This document shows positions 1 to 64,000 of a stretch of DNA of 64,000 nt, piece after piece. The stretch is from Rhizophagus irregularis (taxonomy: Eukaryota > Glomeromycota > Glomeromycetes > Glomerales > Glomeraceae). Every line of letters begins with the position of its first letter. The stretch's first letter is position 1. Both the position numbers and the translations under genes were made by a program. The stretch spans positions 682,001-746,000 of the forward strand of contig NC_089438.1 in NCBI RefSeq assembly GCF_026210795.1. Reading direction: 5' to 3'. The notes beneath the pieces are model-generated. The model saw only the letters and a list, made by a program, of their open reading frames with translations. It was not told where the DNA came from and made no database searches.

Positions 1-1050
1 ATAACTCAAGATCCAAATACTAAAGATTATATGATGGTTTTACTATACTGTGAAGATGGAAATTTGAGAAATTACTATACGAATAAAGAATTAGGATATT
101 ATTCAAAAATTAATAAATTACAACAAATTGCAAGTGGACTTCTAGATATTCACAATGCTGGAAAGGTTCATAAAGATTTTCATTCAGGTAATATATTATT
201 TAATCCAGCTCCATATATAAGTGATTTAGGAATGTGTCAACCAGCAAATAATAAAAAGCAATCAGCTAAACAAGAAGAAATTTATGGAGTATTACCTTAT
301 ATGGCACCAGAAGTTTTACGTGGATATCAATATACAAAAGCATCTGATATTTATTCATTTGGAATAATGATGAATGAATATATATTTGAAGAAACTCCTT
401 ATAATAATATTCCTCATGATTATGCTTTAGCTATTAAAATATGTAAAGGACTTAGACCAAATATTTTTAAATATACACCAAAATTACTTGCAAATTTGAT
501 TACTAAATGTTGGGATGCTAAAACAGAAAATAGACCAACCACTAAAGAATTATATCAAGAACTTGTTGAAATTTATATTGATGATGATAGTGATACCAAA
601 TTTCAAGTAATTGAATATAATAATAAAATCAATTTAAACAGAACAAGTGAAAAAAGATCTAAAAACATTCAAACACATCCACAAGCAATCTATACTAGTA
701 GACTTTTGAGTTTCAAAAACCTTCCAGAACCAGTAAATTCAGGTAATCTAATTTACTTTAATAACAAAAATATATTTACATTGCTAATTATTTGTTTTTT
801 TAATAGATGCTATTCAATCAACATTATGTAAGTAATCGTTTTATTGGTAATTAATATAATTAATGATATTCATATTTTTTTATTATTATGTTTATTTATT
901 AATAGTTTCAGAAGGTTTTGATTGTCAATTAGATGAATCGGGTAAGATATTTACTCTGTTTTTTTAATGTTATTTATTTAGTATTTATTTATTTGTTTTA
1001 ATATAGATCTTAATGAAATTAATCAAGATGATGAAAATAATATTGAATAA
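1..1050 (+). CDS. TKL-like protein kinase, 5' end outside window
   Basis: C-terminal part of a predicted protein kinase; the N-terminal exons lie left of the window. Exons read as <1-742, 807-827, 906-941 and 1007-1050, joined in phase 1, ending in TAA. Visible motifs are a hinge-like YMMVLLYC, catalytic loop H-K-D-F-H-S-G-N (K in place of the usual R of HRD), D-L-G in place of DFG, MAPEVLRG, and SDIYSFGIMMNE. These are subdomains V-XI of a serine/threonine/tyrosine-kinase-like fold. After the kinase fold comes a conserved HPQAIYTSRLLSF tail, then a short acidic end encoded by 21-, 36- and 44-nt exons. It is nearly identical in order and sequence to the gene at 29624-31499, of which it is a paralogue. 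Substrate and pathway are unknown. The catalytic Asp residues are present, so it is probably active if the missing part is intact. Confidence 0.88.
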
Positions 1051-1895
1051 GTTTTATTTTCTTTCTATAAATCAAATAAATTAGTTTAACAAATTATAAT
1101 TATTATCTATAGTTTTCATGTATGTTATTTTATATTTAAATAAATTCTAAATTATTATTTTTAGCAAATATATAGAGTTTTGACTATTAAATTATATCTA
1201 ATAATATATAATATAATAAAAAGTTTGATAATAATCTGAAATATAATACATTTTATTTTACCAAATAAAATTTAAAATTTAATTATTATTATTGTAAAAT
1301 AGCTAATTAACCAGGTTATATAAATTGTATATTATTCTTGATTTTGATTGACTACTTAACTTAATAATAGTAAATTATAATAGAACAAATTGTAATTATA
1401 ATGTTTAAAAACAAAGTATACAAGCATTTATTTTAATAAATCAAATAAAGAATTATTTTAGTAGTTATAAACTAATATACATGATAATTGCAAAGTCAAA
1501 ATATTGATTTTGCAATATAATATGAATTTATTTTGTATTGTTTCCAACTAACAAAATTTGAACTAAATGAATTCTTAAAATTTTTTGTTTGATTATTTCT
1601 TAATTTAAGTGTTATACAAAGAAACATATTTTTGTCTCAGATATATATCAATTTATATCAGATAATAACTGATGTATTTCAGGTAATGAACTTTTCAATA
1701 GGAGATAATGAGATTGTCTTATAATTTTTTTTATAAATAACTATTAACATCAGATGAAAAATGTAGCACAGCGTCAAAGATAAGATAATTCTGTAAAAGC
1801 AAATTATTCAAATTATAAAATATTTAAAGCAAAATGAATAAAAAAAATTTGTGATAACAAATAATGTGATATGATTTATAAACTGGTTTTAAATG
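1051..1895. repeat. 3' flank duplicated with 31500-32343
   Basis: Non-coding AT-rich sequence that matches the region after the kinase gene at 29.6 kb in the same order and orientation. It includes the runs near 1160-1250, 1490-1560 and 1780-1880. Similarity stops near 1895 (partner near 32343). With the kinase exons, the duplicated block covers 1-1895 and 30415-32343. No gene is seen in it. Confidence 0.85.
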
Positions 1896-2317
1896 ACAAA
1901 ACTAGAAATGCGTCTAACACCAGGGACTCCATCCCTGGATAACCTTGTCAGTAATGCTAATAATTTATCAATAATTTAATGGCAATTGTTATTTGTTTAA
2001 TTAAAATATATAACAATGATAATAAAATCAAAAGTGAAATGAAAGAAGATAAAATAAGAATAAAATAAATAAAATAAAAAAGTGAAAAATAAAATATGAT
2101 AAAAAAAAAAAGGCTAAGAAGGGGGTCTGGGCGTGACTTGGTCACCCTAGAAAAAAAAAATTTTATGGATTTTTAGCGATTTTAACCTTTGTAAGAAAGG
2201 AAATTTTGAAAAATAGGGTTTGTATATATTTTGGTACAAAAATAACATGGAGTATTAATTATATAGTAGTTTTAATTTGGTGTTATCAATTTTTATTAAA
2301 ATAATGATTAAATTCAT
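1896..2317. other. Intergenic AT-rich sequence with two GC-rich hairpins
   Basis: No credible gene. Two GC-rich islands stand out. At about 1919-1938 there is a short hairpin, CCAGGGA/TCCCTGG arms around CTCCA. At about 2112-2150 a G-rich stretch ends in GTGAC-TTG-GTCAC and CTAG between A-tracts. Both may be edges of an old repeat element, but I found no matching terminal repeat or target duplication. Confidence 0.4.
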
Positions 2318-2545
2318 TTACAAAGGTAATGGAGTGGATGATATTTGTTCTAGTCACTCATATTCTTTTATCATTGATTGATCTGTAATAAATGTAGAAG
2401 GATTTAAAGCTGCAATATAAATGTTTGACCAGTTTGGGCACCTACTTAATATGACATATGCTTGACCTGCTGAGAATATTTGATTATCTAAGAATAAGGA
2501 TACTTTATATAAGGTTAAACCCTGTGTTTTATGAACATATTACTT
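2318..2545 (-). pseudogene. PIF1-type helicase C-terminal relic
   Basis: The minus strand reads VHKTQGLTL, then about 12 residues, then GQAYVILSRCPNW, SNIYI and PSTFITD. This is the signature of the last helicase motifs of PIF1/Helitron-type helicases (VHKSQG..T and GQ.YVALSR). A stop codon follows a short way on, and upstream frames contain stops, so only the C-terminal fragment survives. A second relic of the same class lies at 9336-10680. It could derive from a Helitron or from a free-standing PIF1-like gene; the Rep part that would decide was not found. Confidence 0.6.
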
Positions 2546-4110
2546 TTAGCCATAATTTACAAAATAAATAACTTTTACTAAGGTAATAAAGCCAGTTACT
2601 CAACTGAATTTTTAGTTATTATTGAATCTATTAATATTGTCTATTTTTCAATATGAAATAATGACAAAATTTTATTTATTATAGAAAACAAGAAGTACAT
2701 AACATTACTATACTTATTTTTGAACAGTGCATTATTTTTAATTAAATAAAACTACAAAATAATAAATGAAATATAAGATTGAAAAATGGTTACCAGCAGC
2801 ATCTGAAAACAATCATTTGCTAAGCACTGAAGTCGCTGGAATTGAAAGATATTTCCTTGCAAGTTGCACTAAGGTAGGAAAACTATTCCTATGATTTAAC
2901 CACCACATTAAAGGGTCATTCTTGACCCTAATATCTTTTAACTTTACATAACATGATACTTCATCTTCTTCTTCTATGTTTGTTTGTGTGAAATTTCCTT
3001 CTAGATCGCTAAACAGATTATCATTATCATCATTGTTCTTTTCAAGACTCCTATATTCAATGTCATCTGAAACGTGAAGGTTTATTTTCAGTTCATCGTA
3101 TAACTTTTTTACCAATTGATTCGCCCTATCTCGTTCACTATTAGTTGACCACTTGAAATATTTAAATCGGGGGTTGAGAAATGTAACAATCAAAGTAGTA
3201 TCTGTTGGAATAGCCTATAATTCATCTAATGACAAGTATATTGCAGCTCAGACTTTTTCAAGCAAATTTGTTTTATTAATCAGTGGTAAATCTTCCACCT
3301 TGTTTGTATCTTCTGCAACACTTTCAGTTTGTGTTCGTTTCCTGCTAGATTCCTGTTGGTTTCATCTCTTTTCTCGACCACAGGCACTCATCCTTTGATG
3401 AAATTGGTGGTGTGCATATTGCTATTGTTGATAGGTGCCAGCATCAGGTATATCATCATAGGTTATTTTGTCATCATCATTTTCTTCATATCTTTCACTA
3501 TAGACAAGATTCAGATATTAGGTATAACTGTTTCATTTTTGTCTGATCTTGGAGCAAATTTTTTTTTAAGTGATTCTATGTATAGGTGAATGAGATTAAG
3601 TGTTAGATAGTTGGCACCACACAAATGCCTAGTTACAATTTGATCAGTTCCAACAATTTTACAACTTCTTGCAAAAATCTACAATGTAAATAAATAAAAA
3701 TGATAATTGATTAATAAATAGAAAATATATATATGTTTTTTTCTTATTTAAACTTTAAACTAATAGAACTAATTAAATAATAAAAAAAAACATTACTCTT
3801 TTTTTCCAACCAATAAGCACAGATGTTCTAATTTTTCACCTTCTTTTTGGGAGGCACGATCCGATTTGGAAAGTAATGAAGTTGAAACAAATCTTATTGA
3901 ATTATGTAATTTCAAGAGACATTTCCAAGCTAGATAGGTGGAGTTCCATCTCATTTTTATATCTGTTAAAAGGTCAATAGAACTTTGGACATCTCTTTCA
4001 GCTTGATTAGATTCATTTTGCGCTTTTTGTGCTTTGTGTAAATGTTAAGCTTGCTTAGGAAGTCAGAAAAAAACCAGCAAACTTTAACACAGTGATGTAT
4101 GGCTTTATAT

Positions 4111-5308
4111 TAAAGCTCTGAACGGGTTGGTTTGGTCTGGATTATAGACGGTTCAGATTAGAGCCAAAATCCATAAAAACTGAACCGAAAAACTGGCAGT
4201 TCAGTTCAGTTTAATCCGATTTTTATAAAAATGCGAAAAATCGAATGGCCGTCCATCTAGTGATCGTACAAAGTTGAGCCATATCTAATTGGATTCGTCT
4301 CGATGAGACGCGTCGAATGGTGGTAAGTTCATGTCTCTAGCATCGATATATCACACATTAACCCATGCTAAATGAATTATAAATATTTGGAATTAGCAAG
4401 CTATCTATCAGTGCTAGAGACATTATCTTAGCACCATTCGACGCGTCTCAGTGAGACAAATCCAATGAATATAAATTTGTTCGTGTACGACCACTGGATG
4501 ACGAATAATATCAAGTTTTGCATTTTTTTGAAATTTTATAGCATTAAAAATTAGAAATTCCGATACATAAATTTATTCGTCGTCCAATGGTCGTACAAAT
4601 ATGAATTAGGACTCATTGGATTCGTCTCGATGCGACGAGTCGAATGGTGGTATGATCATGTCTCTAGCATCAATAGATCGTAAGTTAATTCACGCTAAAT
4701 GATTTATAAAAAATTAGCATTAGCAAGCTATCTATCAGTGCTAGAGATATGATCTTAGCACTATTCAACGCGTCTCATCGAGACGAATCCAATGAGTCCT
4801 AATTCATATTTGTACGACCATTGGACGACGAATAAATTCATGTATCGGAATTTCTAATTTTTAATGCTCGAAAATTTCAAAAAAAATGCGAAACTTGATA
4901 TTATTCACTATCCAGTGGTCGTACACGAACGAATTTATATTTATTGGATTTGTCTCACTGAGACGCGTCAAATGGTACTAAGATCATGTCTCTAGCACTG
5001 ATAGATAGCTTGCTAATTTCAAATATTTATAAATCATTTATCGTGGGTTAACGTGTGATCTATAGATGCTAGAGACATGATCTTACCACCATTCGACGCG
5101 TCTCGTCAAGACAAATCCAATGATATATGGCTTGACTTTGTATGATCACTATATGGACGGCTATTTATTTTTCGCATTTTTATAAAAAATCGGATTAAAC
5201 TGAACTGAACCGCCGGTTTTCGGTTCTAATACCCGAACCAAACTGAACTGAATTTTGAGTCGGTTTTGGATCATTTCCCCGGTTTAGCCTGAACCGTTCA
5301 GAGCTTTA
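4111..5308. mobile_element. Non-autonomous hAT-type element with nested palindromic interior
   Basis: Inserted in the hAT pseudogene. Terminal inverted repeats begin TAAAGCTCTGAACGG at both ends and an 8-bp target duplication CTTTATAT flanks it (4103-4110 and 5309-5316). Inside the ends are runs of GGTT/GGTTTGG-like motifs. The core (about 4240-5160) is built of repeated lobes bounded by ATTGGATTCGTCTCGA and GAGACGCGTCGAATGG. Each lobe is itself an inverted repeat, and the lobes are arranged symmetrically about a centre near 4700. No ORF of note. It would need a hAT transposase in trans. Confidence 0.85.
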
Positions 5309-6102
5309 CTTTATATTGCTTCAATCCTTCTTAAACTGATAATTGTAACGTGTGTGCAGCACAAGGTTGCTAATATGATTTGTATTTAACAATCATATTT
5401 TCTTGACCATATTAGCTCCATTGTCCGTGGCAATAGTAAAAACCATTGTCTCAAGTCGCCAAACACCAATTATTTTAAATAACTCTTCGCTAATCACCTT
5501 TCCTGTATGTGGGTATAGAAGATGATTACAAGAAAAAAGGGCTTCTTGAAACTCAAAATTGGAGATCAGCCAAGTTGCCATAACACCTAAGTAGCTGTGA
5601 CGAGATTTTGCTGTCTATAGATCAGTAGTAAGATGAATATTCGTTACATTACTACAAAGTAAGGTGCTAAGCTGATTGTAACTCCATTCATATGCTTCAT
5701 GAATTAGTCCCTTGGTGGTTTTATCACATGGCCACATGGGATATGAAATCCTGGCTTGCATGTATAAATAATAAATTCACAAAAAAATCAGTTTTGTAAA
5801 ATGTAAAGAGGCAAAACAAAATAAATAATAAATTGAATTAATTTTCTTGCTAATAACTCTTGTCTTTTAACTGGACATGGTTCTGATGAGCTATAATAAT
5901 CGGTAACTTGTGTTTGATGACTTTTATCCCATTTTGGCTAATAAGTAAATCAATTAAGCAAATTAGTTACATTATAAAATACAAAATAAAATAAAAATTT
6001 TGATCATACCTTTCTATATTCATCTAAATAATGTGTAAAACTATTCTTGGTTATGTCATGTTTGTCTCATAAGTGGGCTATCATACTTAATGTGTTTCCA
6101 CT

Positions 6103-7422
6103 TAGAGCTCCGAACGGGTCGGATTAGGTCAGGTTACCTGGTTAATCTGAACTGAAATTTTTTTTCAGGTCAGGTCAGGTCAGGTAAACCGTTCTGACCC
6201 GACCCAACCCATTTGATCCGAAAGTATTCGGGTAACTTCAGGTAACTCGGTTACCCAAAGTTTTATTATTAAATATTGTAAAAAAACGTTTTGTAACGTT
6301 TTTTACTTTTTGTTTTATATATAAAATGCTGAAACTATTTGTTTCAGTATTTTTCCTTTTGATTTTACATGTAAAAACGCTGAAACTGATAGTTTTGGCA
6401 TTTATTTTTCAATTTTACATGTAAAAATGCCGGAATTATTAGTTCCAGCATTTTTCTTTTTGATTTAACATGTAAAAATGCTGAAACTGATAGTTTCAGC
6501 GTTTTTTTTTAATTTTACATGTAAAAACGCCAGAATAATTAGTTCCGGCGGTTTTCCTTTTGATTTTACATGTAAAAACACCAAAACTGATAGTTTCGGC
6601 ATTTTTTTTTCAATTGTACATGTAAAAATGCCGGAATCATTAGTTCCAGCGTTTTTCTTTTTGATTTTACATGTAAAAACGCCAGAATCATTAGTTCCGG
6701 CATTTTTCTTTTTGATTTTACATGTAAAAACGCTGAAACTGATAGTTTCGGCATTTATTTTTCGATTTTACATGTAAAAGCACCAAAATAATTAGTTCTG
6801 GCGGTTTTCCTTTTTGATTTTACATGTAAAAACGCCGAAACTGATAGTTTCGGCATTTTTTTTCAATTTTACATATAAAAATGCCAGAATCATTAGTTCC
6901 AGCGTTTTTCTTTTGATTTTACATGTAAAAATGCCGAAACTGATAGTTTCAGCGTTTTTTTTCAATTTTACATGTAAAAACGCCGGAATCATTAGTTCCG
7001 GCATTTTTTTTCAATTTTACATGTAAAAACGCTGGAATCATTAGTTCCAGCATTTTTCTTTTTGATTTTACATGTAAAAATGCTGAAACTGATAGTTTCG
7101 GCATTTTTTTTCAATTTTACATGTAAAAACGCCAAAATCATTAGTTCCGGTGTTTTTCTTTTTGATTTTACATGTAAAAATGCTGAAACTAATAGTTTCA
7201 GCATTTTTTTTTGATTTTACATGTAAAAATGCCAGAATCATTATAAGTTTCGGCGTTATTTAATTTATTTGACCCGTATATATGTTGGGTCAACGGGTCA
7301 GGTCGGGTACCAACCAGCACTGACCCGACCTGTGTCAGGTCATGAATTTGATGACCTGCCCTGAATATTTTGGGTCAACCCGTCGGGTCACCCGATCTGT
7401 CGGGTCAGGTTTCAGAGCTCTA
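6103..7422. mobile_element. Non-autonomous hAT-type element carrying a palindrome array
   Basis: Splits the BED-finger exon of the hAT pseudogene. Ends read TAGAGCTCCGAACGGG on the left and, inverted on the right, TAGAGCTCTGAAACC. The 8-bp flanks are TTTCCACT and TTTCCACC (7 of 8 match, 6095-6102 and 7423-7430). Subterminal zones are dense in GGGTCGG/GGTCAGGT motifs (about 6110-6260 and 7260-7410). The centre is a long tandem array, described separately. Short open frames inside it are by-products of the repeat, not genes. Confidence 0.82.
6310..7255. repeat. About 18-copy array of alternating palindromes, 50-51 bp period
   Basis: The palindrome TTTTACATGTAAAA recurs about every 50-51 bp (ACATGT at 6366, 6417, 6467, 6517, 6568 and on to about 7219). 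Between consecutive copies sits a hairpin of one of two kinds, with cores GAAACTGATAGTTTC and GGAATCATTAGTTCC. These largely alternate, giving a roughly 100-bp higher-order unit. Arms vary (GCC/GGC, GCT/AGC), often with compensating changes that keep pairing. Confidence 0.9.
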
Positions 7423-7660
7423 TTTCCACCTTTACAAGTATATGCATAGGGCTTCCTATAAGATCCAAAAAGGTCATATTCACATATTTTACAATACACA
7501 AGGTTAGAATCATTTTCATTTATATGAAAAAAAAAGAGGTGTGACTTTTGTTACTACAATCAGATACAATGTTAGCTTTTTATTTTTTTCATGTTTTAGA
7601 TGATTGTGTGAAGTGTATGATGTGAGAATCTTCATCAGAGTCTACATCTGAAGAATAAAA

Positions 7661-8051
7661 CATGGAAGCTGACATTATCACATTGGTTATTTAGTTATTT
7701 TTTAAGAGAAATGATTAGAGAAGAGCTGATAAGAAGATTATTGATATTTAGTTATTTAAATGAGATCTGTACTACATAGTACAAATCTATTATAATAAAC
7801 TGGATAAATCAATTATATTAAAACTGGTTTATCATTTTGATAAATTTCCAACCTGGTTATAAATCTGAAACGATTAAATCTGATTATAAATCTGATATCG
7901 ATATTCGGTTCCAATCTTTAAGAAGTATTTATAAATTATATTATATATGTTGATAATATTTATAAGATGATTTACATTAAATATGAAAATATCAAGATAA
8001 TTAAAAGAAAATTTATATGAGATGAAATATATTTGCATGATTGTAGATGTA
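7661..8051. other. Intergenic; possible right end of the hAT element
   Basis: No gene. Read on the minus strand from 7920, the sequence TAAAGATTGGAACCGAATA resembles a hAT terminus, followed inward by repeated GATTTATAA/CAGATTTA motifs. This may be the right end of the decayed element at 2.8-7.66 kb. The matching left end was not recognised. Confidence 0.3.
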
Positions 8052-9335
8052 CAGTTCTTAATACAAAAAGTCAGTAAGCAAAAATTTAATGATTAAATAA
8101 TTCAATAACTACTGCATTAAAATTAAAAAATTTTTTTTATTTAAAAACTAAAATCCTCATATTTTTATTAATATTGGGTTGGATGACTTTACTATCTAAA
8201 ACAGCAGCAACTCAACAAGGCATGCTATCAACAAGTTTTTGATATTTATCAACTTCAATATTTAACCATTCCTCTTGAAGAATTACCCATAATTCATTTC
8301 TGTTTTTTGGTAATGGTAAATGCATTTGCACTTTTCTTTTTAATTCATCTCAAAGATGTTTGATCAGATTTAAATCCAGACTTTGAACAGACCAGGAAAG
8401 ACTAGCCATATCATTTTCTTGTTTCCAAGCTTTAACCACTCTTGCAATGTATATTAGTATGTTATCTTCCTAGAAAATATAGTTTTCTTAATCATCTAAA
8501 GAGTTTATATATGGCAATAAAATCTATATAAACTGTGGCAGTTATTTTCCCTTCTAGCTTAACCTTAGTAACTAATGGACTAAAACCATATTTTGAGAAG
8601 CATCTCCACTATCATTACCCTTGCTAATCTGACTTTACTGTAAGTATTAAACACTTCATCTTATGCATTTTATTGTGCTTTCTCCAGACCCACTTTCTGC
8701 CATTTCTCTGAATAATTCATATTTGGATTCATCATTTCAGATTATATTAATCCCACTCATTTACCTGTTCTTTTCTTTCTTTAGCCCAAGTGAGCTTTTT
8801 TTCCTATTAGCTTTGGATATTAAATGTTTTCTTAATCCTACACAACCATAATAACCCTCTTCATAAAGGTAATTCTTTATAGTATTTTACTGATATATGT
8901 TGAGGTAGAATTTATAAAATCCTTATGCAATTCTTCAAGGGTTATTTTTCTATCATTTTTGAGAATTTTCTTTAAATGATGGCCATCTCTCTCTGTCATT
9001 ATATATAGGTTGCCTTTCAGTTTGGGAAGGACAGGTTTTATATCCATCATTCTTATAAGTAGAAATAACTTTATTATGAACTGTACTTTAGGGTAGCTTA
9101 ATATGTTGCCAATTTCTCATTCACTTATTCTAAATTTCCACATTCCAACAATCTCACCATGTTCAAAACTTGTAAGTTTTATTCTTTTAGTAAACATTTT
9201 AGTAAAAAAGAAGCTTGGAAATGTATAAGAAAAAATTAGAAGTGTATAATAATATAATGATCAACAAAATTGGTTTTTAAGATAAACAAATAAATGGTCA
9301 ACAATCACATGTTCACTGACTTTTGTTAGGCACTG
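8052..9335 (-). mobile_element. Decayed Tc1/mariner element
   Basis: Bounded by TA at 8050-8051 and 9336-9337. The ends read CAGTTCTTAATACAAAAAG on the left and, inverted, CAGTGCCTAACAAAAG on the right; both continue with TCAGT and similar sequence. The 1284-bp length is typical of Tc1 elements. It lies in the C-terminal coding part of a PIF1-like helicase relic, so it inserted there. Confidence 0.8.
8165..9201 (-). pseudogene. Tc1 transposase, multiply broken
   Basis: The minus strand starts MFTKRIKLTSFEHGEIVGMW (helix-turn-helix region) and continues to LKKILKNDRKITLEELHKDF. Near the end it reads DNILIYIARVVKAW, SVQSLDLNLIKHL-stop-DELKR, LQEEWLNIEVDKY, and a final LVDSMPC. These match the Tc1 pattern QDNAPIHTA, SPDLNPIEHLW and LVDSMPRR with substitutions at catalytic positions. 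Several stops and frame changes rule out function. It is unlike the intact Tc1 at 34.6-35.9 kb, so it is a separate, older family. Confidence 0.8.
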
Positions 9336-10680
9336 TATATTACTATATTTATAATTGATAGTTATGAAATTGGTAATAGTTGTAATGCAATTTGTTTTAG
9401 GCATACATATTCTTTGATAACATTTGAATCTACTATAATTCATAAATGAACTTCTATTTAAATTCATAATTTGAATATAATTCCATTTGAAACATCTACT
9501 AATTGCAGTATTTGCTTGATATGTAAACATCTCACTAAGGTCTAATATAGCAGAAGGTAGGATAAGACTTTTGGTTTTGTATATGGTTAAAGAGAATGGA
9601 TTTTATAGTAGAAACTGTATTCTTGAAGTCTGCTAACCATTTGAGTTCTCTTCTGAACTATAGCATCATGCATGGATGCATAATACCACCTGAACACTTG
9701 ATTGTTGTTTATTAATGTGAGTAACTACACCAATTGTTCCATTACATATTCCATCATTTATTAATGAATTGTTTAAGTACATAATATATGCACCTTGTTA
9801 AAGCCTAATTGTGGGAGATATATTGATTTTTAGTTTAAATTGTGATTGAATATGTTCAGGAGGCATGTGTTTCCCTTCTAAAAAATCTATAGATTCTTCT
9901 ATTAGATATTTATCACCATCAATTGGAAACACATTGTTACATATATATTGTATTATTAATTTGTTTGATATTTCACAATATCCAACAATATGTGTATTAC
10001 TATAGTAATTTATTTCACTAACTTGCAATATATTTTGTATATTGATAGCTTGATAATATCATTTTTAATTGTGTCTGCTGATGGATTCTGTGCTCCTTGA
10101 TTGCAGATTTTATTAAAATGTGAAATTCAGGCGTGTGGAAAAATCAACAATTTACAATAATGATTAACCCTTAGACTTACTGTTAACAACAAGTTTTATT
10201 CAAGTAGTATTAGATATTGTATCAAATCTGATTTCTTCTGATGTTTGATAAAATTCTTTATTTCCTTGATGTCTTTGGGATTTATGTAAAAATAGAGGAT
10301 AAAATAGTTGCCATACTGAACATACTGAAGCAAGCTGTACTAAGTCTTCAACAACAATGATACAAATAAAGGCAATGTTGAATTATGAATCTAGGTAAAT
10401 AAATTAGAAATAAAGTTAAATAGTTCTGTAGGTGCCATTGATATTTCTTCTATAATTAATATTTGGATTGATTGTAATTTTTTTTAAATTCCAAATTATA
10501 GAAAGCTAATAATTGGTAACCTGAATAGTTTTCCACCAATATTTTGTGCAGCAACACCCATTGGTGAGTTTTATCTTGAGAATTTATCCAATCAATAGTT
10601 AATTTTGTTATGTACGTTTTTCTAGTTCTACCAATACCTGTGATGATACTTTTAAATTGTAGTGATCTAAGATTAGACAT
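9336..10680 (-). pseudogene. PIF1-like helicase, decayed
   Basis: Minus-strand fragments in order: a Walker-A-like ITGIGRTRKTYITK (about 10600-10650; intact proteins have GxGGTGKS/T), YLIEESIDFLEGKHMPPEHIQ with GAYIMYLNNSLINDGICNGTIGVV (9640-9990), then FSLTIYKTKSLILPSAILDLSEMFTY and AISRCFKWNYIQ (9440-9600). These correspond to PIF1/Helitron helicase motifs I and IV-VI. Stops and a mutated P-loop show decay, and the 3' end is cut by the Tc1 element at 8052-9335. Confidence 0.65.
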
Positions 10681-13600
10681 TATTGTATTATATAAAATGT
10701 ATTATTCTTATAATAAGTAAAGTATTGATATCAGAGAAGTTAATTTTTAAAGCATCCAATTGTTTGGTAAGAATATCAGCTATTTGTGAAGTAATGTTAT
10801 TATTTGTAAGGTGACCCTTATCTCTTTCCAAGTACATATTATGTTCTAATAGGCTACACACCCTTCTTCAAGATTATCAATCTTTTCTTGTTGTCTGATA
10901 ATTAATGCTTGGGCATTCCATAGTTTTCTTTGTTCTACTGCCCAAAGATCATAATGCACTTATATTAATTATGTTGAATTGATGCTGTAATGAATTTCTA
11001 CTTTCATTTTCTGTTATATCTGTGGTATTAAATATTTTCTTGATATGACATATAACTACTAAGCAGATTACTTTCAACCTGAAAGGTATTGTAAGTAATA
11101 ATTATTAATAAAAAAATGATTATCTACTTTAAACTTTCAGATATCTGTAATGAACTACTAATGGGATGGATCTTTTAATAACATAATAATTAATATATTT
11201 CATTATTTGAATTATTTGATGGTCTTTTAGTTGATAAAGTATAATTTTTAAAGTATTCAGAATCTCAGCATGTAGATATGCAAAGTATTTCTCAATTGAA
11301 TCTTTCTAATATGAGTCCTCTTTATTATCTGATATTTATAATGTCTTAATTTCTACATTTTTTATCTGGGATATTTGCATCAGGTCTTGGAAAAAGACTT
11401 TTGGGTGAATGGTCTTTAATGTGCTTAATTAAGTAATTATAAGCTAAACTATCTGGTTGTTTATTATTACTTAATACATTAATTATATTTAAATGACCAC
11501 AATCATTGCAGGGTCAGCATCTGTGATAATATTCAAAGAATTATTCAGGCTATTTATAATATTATCTGGCATTAAAAATAGCTATGATTCAGAATTAATT
11601 TCCAATATTTAAAAGAAATATGTATTCTTGTCTAATTAAATGAATCATAATGAAAGACCAAGTAAGACAATTAAAAATGAAAAAGAAAAAATATTAATGA
11701 TGCTTAGATCTATTTTATAAAAATAATAGTGAATAGTATCATCTGATATGAGGGCTGCTTAATATATATATCTTCTCATTTTTCTAAACTTAATCTCTCT
11801 AACATTTAAAATATTTAAATATATCCAATTTATAATCATTTAAGTCTGTACTCTGTAGATTCTAAATAATAAGGTTAAATAATTGTAAAATGAAGTATGT
11901 TTGTAATTCATTATTAATCCTTGGGTAACAATTCCTGTAAATAATGTATTTTGATGAATGATGCTAAATTTATATTATTTAAATATTCCGGCTTTTTACA
12001 CTTTGCTGTTCAAACTTTCTAAATGTTTATTTTTCTCTTTTAACCATTCCATATCTCCTTTCAACCTCTCAATTTAATCTTGATTCTTTTGTACTTGTAT
12101 TAGTTCCATTAGATATTTTGATGAGTTTTGTTTGTATTAAATTAATTTATGTTAATAAATTTAAATTAATTAAATCACTTATCCTATAAAATTTAATAAC
12201 ATTTAAAATTATTGCTATTTCTTCAGTTTCTTTGTTATTGAAAGTTCTCTATTAATCCATTCTTTTTGTTTATATTTAAGTAATAACTTATAAAAATATA
12301 AAACTGCATTAACAATAAGTGAGATTGCAAAAAAATGCAAGGAAGTTGATTCTTTTTCTCATTAGCTAAATCTTTATCATTAGATAACCATTCATCAGAA
12401 TGTCTTATTTCAAAATATGATATAAAAAATGAAATGGCAACATGGTTATCTTGAAATCTCCATATCCTCTTATCTTTCTCAAACTCCTATTATATATCTC
12501 TCTCCAACTGAATAACTTGTCTCTTTAAAGTCTAATTTCCCTAAATAATCTATAATTTTTGACAGATCAGTTCTTTTAGCTCCTGATTTCTCTAGTCTGC
12601 AAAGTCCTTCATTGCATTTCCAATAATTTTTTGAATGGTTAGAAGTATTTGTGGTATAAAACAGGAAGATGAGGTTTGAAATGTTGGAATAGTTGGCACA
12701 TACAGCTGCATGATTAAGTACTATAGTACTTTACCTTTGTTATTAGCATAATTTAAAAATAGAAGTATTAAGAACATAAAATAAAGCTGTTTTTTAATTT
12801 CTATGTTTTTGGACAATTCTTCTATATTTTGTTTCATTTTAATTTCAAAAAATTAGTTTTCTATCCTTGAAAATACTCCATCCTTCATGTATAAGAAGTA
12901 TTTATATTTAAAAATACATAAGTATTTGTTCAAACTTTTGCATTTTATAAAATCTGAAATCTAAGGATCATCAATTGATAATAAAAGCTTTACAAGATTT
13001 TTCAAAAATTTACAATTGTTTACAATACCATTTAAATTCATATCAGTGATTTTTCGAATTTCTTATTTGTAAAGATTGTTTCATCTTTTTTTTTATAAGA
13101 ATGTAGTCATTGTTGTCATTTTCTAAATATGTTGATTGTTGACAAGGTATTGTCCAAGTTTCTCTTTAAATTTATATTGAGATTTGTATTGAGGACCACT
13201 TTTATAAAAGTAATATAGTTTTCTGACTTCATTTTTGTAATACAGTATACTGTGATACTGTGTGGAAAAAAATGAAGAGGGATTGTTGGTATGGCAGCTT
13301 ATCTATAAATTCAAAAGTATCCATTGCTATGCCTAATAATTGTATATCCAAATATTTTATTCTTCTTTAAAAGTATAAAAAAAAACCTTTATCAGAAAAG
13401 AAAAGAAGAAAGAGAAATTGTCAGAATGGAAATTTATAAATTCAAAATATTCATTGCTGTATCTTATAATAGTATATCTAAATATATTATTTTTCTTTAA
13501 AAGTATCAAAGTTTATAAATAATTTAAAAATTTCTTGCATGATTATATGCATTATTAGTTGAAGTTTATTGTTACTTTTATTAGTGCTAGCACTTTCAGT

Positions 13601-13800
13601 GAAGATATTAGTAGATGGAGCTGCTTGAATGCTGCTGTCACTTTCAGTAATTCTGCTTTTGGTAATTCTACTCCTTTTGATGATATTACTGATTCTTTTA
13701 GTGAGAAATTTAGCCAAGCTTTCAGACTTTTCATATGATATTTTATTTTTTCATTCAGTGTCATCTCTATTATAGGTCAATAGACTGATCTCAGAGAAAA
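10681..13800. other. Decayed coding-like sequence, mostly minus strand, no gene recognised
   Basis: Broken minus-strand reading frames of varied composition, with no ORF over about 75 codons. Readable islands include LWAVEQRKLWNAQALIIRQQ (about 10890-10950) and a coiled-coil-like ERLKGDMEWLKEKNKHLE (about 12010-12070). Two overlapping frames at 13487-13764 look low-complexity. These may be the N-terminal remains of the PIF1-like gene or other dead elements. I cannot assign a family. Confidence 0.35.
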
Positions 13801-15969
13801 CTCATTTTGGAATTACTTTGATTGACTAATAGAAATTTGTAACCAAAACATTTCCTTTTTTCATACTATAATATATTTTGATTTGTAAAATGTATTTTTG
13901 CATTAATAAATAACCCAATCATATGAGTGAAACTTTAATAAGTCTTACATTAATATAGCCTGTTGGTATTGGCTATGTAATCAACAAAATTTTAGTTGCT
14001 AAAGTGTTTTAAACATGTTTATTTATGGTCTGTATTACCATGTTTTTTCAATTGTCTATCTGTAACTCATTAAAATGAAATTGTTAAAATAATTAAAACT
14101 GTTAATTTTGCATTTTAAAAATTTAACCAGTTTCCAATTTCTCATCATCATATTATTAAAATAAGATGTTTGAATTTCCTTTACTTCTTCCTTATTTATC
14201 AATTGATATAAAGCTACTGCTTGAGGATGATAGATTACTACTCTGGTAGGGACTATCTTAAGTCAATTGATTTATTTGAAGGGAAATGTTCAATAGTATA
14301 GCTAAGAAAGTGCATAGTGCCAATAGTAGCTTTATTGTTTGAAATTTTGTTTCCATATAAAATTTTTCTCAATTGAAGTATATAATCCTTTCTCCATAAA
14401 ATTCTTACAGAAATTTAAGAAATCACATAAAGACAATTTATTTATAAGCATAAAGGTTTTTTTCTATAATATTCAATTTGCATGCATACCATTAATGTTA
14501 TCACAACTTTCACTCGTTCTGCTCACTTCAGCATTTATTTGAAGTTTCTTCTCCCTCTGATAGGATCTTGTTTCTGAATTCTGATCTTTCTCCAGACATG
14601 ATTTGATGAATAATATTCTGAAAGAAATGTCAGTGTATTTAAATAAAATAATATGTTGCAGCTTCTAGCCAATTGGTAATACTTGAGGGTATAAACATAT
14701 TTAAAGTTAGTTCTATAGCTAAATTTAAAAGAGATAACAGTTCCAGCGGTATTAATTCTCGCTTCATCAATAGAATCTTATTAATTTTTTGTGGTCTTGT
14801 TAATGCATATTTTGGAAGTCTCTGAAGTCTTTTCAAAACTTTTACTTTGTTTATCATCTATCCATTTAAATAATTTTTTTATATGTGATGAAATATTACT
14901 AAATATAATAAAATCATCTTCTTGATAAGACAATAAATTTGCATCACAAATTTCATTCCATTCATTTTCAGTAAATAATTCAGAGTATTTTTTTCTGTTT
15001 GATAATGTACAATCTATTATATATGATTGTATAGGACTAATAATAATATATACATGGAATTAAAAAAATGAATGAAATATGATAAATACTGGCTCTTATG
15101 TGTGGCATATATTGCACTAATCAATTTTATTTTAAATTTTTACAATGTTCAAGATGGAGATTATCATTAGATTTTGATATTTATTCCCTTACGAATAATA
15201 ATTAATTACTTCGGGGCTGTGGCTACCATTGAAACTTGTGACAACAGTGACAGTGATACATTAAGAAGGTCCATGAATGTCTATGAAATATGTTATGTAT
15301 AACATCCTTAAATATTTCTATAATATTGCTAGATTTCGGAAGTTGCAAGTATCTTAATAATTGTTTTATAACTTGTTTATTATACTTCTAATTTTTATTA
15401 ACAAATAGAGTGGCATTTTATTATAAAATTTCAAGATGAAAATAATTTTATTAAAAACTAATGAAATGAGAGTACCCAAACAATTTTGCAAGGGTTTTTA
15501 TATTTGCAAACTGTGTTACAAAATTGGTGGCTGTACTGTACATATGATATTTAATGTATTTGAAATTTTGAACTGGTTAATAACATGCTATCTGTTATTT
15601 ATTTTTTCATTGCCACAGGGCTTGGGTAAAGCATGTGATATAACAACAAAAAATTGATTATTGATCTTTTTGATCTTTTTAGATTTTAAGCCAGATAATA
15701 AATATTTATTTTATTCACTTCTGTCTTTCTGTTACACTATTTAATTTATTACAAAAAAAAAAAAATTCTAATTGTTAAAATAAATAATGACTAACATAAA
15801 AATCCTAAAATTTAATAATATTTTATAATAAATCAAAAAAATAAATTATATCTACGCCATCTATAAAAAATATAATAACTAAAGGTTGTCAAATAAAAAT
15901 CGTAATAATAACTAAAAGGTTGTCAAATATTTCCCTTCCCTTTAACGCTTTTTTAACGCTTTTTAAAAT
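13801..15969. other. Intergenic with one decayed minus-strand coding island
   Basis: The minus strand at about 14870-15020 reads YSELFTENEWNEICDANLL and then QEDDFIIF, and a shifted frame continues at 14639-14857. This suggests a decayed gene of unknown family. Elsewhere I see AT-rich sequence and short chance frames. A short motif (TGTTACAAAATT...TGTACATATGA) at about 15512-15550 recurs at about 17516-17560. Confidence 0.35.
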
Positions 15970-17379
15970 TTAATAACCAATTTTAAGTTTCTTAATAATA
16001 CCTAAATTAATATATTTTTCAAAAATTTTCTTAATTTCATTACTTATACCAAAACTACTTGTAGTTACACTTTTACTAACGATAATTAAAGTAAGAGATC
16101 TTTGTGGTATACGATTCATCCAATTAATAAAAAATGATTCTAATTCTTTTGGTAAAAAATTTAATTGTTTATGAGAAAAACTTAATATTAATTCATAAAC
16201 ATTTTTAGGAGAATATTTTACCAAAATATTAAATAAATCATTTTCATTAAAATCATCATCAAGTATTGATTCAATATAAGAAATTTTAATACTTTCTAAA
16301 GAATTTAAATTATTTAAAATGATTTTTAATGATTTTAAATCATTACTTTTAAATTCACTAAATAATTTTCTTAAATTAGGACAATATTTAATTACAGCTA
16401 AATTTAATTCATCATTACTCTTATTAATATAAAATTCCTTTAAATTTTTTCCATTATTTTCTAAGAATTTTATCAATAATTCATTTCTTGGAAATTCAAA
16501 TTGAAATATTAAAATTTCTAATTTAAAAAATCTAACATATTGTAATAAATTAAAATCTTCAAAAACATCAGTATTATAAAATGATAACACAAGTTCTTTT
16601 AAATTAGTGAAATTTGAAATAAATGATAATGGAGAATAATGTATACCACCATAAATATTTAATTTAATTAAAGTATTAGGAATTTTTGTTAATGAAATAA
16701 TTATATCATTTAAATTTTCATAATTATAAAATTGAAACATATATAAATATTTTAAATTTTGTTGAGATTGAATTAAATCTTTTAAACTATTTGATATGGT
16801 TTCTCTAAATGATAAAGTTAATGATTGTATATTATTACATATTTGTGATAATTGATAAAAAAAATCTGAATAAATATCAGTATAACAATATAATTCTTTT
16901 AAATCTTTTAAACATTCTCTTGATCCAGGATATAAAATAAGTATATCTTGTTTAAATGGTAAATAAATACTTAATGATTTTAAAGAAGGTATTTGATTCA
17001 TAAATAATTTAAATAATTCTTGTGTTATCATATATGTATTATTATAAGCATTATAGGATGAAATATATCGTTGATTTCTAAAAAGTTGTTCAATCTTTAA
17101 ATTAATTTGATCAACTGATAGAATTTTACAAAATGATGCATAATTAAATATTGGAGATTTTGAATTTGGGATTGAAATCCCATTTTCATATAAAACTTTT
17201 CTTGATTCATTTGGAAGGCAAGCGATTAAAGTATTATAATTTCTAATTCTTCTCCATAATATTCTAACAGAAATTTGACACCAAAGACGATTTACTAATA
17301 AACATGAATATAAAGCTTTTTGATCATCCTCTAAACATTCGAAAATATTGTTAAGACAATCGATAGGAAGTCGTCGCAT
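15970..17379 (-). CDS. F-box protein
   Basis: Single-exon gene of 469 residues. The N-terminus (about residues 3-45: LPIDCLNNIFECLEDDQKALY, then SCLLVNRLWC and ILWRRI) is a clear F-box, the domain that binds Skp1 in SCF ubiquitin ligases. The rest is a leucine/isoleucine/asparagine-rich region with irregular LRR-like spacing (ILYPGSRECLKDLKELYCY, FTNLKELVLSFYN, LKEFYINKS). This is the usual form of substrate-recognition regions in the expanded F-box family of these fungi. The ATG at 17379 is the first in frame and lies just after a T-rich leader. Substrate unknown. Its neighbours include E2 genes, but no functional link can be read from the DNA. Confidence 0.9.
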   Translation of the reverse strand: MRRLPIDCLNNIFECLEDDQKALYSCLLVNRLWCQISVRILWRRIRNYNTLIACLPNESRKVLYENGISIPNSKSPIFNYASFCKILSVDQINLKIEQLFRNQRYISSYNAYNNTYMITQELFKLFMNQIPSLKSLSIYLPFKQDILILYPGSRECLKDLKELYCYTDIYSDFFYQLSQICNNIQSLTLSFRETISNSLKDLIQSQQNLKYLYMFQFYNYENLNDIIISLTKIPNTLIKLNIYGGIHYSPLSFISNFTNLKELVLSFYNTDVFEDFNLLQYVRFFKLEILIFQFEFPRNELLIKFLENNGKNLKEFYINKSNDELNLAVIKYCPNLRKLFSEFKSNDLKSLKIILNNLNSLESIKISYIESILDDDFNENDLFNILVKYSPKNVYELILSFSHKQLNFLPKELESFFINWMNRIPQRSLTLIIVSKSVTTSSFGISNEIKKIFEKYINLGIIKKLKIGY

Positions 17380-18567
17380 TTTTTTTTCTTTTTTATATTA
17401 TAAAGTTTTATTTTTATTAATTCAATTTAATTCAATTTACTCAAAATAAATTAGAAGGTTTTTATTAATAATAACGAAAAAGGATAATCACTTGAGGTTT
17501 TTAGGTTTACGATCGTGTTACAAAATTAATGGCGTACATGAAACTGTACATATGACGTAGTGTAACATTTAAGGCATATTTTTTTTTTTTTCGTTAAAAG
17601 TTTTCTTATATTGTTATGATTTTATTTTTGGCGCAAGATACAGCCGCATTCCTGATAATCACAATCCTGATTGTCAATCATTAGATTTGGGCACAGTCGC
17701 GGAGTTCAGTAAGATTTCCACAAATAACCCATGTGACTAAAAATAACCGGTTAATTAACCTGTTATATTTGGCAAACCACGTGATAAAGAATTAACTACT
17801 TTTGTAATTTTTTTTTTATTCGCATTCTCCCTTTAATTAACTAAAAAAAGAAAAACAATAAAAAAAAAATTATTAGTATATAAAACATTCTTGATTTTAT
17901 TAATACATTTTTATTCTAATTTTTAACAATTAACGTAAGAAAAAAAAATAATAATAATAAAAAAATTAATTAAAAAAAAAATGTTAATATAATATTTATT
18001 TAGTTATTTAGGGGTTTAACAATTTTTAATCCGGATAAAAATTTAACAATTTGGGAGTCATTTTTAGTCAAAGGAGTTCCAAGGAGTTCAAATGAAGGTT
18101 TCATATTTTTAATTTTCTAATAATATAATTAATATATTTTTTATTCGAATTTTTATTAGGATAATAATAAAAATCCGGAAATAAAAAATTTGATTGTGAA
18201 ACATAACAATAAAATGGGAACTTTAAATAATAATCTATATATTTTTTCTTTTTATCAATTATAAATACGGTATGGTATAATAAAAAAAATCCGAAAATAT
18301 ATATTTCCTAAAATATTTCACTTTATTATTTTTTCCTTAACGTAGTTCATTGATTTTCAAAGTGATTAACCGTGTTAGGTGAGTACGTACATTTTATCAC
18401 GTGAATGTGGGCAAAAAAAAAAAGTTCTTTTTTTTTATTATATTCTAGAATCATTTTTTGATAGATTAAGTAATAATGAAACCTTTTATGTCTTGCAGTG
18501 ATAAAAAGCTGCAAGTTTTACAGCTCGCATTTTTATCAAATTAATAAACTACTACTCCTTTTTCGAA
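17380..18567. other. Intergenic between divergently oriented F-box and E2 genes
   Basis: The two genes are transcribed away from each other, so both promoters must lie in this 1.2 kb. It is AT-rich with A and T tracts. CACGTG occurs at about 17779 and 18400. No further gene seen. Confidence 0.5.
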
Positions 18568-19570
<1,003 letters not shown>

Positions 19571-19821
19571 TATATAGTGTAAACGACCTAAACCGATTCA
19601 GACGGTCCATCATTTGTTGTAAAATAATTTTATTATTCGTAATCTGTATATAAACTTACTGTATAAATATCATCCCGGAATTGCTTGTAATAACATTAAG
19701 GATATTAAGAAAAATGAATCATCATATAGTCATTTGCAGACATACATTACATTTTTATTTTTTCATATTAAATTATTTCATATTTTATTATTTCTTTAGT
19801 TTAGTTAGTGAGTGGGTTATG

Positions 19822-19898
19822 ATATTCAATACTTCAGATATTCAATACTTCAGATATTCGAGATTTCAGATATTCGAGATTTCAGATATTCAAGATTT
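19822..19898 (+). repeat. 16-bp tandem repeat
   Basis: About 4.5 units of ATATTC(A/G)A(T/G)A(C/T)TTCAG. The first two units carry AATAC and the next two GAGAT, so the array grew by stepwise duplication of variants. It lies just downstream of the first E2 gene. Confidence 0.9.
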
Positions 19899-20199
19899 AA
19901 CTGTTAAATAAATATATAACCGTTAGTAATAGCTATTTGATTTATTTTATAAATTGTATAAAAATAGAAAAGAACGCGGTAGTAACGTAGTAACGAGAAG
20001 AATAAACTTATTCTTTGTACAGATAAACGACATTTCATATAAATAAAAAAGTTCATTTCTTTAATATTATATGGGTTAGTCCGATTCCTCATATTCGGAT
20101 GATGTATTTTTCTTGTAATTCAAACCTCTAAAAGTATGAATTTCTAAATACAATTATATATACTTTTATTTTTAATATTTTTAATCATACAATTCACTC

Positions 20200-20450
20200 A
20201 TGCATGTCCATATATATCGACAGTGATGGAAGTATAAGCGTGGATATTCTACATGATCAATAATGAAAAATCATCATTACTACTATTTTAAAAATAATTT
20301 GTCATAAGGAACTTTTTTGCATGTAAAAAACAAGTATTTAATCAAATTGTTCATTTGTTGACCGATCTAAACCCAGATATTACATTAAATATTATAATAA
20401 TATTTTTTTTCAGACGAACCACTTGAACTTGAAATCCTTATTCATATTTT
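20200..20450 (+). pseudogene. E2 ubiquitin-conjugating enzyme relic
   Basis: Remains of E2 exons 4-6 between the two complete genes. About 20215-20262 reads DSDGSISVDILHDQ-stop, where the active-site Cys position is Ser. About 20335-20375 reads VFNQIVHLLTDLNPD, but its donor GT is lost. After CAG at 20411-20413 comes DEPLELEIL. Order and spacing match exons 4, 5 and 6 of its neighbours, so this is a dead middle copy of a three-gene tandem array. Confidence 0.8.
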
Positions 20451-21118
20451 ATTATATGTATCATATTACTATTATTCTCGAATTTAGCGTGATTGGTCTT
20501 TATTTGTACGACTTGTGCAGTGCAATAAAATTTTTTTGTGCTTTATATTTTTTGTTTCGTAAATTCATAATTCAATAATGAAAGAAAAAGTGATTGTCAC
20601 AATTTGTGTAATTTTTTATACTAAATTAGTTGTTTATTATCGAACATTAATTATTGTTACATGTGATTTAAAAATAATTGCTAATCTTTATAAAGAATTG
20701 TATTAACCATTATAAATGTTTCTATGGGAATTTCATGACATATTATGATATAATTTTATAATTTTTTACTGTACACATAAAATTTTTTTAAAACTTTTTG
20801 AATTAGAATGATTCATTATTACTTTAATATGGAATTTAACGACTTTTAACTCCGAAGATCACCGACAAGGGAATATTTATCACGTGAACCGTAACACAAA
20901 AAAACGATTATAGTAGAACAAAGAAATTCTTTTTTAGGTTTCTTCTAAAAGAAAATGACATATGACTCATGCATTTTCATTTCAACATATTAGGTAACAA
21001 TTGAAACACCAAAAGCTTAAAAAGACTTTTTTTTCTTTTCCAACTTTTTTAAGGTACACTTTTTTTGCACTTTCCCATATTACTTTTTATCTTGGTTTTT
21101 TTTTTCTAATAAACGAAA

Positions 21119-22216
<1,098 letters not shown>

Positions 22217-23520
22217 TTAATATACGTTCAATGTGTTATTCAGTATGGTTTTAAATTAGTTTATATCTTTGTGCTTATTTAAACCTTAAATAAATTATTG
22301 ATAATATGTACAATTCAAATTCTAATAAAGAGAAATTTTATTATTAAAAATTATGATGGCTAATTAAATATGATGATTATTTGCCAAAGTTTATATTACA
22401 TTTTTATAAACCGTGAATTTGTTGCTAGAAATATATATAAAAATGGACGATTTACGAAATTAATCATTGATGTACTAATCTTGATTTTTTTCGATGTTGA
22501 AAAAGTGTGATGAAGGGGGAAGAGAGACTGTACGAGATAGAATGAGCTTACGTAGACAAGCAAGTTCGGAAAAAAAAAGAAATAAAGTATGGGATCTATT
22601 GATCATTAAGAAATAATTTCAATGGCAGAATATTGTGAAATACTGTAATACTGTATAAAAAATCAAGTAAATCAAGTAATAACCATTTTACCAAATGATT
22701 TTTTCAAATGGTTTCTCAATTTATAGAAAATTTTTAATTCTTCTATTAATAATGCATAACAATTTTATTACTCATTCGACTTGATCACTATTTAATTTTT
22801 TTTATCAATATTAGAAAATCTGGATACTTGCAATAATTGAGTAAGATAGATTGTAAAGCAAGTTTATTTTCATATTTTATGATAATTTTTTTTTAATTAT
22901 TATGTTCATACTCTTTTCACGTTAAATTTTTTTCACTCATTTTCAAAATATTTAAATTACGTAAAAAAATATTTTCAAATATTATTAATATTATTGATCT
23001 TTAATTCATCTTCCCTAATAATAAGTGGAGACCGAGTATCGAGATCTTTTTTTTAAGAAGGATAAGAGGTAAGGGTAGTTTTTCTGCATTGAGTTACTTG
23101 ATTATTTGAACTACTACTTATGCCCGAGCTCCGAGTTAGTTAGGGTCTATTTCTTCTCTTTTATTTTAAATTTTTAAATCCTTCTTTTCTTTTATAAAGA
23201 GAAAGAACGTTAAAATTAGGGTTAAAGTTAGAGTTTATAGACGTCAAAATTTTTATTTTTAAAAAAACAAAATTTCAAGAAAATACTCTAATTTAACTTA
23301 TCATATTTTGACTATTATTAAGAATTAATAATTATAAAAAATAGCGATAGAAATGTAACATACGGCAATAGTATATATTTTATTTTTTAAGAAATAATCT
23401 TAATATCATCTATACAAAATAAAAAATAATAATAATATAATAAAAGTAATAATATTATAATGAACAAGACGTAATATACAAAATAATTTAATATGTTTAA
23501 CTATCACCCTTCGATTCTTA
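22217..23520. other. Intergenic, convergent gene ends
   Basis: Holds the 3' ends of the E2 gene (+) and the kinase gene (-). AT-rich, no ORF or repeat of note. A slightly GC-richer stretch lies at about 23020-23150 without coding signal. Confidence 0.5.
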
Positions 23521-25349
23521 TTAATTATCTTCATTGAGATCTATTAAACGTTAAAAGTAAATAAATTAATTAATAAACGAAAATTATTAACAAAATAATG
23601 AATTATAGAACAAAAATATTTCACCTGATTCGTCTAATTGACAATCAAAACATTCTGAAACTACAAAATAATTTAAATATAATGTTAAAAAATTTATTAT
23701 TATAATTATATTGATCATTAATTAAAAATACTTACTTAACGTTGATTGAATAACGTCTATAAAATCAGTAATTAGTAAATGTAAAATAAAATTTTCATAA
23801 ACCACAAGTAAAATTAAATTACCTGAATTTACTGGTTCTGGAAGATCTTTAAAATTTAAAAATCTACTAGTATAGATTGCTTGTGGATGTATTTGAATAT
23901 TATTAAAATTTTCACTTGATCTTTTAAATCTGATTTCATTATTATATTCAACTATTTGAAAACTATCTTCATATTTTTTATTACACCAATCATTTAACTT
24001 TTGATATATTTCTTTGGCAGTTGGTCTATTATCTTCTTTAGCATCCCAACATTTAGTAATCAAATCTGTAAGTAATTTTGGTGTATATTTAAAAATATTT
24101 GGTCTAAGTCCTTTACATATTTTAATAGTTAATGCATGATTATGAGGTATATTATTATAAGGAATTTCTTCAGATATATATTCATTTATTATTATTCCAA
24201 ATGAATAAATATCAGATGCTTTAGTATATTGATATCCACGTAAAACTTCTGGTGCCATATAAGGTAATACTCCATAAATTCCTTTTTTTTCGATTGATTT
24301 CTTTTCATCATTTACTGGTTGACACATACCTAAATCACTTATATATGGAATATAATTAAATAATATATTCCCTGAATGAAGGTCTTTATGAATTTTACCT
24401 GCATTATGAATATCTAAAAGTCCACTTGCAATTCGTTTTAAATTATAAATTTTTACATAATATCCTAACTTATTATTTAAATAATGATTTCTCAAATTTC
24501 CACCATCACAATAAAATAAAACCATCATATAATCTTTTGTATTTGGATCTTGAGTAATTCCATAACATTGAATTACATCCACAAGATAAATTTGAAGATG
24601 GGATTTAATCTAATAAAAATAATGCAAAGTGAATAAATATATAAATAATAATCTTAAATTAAATAAATTAAATAAATTAAATAGTAAAATTATTAATTAA
24701 CAAATTATAATTACCTCATTTAAAAAATCTGTTGTTATACAAGAAGAAGAATTATCTAAACTTTTCAATATAACATTTTGATTAATATTTCTTTCCCATT
24801 CTTGATTTTCAATATCCCAAGAAATAATATTTCCTTCAATCCATTTAGCAGAATATATTTTACCAAATCCACCTTTAGTAATATAAATAATATCTTTAAA
24901 ATTTTTAAAAGGTATCCATTCAAGATATTTCATATAATGAACAGAATTAATTTGTGATTGTTGAATAAATTCATCAATATCATTATTTTTACTGGTCCAA
25001 TTTTTAAAATTATTTTTAAATCTTTTTGAATTACAATTTTGACACCAACGTTCTCCTGTACCAGGTTCTTTACATTCTCCACATATACCATAAGCTTTTT
25101 TTCTTTTTTCTTTATCTTTTATATTAACTATTCTTTCATCTATTATTTCTTCTGTTAAATTTGTTGAATCAATAGTAGAAATTGTAACATGTAACTTTTT
25201 TAAAATAAATATTTATATAAAAAAAAATTATTATTTATATGTAAAAAATTATAAATATTCAATTATTAAAAAAATTTTTTTTTTTTTACCTGGTATTTAT
25301 TATTAAATTTCCATAGATTTTTTTTAGAACTCATTTTTGATATTTCCAT
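23521..25349 (-). CDS. TKL-like protein kinase with N-terminal CxxC knuckle
   Basis: Six exons on the minus strand: 25290-25349, 24715-25194, 23823-24609, 23736-23756, 23625-23660 and 23521-23540, giving 467 residues. Order: short N-terminus (MEISKMSSKKNLWKF), zinc-knuckle-like CGECKEPGTGERWCQNC, a WTSKNNDIDEFI segment, Gly-rich loop TKGGFGKIYSAKW, VILK lysine, H-K-D-L-H-S-G-N catalytic loop, D-L-G, MAPEVLRG, SDIYSFGI, then HPQAIYTSR and a short acidic tail DLNEDN. The ORF is open throughout and catalytic Lys and Asp are present. It is the most divergent of the five full-length paralogues here (CQNC instead of CQPC, activation segment MCQPVNDEKKSIEKK). The tail is shorter than in its relatives because TAA falls earlier in the last exon. 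Substrate unknown; a signalling role is inferred from the fold only. Confidence 0.9.
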
Positions 25350-25461
25350 ATTAAATTAAATTAATTAATTTGGATCGTATATTTATAATATTTGATATTA
25401 TGATTTAAAAATAAAACATTAGCAATAATAAAAGTGAAACGTAAAAAAAAATTTTTTTTTT

Positions 25462-25500
25462 AAGAATAAATACTTTGCGCAACATGTGCAACATTGAATA
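25462..25500 (-). promoter_or_regulatory. Conserved upstream block of kinase family
   Basis: About 115-150 bp upstream of the ATG. On the coding strand it reads ATGTTGCACATGTTGCGCAA, then AGTATTTATTC. The core ACATG(Y)nGCRCAAG is shared with the blocks upstream of the other four full-length kinase genes. A TATA-like stretch lies between block and ATG. Confidence 0.5.
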
Positions 25501-25540
25501 ATTTTAAACCAAAAATGGCTAATTATGGTACGTTCGTACA

Positions 25541-25556
25541 GAAATGACGTCATTTC
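25541..25556. promoter_or_regulatory. Perfect palindrome with TGACGTCA (CRE-type) core
   Basis: GAAATGACGTCATTTC is a 16-bp perfect palindrome whose centre TGACGTCA is the classic site of CREB/ATF-type bZIP factors. It lies about 190 bp upstream of the kinase start at 25349. Binding is inference. Confidence 0.35.
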
Positions 25557-26747
25557 GATTTTTGATCCCTTTCGGCCTTTCCTCGCAAAAAATATCGATC
25601 TTCATAGGCAAGATCAATAAAGAATAGTCGTACAATATTAAGATCCATATTTTTACCCTTCCCCTTTGTCCCTTTGTCATAGTACATTTTAGGAAATCGA
25701 TGATAAAAGTTATGTAATGTAATCCCCTTCTCTCCTTAGAAAATGACAACTTCCCCTTATTTATACAATTGATCTTCATAAAAACATTACAATTTCAAAG
25801 ATCGATATCAATTAATAAAGTTGTAGTCAAATAAATAACGCTCTATATCAAATAATAAACATGTGAGATTTAAAAAATAAAGTATTCTGCTCAAAATCCG
25901 GTAAAGTTGAAAATGCAAAAGTTAATATATAATTTTTCTCCATTAGTCAACCTTTTGAATTCTTCAAGTGCTGTCATTTCGTTTGTTTAATAAGAAAAAA
26001 ATGGAAAGAAAATTTTTAAAACTTTTATAGTCGGTGAAATATAAAAAAGGTTGTCTTTTTAAAACTACTTTAACATGCATATGCGTCTAAATATTTTAAT
26101 GAATCCTTAAAAAAGAAATTCTTATCACAAAGATTAAATGAACTTTTTCATTTCCGATTATTGTTTTAATAAAAATCAAAAAATCGTGAAATGGAAAGAA
26201 TAGTGTTGAACATTTAAGTAAAGTATTAAAGCAAATGTAGTAAATGTTAAATTTCCTGTTACAGCAATTTTTTCATCCTTGTTATAAATTATAAATATAA
26301 ATATTTTAACCGATCCTGTATCACAAGATGATGAGTCATGTAATTCCTAAATTACATAACTCTACGAAAGAAGTAAGAAAATCTAAAAATCTATTCCTTT
26401 AATATTTTTCACAATATTTTTAACTTTATCATTTTATCATTTTTAACTATTTCATTTGTAAAAGTTATGATTACAAGAAGATATCTATTACATTATTAGT
26501 ATATACTGTATAATGTGGCTATCGAATAAAAAAATTTAAAACTTTTAATTTATTTTCCTTTATCCATAATTTAATTCAAATTTATATTTGTATTGGTGCG
26601 TTGAAAATTACGAAATTCAAACCCGAATATGATATCACATATAAAGATGGGCCATATTAAATTCAAATAATTACACTAATATATATAAGAACAAGAAAAT
26701 AAAAAAAATTTATTTAGGTAATAAAAAAAATGCGAAAAGTCATTGAA
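25557..26747. other. Intergenic
   Basis: No supported gene. A minus-strand open frame at 25519-25779 has unremarkable content and no family features. The rest is AT-rich. Confidence 0.4.
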
Positions 26748-27600
26748 TTAATTATACTCATTAGCATATTTGCGAGTCAATTCCCGTGCAGTAGCTTCAT
26801 AACGATTACGGTCATTCTCATACATATGAGCAATTTTAAATTCAAATGGTTCGTCTAATTTTAAATAATTATCTTAATAATTAGAATCAGAGCGGATGAA
26901 TGTGGAATATGAATGTGAATAATGATGCAAATAAAAACACCTGGGTCTTGGTCAGTCAATAATAAACAAATTGACAAGAGTACTTAAATAATAAAAAGTT
27001 AATTAATCTTTTACATAAAAGAGTTACAAACTATTTTTGTAACCGATTTACCTTTTAGATTAAAATACGCAGGTGACCATCGATAACAATCTAGAAATCC
27101 AGGTTTATAGGTGCTGATATTCGGATAGTAGATCTAGTAGAGATTACGTGAATAAGTACGTAAATTAAAATTCAATTGTATGAATAAAATATACCTTTGG
27201 TGGTTTTAACGGATATTCTATTGGAAAATTCAATATCAAAAAAAATATACTTCCCGAGTATGGAGAGTCAGATCAAAATCATAATATCAATTAGTTAAAT
27301 GAATTAATCATCTAAGTAGATAAATCACAATTTGATATATAGGCTGTTAATTAAGCAAAATAAACTTTTAGGACCCGTAAGGGCAATGACATATATTAGC
27401 TAATATAATATCTTAGGTTACACATAATATAAACTATGTGAAATGATTGGATTGGTCATAAAATCTTAACTGGGGTGGGGGAGTAAACGTTATTATTAAA
27501 ATAATATTAGCTAATATATGTCACTGCCCTAATTGTAGCTTACCAATGAAAATGATCGTCTTCAATAGGACCAGTACTACAAGAAGATAGTTAATTTAAT
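26748..27600 (-). pseudogene. E2 ubiquitin-conjugating enzyme pseudogene
   Basis: All later E2 exons are readable on the minus strand. Exon 2, 27371 to about 27585: CSTGPIEDDHFHW-stop-ATI, with Gln changed to TAA, and split by a MITE. Exon 3, 27195 to about 27272: [20 protein letters not shown] then KPPK. Exon 4, 27052 to about 27136: IYYPNISTYKPGFLDCYRWSP, with the active-site region scrambled. Exon 5, 26941-26982: VLLSICLLLTDQDP. Exon 6, 26748-26854: DEPFEFKIAHMYENDRNRY to KYANEYN-stop. The donor after exon 2 is lost. It is a dead, inverted relative of the E2 pair at 18.6-22.2 kb. Confidence 0.85.
27381..27529. mobile_element. PIF/Harbinger-like (Tourist-type) MITE
   Basis: A 149-bp element with inverted ends GGGCAATGACATATATTAGC and GGGCAGTGACATATATTAGC, flanked by TAA on both sides (27378-27380 and 27530-27532). 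That is TTA on the other strand, the 3-bp target duplication of PIF/Harbinger elements. It splits exon 2 of the E2 pseudogene within the ATI..GP codons, which fixes its borders. Confidence 0.85.
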
Positions 27601-28683
27601 GTGAAGGTTCGAAAAAAGATAATAAATCAGCGATTATTATTTCCAAAATTCGGCAATTAAATTGTTATAAGACTTAGTAATGTTATGAAAAGGAATTATA
27701 TATATATCAATTTTTTTTTATGTGCCATTTCGTATAAAAGTATTATAAATTGGGAATGTTGTCTTTTTAAATTATATAACATGCAAATACGCCATTTATT
27801 AAATATCAACAATATATATTATGCGCCCAGTTGATTTTCTGAGACCTAAATTCATTTTACTATTAACGTAAAAAACAAAAAGGGTAAGATATAGTACCCA
27901 TATAACTTTTAAAAATTAATAAAAATGTGTAATTAATCATGTGACCCTTGGTCATAAATTAAAAGGCTTTGATCTTAATGACCAAAGTATTCACTATGTT
28001 TTCAATGATGATAAAATTTTTGTTTCAAATGTAGCTACAAAAAGTCAGCCTTTTGAATATATTTACTAATTTTATTTCATAATTCAACTTCATGGATTCC
28101 ATCTTTTCATCCTTTCTATTTTTAAACTTTATGTGTTTTATCCCCTATAGTTTTATTCTTGAACTTTCTAATTTATTTATTCTTGGTCTTTATGGATTTT
28201 TCTTATAATTGGCTTCATTTTTTTATTTTTTATTTCATCTCATTCCTTTATTTTTTATCATTTCGTTATTCATTCCTTTTTTGTTCTCTTCATTTTTTTA
28301 CTTTTCACCTCGCTTTATTTCTTTATTTTTTTTCATATTTATTTTTTCTTTATTTTTTTTTTTATTTTTGATACTAGTATTTCGTTTCCTTTATTTTTTT
28401 CATTACTTTTTTTTATTTTGCCAATTTTCATTTCTCTTTATTTCCTTTATTTTTTCCCCCGCTTCCTTTGTTTCACGATTAACTTGTTATTCTTTAACAG
28501 CTTACTTTATCTTAATACTTATTCAATTACGGATTTTATATAATATACTAATGGCATTTGATATACATTTTTTGTACTGTATTATAAGTTTATAGAGTCT
28601 GAAAACAGTTAATTACGTACTATTTTATTATTGTAAATTAACTATAAATCAATCCATTTACTTTATATAAATTGAGTGCAAGG
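27601..28683. other. Intergenic with T-rich low-complexity tract
   Basis: About 28150-28500 is a long pyrimidine-rich plus-strand tract of T runs broken by C and A. Open frames there encode only Phe/Leu/Ser/Tyr-rich strings and are not genes. The rest is AT-rich without features. Confidence 0.5.
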
Positions 28684-29220
28684 CTTGTACATATGTATGT
28701 ATAATAAATACATGATAAATCGGTAAAAGTATTTAAGGAGAAAGTCTTGTAATAATTATCATTATAAATTTCGCTACCATAAATAAAGGCAATTTTTTAC
28801 ATAATATGATCGTCCAATTGTAACGAAATTTCCCGATTGTAAAGGTAATGTAACCTAGAGGTCTGCATTGACCACTATTTTACAACCCGGCCCGGCCTGC
28901 ACTTGGAAATTAATATAAAGTACCCGGCCCGGCCTGGACTTAAAATATTAAAAACCCAGCCCGGACCAGACTCGGACTTTTATTATATCATTTTGTTGTA
29001 AAAACAAAAAAATCGGCCAACTTAATTTTGGCCAGTTTAATTTCGGCCAGAATTAAGACGATTTTGGCCAGAATTACGAAAATCCGGGTTCAACGAAAAT
29101 TCATGTGCCGGCCCAAACCCGGATTGGGGTCTGGGCCGGGTTAGGGTTCCGGGTTCCGGGTCCCGTTTGCAGACCTTTAATGTAACCTGTGTCACATGGT
29201 TGAAATAAAAATAATAATAT
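28684..29220. repeat. Flank block repeated at 32465-32645 (filled copy)
   Basis: From TACATATGTATGTATA onward, through CTTGTAATAAT and TAAATAAAG, to GTAACCTGTGTCACATGG and GTTGAAATAAAAAT, this block matches 32465-32645 in the same orientation. The copy here is longer because it carries the element at 28856-29179. The two copies bracket the kinase gene at 29624-31499. Confidence 0.8.
28856..29179. mobile_element. hAT-type MITE with GC-rich subterminal repeats
   Basis: A 324-bp element with ends TAGAGGTCTGCA and, inverted, TAAAGGTCTGCA, and an 8-bp target duplication ATGTAACC (28848-28855 and 29180-29187). The related flank at about 32600-32625 has the uninterrupted site GTGTAACCTGTGTCACATGG, which confirms insertion and borders. 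The interior is rich in CCCGGCCCGGCCTG motifs near the ends and TTTGGCCAG motifs in the centre. Confidence 0.88.
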
Positions 29221-29435
29221 CGACAAAATCAACAATTTAGTTAATTTAATATTATTGGAGCATCAATACCATCAATGCTGACTAAAAAAAGATAAATCAT
29301 TTGGTTCCATATTTTATGCGAAATTTTTATTTGGTTTCATTCATTTTTTTTTATGCTGATCATTTGTAGCACGTACTGACGTACTGTGTTTTATTTTTAT
29401 CATTAGGTTATACTATTTTTAGTCAAATTATTTAA

Positions 29436-29479
29436 TGTCACACATGTGCACAAGAGTTTATTTTGTGAATAAATTTATC
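29436..29479 (+). promoter_or_regulatory. Conserved upstream block of kinase family
   Basis: About 145-190 bp upstream of the ATG at 29624. Reads CACACATGTGCACAAGAG then TTTATTTTGTGAATAAATTTA. It matches the blocks at 44903, 50383, 55110 and, more weakly, 25462. Confidence 0.5.
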
Positions 29480-29623
29480 TAATATCCGTTTATTTCTTTT
29501 TTTTTTTTTTCGAAAAAAAAAAATTTTTTATGTTCCATTCTATTATACGGTTAATGTTATCTTTTCAAATTTAAATAAATAAATTGTAATATATATTTTT
29601 AGTACAATAAAAATTAATTTAGT

Positions 29624-31499
29624 ATGGAAATATCAAAAATGAATCCTACAGAAAATAAGAAAAATTTATGGAAAGAAGTTGATGCAGATGAATATCAGGT
29701 AAAACAGTTCATTTTATTATTAATAACATTACATTATTGAATTTTATAATTTGGATTATAATAGTTTTTTTAATCATTTATTTTTAAAAGGTACATGTTA
29801 CAATTTCTACTATTGATTCAACTACTGAATTATCAGAAGAGGCAGATGATAAAATAGTTTATATGGAAGATTTAGAAAAAAGAAAACAAATATATGGAAT
29901 ATGTGGAGAATGTAATGAACCTGGCACAGGAGAAGATTGGTGTCAACCTTGTAATGCTAAAAGATTTAAGGATAACTTTAAAAATTGGACTAGTGGAAAT
30001 AAACATATTGATGAATTTATACAACAATCACAACTTAATGCTGTGTACTATAGCAAAAAACTTGAATGGATACCTTTTGAAAATTTTAATGATATTATTT
30101 ATATTGCCAGAGGTGGATTTGGTAAAGTCTATTCAGCTGAATGGCCTGAAGGATATATTTATTCTTGGGATATTGAAAATCAAAAATGGAATAGGTATGG
30201 TGATATGAAAGTTGCATTAAAAAGTTTGGATAATTCTTCTTGTTTAAGTACAGAATTTTTAAATGAGGTAATTAAAATTAGTAATGTAATCTATTTACTT
30301 TAATTTTATTTATGTATTATTTATATATTTATTAAAAATTTTTCACTTTCATTATTTTTTTAGATTAAAACTCATCTTCAGATTTATCTTTTGGATGTTA
30401 TTCAATGTTATGGAATAACTCAAGATCCAAATACTAAAGATTATATGATGGTTTTACGATACTGTAAAAATGGAAATTTTAGAAATTACTATATGAATAA
30501 TGAATCAAATTATTATTCAAAAATTGGTGAATTACGACAAATTGTAAGTGGACTTCTAGATATTCACAGTGCTGGAAAAATTCATAAAGATTTTCATTCA
30601 GGTAATATATTATATTATGATAATAGAATTCCATTTATAAGTGATTTAGGAATGTGTCAACCAGCAAATAATGAAAAACAATCAGCTAAACAAGAAGGAA
30701 TTTATGGAGTATTACCTTACATGGCACCAGAAGTTTTACGTGGATATCAATATACAAAAGCATCTGATATTTATTCATTTGGAATTATGATGAATGAATA
30801 TATATCTGAAGAAACTCCTTATAATAATATTCCTCATGATCATGCTTTAGCTATTAAAATATGTAAAGGACTTAGACCAAATATTTTTAAATATACACCA
30901 AAATTATTTGCAAATTTGATTACTAAATGTTGGAATGCTAAAGCAGAAAATAGACCAACTGCTAAAGAATTGTATCAAATATTTTATAAATGGGATAATT
31001 ATGAATATGATGATAGTGATATTAAATCTATTAAATCTCAAATAAGTGAATATGATGATAAAATCGTATTAAACAGAACAATTGAAAAAAAATCTAAAAA
31101 CATTCAAACACATCCACAAGCAATCTATACTAGTAGACTTTTAAGTTTCAAGAACCTTCCAGAACCAGTAAATTCAGGTAATTTAATTTAACTTTGATAA
31201 CATAAAATAAATTTGTTGCTAATTATTGTATTTTTTTTTAAAATAGGTGCTATTCAATCAACATTATGTAAGTAACTATATTTGAATATTGGTAATTAAT
31301 ATAATATTAATTATATTCATATTTTTTATTATTACATTTATTTATTAATAGTTTCAGAAGGTTTTGATTGCCAATTAGATGAATTGGGTAAGATATTTAC
31401 TTTAGTAGGTTTTTTATTTTATTAGTATGTTATTTATTTATTTGTTTGTTTATAGATCTTAATGAAATTAATCAAGATGATGAAAACAATATTGAATGA
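29624..31499 (+). CDS. TKL-like protein kinase with N-terminal CxxC knuckle (best-preserved family member)
   Basis: Exons 29624-29698, 29791-30267, 30364-31177, 31247-31267, 31352-31387 and 31456-31499 give 488 residues. N-terminus MEISKMNPTENKKNLWKEVD. Cys knuckle C63-x2-C66-x9-C76-x2-C79, possibly zinc-binding. WTSGNKHIDEFI at about 91-102. Kinase: Gly loop ARGGFGKVYSAEW (131-143), an insert, VALK with Lys169, H258-K259-D260-FHSGN, D278-L279-G280, MAPEVLRG (304-311). Tail: HPQAIYTSRLLSFKNLPEP, then AIQSTLFSEGFDCQLDE and an acidic DLNEINQDDENNIE. Lys at the HRD Arg makes it a non-RD kinase; Leu replaces the DFG Phe. All residues needed for phosphotransfer are present. The ATG at 29624 aligns with starts of its paralogues. 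Its 3' half and flank are duplicated at 1-1895. Substrate unknown. Confidence 0.93.
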
Positions 31500-32343
31500 G
31501 TTTTATTTTCTTTCTATAAAATCAAATAAATTAGTTTAAAAATTTATAATTATTATTTATAGTTTTCATGTATGTTATTTTATATTTAAATAAATTCTAA
31601 ATTATTATTTTAGCAAATATATATAATAGAGTTTTTGACTATTAAATTATATTTAATAATATAGAATATAATAAAAAAGTTTGATAATAATCTGAAATAT
31701 AATACATTTTATTTTACCAAATAAAGCTAATTAACCCAGGTTATATAAATTGTAGTATATCATTCTTGATTTTGATTGACTTCTTTATTAATTCTAACTT
31801 AATAATAGTAAATTATAATGGAAACAAAATGTAATTATCATGTTTAAAAACATGTATACAAGCATTTATTTTAATAAATCAAATAAAGAATTATTTTAAT
31901 AGTTATAAACTAATACACATGATAATTGCAAAACAAAATATTGATTTTGCAATATGATATGAATTTATTTTGTATTGTTTTCAACTATAACTAAATTTGA
32001 ACTAGATGAATTCTTAAATTTTTTGTTTTATTATTTCTTGATTTAAGTGTTATACAAAGAAACATATTTTTGTTTCATATATATATCAATTTATATCAGA
32101 TAATAACTGACGTATTTCAGGTAATGAACCTTGCAATAGGATATGATGAGATTATCTCGTAATTTATTTTTTTATAAATAAATATTAATGTCAGATAAAA
32201 AATGTGTTGCAGCGTCAAAGATAAGATAATTCTGTGAAAGCAAATTATTCAAAATTATAAAATATTTAAAGCAAAATGAATGAAAAAAAAATTTTTGATA
32301 ACAGATAATGTGATATAATTTACAAATTGGTTTTAAATAGCGA
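31500..32343. repeat. 3' flank duplicated with 1051-1895
   Basis: Non-coding partner of 1051-1895, with small indels only. For example, the run AAATTTAAAATTTAATTATT near 1270 is missing here near 31725. No gene. Confidence 0.85.
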
Positions 32344-32399
32344 ACTTGAAAGAATAATACGTATTGTTTAATTACAAATCAAATCATTTATTTTACATA

Positions 32400-32469
32400 C
32401 ACAGTGAAATTCGATAAACCGGATATTTTTAGTGGAACCGATAGATCCGGTTTATCGAATTTCACTGTG
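32400..32469. mobile_element. 70-bp Tc1/mariner MITE
   Basis: A perfect inverted repeat with arms CACAGTGAAATTCGATAAAC plus CGGAT around a 20-nt loop, flanked by TA on both sides (32398-32399 and 32470-32471). It has the CACAGTG terminus and TA target duplication of Tc1/mariner elements, at near-minimal size. It sits exactly at the join between the duplicated kinase flank and the repeated block starting near 32465. Confidence 0.85.
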
Positions 32470-32645
32470 TACATATGTATGTATAGTATAATAAATATTG
32501 GTAAAAGCATTTAAGAAGAGAATCTTGTAATAATCAACATTATGAATTTTGCTACTATAAATAAAGCAATTTTTTATATAATAAGATCCCTATTGTAAAG
32601 GTAGTGTAACCTGTGTCACATGGTTGAAATAAAAATTATTGAACG
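32465..32645. repeat. Flank block repeated at 28684-29220 (empty copy)
   Basis: Matches 28684-29220 but lacks the 324-bp hAT-type MITE. The target GTGTAACC occurs once here. Confidence 0.8.
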
Positions 32646-33442
32646 GGCAAAAAATTTTGATTTCTTTTGATAAATTGCTTTCGAAAATTTTATGGGTCCC
32701 TGGTGCAAATATCTAAGATCACATGATAGGAGCAGTTGTACAATTACATAATTACGTAATGATATCTATCTTTAATCTTCAACCATTAAATTTTTTCTTT
32801 ACCGTAACAGCGAATGAACATGAATAATATTATTATCCATCCGTATATTTTTGAAGGTAAGAAATAAAAGAAACGACACCTTATACCTTGTTCACCAATG
32901 TAATACCAACCAACAACTTTTTCAGCTCTTAAATCATATTTCCTACGGACATCAGAGAACAATCTTGTGCCAACATTGTCGGAATTTATACTGACCTCGT
33001 AGCTAGGTCACCTCCGGATTCAAATAAATCTGCAGCACTGCAAGGTGCATGGGCAAAGCGGTTTACCTATGTAGCGTCAGTTTTGAACATCTCCAAGGAA
33101 AGTATTCTATCTTCGACTCTATTTCTCTGTTTTTTAGGGTATCGGGTCAGGTTATGCCCTGAACTGCAGATACAGGTGACGTCCTCACCCTAGTGATTAT
33201 GTCGGAACCTCAGTCAGGTAACGCCCTGAACTGTGGCATAGGTGACGCCCTCATCCCCATGATTGCGCAACTTATTCCATCTTTGACTAGCTACTCATTA
33301 GAAAAGCGTAAATAACCAAAATTTTGAAACATTAGGTGGTCAAAGATACATCTGATTGGTCTTGTGTTCTCGAGGAAAGATTTAAGGTAGGCTACAAAAT
33401 CCTTTGAGCTGATTACTCTTGATGAATTTTATTGTTACTTAA
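32646..33442. other. Coding-like sequence of higher GC, gene not resolved
   Basis: The plus strand at about 32955-33135 is open and reads GIYTDLVARSPPDSNKSAAL, then QGAWAKRFTYVASVLNISKE, preceded by a stop codon near 32936. The minus strand at about 32860-32980 is also open (RRKYDLRAEKVVGWYYIGEQ). One of them is probably an exon of a gene like the one at 33443-34401. I cannot choose a strand or family. Confidence 0.3.
33146..33260. repeat. Two-copy tandem repeat of about 67 bp
   Basis: GTCAGGTTATGCCCTGAACT and GTCAGGTAACGCCCTGAACT start the two units at about 33146 and 33213. Both continue through AGGTGACGYCCTCA. GC content is well above the surroundings. Confidence 0.7.
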
Positions 33443-34401
33443 ACGTATCAAACGTACGACAGATACAGATTTCAAGTAGTCGTCGCGAAAAAAACATATA
33501 CGACGTATTCAAACGAAAATGAACATGTTGGGGAGCAACTGTTAGAAGACCAGAGAAACGAACTAGAGAAGGTGAAACTATAACTTTGGATACGAAAAAA
33601 GCAAGTATAGTCTACACACGTTTTGTGAACTCTGTACAGATATGACTTATATCATTTTTTTGTAATACGATACAGGCCAAAACGTTTAACGTTTCCTTTG
33701 ATGAATATACTGGCCCCAGCGAAAATGATAGAATTGAAATTCCCGATGATTCTGAAATTCTCGACGTGGAACCTTTGTCAGGCTGGGAATTCGATACACT
33801 GATGCCAAGCTGGTTAAAAAAAGCGATGGATCGACACAAAACATTAACAACCGCGCAGACAGATCCTTTAGAAAAATTCGAACTAGCAAAACAGTAAGTG
33901 ATTAATGAATACTTTTCCTTTTTATTTGTGCAGGTCCTAATCAATTTCGTTATTTAGACCAATCTGGTGGCGAATCATAGACGCATCAGATCCGAAAATT
34001 GTACAGGATTTCATATCCGAAGAAGAATTTTCAGAACTTAATGCCATATTTTCAAATATTCTTAATATTGGACATCAGAATGATTGGACAGTGTTAGAGC
34101 CTGTCGCTGAAAGATGTTTGCAATCTCTTGCAAAGGTAGTTTTTGACATTGAAGCATCTTGATCTTTAAATGATAATCTTAATTAGCATAATTTCGTTTC
34201 TAGCTGAATAATGAACAGATCCGTATGATAGGTGAAATGTTTAAGTATGAAGGAATACATGGGGCAGTTTGTAAACTTCGGAAAATAATCCAAAATATCG
34301 AAGAATTGAACATAGAAGAACCTGATCTGTTCGATGACGAACCCACAAATAATAAAACACTATCATTGGTTCTTGAAAAGAATGACTATCTTGATAAAGA
34401 G
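33443..34401 (+). CDS. Unrecognised protein, multi-exon, ends uncertain
   Basis: Three exons join in phase without stops: 33676-33893, 33958-34135 and 34204-34401. A likely earlier exon ends at 33571 (frame open from 33443). Readable parts are NENEHVGEQLLEDQRNELEK, FDEYTGPSENDRIEIPDD, GWEFDTLMPSWLKKAMDRH, PIWWRIIDASDPKIVQDFIS and MFKYEGIHGAVCKLRKIIQN, then an acidic NIEELNIEEPDLFDDEPT. Composition is acidic and helical with no transmembrane or catalytic motif I know. Codon use is clearly less AT-rich than the kinases. Start and stop are not resolved, and a Tc1 element begins 160 bp downstream. I do not recognise the family. It may be a lineage-specific repeated gene, possibly cut by the Tc1. 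Confidence 0.5.
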
Positions 34402-34563
34402 GTAGGATACATCTTAGAATTGGTTCGTTACACGTAAGTTCATTTGTTAAATTTCAGCTTGGATGCATACACAGCTTCTAATACTGCAATTCTTTACAAT
34501 CAGATGTGAAATATTTAGACAAAAGAATTCCGCAACGAAAAAACTCCGAAAGGGACATAGATA

Positions 34564-35885
34564 CAGTTCACGACATAAATATTCGGAATTTTATCACAAT
34601 ATGTAAAAATATAATAAAGTTTATTTTTTTCATTTCAAATTTATTGTATTTATAGTTTAAAATGCGCAGATAAACATACGTCAAAAATCAGTAATTTATC
34701 GTGTAACCATTTTTTTCTATGACCATGTTAATCCGATCTGACATGCTATCTGCTAAATTAAAGAAAACGTTTTGATCAATGTTATCCCATTCCTGCTGAA
34801 TTATGCCCTGAAAATCATCTCCACTAAGTGATTTTTTTTTCATAATCCAATTATTGACCCTTTTTTCTACATTCCCTTTGAGAATCGCCCATAGATTCTC
34901 GATAGGATTCAGGTCAGGTGAGTTAGCAGGCCAATCAATAACTGAAACATCGTTAATCACAAAAAATTGATGGGTAAGCTTTGCAGTGTGTGTAGGTGCG
35001 TTGTCTTGCTGAAATTTCCATCCATAACCAGCATGATAAGCATTAGGAAGTAGTTGGGATTGAAGAATTTCACGGTATTTTGCAGAATTCATGTTTCCTG
35101 TAAAAAGTGCAACTCCAATTGGTCCCTGACGGCAAAATGCACCCCAAACATGCACTTTGTATGGATGCTTTACCATAGGATGTGATGGACGTGGATTGCC
35201 AGCCTTGTAACGCACAATTTGAGTATTACGGAATGTCTGAAATGTACTTTCATCTGAAAAAATTGTGTGAGACCAGTCATCTTGGGTATGGTTTAAGGCC
35301 CATTGAAGACGAGTTTCAACATGACTTGCCTTAAGAAGGGGAACTGATCGTGGCCTACAAACAATATAATTAAGTTTATTTTTGAGAGTACGTTGAACAG
35401 TTCGGGTTGATACATTAAGGTCTGGATATAAATTATTCAGCTTTGTAGTCATTAGAGCTGAAGTTGTAGCATTATCATTTTTAAGAAGACGGCCAAGATA
35501 TCGACGTTTTTTGGGAGAAAGAACAAGAGGACGACCAGGAATGGGTAAGTGCTTAACACTTCCTGTTTTTTTTAGACGGTTGACAATATCATATACTGTA
35601 GACTTAGGAAAACCAGTTATTTTAATTATTTCGGAGGGTTTTCGTATGTTATTGTCCCATAATTCCTTTATGGTTAACCGTTGCATTTCAAATTCCGAAG
35701 TGGGTGCCATGAATTTGTTTTGCCACTAATAAAACAATCAGGTGAGAATTTTTGTGTTTATATATATATTCTAAAGGGGCTGGTGAATTTCCATTTTAGT
35801 TATTATTTTGATTGCACAAGACCTGGTGTGACAGCGCCCCTTTATGCACAAAATCAAAAATTCCGGATATTTATGTCGTGAACTG
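34564..35885 (-). mobile_element. Complete Tc1/mariner element
   Basis: A 1322-bp element with inverted ends starting CAGTTCACGACATAAATAT (one difference in about 28 bp) and TA on both sides (34562-34563 and 35886-35887). It encodes one uninterrupted transposase. Near-identical ends and an intact ORF suggest recent arrival and possible autonomy. Confidence 0.95.
34688..35710 (-). CDS. Tc1-family DD34E transposase, intact
   Basis: 340 residues, the usual Tc1 length. N-terminal half: paired-like helix-turn-helix DNA-binding domains (IRKPSEIIKITGFPKSTVYD at about 22-41), then a GRP-type linker (PIPGRPLVLSPKKRR). Catalytic domain: FSDEST with D153, QQDNAPTHTA with D236, SPDLNPIENLW with E271. 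The 34-residue spacing D236-E271 defines DD34E. C-terminus NLADSMSDRINMVIEKNGY is typical. It cuts and pastes the element at TA sites. No stop or frameshift is seen. It lies on the minus strand inside its own inverted repeats, with a 123-bp leader on the left side and 175 bp on the right. Confidence 0.96.
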   Translation of the reverse strand: MAPTSEFEMQRLTIKELWDNNIRKPSEIIKITGFPKSTVYDIVNRLKKTGSVKHLPIPGRPLVLSPKKRRYLGRLLKNDNATTSALMTTKLNNLYPDLNVSTRTVQRTLKNKLNYIVCRPRSVPLLKASHVETRLQWALNHTQDDWSHTIFSDESTFQTFRNTQIVRYKAGNPRPSHPMVKHPYKVHVWGAFCRQGPIGVALFTGNMNSAKYREILQSQLLPNAYHAGYGWKFQQDNAPTHTAKLTHQFFVINDVSVIDWPANSPDLNPIENLWAILKGNVEKRVNNWIMKKKSLSGDDFQGIIQQEWDNIDQNVFFNLADSMSDRINMVIEKNGYTINY

Positions 35886-36167
35886 TATGTTCATCAAAAG
35901 ACACATTTTTGCTTGTTTCGACGATATTCTTTGCTTTATTCTGGTCGATTTTTAACAAGTTAAAACGTTTATTTAATATCTCGACAAGGCAACCCGCGCC
36001 ACAATAACTGCGCCATAATAGAATCAATATTGTTATTTTTTTTTACCCGCAGCGAATTTTAATAAAGATAACAAAATAATAATAGCAGCTGCGCCTCGAA
36101 GAGTGTGATACAAATAGGGTAAAGATATTATTGGATGATAAGGTATTACAAATAATTCATAAATTTA

Positions 36168-37264
36168 TTATTATGACCCTAAAAGCTTTAATGATCTTAC
36201 CGAGATTGTTTCTGAAGGATCCGCCTTAGTTTATGCTGGATATTGGAAAAATACAAGATTTGCAATTAAAACGAAAGAAGTCATTAATCAAATTAATGAA
36301 GTATGTTAACTATGTTAATTAATTACGAGTTTTTTTTGTTTAAATAATATCAATTTTTTGATAATATACTATTTATATAAATTATCAAAAATTTTTATTT
36401 TTCAAGATTCATTTAACGGGAATTGTTAATCCTCATCCAAATATAATTCAATTTTGTGGTGTTACGAAATTAAAAGGTAAAAATAATAAATATCTATAAT
36501 ACTTTTTAAGAGTATTTCGTTTAACATGTCATGTATTTTTTTATTCTTTTAGGTGAAACGAATTATTCGCTTGTTCTTGAATATACGACTGGCGGAATAT
36601 TAGAAAATATTTAAGGGACGATACTATATCATTTAAATGAGAAAATCAATTAAAGTTTGCTAAAGAAATTGCATATGCGATTTCATGGTTACATGTTGAT
36701 AAGAAAATTGTTCACAGTGATCTTGTAAGATATATTACTTATCAATATTTTATAATTCATTTTATATTACATTATTAAGATTATTAATACATTCTCTCTT
36801 TTTTTTTAAGCATCCTAGTAATATTTTGGTACATAATGATACAATAAAATTGGCAGATTTTGGACGTTCACGTTTAAAAGTATCAGATCATTATACCAAA
36901 GTATTTGGTATAATTCCTTACATGGATCCGAAATCTTTTGAAACTCATTCATATGTTTTAACCGAAAAATCTGATATATATAGTTTAGGAGTGATACTCT
37001 GGGAATTAACATGCGTTCACCATTTGATTTTTAAAATAAAAATTGATATTATTCAAATTAAGCAGGATATTCTTAAAAGAGAAAATCCTATTTCAGAAAC
37101 AAATATTAAATTAGTAACGCTTTATAAAAGTGAGTATAATAAATAACATAATTTTGTAATGTGTTCACAAAACTAATTTTAATTTATTTATATTAATAGA
37201 ATGTTGGAAAAATGAACCAGCTGAAAGACTTGAATATTCATCAAATAATTTCAGAATTAAATAA
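36168..37264 (+). pseudogene. TKL-like kinase pseudogene of another subfamily
   Basis: Exon remains: 36168-36300, 36407-36476, 36553-36724, 36811-37129 and 37200-37264. Readable: EGSALVYAGYWKNTRFAIK (Gly loop degraded, Lys kept), HPNIIQFCGVTKL, YSLVLEYTTGG, KEIAYAISWLHVDKKIVHSD, HPSNILVHNDTIKLADFGRS, GIIPYMDPKSF and KSDIYSLGVILWELT. A frame change and stop follow GGILEN, a TGA replaces a Trp codon, part of the region after WELT is missing, and the last exon ends early. Unlike the main family it has a true D-F-G and H-S-D-L-H-P. It is not a source of active kinase. Confidence 0.85.
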
Positions 37265-38280
37265 TATCGTTGTTCCTATTGATCTTTTGATTTTTGAAAA
37301 AAATAACAATGAATCAATTATACTGTATCAAATAATTTTAATTCTAAAGAAAGTGAATATTAATTGAAAAAAAATGGAAAATGAAGATTCTTACTGAATT
37401 TACCAAGTTGTGATGATTGTTGATGGGAATTCTGATAAATATCAAATGCGAAATATAAAAATTATTTAAGATTAAATTATTTTATTTTGTTTTATTTTTA
37501 GATTTTTTTTTTTATCAAATTTTCTTTCGTATTTGTTACACCGCGTTTTTTTTTATTTCTGGTTTTTCTTTTATTTATTATTGTATACTGTAAATTATTC
37601 ATTTCTTATTTTTTTATATTATTTATAATTTTTATATGAACTTTATTTTTTGATGATAATGATGGGTAATAAAAAATGAACATACAAATATAATAATGAT
37701 TTGATTTCTTTTTCTATATAAAATGTAAAAAATCTAACCATTGACATAAGGATTCATCGCGAAAAAAGGCCATAGGATAGATATCATAATCCTTATTTTT
37801 CTGCCGTTACCACCACCTAACTCACGTTATACATGTTAAATCAAAACGATATTAGCGATATATTTTTTAGCTATACAGTATATACAGAGCATTAGCGAAA
37901 CTTTAATAATATATATTTTTTTTAGCTATACATATAGAACATTTTCAAAGAGATATAATTTCACAATTAGATTAAAATGAATTCTGATAATTAAATTAGA
38001 ACATTATAATGACTTCAATTAATTCTTAAGCAGCTACACTATCATGTAAATAAAAAAAACAAAAAAACTAAAACTAATTACAATCAAGTTTCATAGGAAA
38101 AACATTCAAAATATTTTACGTAAGGAATATCATTACATGTTCTTAACTTTCCTTGAATGTCCAGCGTATATTATATTATTGATTTATTGATTTATTCATC
38201 AGCAAATATATTATAAAATATTTACTAATAATAAAAAATAATTTTTTTTTGAAAATTAAATTGTAAAATGGGTTATCCAA
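37265..38280. other. Intergenic AT-rich
   Basis: No gene or clear repeat. T-rich at about 37480-37640. Confidence 0.5.
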
Positions 38281-38289
38281 GGAGCAGTG

Positions 38290-39700
38290 ATTGTACATGG
38301 GTATGAGCTGTGTGTGCTCCTCATTCATCTGAAGTAGTATGTTGTCATTCACCATTTTCCATCTCTAGAGCATTCCATTTTTGTTGAAGTAAATTGGGGT
38401 ATGTATTATTTATTTCTCAAGTAATCACTCTCCAGAGCTGTTCAGAAAAAAAATCATTTTGATAAAACATGATGGCGTCAGATTAAGGTTAGATATGTCT
38501 TTAACACAAAAAAATCAACCAGTCCTGTACTGGCTTGCTGATGATAATGGCATCGGACCAGAGAGATCTCACCAAGCTTTTCCAGAAATTACATCTCATG
38601 CTGTCATCAATTAATACTTTTAATTGGTCATCTGCCCACATTTGTGTCATTGGGCCATTGGATGAAAAAATTTCATAGATTTGCATTCCCTTCCTATCAA
38701 ATAGAAAATATTAATTTTAAATATTATTAAATAATTGTAAAAAAATAATTTACCTTTCTTCTTTGTATCACGGCTAACAATCTAGCATATTTCCTCTTAT
38801 GTCATATTCGTCTACTAATAGTACATCCCAATACATGATTTTGTACTATATATCGCCCTTTTAATTTGTTAATTGAATATTACATTTTTTCATGTCTCAG
38901 AGTTCTTATAACCCTGCAGGACTGAAAATGCTTTCATTTGTCTGTTATCAGGATCAAGTATAAAATTTGAATTCTATATTACTATTAAAATGTTTTAATT
39001 TATTAATGATTAAACATAATAAGAAAAGTCTTATTATTACGTACTTGGGAACAGTTCACATCCAAAAAGTTTGATGCACATTCATCCGAAGTAGTACTAC
39101 TGTATGTCATTATTCACTATTTCCACCTCCATTACCATCCATTACCATTTCATTTTCTTCTATTAAATAAAAAAAATTAAAATAATTATTAAAAAAAAAT
39201 CATTAAAATTATATTGTAAAAAAATATTGAAAATTATTTACCTCATATATTTCTTTGTATTATGGCTACCATGTTTCTTCCTAGATCATATTTATCCAAT
39301 AATAGTACATTCCCTAATCCATGATTTGGGCCTATTAGCTTTCCTTCAATGTAAAATGGAATGTATATGGAGTCTCACTCCTGACTTGGGTTCCTACATG
39401 GAAATTTTTTATTAGCCTTACTTATCACTTTGAAATGGTGCAAAGAATAATAAATAAATTCAATTTTAATCTGATGAATTTTATATTTTATTACCATAAT
39501 AAACTTCCATCTGAAGTAGTGAGAGAATTGATATCTTTTATTTTTATAAGATACATAACCAATAAATTTATCTTTATCAATAATTTCATTAAGAACCCAA
39601 TCGTTATTTTTACGAATATAGCATTCTTCATTTAATAAGACATTATCATTATTAAGTATCATGAAAGAAGACAAGTATGTCATTGTTAGAATATTCATAT
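38290..39700 (-). pseudogene. Two relics of one unrecognised protein
   Basis: Minus-strand fragments repeat. At 39240-39400: IYIPFYIEGKLIGPNHGLGN then VLLLDKYDLGRNMVAIIQRN. At 38760-38920: GRYIVQNHVLG, then in a shifted frame DVLLVDEYDIRGNMLDC. Upstream and downstream parts also pair: CATTCATC(T/C)GAAGTAGTA near 38320 and 39085. Other readable pieces are IFSSNGPMTQMWADDQLKVL (38501-38686) and LLNEECYIRKNNDWVLNEII (39500-39640). Stops and frame changes are frequent. I do not recognise the protein. The repeated presence suggests a transposon-borne or tandemly copied gene. Confidence 0.45.
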
Positions 39701-42700
39701 AGACTCTTTTTGGTATCCTCCAATAGCTTCATGTCCTCTTTTTCTCTTTTTTCATACTTTTTAAAAATTCTTTTAACGTATAAGTGACTGCGAACAATAA
39801 GTGGTAAAAAATGAGTTCTAGTGCAAACAATTTTCATGAAATAATAATAAATGTATTTAAATATAAAATTAGACAATTTTGAACATAAAATCATAAAATT
39901 TATACATCACTTAATTTATTACACAATGAGATTGGGATTTGTGTACTACATAATACATTACGTCATAAAGGAACCTTGGCAATAAAAATTTGAACTTATT
40001 TTTTCGAGTTTTATTATATTAATGATTAAAACCATTAAATTTATGGGTATAGTATAAAATTATATTCAATTCATTTTAAAAAATAGCTAATAGTTGGTAT
40101 TGCTTTGTTCAGAATGGAAATTTTCTCCATAGTATATTAATCTCATTTTGTTTTAAATAAATACTTTTAATTTTTACAGAAATATTATGATAATTTAATA
40201 AACAATATGAACGCAAACCACTTGTAGCCAACTAATTAATATTAATAGTGAGGTTTTTATGGTTAAGTCTAAAAAATGAGAACAGATGTTAAAAAATGTG
40301 GTATTTAACATAAAATTATTATTTCTCTTTTTTTCTAAGTGACGGAAATATTTGATGTTGAATTTACACTTGAATGTACAGGTTTTCCTAGGATTTTGGA
40401 ATTTCAAAGCTATTATAACCATCGTTTGATTTCAATTTTTTTATCACATCCTCAAACTCTATTAAGCAAATGACGGCTAATATATACAGTAAATATTCTT
40501 CTAGTATAATAATAAGATATACTGATAGTTTATAAATTATACAAGTTAATTTGGTCAAAATAAAATTTTATAATTTCAAAATGATACAAGTTACTGTACA
40601 TATGTACAGTTATCGGAGAATGAATTAAAAATATTAATAATTCATTAATAAAAGAAAACTCTTTATTTCTTGAAATTAAAATAATATCTAATATTATTAA
40701 CTTTCCTCTTACATCAATTGTTAGTATATACATCGTGTACGTCGTGTGTATTTATTATTTAACGAGTTAACATAACCAAAGTAAACAATACCGCCAGAAA
40801 TATCTAAATAAATTATATATACGCGTGTTTTATAAAGAAAAATGGGAGCATCCGCAATCTGGTTAAAAATAAATAAAATTGTGTTTTTTGATATTGGGAA
40901 GATTTTTTCCTTCTTATTGTTGATACATGAGAGTTACTATACAGTAAGTTTAAGTTTTTTCCTATATGGTTTTCATTCATTGATAATGCCCGAAATATCG
41001 GTCTTTCCCACTATCATAATTATAGAATAAACGTGTAAGATAGTAAACTATCTTTTTGTATTTTTACTTTGTTTTATATATTTTTTCGGTTTTCACTTTT
41101 TTTTTGACCGTAAATATTCATTTTTTTTAATCAAACATTGTCTTTTTATATCAAAGACCTGTAAGGAGAGTTTACTAATAGGGTTTTATATCTTGTATGC
41201 AGTATTATATTAAAGTAAAGAATTTCATGTTAGCGGCTAAATTTACTGGAGTGTTATAAGTTTTTATTTTTCTAAATTTGAATTGATGATCAAGTATAAG
41301 CAGTATTTAAAAGGAATATATTTACCTGACACTTAAACAGTATCTCCTTATTTTCTAACTTTTTATAGCTTTTTTTTTTAAAAAAAGGTAAACCTTTCAT
41401 ATTCTCTATACTGATCATCGTTATACAAGACTGTTCGTCTAAATTAGTGTAAATTGTAATCGAATTTTGCGTCTCTTCAACGTCTATGTTTGAAAATTAC
41501 GTAAAAAAGAATGTGAGAATCACAGTATACAGTATACATAATACAGGTAGTATATTATTTCCATACAATTTATTGTATTGATTTTTTTGGATTATAATTA
41601 AAATATTTAGTACATTTAAAGTTGATGCTCACGTGAATGTTTGGTCATTCAAATATATAACAATGTTCTAATTTTAATAAAAATTTATAGCAAAAATAAT
41701 AAAAATCATAATTATGAACAAGTACAAACATTATTATATAGACCAGTAAAAATCAGATACTTGACTTGAAAGTGCAATACTTCATATAACTATAAAATAT
41801 CAACAATAACTTTCCCAATATGAAACGTCATTAATGATGATTAAACTATTTTTTTTGATATTATTATATAACTAGAGTAATTTTAAAATGATATCTTTAC
41901 TAAGGCAAATTATAATGTATTGTTTATTTTATTATAAATTTAATTAGTTTATTTTTAATAAATAGTTAAATTGTTTTTTTATTAAAGATTAGGCGATGAC
42001 GTCGTTCATGACTGTCGTCTGATAACTTGACAACCCGTTTGACCAATTAATATCTTATGTCAGCTTATTAATAATTTCACTTTATAAATTAAAAAGAAAT
42101 TTGAAATTTCTAAACTATAATAAATTGTCATTTTCAGTAGAAATGTTGGTAATCTGAAATGACTTTTCTTTTTAATTTTTGTTATGTGATCGGTGTATCC
42201 AGTTCATAAATGGTCAATACCTAAATTGACAACATTTCCGAAAAAGGTAATAGTGAAGATAACATGAAACAATCAATATATTGATTAGGATCGAATCGCT
42301 TATTATCACTTATTAGAATTTCATTTTATATATTCGTTTTATACTTGTGTTCGAATTCACTTAGTTTCGTTTTTTGTCGATTTAACTTTATCATTTGATC
42401 CTTTTATTTTTGACTTCATTTATTTGATCCTTTATCTTTCTTATTGTTTTGATTTGTTTCATTTTCGATCCTTGCTTAATTTAATAATCCTTTCATTTGC
42501 ATTGTTTTTCAGTTTTTCCATTAGTTTTTAGGATACAAGTGATTTAGTATAATTTTTAATTTTATAATTCGATAATTAAAATCTTTTAAAATATTTTTGT
42601 ATAAATAACAAAATTATTTTTCGTTTATACATAAAATAATAATAAATTTATTCAAAAAGTGATAATTTAATTTGACATTACATTACATACTGTATGCTAG

Positions 42701-42924
42701 ATCTTTTACGTCAAAAATAAAGTTACTATTAATATTATTGGTAGTTTAAAAATAACATTAATTTACATAATAAATAAACAATCAAAAGCTAACCAATTTA
42801 TAATTTATTTTTATTAAACCAAAATATTACATACAAAACCCTTAAATAATAGCTAGTATAAAAAAAATAATTTAATAATATAATTTTAATTAAACTAAAT
42901 TCTTTGAATCTTATAAAAAAAAAA
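39701..42924. other. Intergenic desert
   Basis: 3.2 kb without a supported gene. Short open frames (for example 40842-41030) are of chance length and have hydrophobic, unremarkable content. The right end (about 42740-42924) is the 3' flank of the next kinase and is repeated at about 48270-48440. Confidence 0.5.
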
Positions 42925-44768
42925 TCATTCAGAATTATTTTCATCATCTTGATTAATTTCATTAAGATCTACAAAATAAGTAAAATTAATAAGTATTAGC
43001 AAAATAAAGAACTAAAGAATAAATATCTTACCTAATTCGTTTAATTGACAATCTAAACATTCTGAATCTATAAATTAATTAACATAATATTAAACAATAT
43101 AAAGATTTAATAATTATATTGATTGCCAATAGAAATAATTACTTACGTAATGTTGTTTTAGTAGCATCTATTAAAAAATAAAGTCATTAGTAATGTAAAC
43201 TATTTTTTTGGTTACCAAAGTAAAGTTAAATTATATTACCTGAATTTACTGGTTCTGGAAGATTTTTGAAATTTAAAAGTCTACTAGTGTAGATTGATTG
43301 TGGATGTGTTTGAATGTTATTGGATCTTTTTTCACTTGTTCTGTTTAATTTGATCTTATTATTATATTCCTTTACTTGAGATTCAGTATCAATATCTTCA
43401 TATACTTGAGATTCAGTACTATTACTATTTTTATACCAATAATTATACCATTTATTTAGTGTTTGATACAATTCCTTAGCAGTTGGTCTATTTTCTGCTT
43501 TAGCGTCCCAGCATTTAGTAATCAAATCTGTAAGTAATTTTGGTGTATATTTAAAAATATTTGGTCTAAGTCCTTTACATATTTTAATAGCCAAAGCATG
43601 ATTATGAGGAATATTATTATAAGGAGTTTCTTCAGATATATATTCATTCATCATTATTCCAAATGAATAAATATCAGATGCTTTTGTATATTGATATCCA
43701 CGTAAAACTTCTGGTGCCATATAAGGTAATACTCCATAGATTCCTTCCTGTTTAACTGATTGATTTTCATTATTTGCTGGTTGGCACATTCCTAAATCAC
43801 TTATAAATGTACCTTCACTACCATTATATAATATATTGCCTGAATGAAAATCTTTATGAACTTTTCCAGCATTATGGATATCTAGAAGTCCCATTGCAAT
43901 TCGTAATAATTCTTCAATTTTTGAATAATAACCTGATTCATTATTGAGATAGTAATTTCTCAAATTTCCATTTTTACAATATTCTAAAACCATCATATAA
44001 TCTTTGGTATCTGGATCTTGAGTTATTCCATAACATTGAATAACATTCCAAAGATAAATCTGAAGATGAGTTTTAATCTAATAAAAATATTGAAAGGAAA
44101 AAATTTTAATAAATAAATAAAATAATATTAAATAATTAAATTACATTTTTATTTAAATTACCTCATTTAAAAATTCTGTACTTATACAAGATGAATTATC
44201 CAAACTTTTTAATGCAACTTTTATATTACTATCCCTTTTCCATTTTTGATTTTCAATATCCCAGTATTTAATATATCCTTCAGGCAAATCAGCCGAATAA
44301 ATTTTACCAAATCCACCTCTGGTAATATAAGTAACATCTTTAAAATTTTCAAAAGGTATCCATTCAAGATATCTTAAATAATACACAGCATTAAGTTGTG
44401 ATTGTTTTATAAATTTATCAATATCTTTATTTCCACTAGTCCAATTTTTAAAGTTATCCTTAAATCTTTTAGCATTACAAGGTTGACACCATTTTTTTCC
44501 TGTGCCAGGTTTATTACATTCTCCACATATTCCATATACTTGTTTTCTTTTTTCTAAGTCATTCATATAAACTACTTTAAAATTTGCCTCTTCTATTAAT
44601 TCAGTAGTTGAAATTGTAACATGTAACTTATAAAGTAAGTAATTAAAAAAATTCTATTATTACTCAAAAAATAATGTTATTAATAATAATGATAAAGTGA
44701 ACTGTTTTTACCTGATGTTCAATATTGAATCCCTTCCATAAATCTTTAAGATTTTCTTTAGAATTCAT
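42925..44768 (-). CDS. TKL-like protein kinase with N-terminal CxxC knuckle
   Basis: Six exons on the minus strand: 44712-44768, 44162-44626, 43240-44077, 43147-43167, 43032-43067 and 42925-42968, giving 486 residues. N-terminus MNSKENLKDLWKGF; knuckle CGECNKPGTGKKWCQPC; Gly loop TRGGFGKIYSADL; VALK lysine; H-K-D-F-H-S-G-N; D-L-G; MAPEVLRG; SDIYSFGIMMNE; HPQSIYTSRLL; acidic DLNEINQDDENNSE tail. The linker after the kinase core has an expanded acidic/serine insert (NSTESQVYEDIDTESQ) absent from relatives, with TESQV duplicated. The short exons 4 and 5 read DATKTTL and HSECLDCQLNEL, more diverged than in paralogues. The ORF is intact and the non-RD motif is shared. The gene and about 1 kb of flank on either side resemble 48.2-51.4 kb. 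Confidence 0.92.
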
Positions 44769-44902
44769 TTTGGATATTTACATAAGATTTGGGTTGTATA
44801 TATATAGATTGCAATTTATTTATTAAATTCAAAGATAACAAATAACGTTACTTTAATAAATGAAGCGTAAAAAAAAAAAAAAAAAAAAATTAACGGAGTT
44901 CG

Positions 44903-44950
44903 GGTAAATTTATTCGCAAATAAACTCTCGTGCAGCATGTGTAACATTCA
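44903..44950 (-). promoter_or_regulatory. Conserved upstream block of kinase family
   Basis: About 135-185 bp upstream of the ATG. On the coding strand it reads TGTTACACATGCTGCACGAG, then AGTTTATTTGCGAATAAATTTA. A 20-odd A run follows at 44869-44889, and TATATATAC lies nearer the ATG. Confidence 0.5.
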
Positions 44951-46248
44951 AAATTTTGATACAAAAATTCTATATATAGTATTAATCTGATGATAAAAAC
45001 AAAATACGCTATTGATCGGTATAAAACAATCGATTGAATGAAACCAAATAAAAAAAATTTTCAGCCCAATAACTTGCTGTAACTTGTTTCGTTGAAACAA
45101 GGATTAATGTAGTTTAAATCAAATATAACAATCAATATGATTTAGGTAAAATTAGATATATTAGCGTTAATTATAAATAAATAAATACAATGAAAAATGA
45201 ATAATAATAAAAAATAAATTGATAAATAAAAAATGAATAAATAATAAAAATAAAAATTCAACTTTAAGAAACTGAAAAAATAAAATATTTTCTAAAAAAT
45301 TGAAACCTTTTTTTTTAATTTGAAAAAAAAACTGAAAAATAAAAAACAAATTTTTTTTTCTATAAGAACCAAAGATATTTTAAAAAAAAAAATTCCCGGT
45401 TATAAGAACTTAAAAACGTATTAATTTCCAGTTTATAAAGTTTATAAAAACCTATAATAAATATGGAATAAATTGGGCGCAGAAAATTATTTATACGGGA
45501 TGGTATCATGGTAATCTAAGTATGATCAAAATTTTACCCATGGTAGTTAGTAAACGGTATCACAGCCTCGATCTGGGGTTATCATCCAATAAAGTCACAT
45601 GCCGATCATTTTTATAATAAATCGAAATTTGTTGAATAAATAACCGTCAGATGATTCAGATGATTACAAAATTGATAGATTATCATGTGTTCTATCAATT
45701 TCTATCTTACTTTCTATTTTAATACTTTCTTTTTATTTTATATTACACGCAAAATTACCTTAAAAAAAGTACTTTTTTGAGATAGAAGTTGAAGAAGAGA
45801 GAAAGACATACTTTTGACAATGATAGTATATGCAAAATTACGCGAAGAAAAAAGTTTTCTCAGTTTTTAGGCAGTTTTTGTGTAAAATGTAAAAAACAAA
45901 TTTTTCTATTACGACAAAGAAAAAGGTACATAAAGCTCATTTATTTTAATATTCTCTTGTATTTACAGTCCTTTTAACTATATTTGTTGGTTATAAAATT
46001 ATAATATACTTACACTAATTTCCACAAATCTACTCTTTAGGTGGGTTGAAGTTATTTTAGAATTTCTTATTTTTAACTTAGTATTTTTGTTTAAGATGAG
46101 TTTTGTTTGATGATTTTCAATTTATAATAGTAAATACCTAAATCACCAATTAATCTTCCATTGTGTACAGTAGATTGAATAAATTGATAATTTCTTCAAT
46201 GATTTCTTAATAAGCGATGAATAATGGAGTAAATGGAGGGACAATTAT
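44951..46248. other. Intergenic; left part duplicated near 50.4-51.4 kb
   Basis: About 45000-45480 shares blocks with 50440-51370: TGATCGG(T/C)ATAAAA, TTAATTATAAATAAATAAAT, and AAATATGGAATA(A/G)ATTGGG. No gene. Confidence 0.5.
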
Positions 46249-46590
46249 TTTGTTTTCTTTCATGTTGCTATTACTTTTTGTATCTGATATACTAGGTTTA
46301 TTTTTTTTTGTGTAGGTTGAATAATAGTTAAAAATAATTTTTTAATGATTTCTTTATCTTCGTCACTTCGTGATGGAGTTGAATCAGTTGATCGTTGATC
46401 GGGTAAAACTATTAGTTGATCGATGAAAATAAGTTGATAAATAAAGGTAGGATGATTGTTTTTCTTTCATGTTACCATTACTTTTTTGTATTTCATATAG
46501 GGGCTATTTGTTTTTTTTTGCGTAGGGTAATAATAGCTAAAAATAATTTTTTGATGATTTCTTTATTTTCATGATGGAGTTGATGTGAAA
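46249..46590 (+). repeat. Two-copy direct repeat of about 200 bp spacing
   Basis: Units starting TTTTCTTTCATGTT at about 46253 and 46458 share the order: TACTTTTTGTAT, TAATAATAG(T/C)TAAAAATAAT, GATGATTTCTTTAT and GATGGAGTTGA. The copies differ at many sites, so the duplication is old. Confidence 0.7.
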
Positions 46591-47059
46591 TTAGTAAACA
46601 AGTTGATTACTCATATAAGTTAATTTATTTTTTGGATAGGATAGATTTATTTTTCTAATGTAAATTTGATTCTCTTTTCTATGTATAATAGAAATTTCTT
46701 TACCAATTTTTATAAATAAATACTAGATTTACCCTTTTAACGTAAAAATTTGATTTATCTTTTTACCAGATTCATTTTTTTTCATATAAAATTAAAATAT
46801 TTTACACCCCAAAAAATTTTTCGATTAATCCTATTTTGGTTAAAATTAATATAATGTATTAAAGTTACATTACGCTAATTGTTTCAATATATCATTAATT
46901 TCAATTATAAAAAAGAACTTTCAATATTTTAATTAAAAAATAATTGATTTTTCACAAATTTTCATAGTAATGGACCGGTCGTATAACAGTAGATTGGAGT
47001 TAGAGTTTAAGTATCAGTTGCTTTTTCATTGATAGATAACATGATTCTCATATTCCAAG

Positions 47060-47325
47060 TAGGGATGGCAACGGTCGGTTATGGTCGGTTATGGTCGGTT
47101 ATAATCAGTTATAGAAATTTAAACAGTCGGTTATGGTCGGTTAAAAAATCAGTTAAACGGTCGGTTAAACGGTCGGTTATACCATTTTACTTAAATAATT
47201 AGTCAAATGGTCGGTTAAACGGTTAAAAATGGTCGGTCAAATGTTTAAATGGTCGGTCAAACGGTCAGTTAAATGTGGTTAAACGGTCGGTTAAACGGTT
47301 ATGATTATAACCGTTGCCATCCCTA
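47060..47325. mobile_element. hAT-type MITE filled with GGTCGGTTA repeats
   Basis: A 266-bp element with ends TAGGGATGGCAACGGT in perfect inversion and an 8-bp target duplication ATTCCAAG (47052-47059 and 47326-47333). TAGGGATGGCAA is typical of hAT-Ac termini. Almost the whole interior is GGTCGGTTATGG or GGTCGGTTAAAC units, more than a dozen, mostly in one orientation. Confidence 0.92.
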
Positions 47326-47648
47326 ATTCCAAGTTTTTCTCTGAATCTATTAAATAAAATAAATCTAACAAAAAAAATAATTTTTTTTTTTTGTTTTTAA
47401 TCAGAAAATGCGTTATATTTTACTAGTTTTTGTTTAAAGCTTTAAATTTTTTATTGTATTTGGTAAATTTTAAGTTTCTCTCACCTTTTATTTCTTTTAA
47501 TATTAAAAAATACACCAACTTTCTGGCAAAGATTGAAGTTGAATAATAAAAAAGTACGAGAGTTTTTTTTTTTTTAAGAAGAATATAGAAGCGGGTCACA
47601 ATAGGTTGTTAGATCGATTAGATTGTGTAAGTGATGTTCCTTAATGTA

Positions 47649-47768
47649 CAGTGAGGGTGCACGATATTAACGTACAAACTGGCCGGAATTAACGTTAACG
47701 CTATCACGTGCAAGTGCATAACCCCTAAACTCGGGCCAGTTTGTACGTTAAAATTGTACACCCCACTG
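47649..47768. mobile_element. 120-bp Tc1/mariner-like palindromic MITE
   Basis: Ends CAGTGAGGGTGCACGATATT and CAGTGGGGTGTACAATTTTA, both continuing into AACGTACAAACTGGCC, form inverted arms of about 40 bp with TA on both sides. The palindrome extends a few bases outward (CCTTAA/TTAAGG), which may be chance. Confidence 0.8.
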
Positions 47769-48440
47769 TACGTTAAGGACGCGAGGCTGATCAAATTTTT
47801 TCATTTTAACAAAATTTCAGGCCGACATTACGAAATTGGCCAGAATTAACAAAATTTCAGCCAGAATTATGAATTATTGATCGGCAAATTATACCAGATT
47901 TAAATATTTTTGGCCAACTTTAATTATATGTACTGTATAATTAAACACCACAATTTATTTTTGTCAACTTTAATGAAAAAAATTTGCCTTTATTTATTGT
48001 GACATTTCCAGTGACTGTTACAGAATTATTTATAAAATAATTTCAGTTTTTCTATCACTTCAATAAAATTAAATTAAGAAATGCCTTTTTAACTTATCAT
48101 TATCATAATATGTCCATTATTGAATATGATACTTGAAATTATATCACTATCTGATCAAATTGAAAGAGATGTTTGAGAATGGCAGAATCGCCTTAATTTG
48201 GTATTACATTCAGTACTGTATGTTAAATATTTTGTAACAAAATACTAGTAATTACTGGATAGTTGGAAATAAACTAATTTACATAAATTGAATTGAACAG
48301 TCAGTAGCTAACCAATTTTTAATTTATTTTTGTTAAACCCAAATATTACATACAAAACCATAATAACTATTATAAAAAAATAATTTAATAATATAATTTT
48401 AATTACTGCAAACTAAATTCTTTGAATCTTATAAAAAAAA
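47769..48440. other. Intergenic with GGCCAGAATTA motifs
   Basis: GGCCAGAATTA and close variants occur at about 47838 and 47866, and similar motifs lie inside the MITE at 28856-29179. From about 48270 the sequence is the duplicated 3' flank of the next kinase. No gene. Confidence 0.45.
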
Positions 48441-50273
48441 TCATTCAGTATTATTTTCTTCATCTTGATTAATTTCATTAAGATCTACAAAATAAGTAAA
48501 ATTAATAAGTATTAGCAAAATAAAGAGCTAAAGAATAAATATCTTACATAATTCGTCTAATTGACAATCAAAACATTCTGAATCTATAAAATTAATTAAC
48601 ATGATATTAAAACAATATAAAGAATTATTAATTATATTGATTGCCAATAGAAATAGTTACTTACATAATGTTGTTTTAGTAACGTCTATTAAAAAATAAA
48701 GTTATTAGTAATGTAAACATTTTTTTTGGTTACCAAAGTAAAGTTAAATTAATTACCTGAATTTACTGGTTCTGGAAGATTTTTGAAATTTAAAAGTCTA
48801 CTAGTATAGATTGCTTGTGGATGTGTTTGAATGTTTTTAGATTTTTTTTTACTTGTTCTGTTTAATTTGATTTTATCATTATATTCATCATAACCAGCAG
48901 CAACATACAATTTATCAAGTTCTTGATACAATTCTTTAGCAGTTGGTCTATTTTCTGCTTTAGCATCCCAACATTTAGTAATCAAATCTGTAAGTAATTT
49001 TGGTGTATATTTAAAAATATTTGGTCTAAGTCCTTTACATATATTAATAGCTAAAGCAAGATTATGAGGAATATTAACATAAGGAGTTTCTTCAGATATA
49101 TATTCATTCATAATTATTCCAAATGAATAAATATCAGATGCTTTTGTATATTGATATCCACGTAAAACTTCTGGTGCCATATAAGGTAATACTCCAACAA
49201 TTCCTTCTTGTTTAGCTGATTTCTTTTCATTATTTGCTGGTTGACACATTCCTAAATCACTTATATATGGATAACCATTATCATTATATAATAAATTGCC
49301 TGAATGAAAATCTTTATGAACTTTTCCAGCACTATGAATATCTAGAAGTCCTCTTGTAATTTGATATAAATCATAAATTTTTAAATAATAATCTGATTCA
49401 TTATTGATATAGCGATTTCTCAAATTTCCATTTTCACAATATTCCAAAACCATCATATAATCTTTGGTATTTGGAACTTGAGTTATTCCATAACATTGAA
49501 TAACATTCCAAAGATAAATCTGAAGATGAGTTTTAATCTAATGAAAATATTGAAAGTGTAAATCTACTAAGTAATATACAAATAAAAATAAAAGTAAATA
49601 AATTACATTTCATATTTTAATTACCTCATTTAAAAATTCAGTACTTATACGAGATGAATTATCCAAACTTTTTAATGCAACTTTTATATTACAATCCCTT
49701 TTCCATTTTTGATTTTCAATATCCCAGTATTTAATATATCCTTCAGGCAAATCAGCCGAATAAATTTTACCAAATCCACCTCTGGCAATATAAGTAACAT
49801 CTTTAAAATTTTCAAAAGGTATCCATTCAAGATATCTTAAATAATACACAGCATTAAGTTGTGATTGTTGTATAAATTCATCAATATTTTTACTTCCACT
49901 AGTCCAATTTTTAAAGTTATCCTTAAATCTTTTAGCATTACAAGGCTGGCACCAGTTTTCTCCAGTGCCAGGTTCATTACATTCTCCACATATTCCATAT
50001 ACTTGTTTTCTTTTTTCTAAATCTTCCATATAAACTATTTTATCATCTGCCTCTTCTGATGATTCAGTAGGTGAACCAATAGTAGAAATTGTAACGTGTA
50101 ACTTTTAAAATAAATGATTTTAAAAAACATTATTATCCAAATTAAAAATTCAATAATATTATATTATTAAATGATAAAATAAATTGTTTTACCTGATATT
50201 CTGAATAATCAACTTCTTTCCATAAATTTATCTTATTTTCTGTAGGATTCATTTTTGATAATTTCATACCCAT
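48441..50273 (-). CDS. TKL-like protein kinase with N-terminal CxxC knuckle
   Basis: Six exons on the minus strand: 50193-50273, 49625-50101, 48757-49537, 48665-48685, 48548-48583 and 48441-48484, giving 479 residues. The first in-frame ATG (50273) gives MGMKLSKMNPTENKINLWKE; the ATG at 50267 aligns with the paralogue start MEISKM and is equally likely. Knuckle CGECNEPGTGENWCQPC, Gly loop ARGGFGKIYSADL, VALK, H-K-D-F-H-S-G-N, D-L-G, MAPEVLRG, SDIYSFGIIMNE, HPQAIYTSRLL and the acidic tail are present. The N-terminal exon resembles the gene at 29624, while the Gly-loop region (SADLPEGYIKYWDIENQKWK) matches the gene at 42925. This suggests a mosaic history or retained ancestral states. The linker after the kinase core is the shortest of the set. 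Confidence 0.92.
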
Positions 50274-50382
50274 ACTAAATTAATTTGGATTGTATATATG
50301 TAGATTAAAATTTACTTAGTAAATTCAAAGTTAACGTTAACCATATAATAAAATGAAACGTAAAAAAAAAAATTTTAAAATC

Positions 50383-50420
50383 GATAAATTTATTCTCCTG
50401 TGCGGCATGTGTAACATTCA
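50383..50420 (-). promoter_or_regulatory. Conserved upstream block of kinase family
   Basis: About 115-155 bp upstream of the ATG. Coding strand: TGTTACACATGCCGCACAGG, then AGAATAAATTTATCG. It lacks the TTTATTTGCG part found in the closest relative (44903), so a short deletion separates the two promoters. Confidence 0.5.
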
Positions 50421-52644
50421 AAATTAAATTCTATATATAGTATAAAAATAAAATACTTTGTTACACTATTGATCGGCATAAAAGAAAAAAGGGAAAATTT
50501 CAATAATTGGATGAAACCAAATAAAAATAATTTGTGTTAATTATAAATAAATAAATATAATGAAAAATGGATAATAAAAAAAAATTAAATTGATAAGTAA
50601 ATAAAAAATGAACAAATAATAATAAATATTCAAATTGAAAAATAAAATATTTTTTTAAATAATTGAAACCAATTAAATTCATCTAACAATCAAAGTAAAA
50701 GGTTTTTTAACGGAGTAATAATCGCTTCATAATTTAGAAATGGGCTGATTTTGTTGCTGTTGAGGCTTTTTTTTTTTAGTTTGAACAAATTTGAAAAAAA
50801 AATTGAAAAATAAAAAACCAGTTTGAAAAAAACGAAAATAAACTTTAAAAATTTTTGGTCTATAATGCCAAATAAATAAAAATTGTTGGTTTCTCATCAC
50901 CGGCCAGGTCACGTGAATGTCACGAAAAGAAAATTTTATTCGGTCGATTTTGTCCAAACCAATCTTCTTTCACCCGCAGAAAATTTATTAAAATTCTTTG
51001 AGATTGGATAAATTTTTCTTGAAAAATAATTTTTTTCCCTGGAGACAGGTCAGCTTTTGATGTTTTTTTTCATGAGAAACTAATAATTTTTTTGCTTGGC
51101 TTAAGAACCGGTTTAAAAAAAATATATATATATCTATCGAAAAAGGTATTAACTTCCCAGTTAGGACTGAAAAAAAATAGTAAAAAAAAACCCAATGGGA
51201 TAGCTTTGATGATGTGCCTGCCACGACCAATTGCATCATCCTGAGAGTCCTGATGGAGCATTATCTCATAAAAAACATCCAATCAAAATTTCATTAACCG
51301 GAACCACAAGAATATCATGGATTTGTGCACATGACCATGGCAACCATTTTACTATAATAAATATGGAATAGATTGGGTGCAGATTTCATGCTGTACAATT
51401 CAAATACATTGGGAGGGTAATCTAAACATCGAATTTTTTTTGTTATATATATTCAATCATCCATGTCATGATTTACCAGATGAATTTCTCAATGAAATCA
51501 TGGGGTAAATTTCGCATAATTACAGGATCATTTCTAAAAAATAATTTAAACCATTTTTCAGTTTTTTCTAACCAAAAGTTGTTAAGATAAAATCTTTATT
51601 GATTTCATTGATATTATTTTCATAATTATGTAACATTTGGTTATACAATATAAATTTAAATAATGATTTTATTTTGCTTAATCGATCATTATTATATCAG
51701 TAAACATTAAAAAAAAAGCTTATAAAATATGAATTTTTTATTAAATATAAAATGGAATTTTTAGACGCAACTCACATAAGTTTGCATAAAGCTTCATAAA
51801 CTTGTGTATATATGTAAATTTTAAAATTTTATATAAACTTATGTAAACTTACACTCATAGCCACAGGAAAATGAAAAAGGGCTGCTTTTTATTATTATTA
51901 TTTTACTAGCCGTTAACCTGTTGCTTTGCAACGGTAACAGGCAACACAATATAAAAATATTTGTACACCCGTTGCTTCGCAAAATTATGTGATCGGCGCA
52001 AAAATTTCCTTTTTTTGGAATATTCGTGAAACCAAAATCCTTTTAGTGGGAAGAAATTTTCCTTTTTTGGAAGTTAGTGTAACGTCACGTGACAAAGTGC
52101 CAATGGGAGCGATGTTACGCAATTCAAATTTATTTATACAGGGTAGTCTAAACGTTACGGTTATACAAAAATAAACATCATATCAAAAATACATTCAACT
52201 ACACCTGTAAATACAAATGCATGTAATAATACAGTATAATTTAACTACTACAAAATAAAGCTATATTAAACGTTGAATTAGTAACGACTTAGTGTGTTTG
52301 ACTGTCTACAAAAAGTTTTAGTTTTAGTCTGTTCTAACAAAATTATAACACTCTTTATTTACTTACTATAAAACAAAAAAAAAGAGAATTTTAGCAATTG
52401 TGCGTGCTGACCGTATAAATTTCAATGTCTTGTTCTTCTTTGTTCTCGTGACTATTACTAATCCTTGATAAAACACGACAAATAATTTTCGTACCAAATT
52501 GATGACCATATCCTGAAATGCATTAAATTTTTGACAATCATATCTTTTTATAGGTTAGTTTTGCGATTATAATTCTCAATTTGACGAAAAATATTATATA
52601 TATTGTTAAAATAAAAGTGTGCAACTTTTTTGAAATTTTCATTA
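50421..52644. other. Intergenic
   Basis: Left part is duplicated with about 45.0-45.5 kb. The minus strand at 51070-51300 has short open frames (MLHQDSQDDAIGRGRHIIKA) that may be a decayed coding piece of unknown family. About 51905-51985 has CGTTAACCTGTTGCTTTGCA and the related CCGTTGCTTCGCAAAA, a hairpin-prone repeat edge. AAATTT(T)CCTTTTTTTGGAA-like motifs occur twice at about 52000-52075. Confidence 0.4.
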
Positions 52645-52950
52645 GAAATGGAAATCACTTTACATTTTTGATCTAAATTTCTCTCTCTTCGTAAAAATGA
52701 AGTTTTTCTTGAAATATACAAAAATTTTTTCATCTTAAATTTTTTTTTCTTTTCGTAAGGATAAAGTTTTTTTTTTGAAAAATCCAAAAAAATTTCAAAA
52801 TGAAAATGGAAATCACTTTCCATTTTTAATCTAAATTTTTTTTTCTTTGCGTAAGAATAAAATTGTCTTGAAAAATTCACATACTGATAAAAATGGTAAC
52901 TGCTTTCTGTTTTTGATTTAATAATATTCTCTTTTTATAAAATCAAAGTT
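52645..52950. repeat. Degenerate tandem repeat, about 75-85 bp units
   Basis: Three to four units built of ATGGAAATCACTTT(A/C)CATT, TCTAAATTT(C/T)T, and (T/G)CGTAA(A/G)(A/G)AT. The minus-strand open frame across it is Lys/Phe-rich and a repeat by-product. Confidence 0.7.
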
Positions 52951-53209
52951 GTTGGTTATCATCATCAAAAAATTCGAAGTTTTTTTTTATTTAATTATAG
53001 TTACTAATAAATATAAATAATTATAATAGAAGAAGAACTTTATTTTGAAAAAAAAAACAATAAAGAAAATTTCATTTAAAAACTCTCAACGTATTTGATT
53101 TTTTTTAAAAAGAAAATTTTTGCACCAAAAGAACTTTTTAATAAAAAAAAAACAAAATTTCAACTATAAATAGTATAGGACTAATTTAACAATGTAATTA
53201 ATTTAATTT

Positions 53210-53370
53210 AAACTAATTTCTTCGATTCTTATAATAAAAAAAAAATCATGTTGTTCTTGATTAATTTCATCAAAATCTATAAATAAATAGTATTAACTAA
53301 AGAATTAAAAATTTTCCTAAATCGCCTATTTAACAATAAAATCATTCTAAATTTGTAAATTAAAAATATA
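53210..53370 (-). pseudogene. Dead exons 5 and 6 of the kinase at 53413
   Basis: About 53315-53355 corresponds to the 36-nt exon 5 of paralogues but has lost the AG acceptor and carries stops (AGAATGATTTTATTGTTAAA). About 53245-53280 corresponds to exon 6 (D-F-D-E-I-N-Q-E-Q). They show that this gene once had the full six-exon structure. Confidence 0.7.
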
Positions 53371-53412
53371 TAAATTTATATTAATTATATTGCCTAACAA
53401 CGGAAATACTAG

Positions 53413-54975
53413 CTACTCACTTAATGTTGGTTGAATAGCATCTATTAATAAATTACCTGAATTTACTGGTTCTGGAAGATTTTTGAAATTTAAAAGTCTA
53501 CTAGTATAGATTGCTTGTGGATGTGTTTGAATGTTGTTAGATCTTTTTTCACTTGTTCTGTTTAATTTGATTTTAACATCATATTCATATATTTGAGATT
53601 CAATAGATTCAATATCATCACTATCCTCATCAAAATCGTCACGATGAAATTTCTCAAGTTCTTCATGTAATTCTTTAGCAGTTGGTCTATCTTCTTCTTT
53701 AGCATCCCAACATTTAATAATCAAATCTGCAAGGAATATTGGTGTATATTTAAAAATATTTGGTCTAAGTCCTTTACATATTTCGATGGCTAAAGTATGA
53801 TCATGAGGAATATTATTATAAGGAGTTTCTTCAGATATATGTTCATTCATCATTATTCCAAATGAATAAATATCTGATGCTTTTGTATATTGATGTCCAC
53901 GTAAAACTTCTGGTGCCATATAAGGTAATACTCCATAAGTTCCTTCTTGTTTAATTGATTGGTTTTCATTATTTACTTGTTGACACATTCCTAAATCACT
54001 TATATATGGAAAATCATCATCATATAATATATTGCCTGAATGAAAGTCTTTATGAACTTTTCCTGCATTATGAATATCTAAAAGTCCACTTGCAATTCGC
54101 ATCAATTCTTTCATTTTTGAAGAATAATTTGATTCGTAATTCAGATAGTAATTTCTCAAATTTCCATTTTCACAATAATCTAAAACCATCATATATTCTT
54201 TAGTATTCAGATCTTGAGTTATTCCATAACATTGAATGACATTATAGAGATAAATCTGAAGATGAGATTTAATCTAATTATAAAAATATTAAAAGAAAAA
54301 GACATTTAAATAAATAAATAAATAAAAAAATATAAAATAAATAACTATTTTAATTACCTCATTTAAAAAATCTGTGCTTATATAAGATGAATTATCCAAA
54401 CTTTTTAATACAACTTTTATACTATACCTTTCCCATTTTTGATCTTCAACATCCCAACAATAAAGATATCCTTTAGACCATTCAGCTAAATAAATTTTAC
54501 CAAACCCACCTCTGGTAATATAAGTAATATTATTAAAATTTTCAAAAGGTACCCATTCAAGATATTTTTTCCGATGCACAGCATTAAGTTGTGATTGTTG
54601 TATAAATTCGTCAATATCTTTATTTCCACTAGTCCAATTTTTAAAGTTATTCTTAAATCTTTTAGCATTACAAGGTTGACACCAATTTTGTCCTGTGCCA
54701 GGTTCATTACATTCTCCACATATTCCATATACTTGTTTTCTTTTTTCTAAATGTTCCATATAAACTATTTTTTCATCTATCTCTCCTGCTGATTCAGTAG
54801 TTGAACCAATAGTAGAAATTGTAACATGCTCCTTTTAAAATAAATGATTAAAAAAAAAACATTAAAAAATTAAAAAATTCAATAATATTATATTATTCAA
54901 ATTCAATTGTCTTACCTGATATATATTAGTATTAACATGTCTCCATGAATTTCTTTTATTTTCTTTAAAGTCCAT
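53413..54975 (-). CDS. TKL-like protein kinase, truncated tail, altered start and intron
   Basis: Read as three exons on the minus strand: 54916-54975, 54358-54831 and 53413-54273, giving 464 residues. Knuckle CGECNEPGTGQNWCQPC; Gly loop TRGGFGKIYLAEW; VVLK lysine; H-K-D-F-H-S-G-N; D-L-G; MAPEVLRG; SDIYSFGIMMNE; HPQAIYTSRLL. The homologous intron after PVNSG is only 15 nt here, too short to splice, and reads through in frame (NLLI). Translation then ends at TAG within the former donor after DAIQPTLSE, so the acidic tail is lost. The conserved upstream ATG is out of frame through one extra A (MEISKNGL-stop), so the start moves to 54975 (MDFKENKRNSWRHV). The linker has an acidic DEDSDDIESIESQ insert. 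The kinase core is intact. Confidence 0.88.
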
Positions 54976-55109
54976 TTTTTGATATTTCCATACAAAATTA
55001 ATTTTGGATTGTATATATTTAGAAATTTAACTATCGAATTCAAAGATAATGTTAACCATGTAATAAAAATGAAACGTAAAAAATTTCTCAATATTTATAC
55101 AGAATTCGG

Positions 55110-55150
55110 ATAAATTTACTCGCAAATAAGCTCTTGCGCAGCATGTGTAT
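55110..55150 (-). promoter_or_regulatory. Conserved upstream block of kinase family
   Basis: About 135-175 bp upstream of the ATG. Coding strand: ATACACATGCTGCGCAAGAG, then CTTATTTGCGAGTAAATTTA. Closest to the block at 44903. Confidence 0.5.
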
Positions 55151-56187
55151 TAAAAATTCTATGTATAGTTTCTGATTATAGAAATAAAATACTTGTTACG
55201 TTAATGATCAGCATAAATTTTGACGATTGGATGAAACAAAATAAAAATAATTTTAGCCAAATAATTCTGGAATGTCTATCACTTAAATTATAATTATGGG
55301 GTAAAAATTAGTAAAAATACTCTATTATTATTATATCAAAAAAAAAAAGGCTCATAAATGTGAATTTTTCGTTAAATATGAAATCACAGTAAACAACAAA
55401 TTTTTTAGGTGTAACCCAATAAGTTTACGTAAGTTAGCTGCGTAAGTTTTGTAAATTTCTTTTACATAAACTTAAACTTATGTATGGTTACACATGGATA
55501 TAAAAAAAGTTTGTGAGACAACTTTTTACATAAACTCATTATTTTTAATAGATACCAATTTTGGTAATATATAACTAAAAAAATTCTTTGACGCCTAGAT
55601 TACCAATTCCGATTAATGAAATTATTGTTCGGAATTTATCATTTTCGGTCATTCCCAGGGATGATCAAATATCTGCCGCAGCAGTACATTGATTTTAATT
55701 TTTTTTTTCAAGCTTTCCTTTTTTCGGTTTGGTTTTTTTTTTAAAGCCGAAAATTTTTTTTTCTCCGACAATTTTTTATTATTATTGTTGTATAAGTATA
55801 TTATTATTTATTTTTGTTTTAGACTTAAGTGATGTAGGCTCCTTTTTTTCTTAATAAAATTTTTTTTCCTAGTTACTTTTTTACTAATTTTATTTTTTTT
55901 CGTCCTTTCACACCTGGATCAGTGATCTGATCGATGCTGCAATGATACGTTTTTTTCCGATTTTTATTTTTAATGATATTTTTTTTTCTCCAATTATTTT
56001 AATTATTTTTACTAATTTTTTTTCTTCCAATTTTCTTTATCGTTCTTTCACCATTTAGGTTAGGATCAAGGTCAGTGCCGTGATATAATCGAAAAAATAT
56101 ATTTTCTTTATTTGAATAAATAAATTTTGTATATAAATTAGTAGAAATTAAAAAAATCAAATTTTACTGGTATTAAATTTATTATAC
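55151..56187. other. Intergenic, T-rich on the right
   Basis: No gene. About 55690-56060 is a T-rich plus-strand region with two GATCAGTG/GGTCAGTG-containing stretches (55917 and 56069), possibly a decayed duplication. Confidence 0.45.
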
Positions 56188-56995
56188 CTCATTTGTAAAT
56201 TCTATTGCAATGTTTTTTAAATTACTTAAACTTTTCAGGATTACATCCTCACTTTTATATCTTTTCCAATTTTGATTTTCATTAACCCAATATCCTATTT
56301 TTCCATCAAATCCAATTTGCTTTATACACTTTGCCAACCAGTCTATCATAAGGTATCCATTCTAATGCATTATACACTTCATAGAATGTATGTGCTGATA
56401 ACTGAGTATCTTGAATAAATTTATCAATATCATTATTACCACTTGTCCAATCTATGAATTTATGTTGAAAGTGTATTGTATTACATATTTTATCGGATAT
56501 TTCACATTTATTATTCAAAACCATCATATAATTTTTTGTTTCTGAATCCTGAGTTATTCCATAAAATTCGTAGTTAATTTTAATCTACAAATATAATAAT
56601 GTATCAGTAAAAATTAAAATATTTAGGATTATAAAATTATATCAAATAATTTTACCTTATCAATGAATTCTGCTGTAAAGACTTTTTGGCGTATTTAAAC
56701 ACTTCAAATTCACAAACATATTTTTTCTTTTACAATTTTTATTTCATTATTCCAATCACATATATTTCCATCAATCCAATTTGCTCTATACACTTCACCA
56801 AACTCATCTTTTGTAATATACTTAATATCATACAATCTATCATAAGGTATCCATTCCAATGCTTTTCCTATATTATCATGAGCTGATAACTGAGTATTTT
56901 GAATAAATTTATCGATATTATCATTACCACTAGTCCAATTTTTGAAATTTCGCTGAAAATGTATTGCATAACACGCATAATTACATTTTTCACAA
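56188..56995 (-). pseudogene. Chimeric kinase N-terminal pseudogene
   Basis: Two minus-strand exon remains. Upstream piece (56656 to about 56995): CCEKCNYACYAIHFQRNFKN, WTSGNDNIDKFIQNTQLSA, then ALEWIPYDRL, KDEFGEVYRANWIDGN, then a stop. Downstream piece (56188-56584): begins as a kinase exon 3 (IKINYEFYGITQDSETKNYM then MVL) but after 24 residues jumps back to N-terminal module sequence (NKCEISDKIC..DWTSGNNDIDKFIQDTQLSA). It then has EWIPYDRL fused to VGKVYKANWI with the Gly loop deleted, a frame change, and VILKSL. The arrangement looks like unequal recombination between two copies. No catalytic core follows. Confidence 0.8.
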
Positions 56996-57539
56996 CACTT
57001 GTCACGTGATAACTTAGTAATCTTCTTAATAAATAATACTTTTGATAAAAGAAGCCATAGACCTTTTAAGTTATAACTAATGAATTCAGGTTTATAGGGT
57101 GTCTACCAAACACTTATTAGCTTAGGAATATTCTATGTAGATCACGTCAAACCTATTGCCCTACTATGTAGTTCGTCTAACCATTGTCCTTGCCTATGAT
57201 CAGCCAATAGTAAATAAGCACATGATTTTTACCTTTCATAATGTTATTTATTAAAGTCACAATCAATGAATTTGATTTTGGATAACAAGAACTAATTTTA
57301 TGGATACAAGTTTGTAAAATAGTTAATACTAATAAATGGTCAAATCGGGGCATCTTGAAATTTTATTAAGACAATGTGAGTTTTTATAATTATAAACCAT
57401 TTTTTTACTGAATATAAAGACAGTAAAAAAAAAGAAAATATAGTATTATAAAATAAAAATAAAAATTAAAAAAAAAATCTGAAACTATAAATTAAGAATA
57501 AAATTAAATCAATTACATTAATAAAAATTTTCCAATAAA
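56996..57539. other. Intergenic
   Basis: No gene or clear repeat. A slightly richer stretch at about 57090-57210 has no coding signal. Confidence 0.45.
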
Positions 57540-58075
57540 TATTAAAGGATTTTAAACAAAATTCTCCATCAAAAAAGACTCACTTATAAAAAACCTTTCA
57601 ATCAACAAAATTGTCAAAAGAAACGCCTCTATTAAAGAAAAATTTCTAATAGAAATCCTCCATCAAAAAACATTTTCCCTATTAAAAAAATTCTTACCTA
57701 TTAAAAAAATTCTCAAAAGATTACTATACTTCCTCCTATTAGTATAGCAAACAATAATTATTTTCTTTGTATAAAAAAAATTCTTTACCGAAATTCTATA
57801 TCAAAAAAAAAAAATCTCCCGTTAAAAAATTTCTAACGAAATAATCTATCTCCACCAAAAAATATTTTCACCTAGTATTAAAAAAAATCTCAAAAGAAAT
57901 TCTTTATCAAAAAAAAAGCCCATCCTATTAAAAAATAATTCTTTAATGAAATACTTTATCAACAAAAAAATCTCCCCGTTAAAAAATTTTCTAACAAAAT
58001 TATCTATCAAAAAAAACCTTCCCTATTAAAAAATTCTCTTATAAAGAAAAAATTCTCAATGATTTTTTTGCATTA
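57540..58075. repeat. Degenerate A-rich minisatellite
   Basis: Irregular 35-50 bp units of the form TATCAAAAAA..TC(T/C)CCC, then TTAAAAAATTTCTAAC(G/A)A, then AAAT. A longer unit is repeated: ATCTCCCGTTAAAAAATTTC at about 57810 and ATCTCCCCGTTAAAAAATTT at about 57970. No coding capacity. Confidence 0.7.
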
Positions 58076-58138
58076 CTAAATATTTTTTTTTATTAAATTT
58101 AATATATAATACATTTTGTTATTTTTTTCGTGTTTAAA

Positions 58139-58312
58139 AAGGGTTATGGGTCTAAATCGCGACGGGTCAAAATCGCGACGGGTCAAAATCCCGAATGGGT
58201 CAAATCCCGACAGTTGGCCCGCGTTATGCAGAATTATGCAGAATTACGTGATATTTTGACCAGCATTAGAATTCGAGATTTTGACCCGTCGCGATTTTAA
58301 CCGGATCCCATT
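58139..58312. mobile_element. Putative MITE with CGCGACGGGTCAAAATC ends
   Basis: Left GGGTCTAAATCGCGACGGGT and right (inverted) GGTTAAAATCGCGACGGGT form imperfect inverted ends. The CGCGACGGGTCAAAATC motif is repeated in tandem on the left side. Target duplication is not clear because A and T runs flank both sides, so the superfamily is open. Confidence 0.6.
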
Positions 58313-58439
58313 TTTTACAACATGCTTTTGAATTGTACGGTACGCCATACAAAACAGGGGCCATTTTTAATAAATATATATAAAACATAATTTAAATTTC
58401 ATTTCATTTCGTTTCAATTAAATTTCAATTTCAATTTCA

Positions 58440-59080
58440 ATATATCAATTGATAAAATTGTTTTTTGGACGTGAATTGAAGTTGATCATCATTTACATCA
58501 CAGTAAAAAAATAATCTTATCATGTTATAAAAATTGAAGCTGTTTATAGTAACCTTAAATAAAATAAATTAGTTACAATGAAGTTATCTTTTTTTTATTA
58601 TAATTTTTTATTTGTTTGTTAATTAATTAATTAAAAAATTGTGATTTTTTTCCAATAGATTACACATTTTTTTAACTAATGATAAAAAAAATAAATTTAC
58701 AAATTGAAAATCGAAAGATGATCATCATTTACGTCACAATGAAAATAATCTACAGTCAAATTCACATGTTAGTATTAGTTAAAAGTATTAAGCCTCATCT
58801 CATAACTATGAATAAATTAGTTATCCTTTTTTTATGGCTATAATTATAAAAGTGTGGTTTTTTAATGGATTACACTTTTTTAATAATAAAAATAAATAAA
58901 TTTACAAATTAAATGATCATCATTTACGTTATTGAATTCACATGTTAGAAAAATTAAAGTCACATATCGTAACTATAAACAAATTAGTCCTAATGAAATT
59001 ACACTTTTTTTATAAAGTAATATTTAATGAGATTACACTATTTTAATCATAAACTATTATATAAATTAATAAATTAATTT
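58440..59080. repeat. Three degenerate tandem units of about 190-240 bp
   Basis: GATCATCATTTAC occurs at about 58484, 58720 and 58917. Each copy is followed by CATGTTA, AACTAT(A/G)A, AAATTAGT and ATTACAC(A/T)(T/C)TTTTT in the same order. No coding capacity. Confidence 0.7.
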
Positions 59081-59214
59081 TATTACATAAATTATGATTT
59101 TTTCAATGAAATTGATAAATTTGATAAAATCAAAATTTTTTCAATGTGACAAAAATTTCAAATTTAATAAGAGGTAGGAAAAAAAACTAAATAATATTTA
59201 TGACTAAAATAACC

Positions 59215-59560
59215 TAGCTGTTGTTCTTTATATTTTTTATGTAATAAGTACTATATTTATTTTTTAATGAAATAAAAGAAGTTGCATTATTTTATTCTTG
59301 TGTCAAAGAAAAGTAGTTGGTTTAAAAAAAAATTGGTTATCGTAAAATTTTAATTGCTGATCATGTTACGTATAGATCACCTGATAAATACGAACTGATT
59401 TTCTATTATTTTGGTATTTTTCATGTGTATTAAATTAAGCATTATATTTATTTTTTTTAATGAAATAAAAGAATTTATGTTTATTTACTTTTATTATATT
59501 AAAAAAAAAAGTAATTGTTTTTTAAAAAAAAAATTATTGTAAAATTTAATTGTTACTAAT
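59215..59560. repeat. Two degenerate tandem units of about 200 bp
   Basis: Both units run TATTTTT(T/C)ATG, ATATTTATTTTTT, AATGAAATAAAAGAA, AAAAGTA(G/A)TTG and ATTGTAAAATTT-like blocks in the same order. Confidence 0.6.
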
Positions 59561-60867
59561 AAAATATTACAAATATGTTATTCATCACTGATCAAATATA
59601 TACGAACTATTAAAGATTTCATAATAATTTGATTACTAAATAATTTTTCTAGCAGTTACTAATAATTTATTACTAACATTAAATCATAATTAATAGCAAA
59701 ACCGAATCAGATTAAGACAGATTAGTTACAATCTAATTATATATATTTAAACAAATTAATTTTTGTTCGTATTAATATAACTAAATATGACACTGATAAA
59801 ATTTTTCATCCTAACTTAGAAATATTTTTTTAATTCAATCTATCAATTATTTATAATAAAGCAATTAGGGGTTCTTTAAAAATAAAACATTTTGTTTGAC
59901 TATGCATTTACATTCAGTTTATGTTACAACTAATATATTTTGAAGGCTGCCGCTAGGCAGCCATAGTGATACAGCTCTAGTTTTTATAAAAAAACTAGAG
60001 GATTCTGATGTGCGGTAACTTTGTTGACACTAGTGAATGATATTGAAGTACTTAACACTATATTTCTATATTTCTATATTTTAATTTATATTTACATTTT
60101 AAATAAAATTGCTTGAATTACATAATTTTGGATTTAGGTATTCCTGTATAATATAGTAGCATAATAAATTTCAATTATAACTTTAGTTAGTATGTTTTAA
60201 TATACAGTAGAATTAATATTTGAAAAGGAATTTGGTTTATTAAAATTTCTATTTTGAATTATTTAATAATTTAAAACTTGTTTTAATAAATATTCTCTTG
60301 GCATTTCTTATATATATATTTTTTTATCTTTAAAAATAATTTTATGAAAAAAAATGGTTTTCATTTAAAAAAAAATTCTTTTTATTCTAAACCAAAGAAA
60401 GTGATCTAAAGATAAAAAATTAAATAGTAATAAATAAATAAGCTAATTAATTTATCAATAAATAAGAAATAAACTACCAGTTTGCTTACAGTCAGTGAAA
60501 TGAAAAATATATTTTTATTTAATATTCAACATTTGGCTCAATAATTAGTGGTAGTCAAATTATCGGCTAAAACACATTTTTTTAATAGAAAAAAATAAAA
60601 AATCAAAAAAATTTTTTAAATAACCAATTTTTCTTGAATATTCTGTTTTAAAAAATATTGGTTTTGTCCGATTGGTTCTGATTTATCATAAGAACTAGTA
60701 TGAATAAACAAATTTAACATAAAAGACATAATCAATGCATGTTTTTGAAATACAATTAGATTACAAATGAAAGACTGACAAAAAGTCTTTTAATAGTATA
60801 GATATAATTAACATGTGAAGTATGTATTTTTTCTATTTATTTTCTAAAACGTCACAAAAAAAGAATA
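59561..60867. other. Intergenic with two compact hairpins
   Basis: At about 59947-59961 CTGCCGC-TAGGCAG, and at about 59974-59999 CTCTAGTTTTTAT facing AAAAAAACTAGAG, lie 15 bp apart. Such paired hairpins can mark a transposon end, but no partner end was found. The rest is AT-rich without genes. Confidence 0.4.
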
Positions 60868-61357
60868 CAGTCACACCTCCATAAGTGCACGCACCTGGGG
60901 CCCGGCCATGCACATGCAGTTAGGGAGGGTGTGCACTTTAAGAACAGCCAATAGAAAATTCAATATTAGTAATTGGAGAGAATATTTATTTAAATTCACT
61001 TTTATTTTATATTTTCATTTTAATGAAAGAATTGCACATACAAAAATGATCTGTGGTGTAAAATAATATAATAAAATTAAAAAGATTGAAAAATATTTTT
61101 TATTCAAAAAAATGTAAATTGTCAAATTTATTTATTTTAAAGAACAAACAGCTATCAATGATTGGCCAATATTACATAATTTTCACGTGAATGCATTTAT
61201 GGAGAGTGTTCTGATATACCCAGAATTCAGAATTACATGCACATGTAGAACGTAGAGGGTGTGCACTTAGCTCTAAGTCCCTAGCTTGGGACCAAGCCAT
61301 GGCGTGCATATAGGGGGCAATGCATTTATAGAGGGTGCACTTATGGAGGTGCGACTG
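60868..61357. mobile_element. Tc1/mariner-pogo type non-autonomous element
   Basis: A 490-bp element with ends CAGTCACACCTCCATAAGTG and CAGTCGCACCTCCATAAGTG (inverted) and TA on both sides (60866-60867 and 61358-61359). The ends resemble those of pogo/Fot elements. GTGCACTTA/AGGGTGTGCACTTA motifs recur inside both ends, as subterminal repeats. A minus-strand open frame at 61172-61366 is not a transposase. Confidence 0.88.
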
Positions 61358-62296
61358 TATAAGCATACTTCTTGGCTTATATTCTTCTATTTCATGTAAG
61401 TTGGTTTAAATTTTGTGATATTCGGCATTGCTTATAATTGTTTTATTCTTAATAATGATTTTTGGTTTTTGACATGTTGCTAGTTATTATTAGTAGAATA
61501 AATGAATAATATATTTATATATATATATTTTTTTATTTATTCTATAGGAATCAAACAATTTACTAAATATTTAATAATATTTTACTATTTACTTACAAAT
61601 TCAAAACACAATTTTACAATTTATTTAATTTATTTACAAATTCGATAAGATTTCAATAATACATTTTTACAATTTCACAACCAAATATTGATTAAAAGTT
61701 TCATGATATATTTTCAATATGGTCAATATTTGGTTTTGATTTTAAAAGTTTCTGTAAAGTATAATTGCTTTTTTGGAGGATTAAGGAAGAGGCTTGTGAA
61801 GAAGAACTTGCTATTATTTTCATAAAACTATTTGTAAAACAAAATTGATAGAAGGACATTTTCCAGGCAGGTTTGGCCAGAGTTATGCAGAGCTATGTAC
61901 AAACATGTGATCAAATAGATCAAATGGCTAGTGTTAGGCTGTTGGTCTATACATTAGTTATCATTGGCTGGAAAAGGTTTTATATTATTATTTTGATAAT
62001 TTATATCTCATAATTGAAAAAATTATAAAAAAAAGATTTATTTAAATTACAAACTAAGAAACTTGTAAAATATTTACTACTCTAGTCTTAGTGTTTAAAT
62101 AAATCTAAAAAGAATAAAATAAGAACAATTTTTTTTGAATGTATAATATCAAATATCACTTAAAAAATACTATAAGTTTTTTTTAAAACTAACAATGACT
62201 AGTTAATTTTCATCTGTTTTAATATCTAAGTTAAATATTAAGTAAAATTAATTTCACATAAATAATTTGCAAGAATAATTTTTTTTATATACTATA
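61358..62296. other. Intergenic, 3' flank of last kinase
   Basis: No gene. About 61870-61920 (TTTGGCCAGAGTTATGCAGA, then a downstream ATGTGAT) resembles the centre of the putative MITE at 58139-58312. Confidence 0.45.
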
Positions 62297-63531
62297 TTAC
62301 ATACCTAATGACTTCAAATTAACTATACAATCATCCAAATCTTCAGCTTGTGAATCCTCATTTTCAAGAATTTCATTTACTTTTTCACTAGTGGATTGAC
62401 TTGAATAATAAGCTTGTAAATCTTCGCTTTCAAGAATTTCATTCAATTTTTTACTAGTAAAATCAAGTAAGCGACTTGTATAACATGCTTTAGGATGAGA
62501 TTTAGTAACAAGATTGTTATGCTGCCCAATTGGTGCATTTATAAATTCCATAATGTTGCTTTTTAATTCATCATTGACTTCATCATTATCAGGACAGAAA
62601 ATCCATTTTTCAATAATTTTCAATACTTCTTTAGAAGATGGTCTTTTTAATGGATCTTCATTCCAACATCTTTTCATTAAATCTACATAACATTGTGGAG
62701 TATTTTCAATAATTTCAGGACGTTCACCATCTTTACAAATACTTAAACTAAGTTGAATGTCATGTGCTCTATTATTAAATGGTGGCACTCCAGATGTAAG
62801 TTCCCACATAATCATAGAAAAACTATATATATCACTAGCTGGAGTATAAGATTTGCCTCTTAAAACTTCAGGAGCCATAAATGGTATAACACCATAAATA
62901 TCATACTTTTTCAAAAATGATTTTACAGGTTGGCATAATCCTAAATCACTAATATAAATCATATTCTCATTATGATTTAAAATATTACCATCATGTAAAT
63001 CACAATGAATAAGATTTTTTTCATGTATTATACTAAGTCCAGAAATAATTCTGTACAACATACATAATTTTTTATTCCAATTATTTTTGACCATTCTTGT
63101 TAAATTTTCTCTTAAATTACCATTATTTGCATAATCCATTACTACCATATATTTTGAAATATTTGGATCTTCTGTAAATCCATAAAAATTTACAATATCA
63201 AGTGATGAATTTAAACAATTCCTATGATAGTCCCACTACAAAAATTAATAATAATTTATTAATATAAATTATAAAATAAAAAAAAAATAATATACTATCA
63301 ATCTATCATACTTCTTTCAAAAATTCATTTAAATTTTCATTTAAATTCTTGTGACATTTAAGAATTACTTCTATTTTATTTTCATTATTTTTTAACCAAA
63401 TAGCTTTGTATATAGTACCAAATCCTCCTTCATTAAGATATTCAACATTTTTAAATTTATTATAAGGAATCCATCTTAATTTTTTTTTACGAATAAAATC
63501 ATCTATAATTGTATTTCCACTTTTCCCAAAT
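62297..63531 (-). CDS. TKL-like protein kinase of a divergent subfamily, 5' end unresolved
   Basis: Two clear exons on the minus strand: 63312-63531 and 62297-63235, joined in phase 0. Order: FGKSGNTIIDDFIRKKKLRW (counterpart of the WTSGN..IDxFI segment), WIPYNKFKNVEYL, Gly loop NEGGFGTIYKAIW, VILK lysine, FYGFTEDPNISKYMVVMDYA, H-C-D-L-H-D-G-N (Cys at the HRD Arg), D-L-G, FMAPEVLRG, SDIYSFSMIMWELT and CWNEDPLKRPSS. The tail YTSRLLDFTSKKLNEILESE is followed by a second SEKVNEILENEDSQAEDL. The kinase core is complete and probably active. The ORF ends at TAA 62297, but GTATGT just before it could be a donor for further exons. No normal first exon exists inside the window; instead the upstream 470 bp is a chain of stacked splice sites. 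Confidence 0.85.
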
Positions 63532-64000
63532 CTATAAATTTAAATAATTAAAATTATATTATAGATTGTATTATAATTTACACTAGAATAAATTATTACT
63601 TACTCTAAAATTTAAATAGGAATTTAATGTAATATAAGTCTTAGTTTTTGGATAAATACATAATAACCTATAATTTACAACTTACCAACTAAAGTAACAG
63701 ATAATTTTTTGAATAAAAGAATTCAATTAACAAATAAATATTATATAATATATAACAATAGAGATACTTACAAGCTAGATTATAATAATTTTTTAAATAA
63801 AGAAATTAGATAAAATTATATGTAAATATTATAACAATAAGTAATAATAGAATTAAATAAATAACTTATAACTTACGATCTATTAAATAAATAAAGAAAT
63901 TAGATAGTTTAAATTATATGTAAATATTATAACAATAAGTAATAATAGAATTAAATAAATAACTTATAACTTACCAACTAAAATAAATTACAAAATAATT
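63532..64000 (-). other. Chain of stacked mini-introns with 1- and 3-nt candidate micro-exons
   Basis: On the minus strand, five times in 470 bp, an acceptor YAG is followed by 1 or 3 nt and then GTAAGT. They are TTTAG-A-GTAAGT (63604), TTTAG-TTG-GTAAGT (63686-63688), TCTAG-CTT-GTAAGT (63772-63774), AATAG-ATC-GTAAGT (63877-63879) and TTTAG-TTG-GTAAGT (63975-63977). The intervals between them are 72, 81, 83, 102 and 95 nt, the normal intron size in this window. The units at 63775-63876 and 63880-63974 are clear tandem duplicates; the others are not similar in sequence. The chain ends at the acceptor of the kinase exon at 63531 and continues beyond the window edge. Confidence 0.55.

Follow-up and report, generated by a model that had tools for sequence, protein, structure and literature searches.

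The analysed window is a stretch of 64,000 nucleotides of the Rhizophagus irregularis genome (C10:682001-746000), and the searches described below covered 146,748,485 bases in 32 contigs. Near the end of the window, the minus strand carries a protein kinase gene, and the first kinase exon is preceded by a series of very short introns predicted from their splice signals (Table 1). The preliminary description of this stretch had reported five YAG-(1 or 3 nt)-GTAAGT junctions in a row, at spacings of 72-102 nt, ending exactly at a real exon acceptor. All five junctions were present when the minus strand of 63532-64000 was read; the introns measured 95, 102, 83, 81 and 72 nt, and the last one ended at the kinase exon start at 63531. 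The two units described as tandem copies were recovered by Tandem Repeats Finder (63794-63988, period 98). In the 64-kb window, YAG-N3-GTAAGT occurred four times on the minus strand, all within this series, and once on the other strand, at 4674. Joining the predicted exons gave the open string D-P-F-E before FGKSGN, as had been proposed, with the D taking the final G of TTG. The array end CTT-TTG-A, which includes the CTT exon of Table 1, was common to most of the arrays that we read. We also considered the 'T' sites located ~22 nt past the last exon as exons; these were rejected because no intron fits.

Table 1. Predicted features of the array end and the kinase gene, in window positions.
Feature	Position	Strand	Basis
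One-codon exon TTG (junction TAG-TTG-GTAAGT); first junction inside the window	63975..63977	(-)	sequence and array context
Mini-intron, 95 nt, GTAAGT...TAG	63880..63974	(-)	sequence
One-codon exon ATC (junction TAG-ATC-GTAAGT)	63877..63879	(-)	sequence
Mini-intron, 102 nt; 5' part a tandem copy of the 95-nt intron 63880..63974	63775..63876	(-)	
One-codon exon CTT (junction TAG-CTT-GTAAGT)	63772..63774	(-)	sequence
Mini-intron, 83 nt	63689..63771	(-)	sequence
One-codon exon TTG (junction TAG-TTG-GTAAGT)	63686..63688	(-)	sequence
Mini-intron, 81 nt	63605..63685	(-)	sequence
Terminal array exon, 1 nt, A (junction TAG-A-GTAAGT)	63604..63604	(-)	sequence
Final mini-intron, 72 nt; abuts the kinase exon start 63531	63532..63603	(-)	
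First kinase exon, 220 nt; one codon-completing base, then FGKSGN...	63312..63531	(-)	
Ordinary intron between kinase exons, GTATGA...TAG	63236..63311	(-)	sequence
Second kinase exon through stop codon; protein kinase domain	62297..63235	(-)	Pfam

The first kinase exon had a match at 100% and contained no stop; alone it reached 19.0 bits, which was under its cut-off. The second kinase exon (62300-63235, minus strand) matched PF07714 with an E-value of 5.7e-37 (127.9 bits against a cut-off of 23.1) and PF00069 with an E-value of 3.3e-35 (122.2 bits against a cut-off of 31.7). By its predicted sequence, the product of the array gene is a tyrosine-kinase-like protein kinase (PF07714/PF00069).

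The five junctions in the window are the 3' end of ~30 back-to-back mini-introns at C10:748.5-745.5 kb, most of which lie outside the window. This array (locus L004) extends ~2.5 kb past the window edge, to C10:748508, and its chain consists of 30 exons, namely 29 of 3 nt and the terminal 1-nt exon. The mini-introns were 72-113 nt in length, except for one of 213 nt; at C10 ~746595-746715 (minus strand), this intron contains a GC-richer insertion, the ends of which look like inverted repeats. The likely short exon 1 of the window gene, ATGGACCAATGTATTAAAG, was located at C10:748617-748635 and ends in phase 1. Its donor, GTAGCT, is weak, which counts against the model. If splicing and translation proceed as we infer, the N-terminal peptide of the window gene would be DWYDQVGEVVWVGYGRHRRWRHGEGVDPFE, fused to the kinase.

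Additionally, the ~400-500 bp 5' of exon 1 were alike among L004-L011 and L014, with the similarity breaking off in some of them (for example L008, L010 and L011); the pattern looks like joint copying of promoter and array. A longer N-terminus before the array was observed in L012, L013 and L015, starting with an MGQCIGK-like sequence in L015 and with MSQC in L012, and in these three loci a later exon with EEFE-type acidic repeats also lies upstream of the array. The MGQCIGK-like start resembles an N-myristoylation signal. Compared with its paralogue L048, L047 has 12 additional bases in exon 1, inserted in frame, which is consistent with a coding exon.

The array is one of many in this genome. 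Comparison of the window segment with the genome gave at least 423 matches (40 of the 622 candidates were scored). The preliminary description had called for a genome-wide search for the repeated acceptor-donor motif, and this search was run with spacers of two, three and four nucleotides. TAG-N3-GTAAGTTA was clearly dominant, with 4,268 matches (175 in the backward control), against 89 for TAG-N2-GTAAGTTA and 86 for TAG-N4-GTAAGTTA, whose backward controls gave 230 and 214, respectively. We then read 23 array-similar loci (L004-L026) and 18 loci drawn from kinase matches (L027-L041 and L053-L055); for L029, among the latter, the array start was already known before selection. Arrays were present in 17 of the 18 loci picked from kinase matches. 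The exception was L035 (C5:4342401-4346500), where the kinase exon and the terminal 1-nt exon have been kept, the array has been lost and the upstream region is different or rearranged. The arrays of L042-L044, found through the genome-wide pattern, likewise precede the same kinase family, and so did every array followed to its 3' end, the pattern places being among the 100 listed of the 4,268. The L042-L044 kinases have HYN or HYS for the usual HRD and SDY where the window gene has a DFG-like DLG; judged by these motifs, they may be pseudokinases. At L045 (C1:1937301-1939600) we observed two TAG-N3-GTAAGTTA sites without a kinase within the 2.3 kb read, together with a Cys-rich, CVNSGACYSSVT-like repeat reading frame. 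The strict pattern fitted 733 of 1,074 chained 3-nt junctions, which by scaling gives an estimate of ~6,000 one-codon exons; with a median of 32 exons per locus, this corresponds very roughly to 190 arrays, and the kinase repertoire is estimated at ~150-200. The exon and array estimates rest on chosen loci.

Across these loci, the 3-nt spacing was close to invariant. Exactly 3 nt lay between acceptor and donor at 711 of 769 junctions in the 23 array-similar loci, at 397 of 423 in 15 kinase-match loci and at 295 of 312 in nine later loci, and the remainder includes terminal 1-nt exons and some stray sites outside arrays. Juxtaposed acceptors and donors were found at only 3 of the 769 and 1 of the 423 junctions (N0 was not searched genome-wide). 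Among 1,120 chained junctions, 1,074 had 3 nt, nine had 6 nt and 37 were terminal 1-nt exons. Chaining accepted only exons of 1, 3, 6 or 9 nt, a limit that does not apply to the counts of 711 and 397. The median spacing was 87-106 nt across 36 chained arrays. L027 has an array but is absent from the chained counts because chaining found no terminal exon, and L035, without an array, was counted as a one-exon chain; gaps of more than 135 nt, which may hide units, occurred in 19 of 37 chains. L006, L008, L009, L012 and L024 contained occasional exons of 2 or 4 nt, whose inclusion would break the frame; decay, skipping or assembly error are options for these.

In particular, the spacing was retained where the introns had diverged. 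L030 contains 31 introns of 79-111 nt with a median pairwise identity of 0.65, compared with 0.60 for shuffled introns, although their mutual relatedness was still recognisable in places. They have GTAAGT-like donors and YAG acceptors, with YTRAY in the last 60 nt of 29 of the 31, and all array exons are 3 nt save the terminal 1-nt exon. L039 is a similarly diverged array with one 6-nt exon. By a crude count, neighbouring introns with at least 90% identity in aligned columns (770 pairs) differed by ~0.034 gap events per nt.

We found that the arrays close in a single reading frame. A pattern search recognised an exon 1 in 17 of 37 loci, in a short form (MDQ/MDK...) or a long form (MGQ/MSQ/MDQ...IGK-like), and by inspection each ended in phase 1; in the other 20 loci the exon 1 pattern had no match, and several of the fetched stretches end too early or the start differs. 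Thus, the internal exons of these 17 loci share one uniform phase, phase 1. At the 3' side, the kinase exon was open in the closing frame and began with one codon-completing base in 36 of 37 loci, L014 being the one without. The terminal array exon was A in 35 of 37 loci, T in L022 and G in L038. The imposed phase means that each codon is composed of the last base of one exon and the first two bases of the next.

Under this phase, stops at adjacent junctions were strongly avoided. After the chains had been cut at gaps of more than 135 nt, the first set showed 2 stops in 1,001 adjacent junctions against 24.3 when exons were shuffled within the array, and none of 500 shuffles was as low. Reversing the exon order gave 32 stops in 996, and when stops were counted once per locus, there were 2 against 25 of 745 in reversed order. 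The nine loci L047-L055, fetched after the test had been set up, replicated the result with 0 stops in 285 against 10.8 (0 of 2,000 shuffles), and with 13 in reversed order. The two adjacent-junction stops of the first set are in L011 and L015, and the joined strings of L037 and L040, whose chains both have a gap, also hold a stop. The shuffles leave the relatedness of duplicated blocks in, and the distance and order controls share that relatedness. Regarding the other phases, the first set contained 156 stops in 1,019 in phase 2 and 2 in 1,088 in phase 0. Phase 0, in which each 3-nt exon would be a whole codon, was considered for its conserved middle base and rare stops. Two observations spoke against it: phase 1 is dictated by both exon 1 and the kinase exon, and adjacent junctions specifically avoid the pairs T|AA, T|AG and T|GA. 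The stop pattern is most simply explained if neighbouring exons are joined one after another and the product is translated.

The exon bases were much more variable than the introns around them. Among between-locus junction pairs whose 30-nt flanks were identical on either side (5,885 pairs), the three exon bases differed in 56, 22 and 62% of the pairs, while control triplets taken at five positions inside the introns, with the same requirement on the flanks (6,983-7,456 pairs each), differed by only 0-4.6% per base. When the whole upstream intron was identical (395 pairs), the exon bases differed in 47, 3.5 and 42%. Within loci, at identical 40-nt flanks (579 pairs), the values were 19.5, 6 and 19.3%, a smaller effect of the same kind. 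These tests were restricted to L004-L041, and the pair counts are not independent because sequences are related within and between arrays. As the exon bases correspond to codon positions 2, 3 and 1, change is fast at the residue-changing positions and slow at the mostly silent one. Since the intron interiors of older arrays can drift, intron constraint alone is unlikely to be the cause. We infer from these comparisons, with the reservation that the pairs are not independent, that the excess reflects diversifying selection; homogenisation of introns with the codons held apart by selection, or targeted mutation, is not excluded. The middle exon base in L004-L041 was T or G in 1,020 of 1,074 exons (654 T, 366 G, 44 A and 10 C). 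It tracks the acceptor type, and coding alone does not explain the T/G bias. Relative to the kinase exon, the predicted peptides are enriched in D, R, Y, W, G and N.

These results bear differently on the possible explanations. If ratchet-type recursive splicing removed the array as a single long non-coding intron, with the bases between AG and GT never kept, the nearly juxtaposed acceptor and donor at every junction would be accounted for, and dropping all 3-nt exons would also keep the frame. The ratchet points described are juxtaposed, without a fixed 3-nt gap (PMC8605326), and discarded bases would not avoid adjacent-junction stops in one phase, which leaves this explanation very unlikely. 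An even weaker case, hardly credible to us, can be made for a tandem-repeat relic in which intron units were duplicated 5' of the kinase exon and the 3-nt spacing was only inherited. Many units are indeed near-identical, whole blocks recur and the L035 array was lost, and yet the diverged arrays L030 and L039 have kept their 3-nt exons, which argues against a spacing merely inherited by duplication. Moreover, exon length is near-invariant despite the frequency of indels in neighbouring related introns, the exon bases are far more different than the intron bases, and stops are avoided. The earlier remark that simple duplication does not suffice thus stands, even though many units are tandem duplicates.

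We also weighed the possibility that the array generates alternative transcripts, with donors and acceptors pairing at random to yield many in-frame peptides per gene. All units are multiples of 3, so skipping keeps the frame, and in the first set stops were also depleted at distance 2 (11 in 932 against 22.6), with distance 3 onward at expectation. This depletion was not replicated, as L047-L055 showed 10 in 269 against 10.4 at distance 2 and no depletion at any of the distances 2-5. Frequent skipping products are therefore not evidently selected to be open, and we regard this explanation as unlikely. If introner-like mobile introns had invaded an older coding exon that was originally uninterrupted, inserting between its codons, identical introns beside different codons would be accounted for. 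Such an origin would need an insertion every 3 nt in one phase; in addition, intron and codon blocks recur jointly in L005, L006 and L024, as in tandem duplication, and the arrays followed to their 3' end all precede one kinase family. Two pattern searches of the genome found no uninterrupted version: an intron-less array-kinase junction gave only three matches, each with three mismatches (two read like an acceptor before a kinase exon and one is unexplained), and an intron-less array entry gave 42 matches, equal to the 42 in the backward control. None was usable, and while this does not demonstrate absence, we consider the introner-like origin highly improbable.

The preliminary description had left three options, namely true 1- and 3-nt micro-exons, ratchet-type splicing of one long intron and an intron-expansion relic. 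The first is favoured by the N3 spacing, frame closure, stop avoidance and fast exon bases, and the L030 3-nt exons, the adjacent-stop avoidance and the exon-base hypervariability are three results in favour of ordered joining and translation. Neither a non-coding ratchet intron nor an expansion relic predicts the spacing, frame, stop and exon-base observations. We therefore interpret the locus as a stepwise-spliced array of one-codon exons encoding a variable N-terminal peptide before the kinase, a reading to which we assign a probability of roughly 0.84. The architecture, the 3-nt rule, the frame closure, the avoidance of adjacent-junction stops and the hypervariable exon bases are properties of the genomic sequence as read here; that the arrays are transcribed, spliced in a given order and translated, that diversifying selection is behind the variability, and that the peptide acts as a variable specificity segment are inferences made without RNA or transcript data.

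Exons of 3 nt are too short for exon definition, and as the introns are short and have their own signals, stepwise intron definition is the natural order. The introns would be recognised singly and removed stepwise; each splice would lengthen the upstream exon, the next GTAAGT would lie 3 nt past the new junction, and every step would leave one codon behind. A ratchet-like order of this kind, in which every splice makes the next donor available, is likely. The product would be an N-terminal peptide of ~15-50 residues fused to a tyrosine-kinase-like domain, and because the frame is split (1 + 2 bases), two adjacent exons would jointly determine each residue. Units could be gained, lost or recombined, altering the peptide without a frameshift, and the arrays could grow, shrink and recombine. 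We tentatively propose, at somewhat less than even odds, that the interchangeable introns serve as recombination handles between single residues in a repertoire of an estimated ~150-200 kinases, such that the peptide is remodelled in frame through unequal crossing-over and conversion and is diversified by selection for recognition (self/non-self or partner choice), with the peptide driving the kinase.

Splicing of the kind suggested would mean that single-codon exons are routinely joined by the spliceosome, ~30 in succession and at numerous loci of a single genome, which goes far beyond the isolated exons of 1-3 nt that have been described. The arrays would then provide a natural substrate for testing exon definition, splicing order and steric limits. 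They would also make proteins hypervariable by a new route, with an intron as the repeated unit and nothing but the variable codon appearing in the protein. Such N-termini would probably escape gene prediction and read aligners, so some of the proteins of this major plant symbiont, in a kinase family with a possible role in recognition, may be annotated wrongly. We found no description of such arrays in the literature searched, the coverage of which was partial; in our judgement the architecture is categorically new, and priority is not proven.

TAL-effector repeats are near-identical tandem repeats with one hypervariable position each. The arrays are alike in combining a near-identical repeat with a hypervariable position, but their conserved repeat part is the intron, which is removed, so that the protein would receive only the variable codon. 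Exons of 1 and 3 nt, for example in Arabidopsis APC11, show that such exons can be spliced (PMC4674806), and the splicing of the arrays is thus feasible, although such cases involve a single tiny exon in an ordinary gene and the arrays contain tens consecutively. Stwintrons, the fungal spliceosomal twin introns, in which a splice element of one intron is split by a second, internal intron (PMC5639578), are likewise closely packed fungal introns; the arrays do not meet their definition, as they consist of consecutive introns with their own donors and acceptors. Ratchet recursive splice points consist of a juxtaposed acceptor and donor (PMC8605326). The arrays resemble them in that a donor follows the acceptor at once and stepwise removal is likely, but exactly 3 coding-like nt lie in between, and the juxtaposition criterion is not met. 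In schistosome micro-exon genes, each gene has many tiny exons, mostly multiples of three, encoding variable protein; the 35 genes encode secreted proteins, with 10-20 exons per gene of 3-81 or 6-81 bp (mostly 15) and introns of 0.1-5 kb (PMC10526429). The arrays share the many tiny multiple-of-three exons and the variable protein and thus meet the micro-exon-gene criterion of many short exons with lengths mostly multiples of three. They differ in their 3-nt exons, their ~100-nt and often near-identical introns and their position in a fungal kinase gene, and the size criterion is not met. Aphid bicycle genes, which encode putative gall effectors, evolve fast and contain many small internal exons of one phase, with ~17 exons per gene in phase 2 (PMC9168663). 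A uniform internal-exon phase is common to both, although the phase is 1 in the arrays; bicycle exons are larger than array exons, and tandem intron repeats and one-codon exons are unmentioned in the passages of that report considered here. Among the systems compared, schistosome micro-exon genes and aphid bicycle genes are the closest to the arrays.
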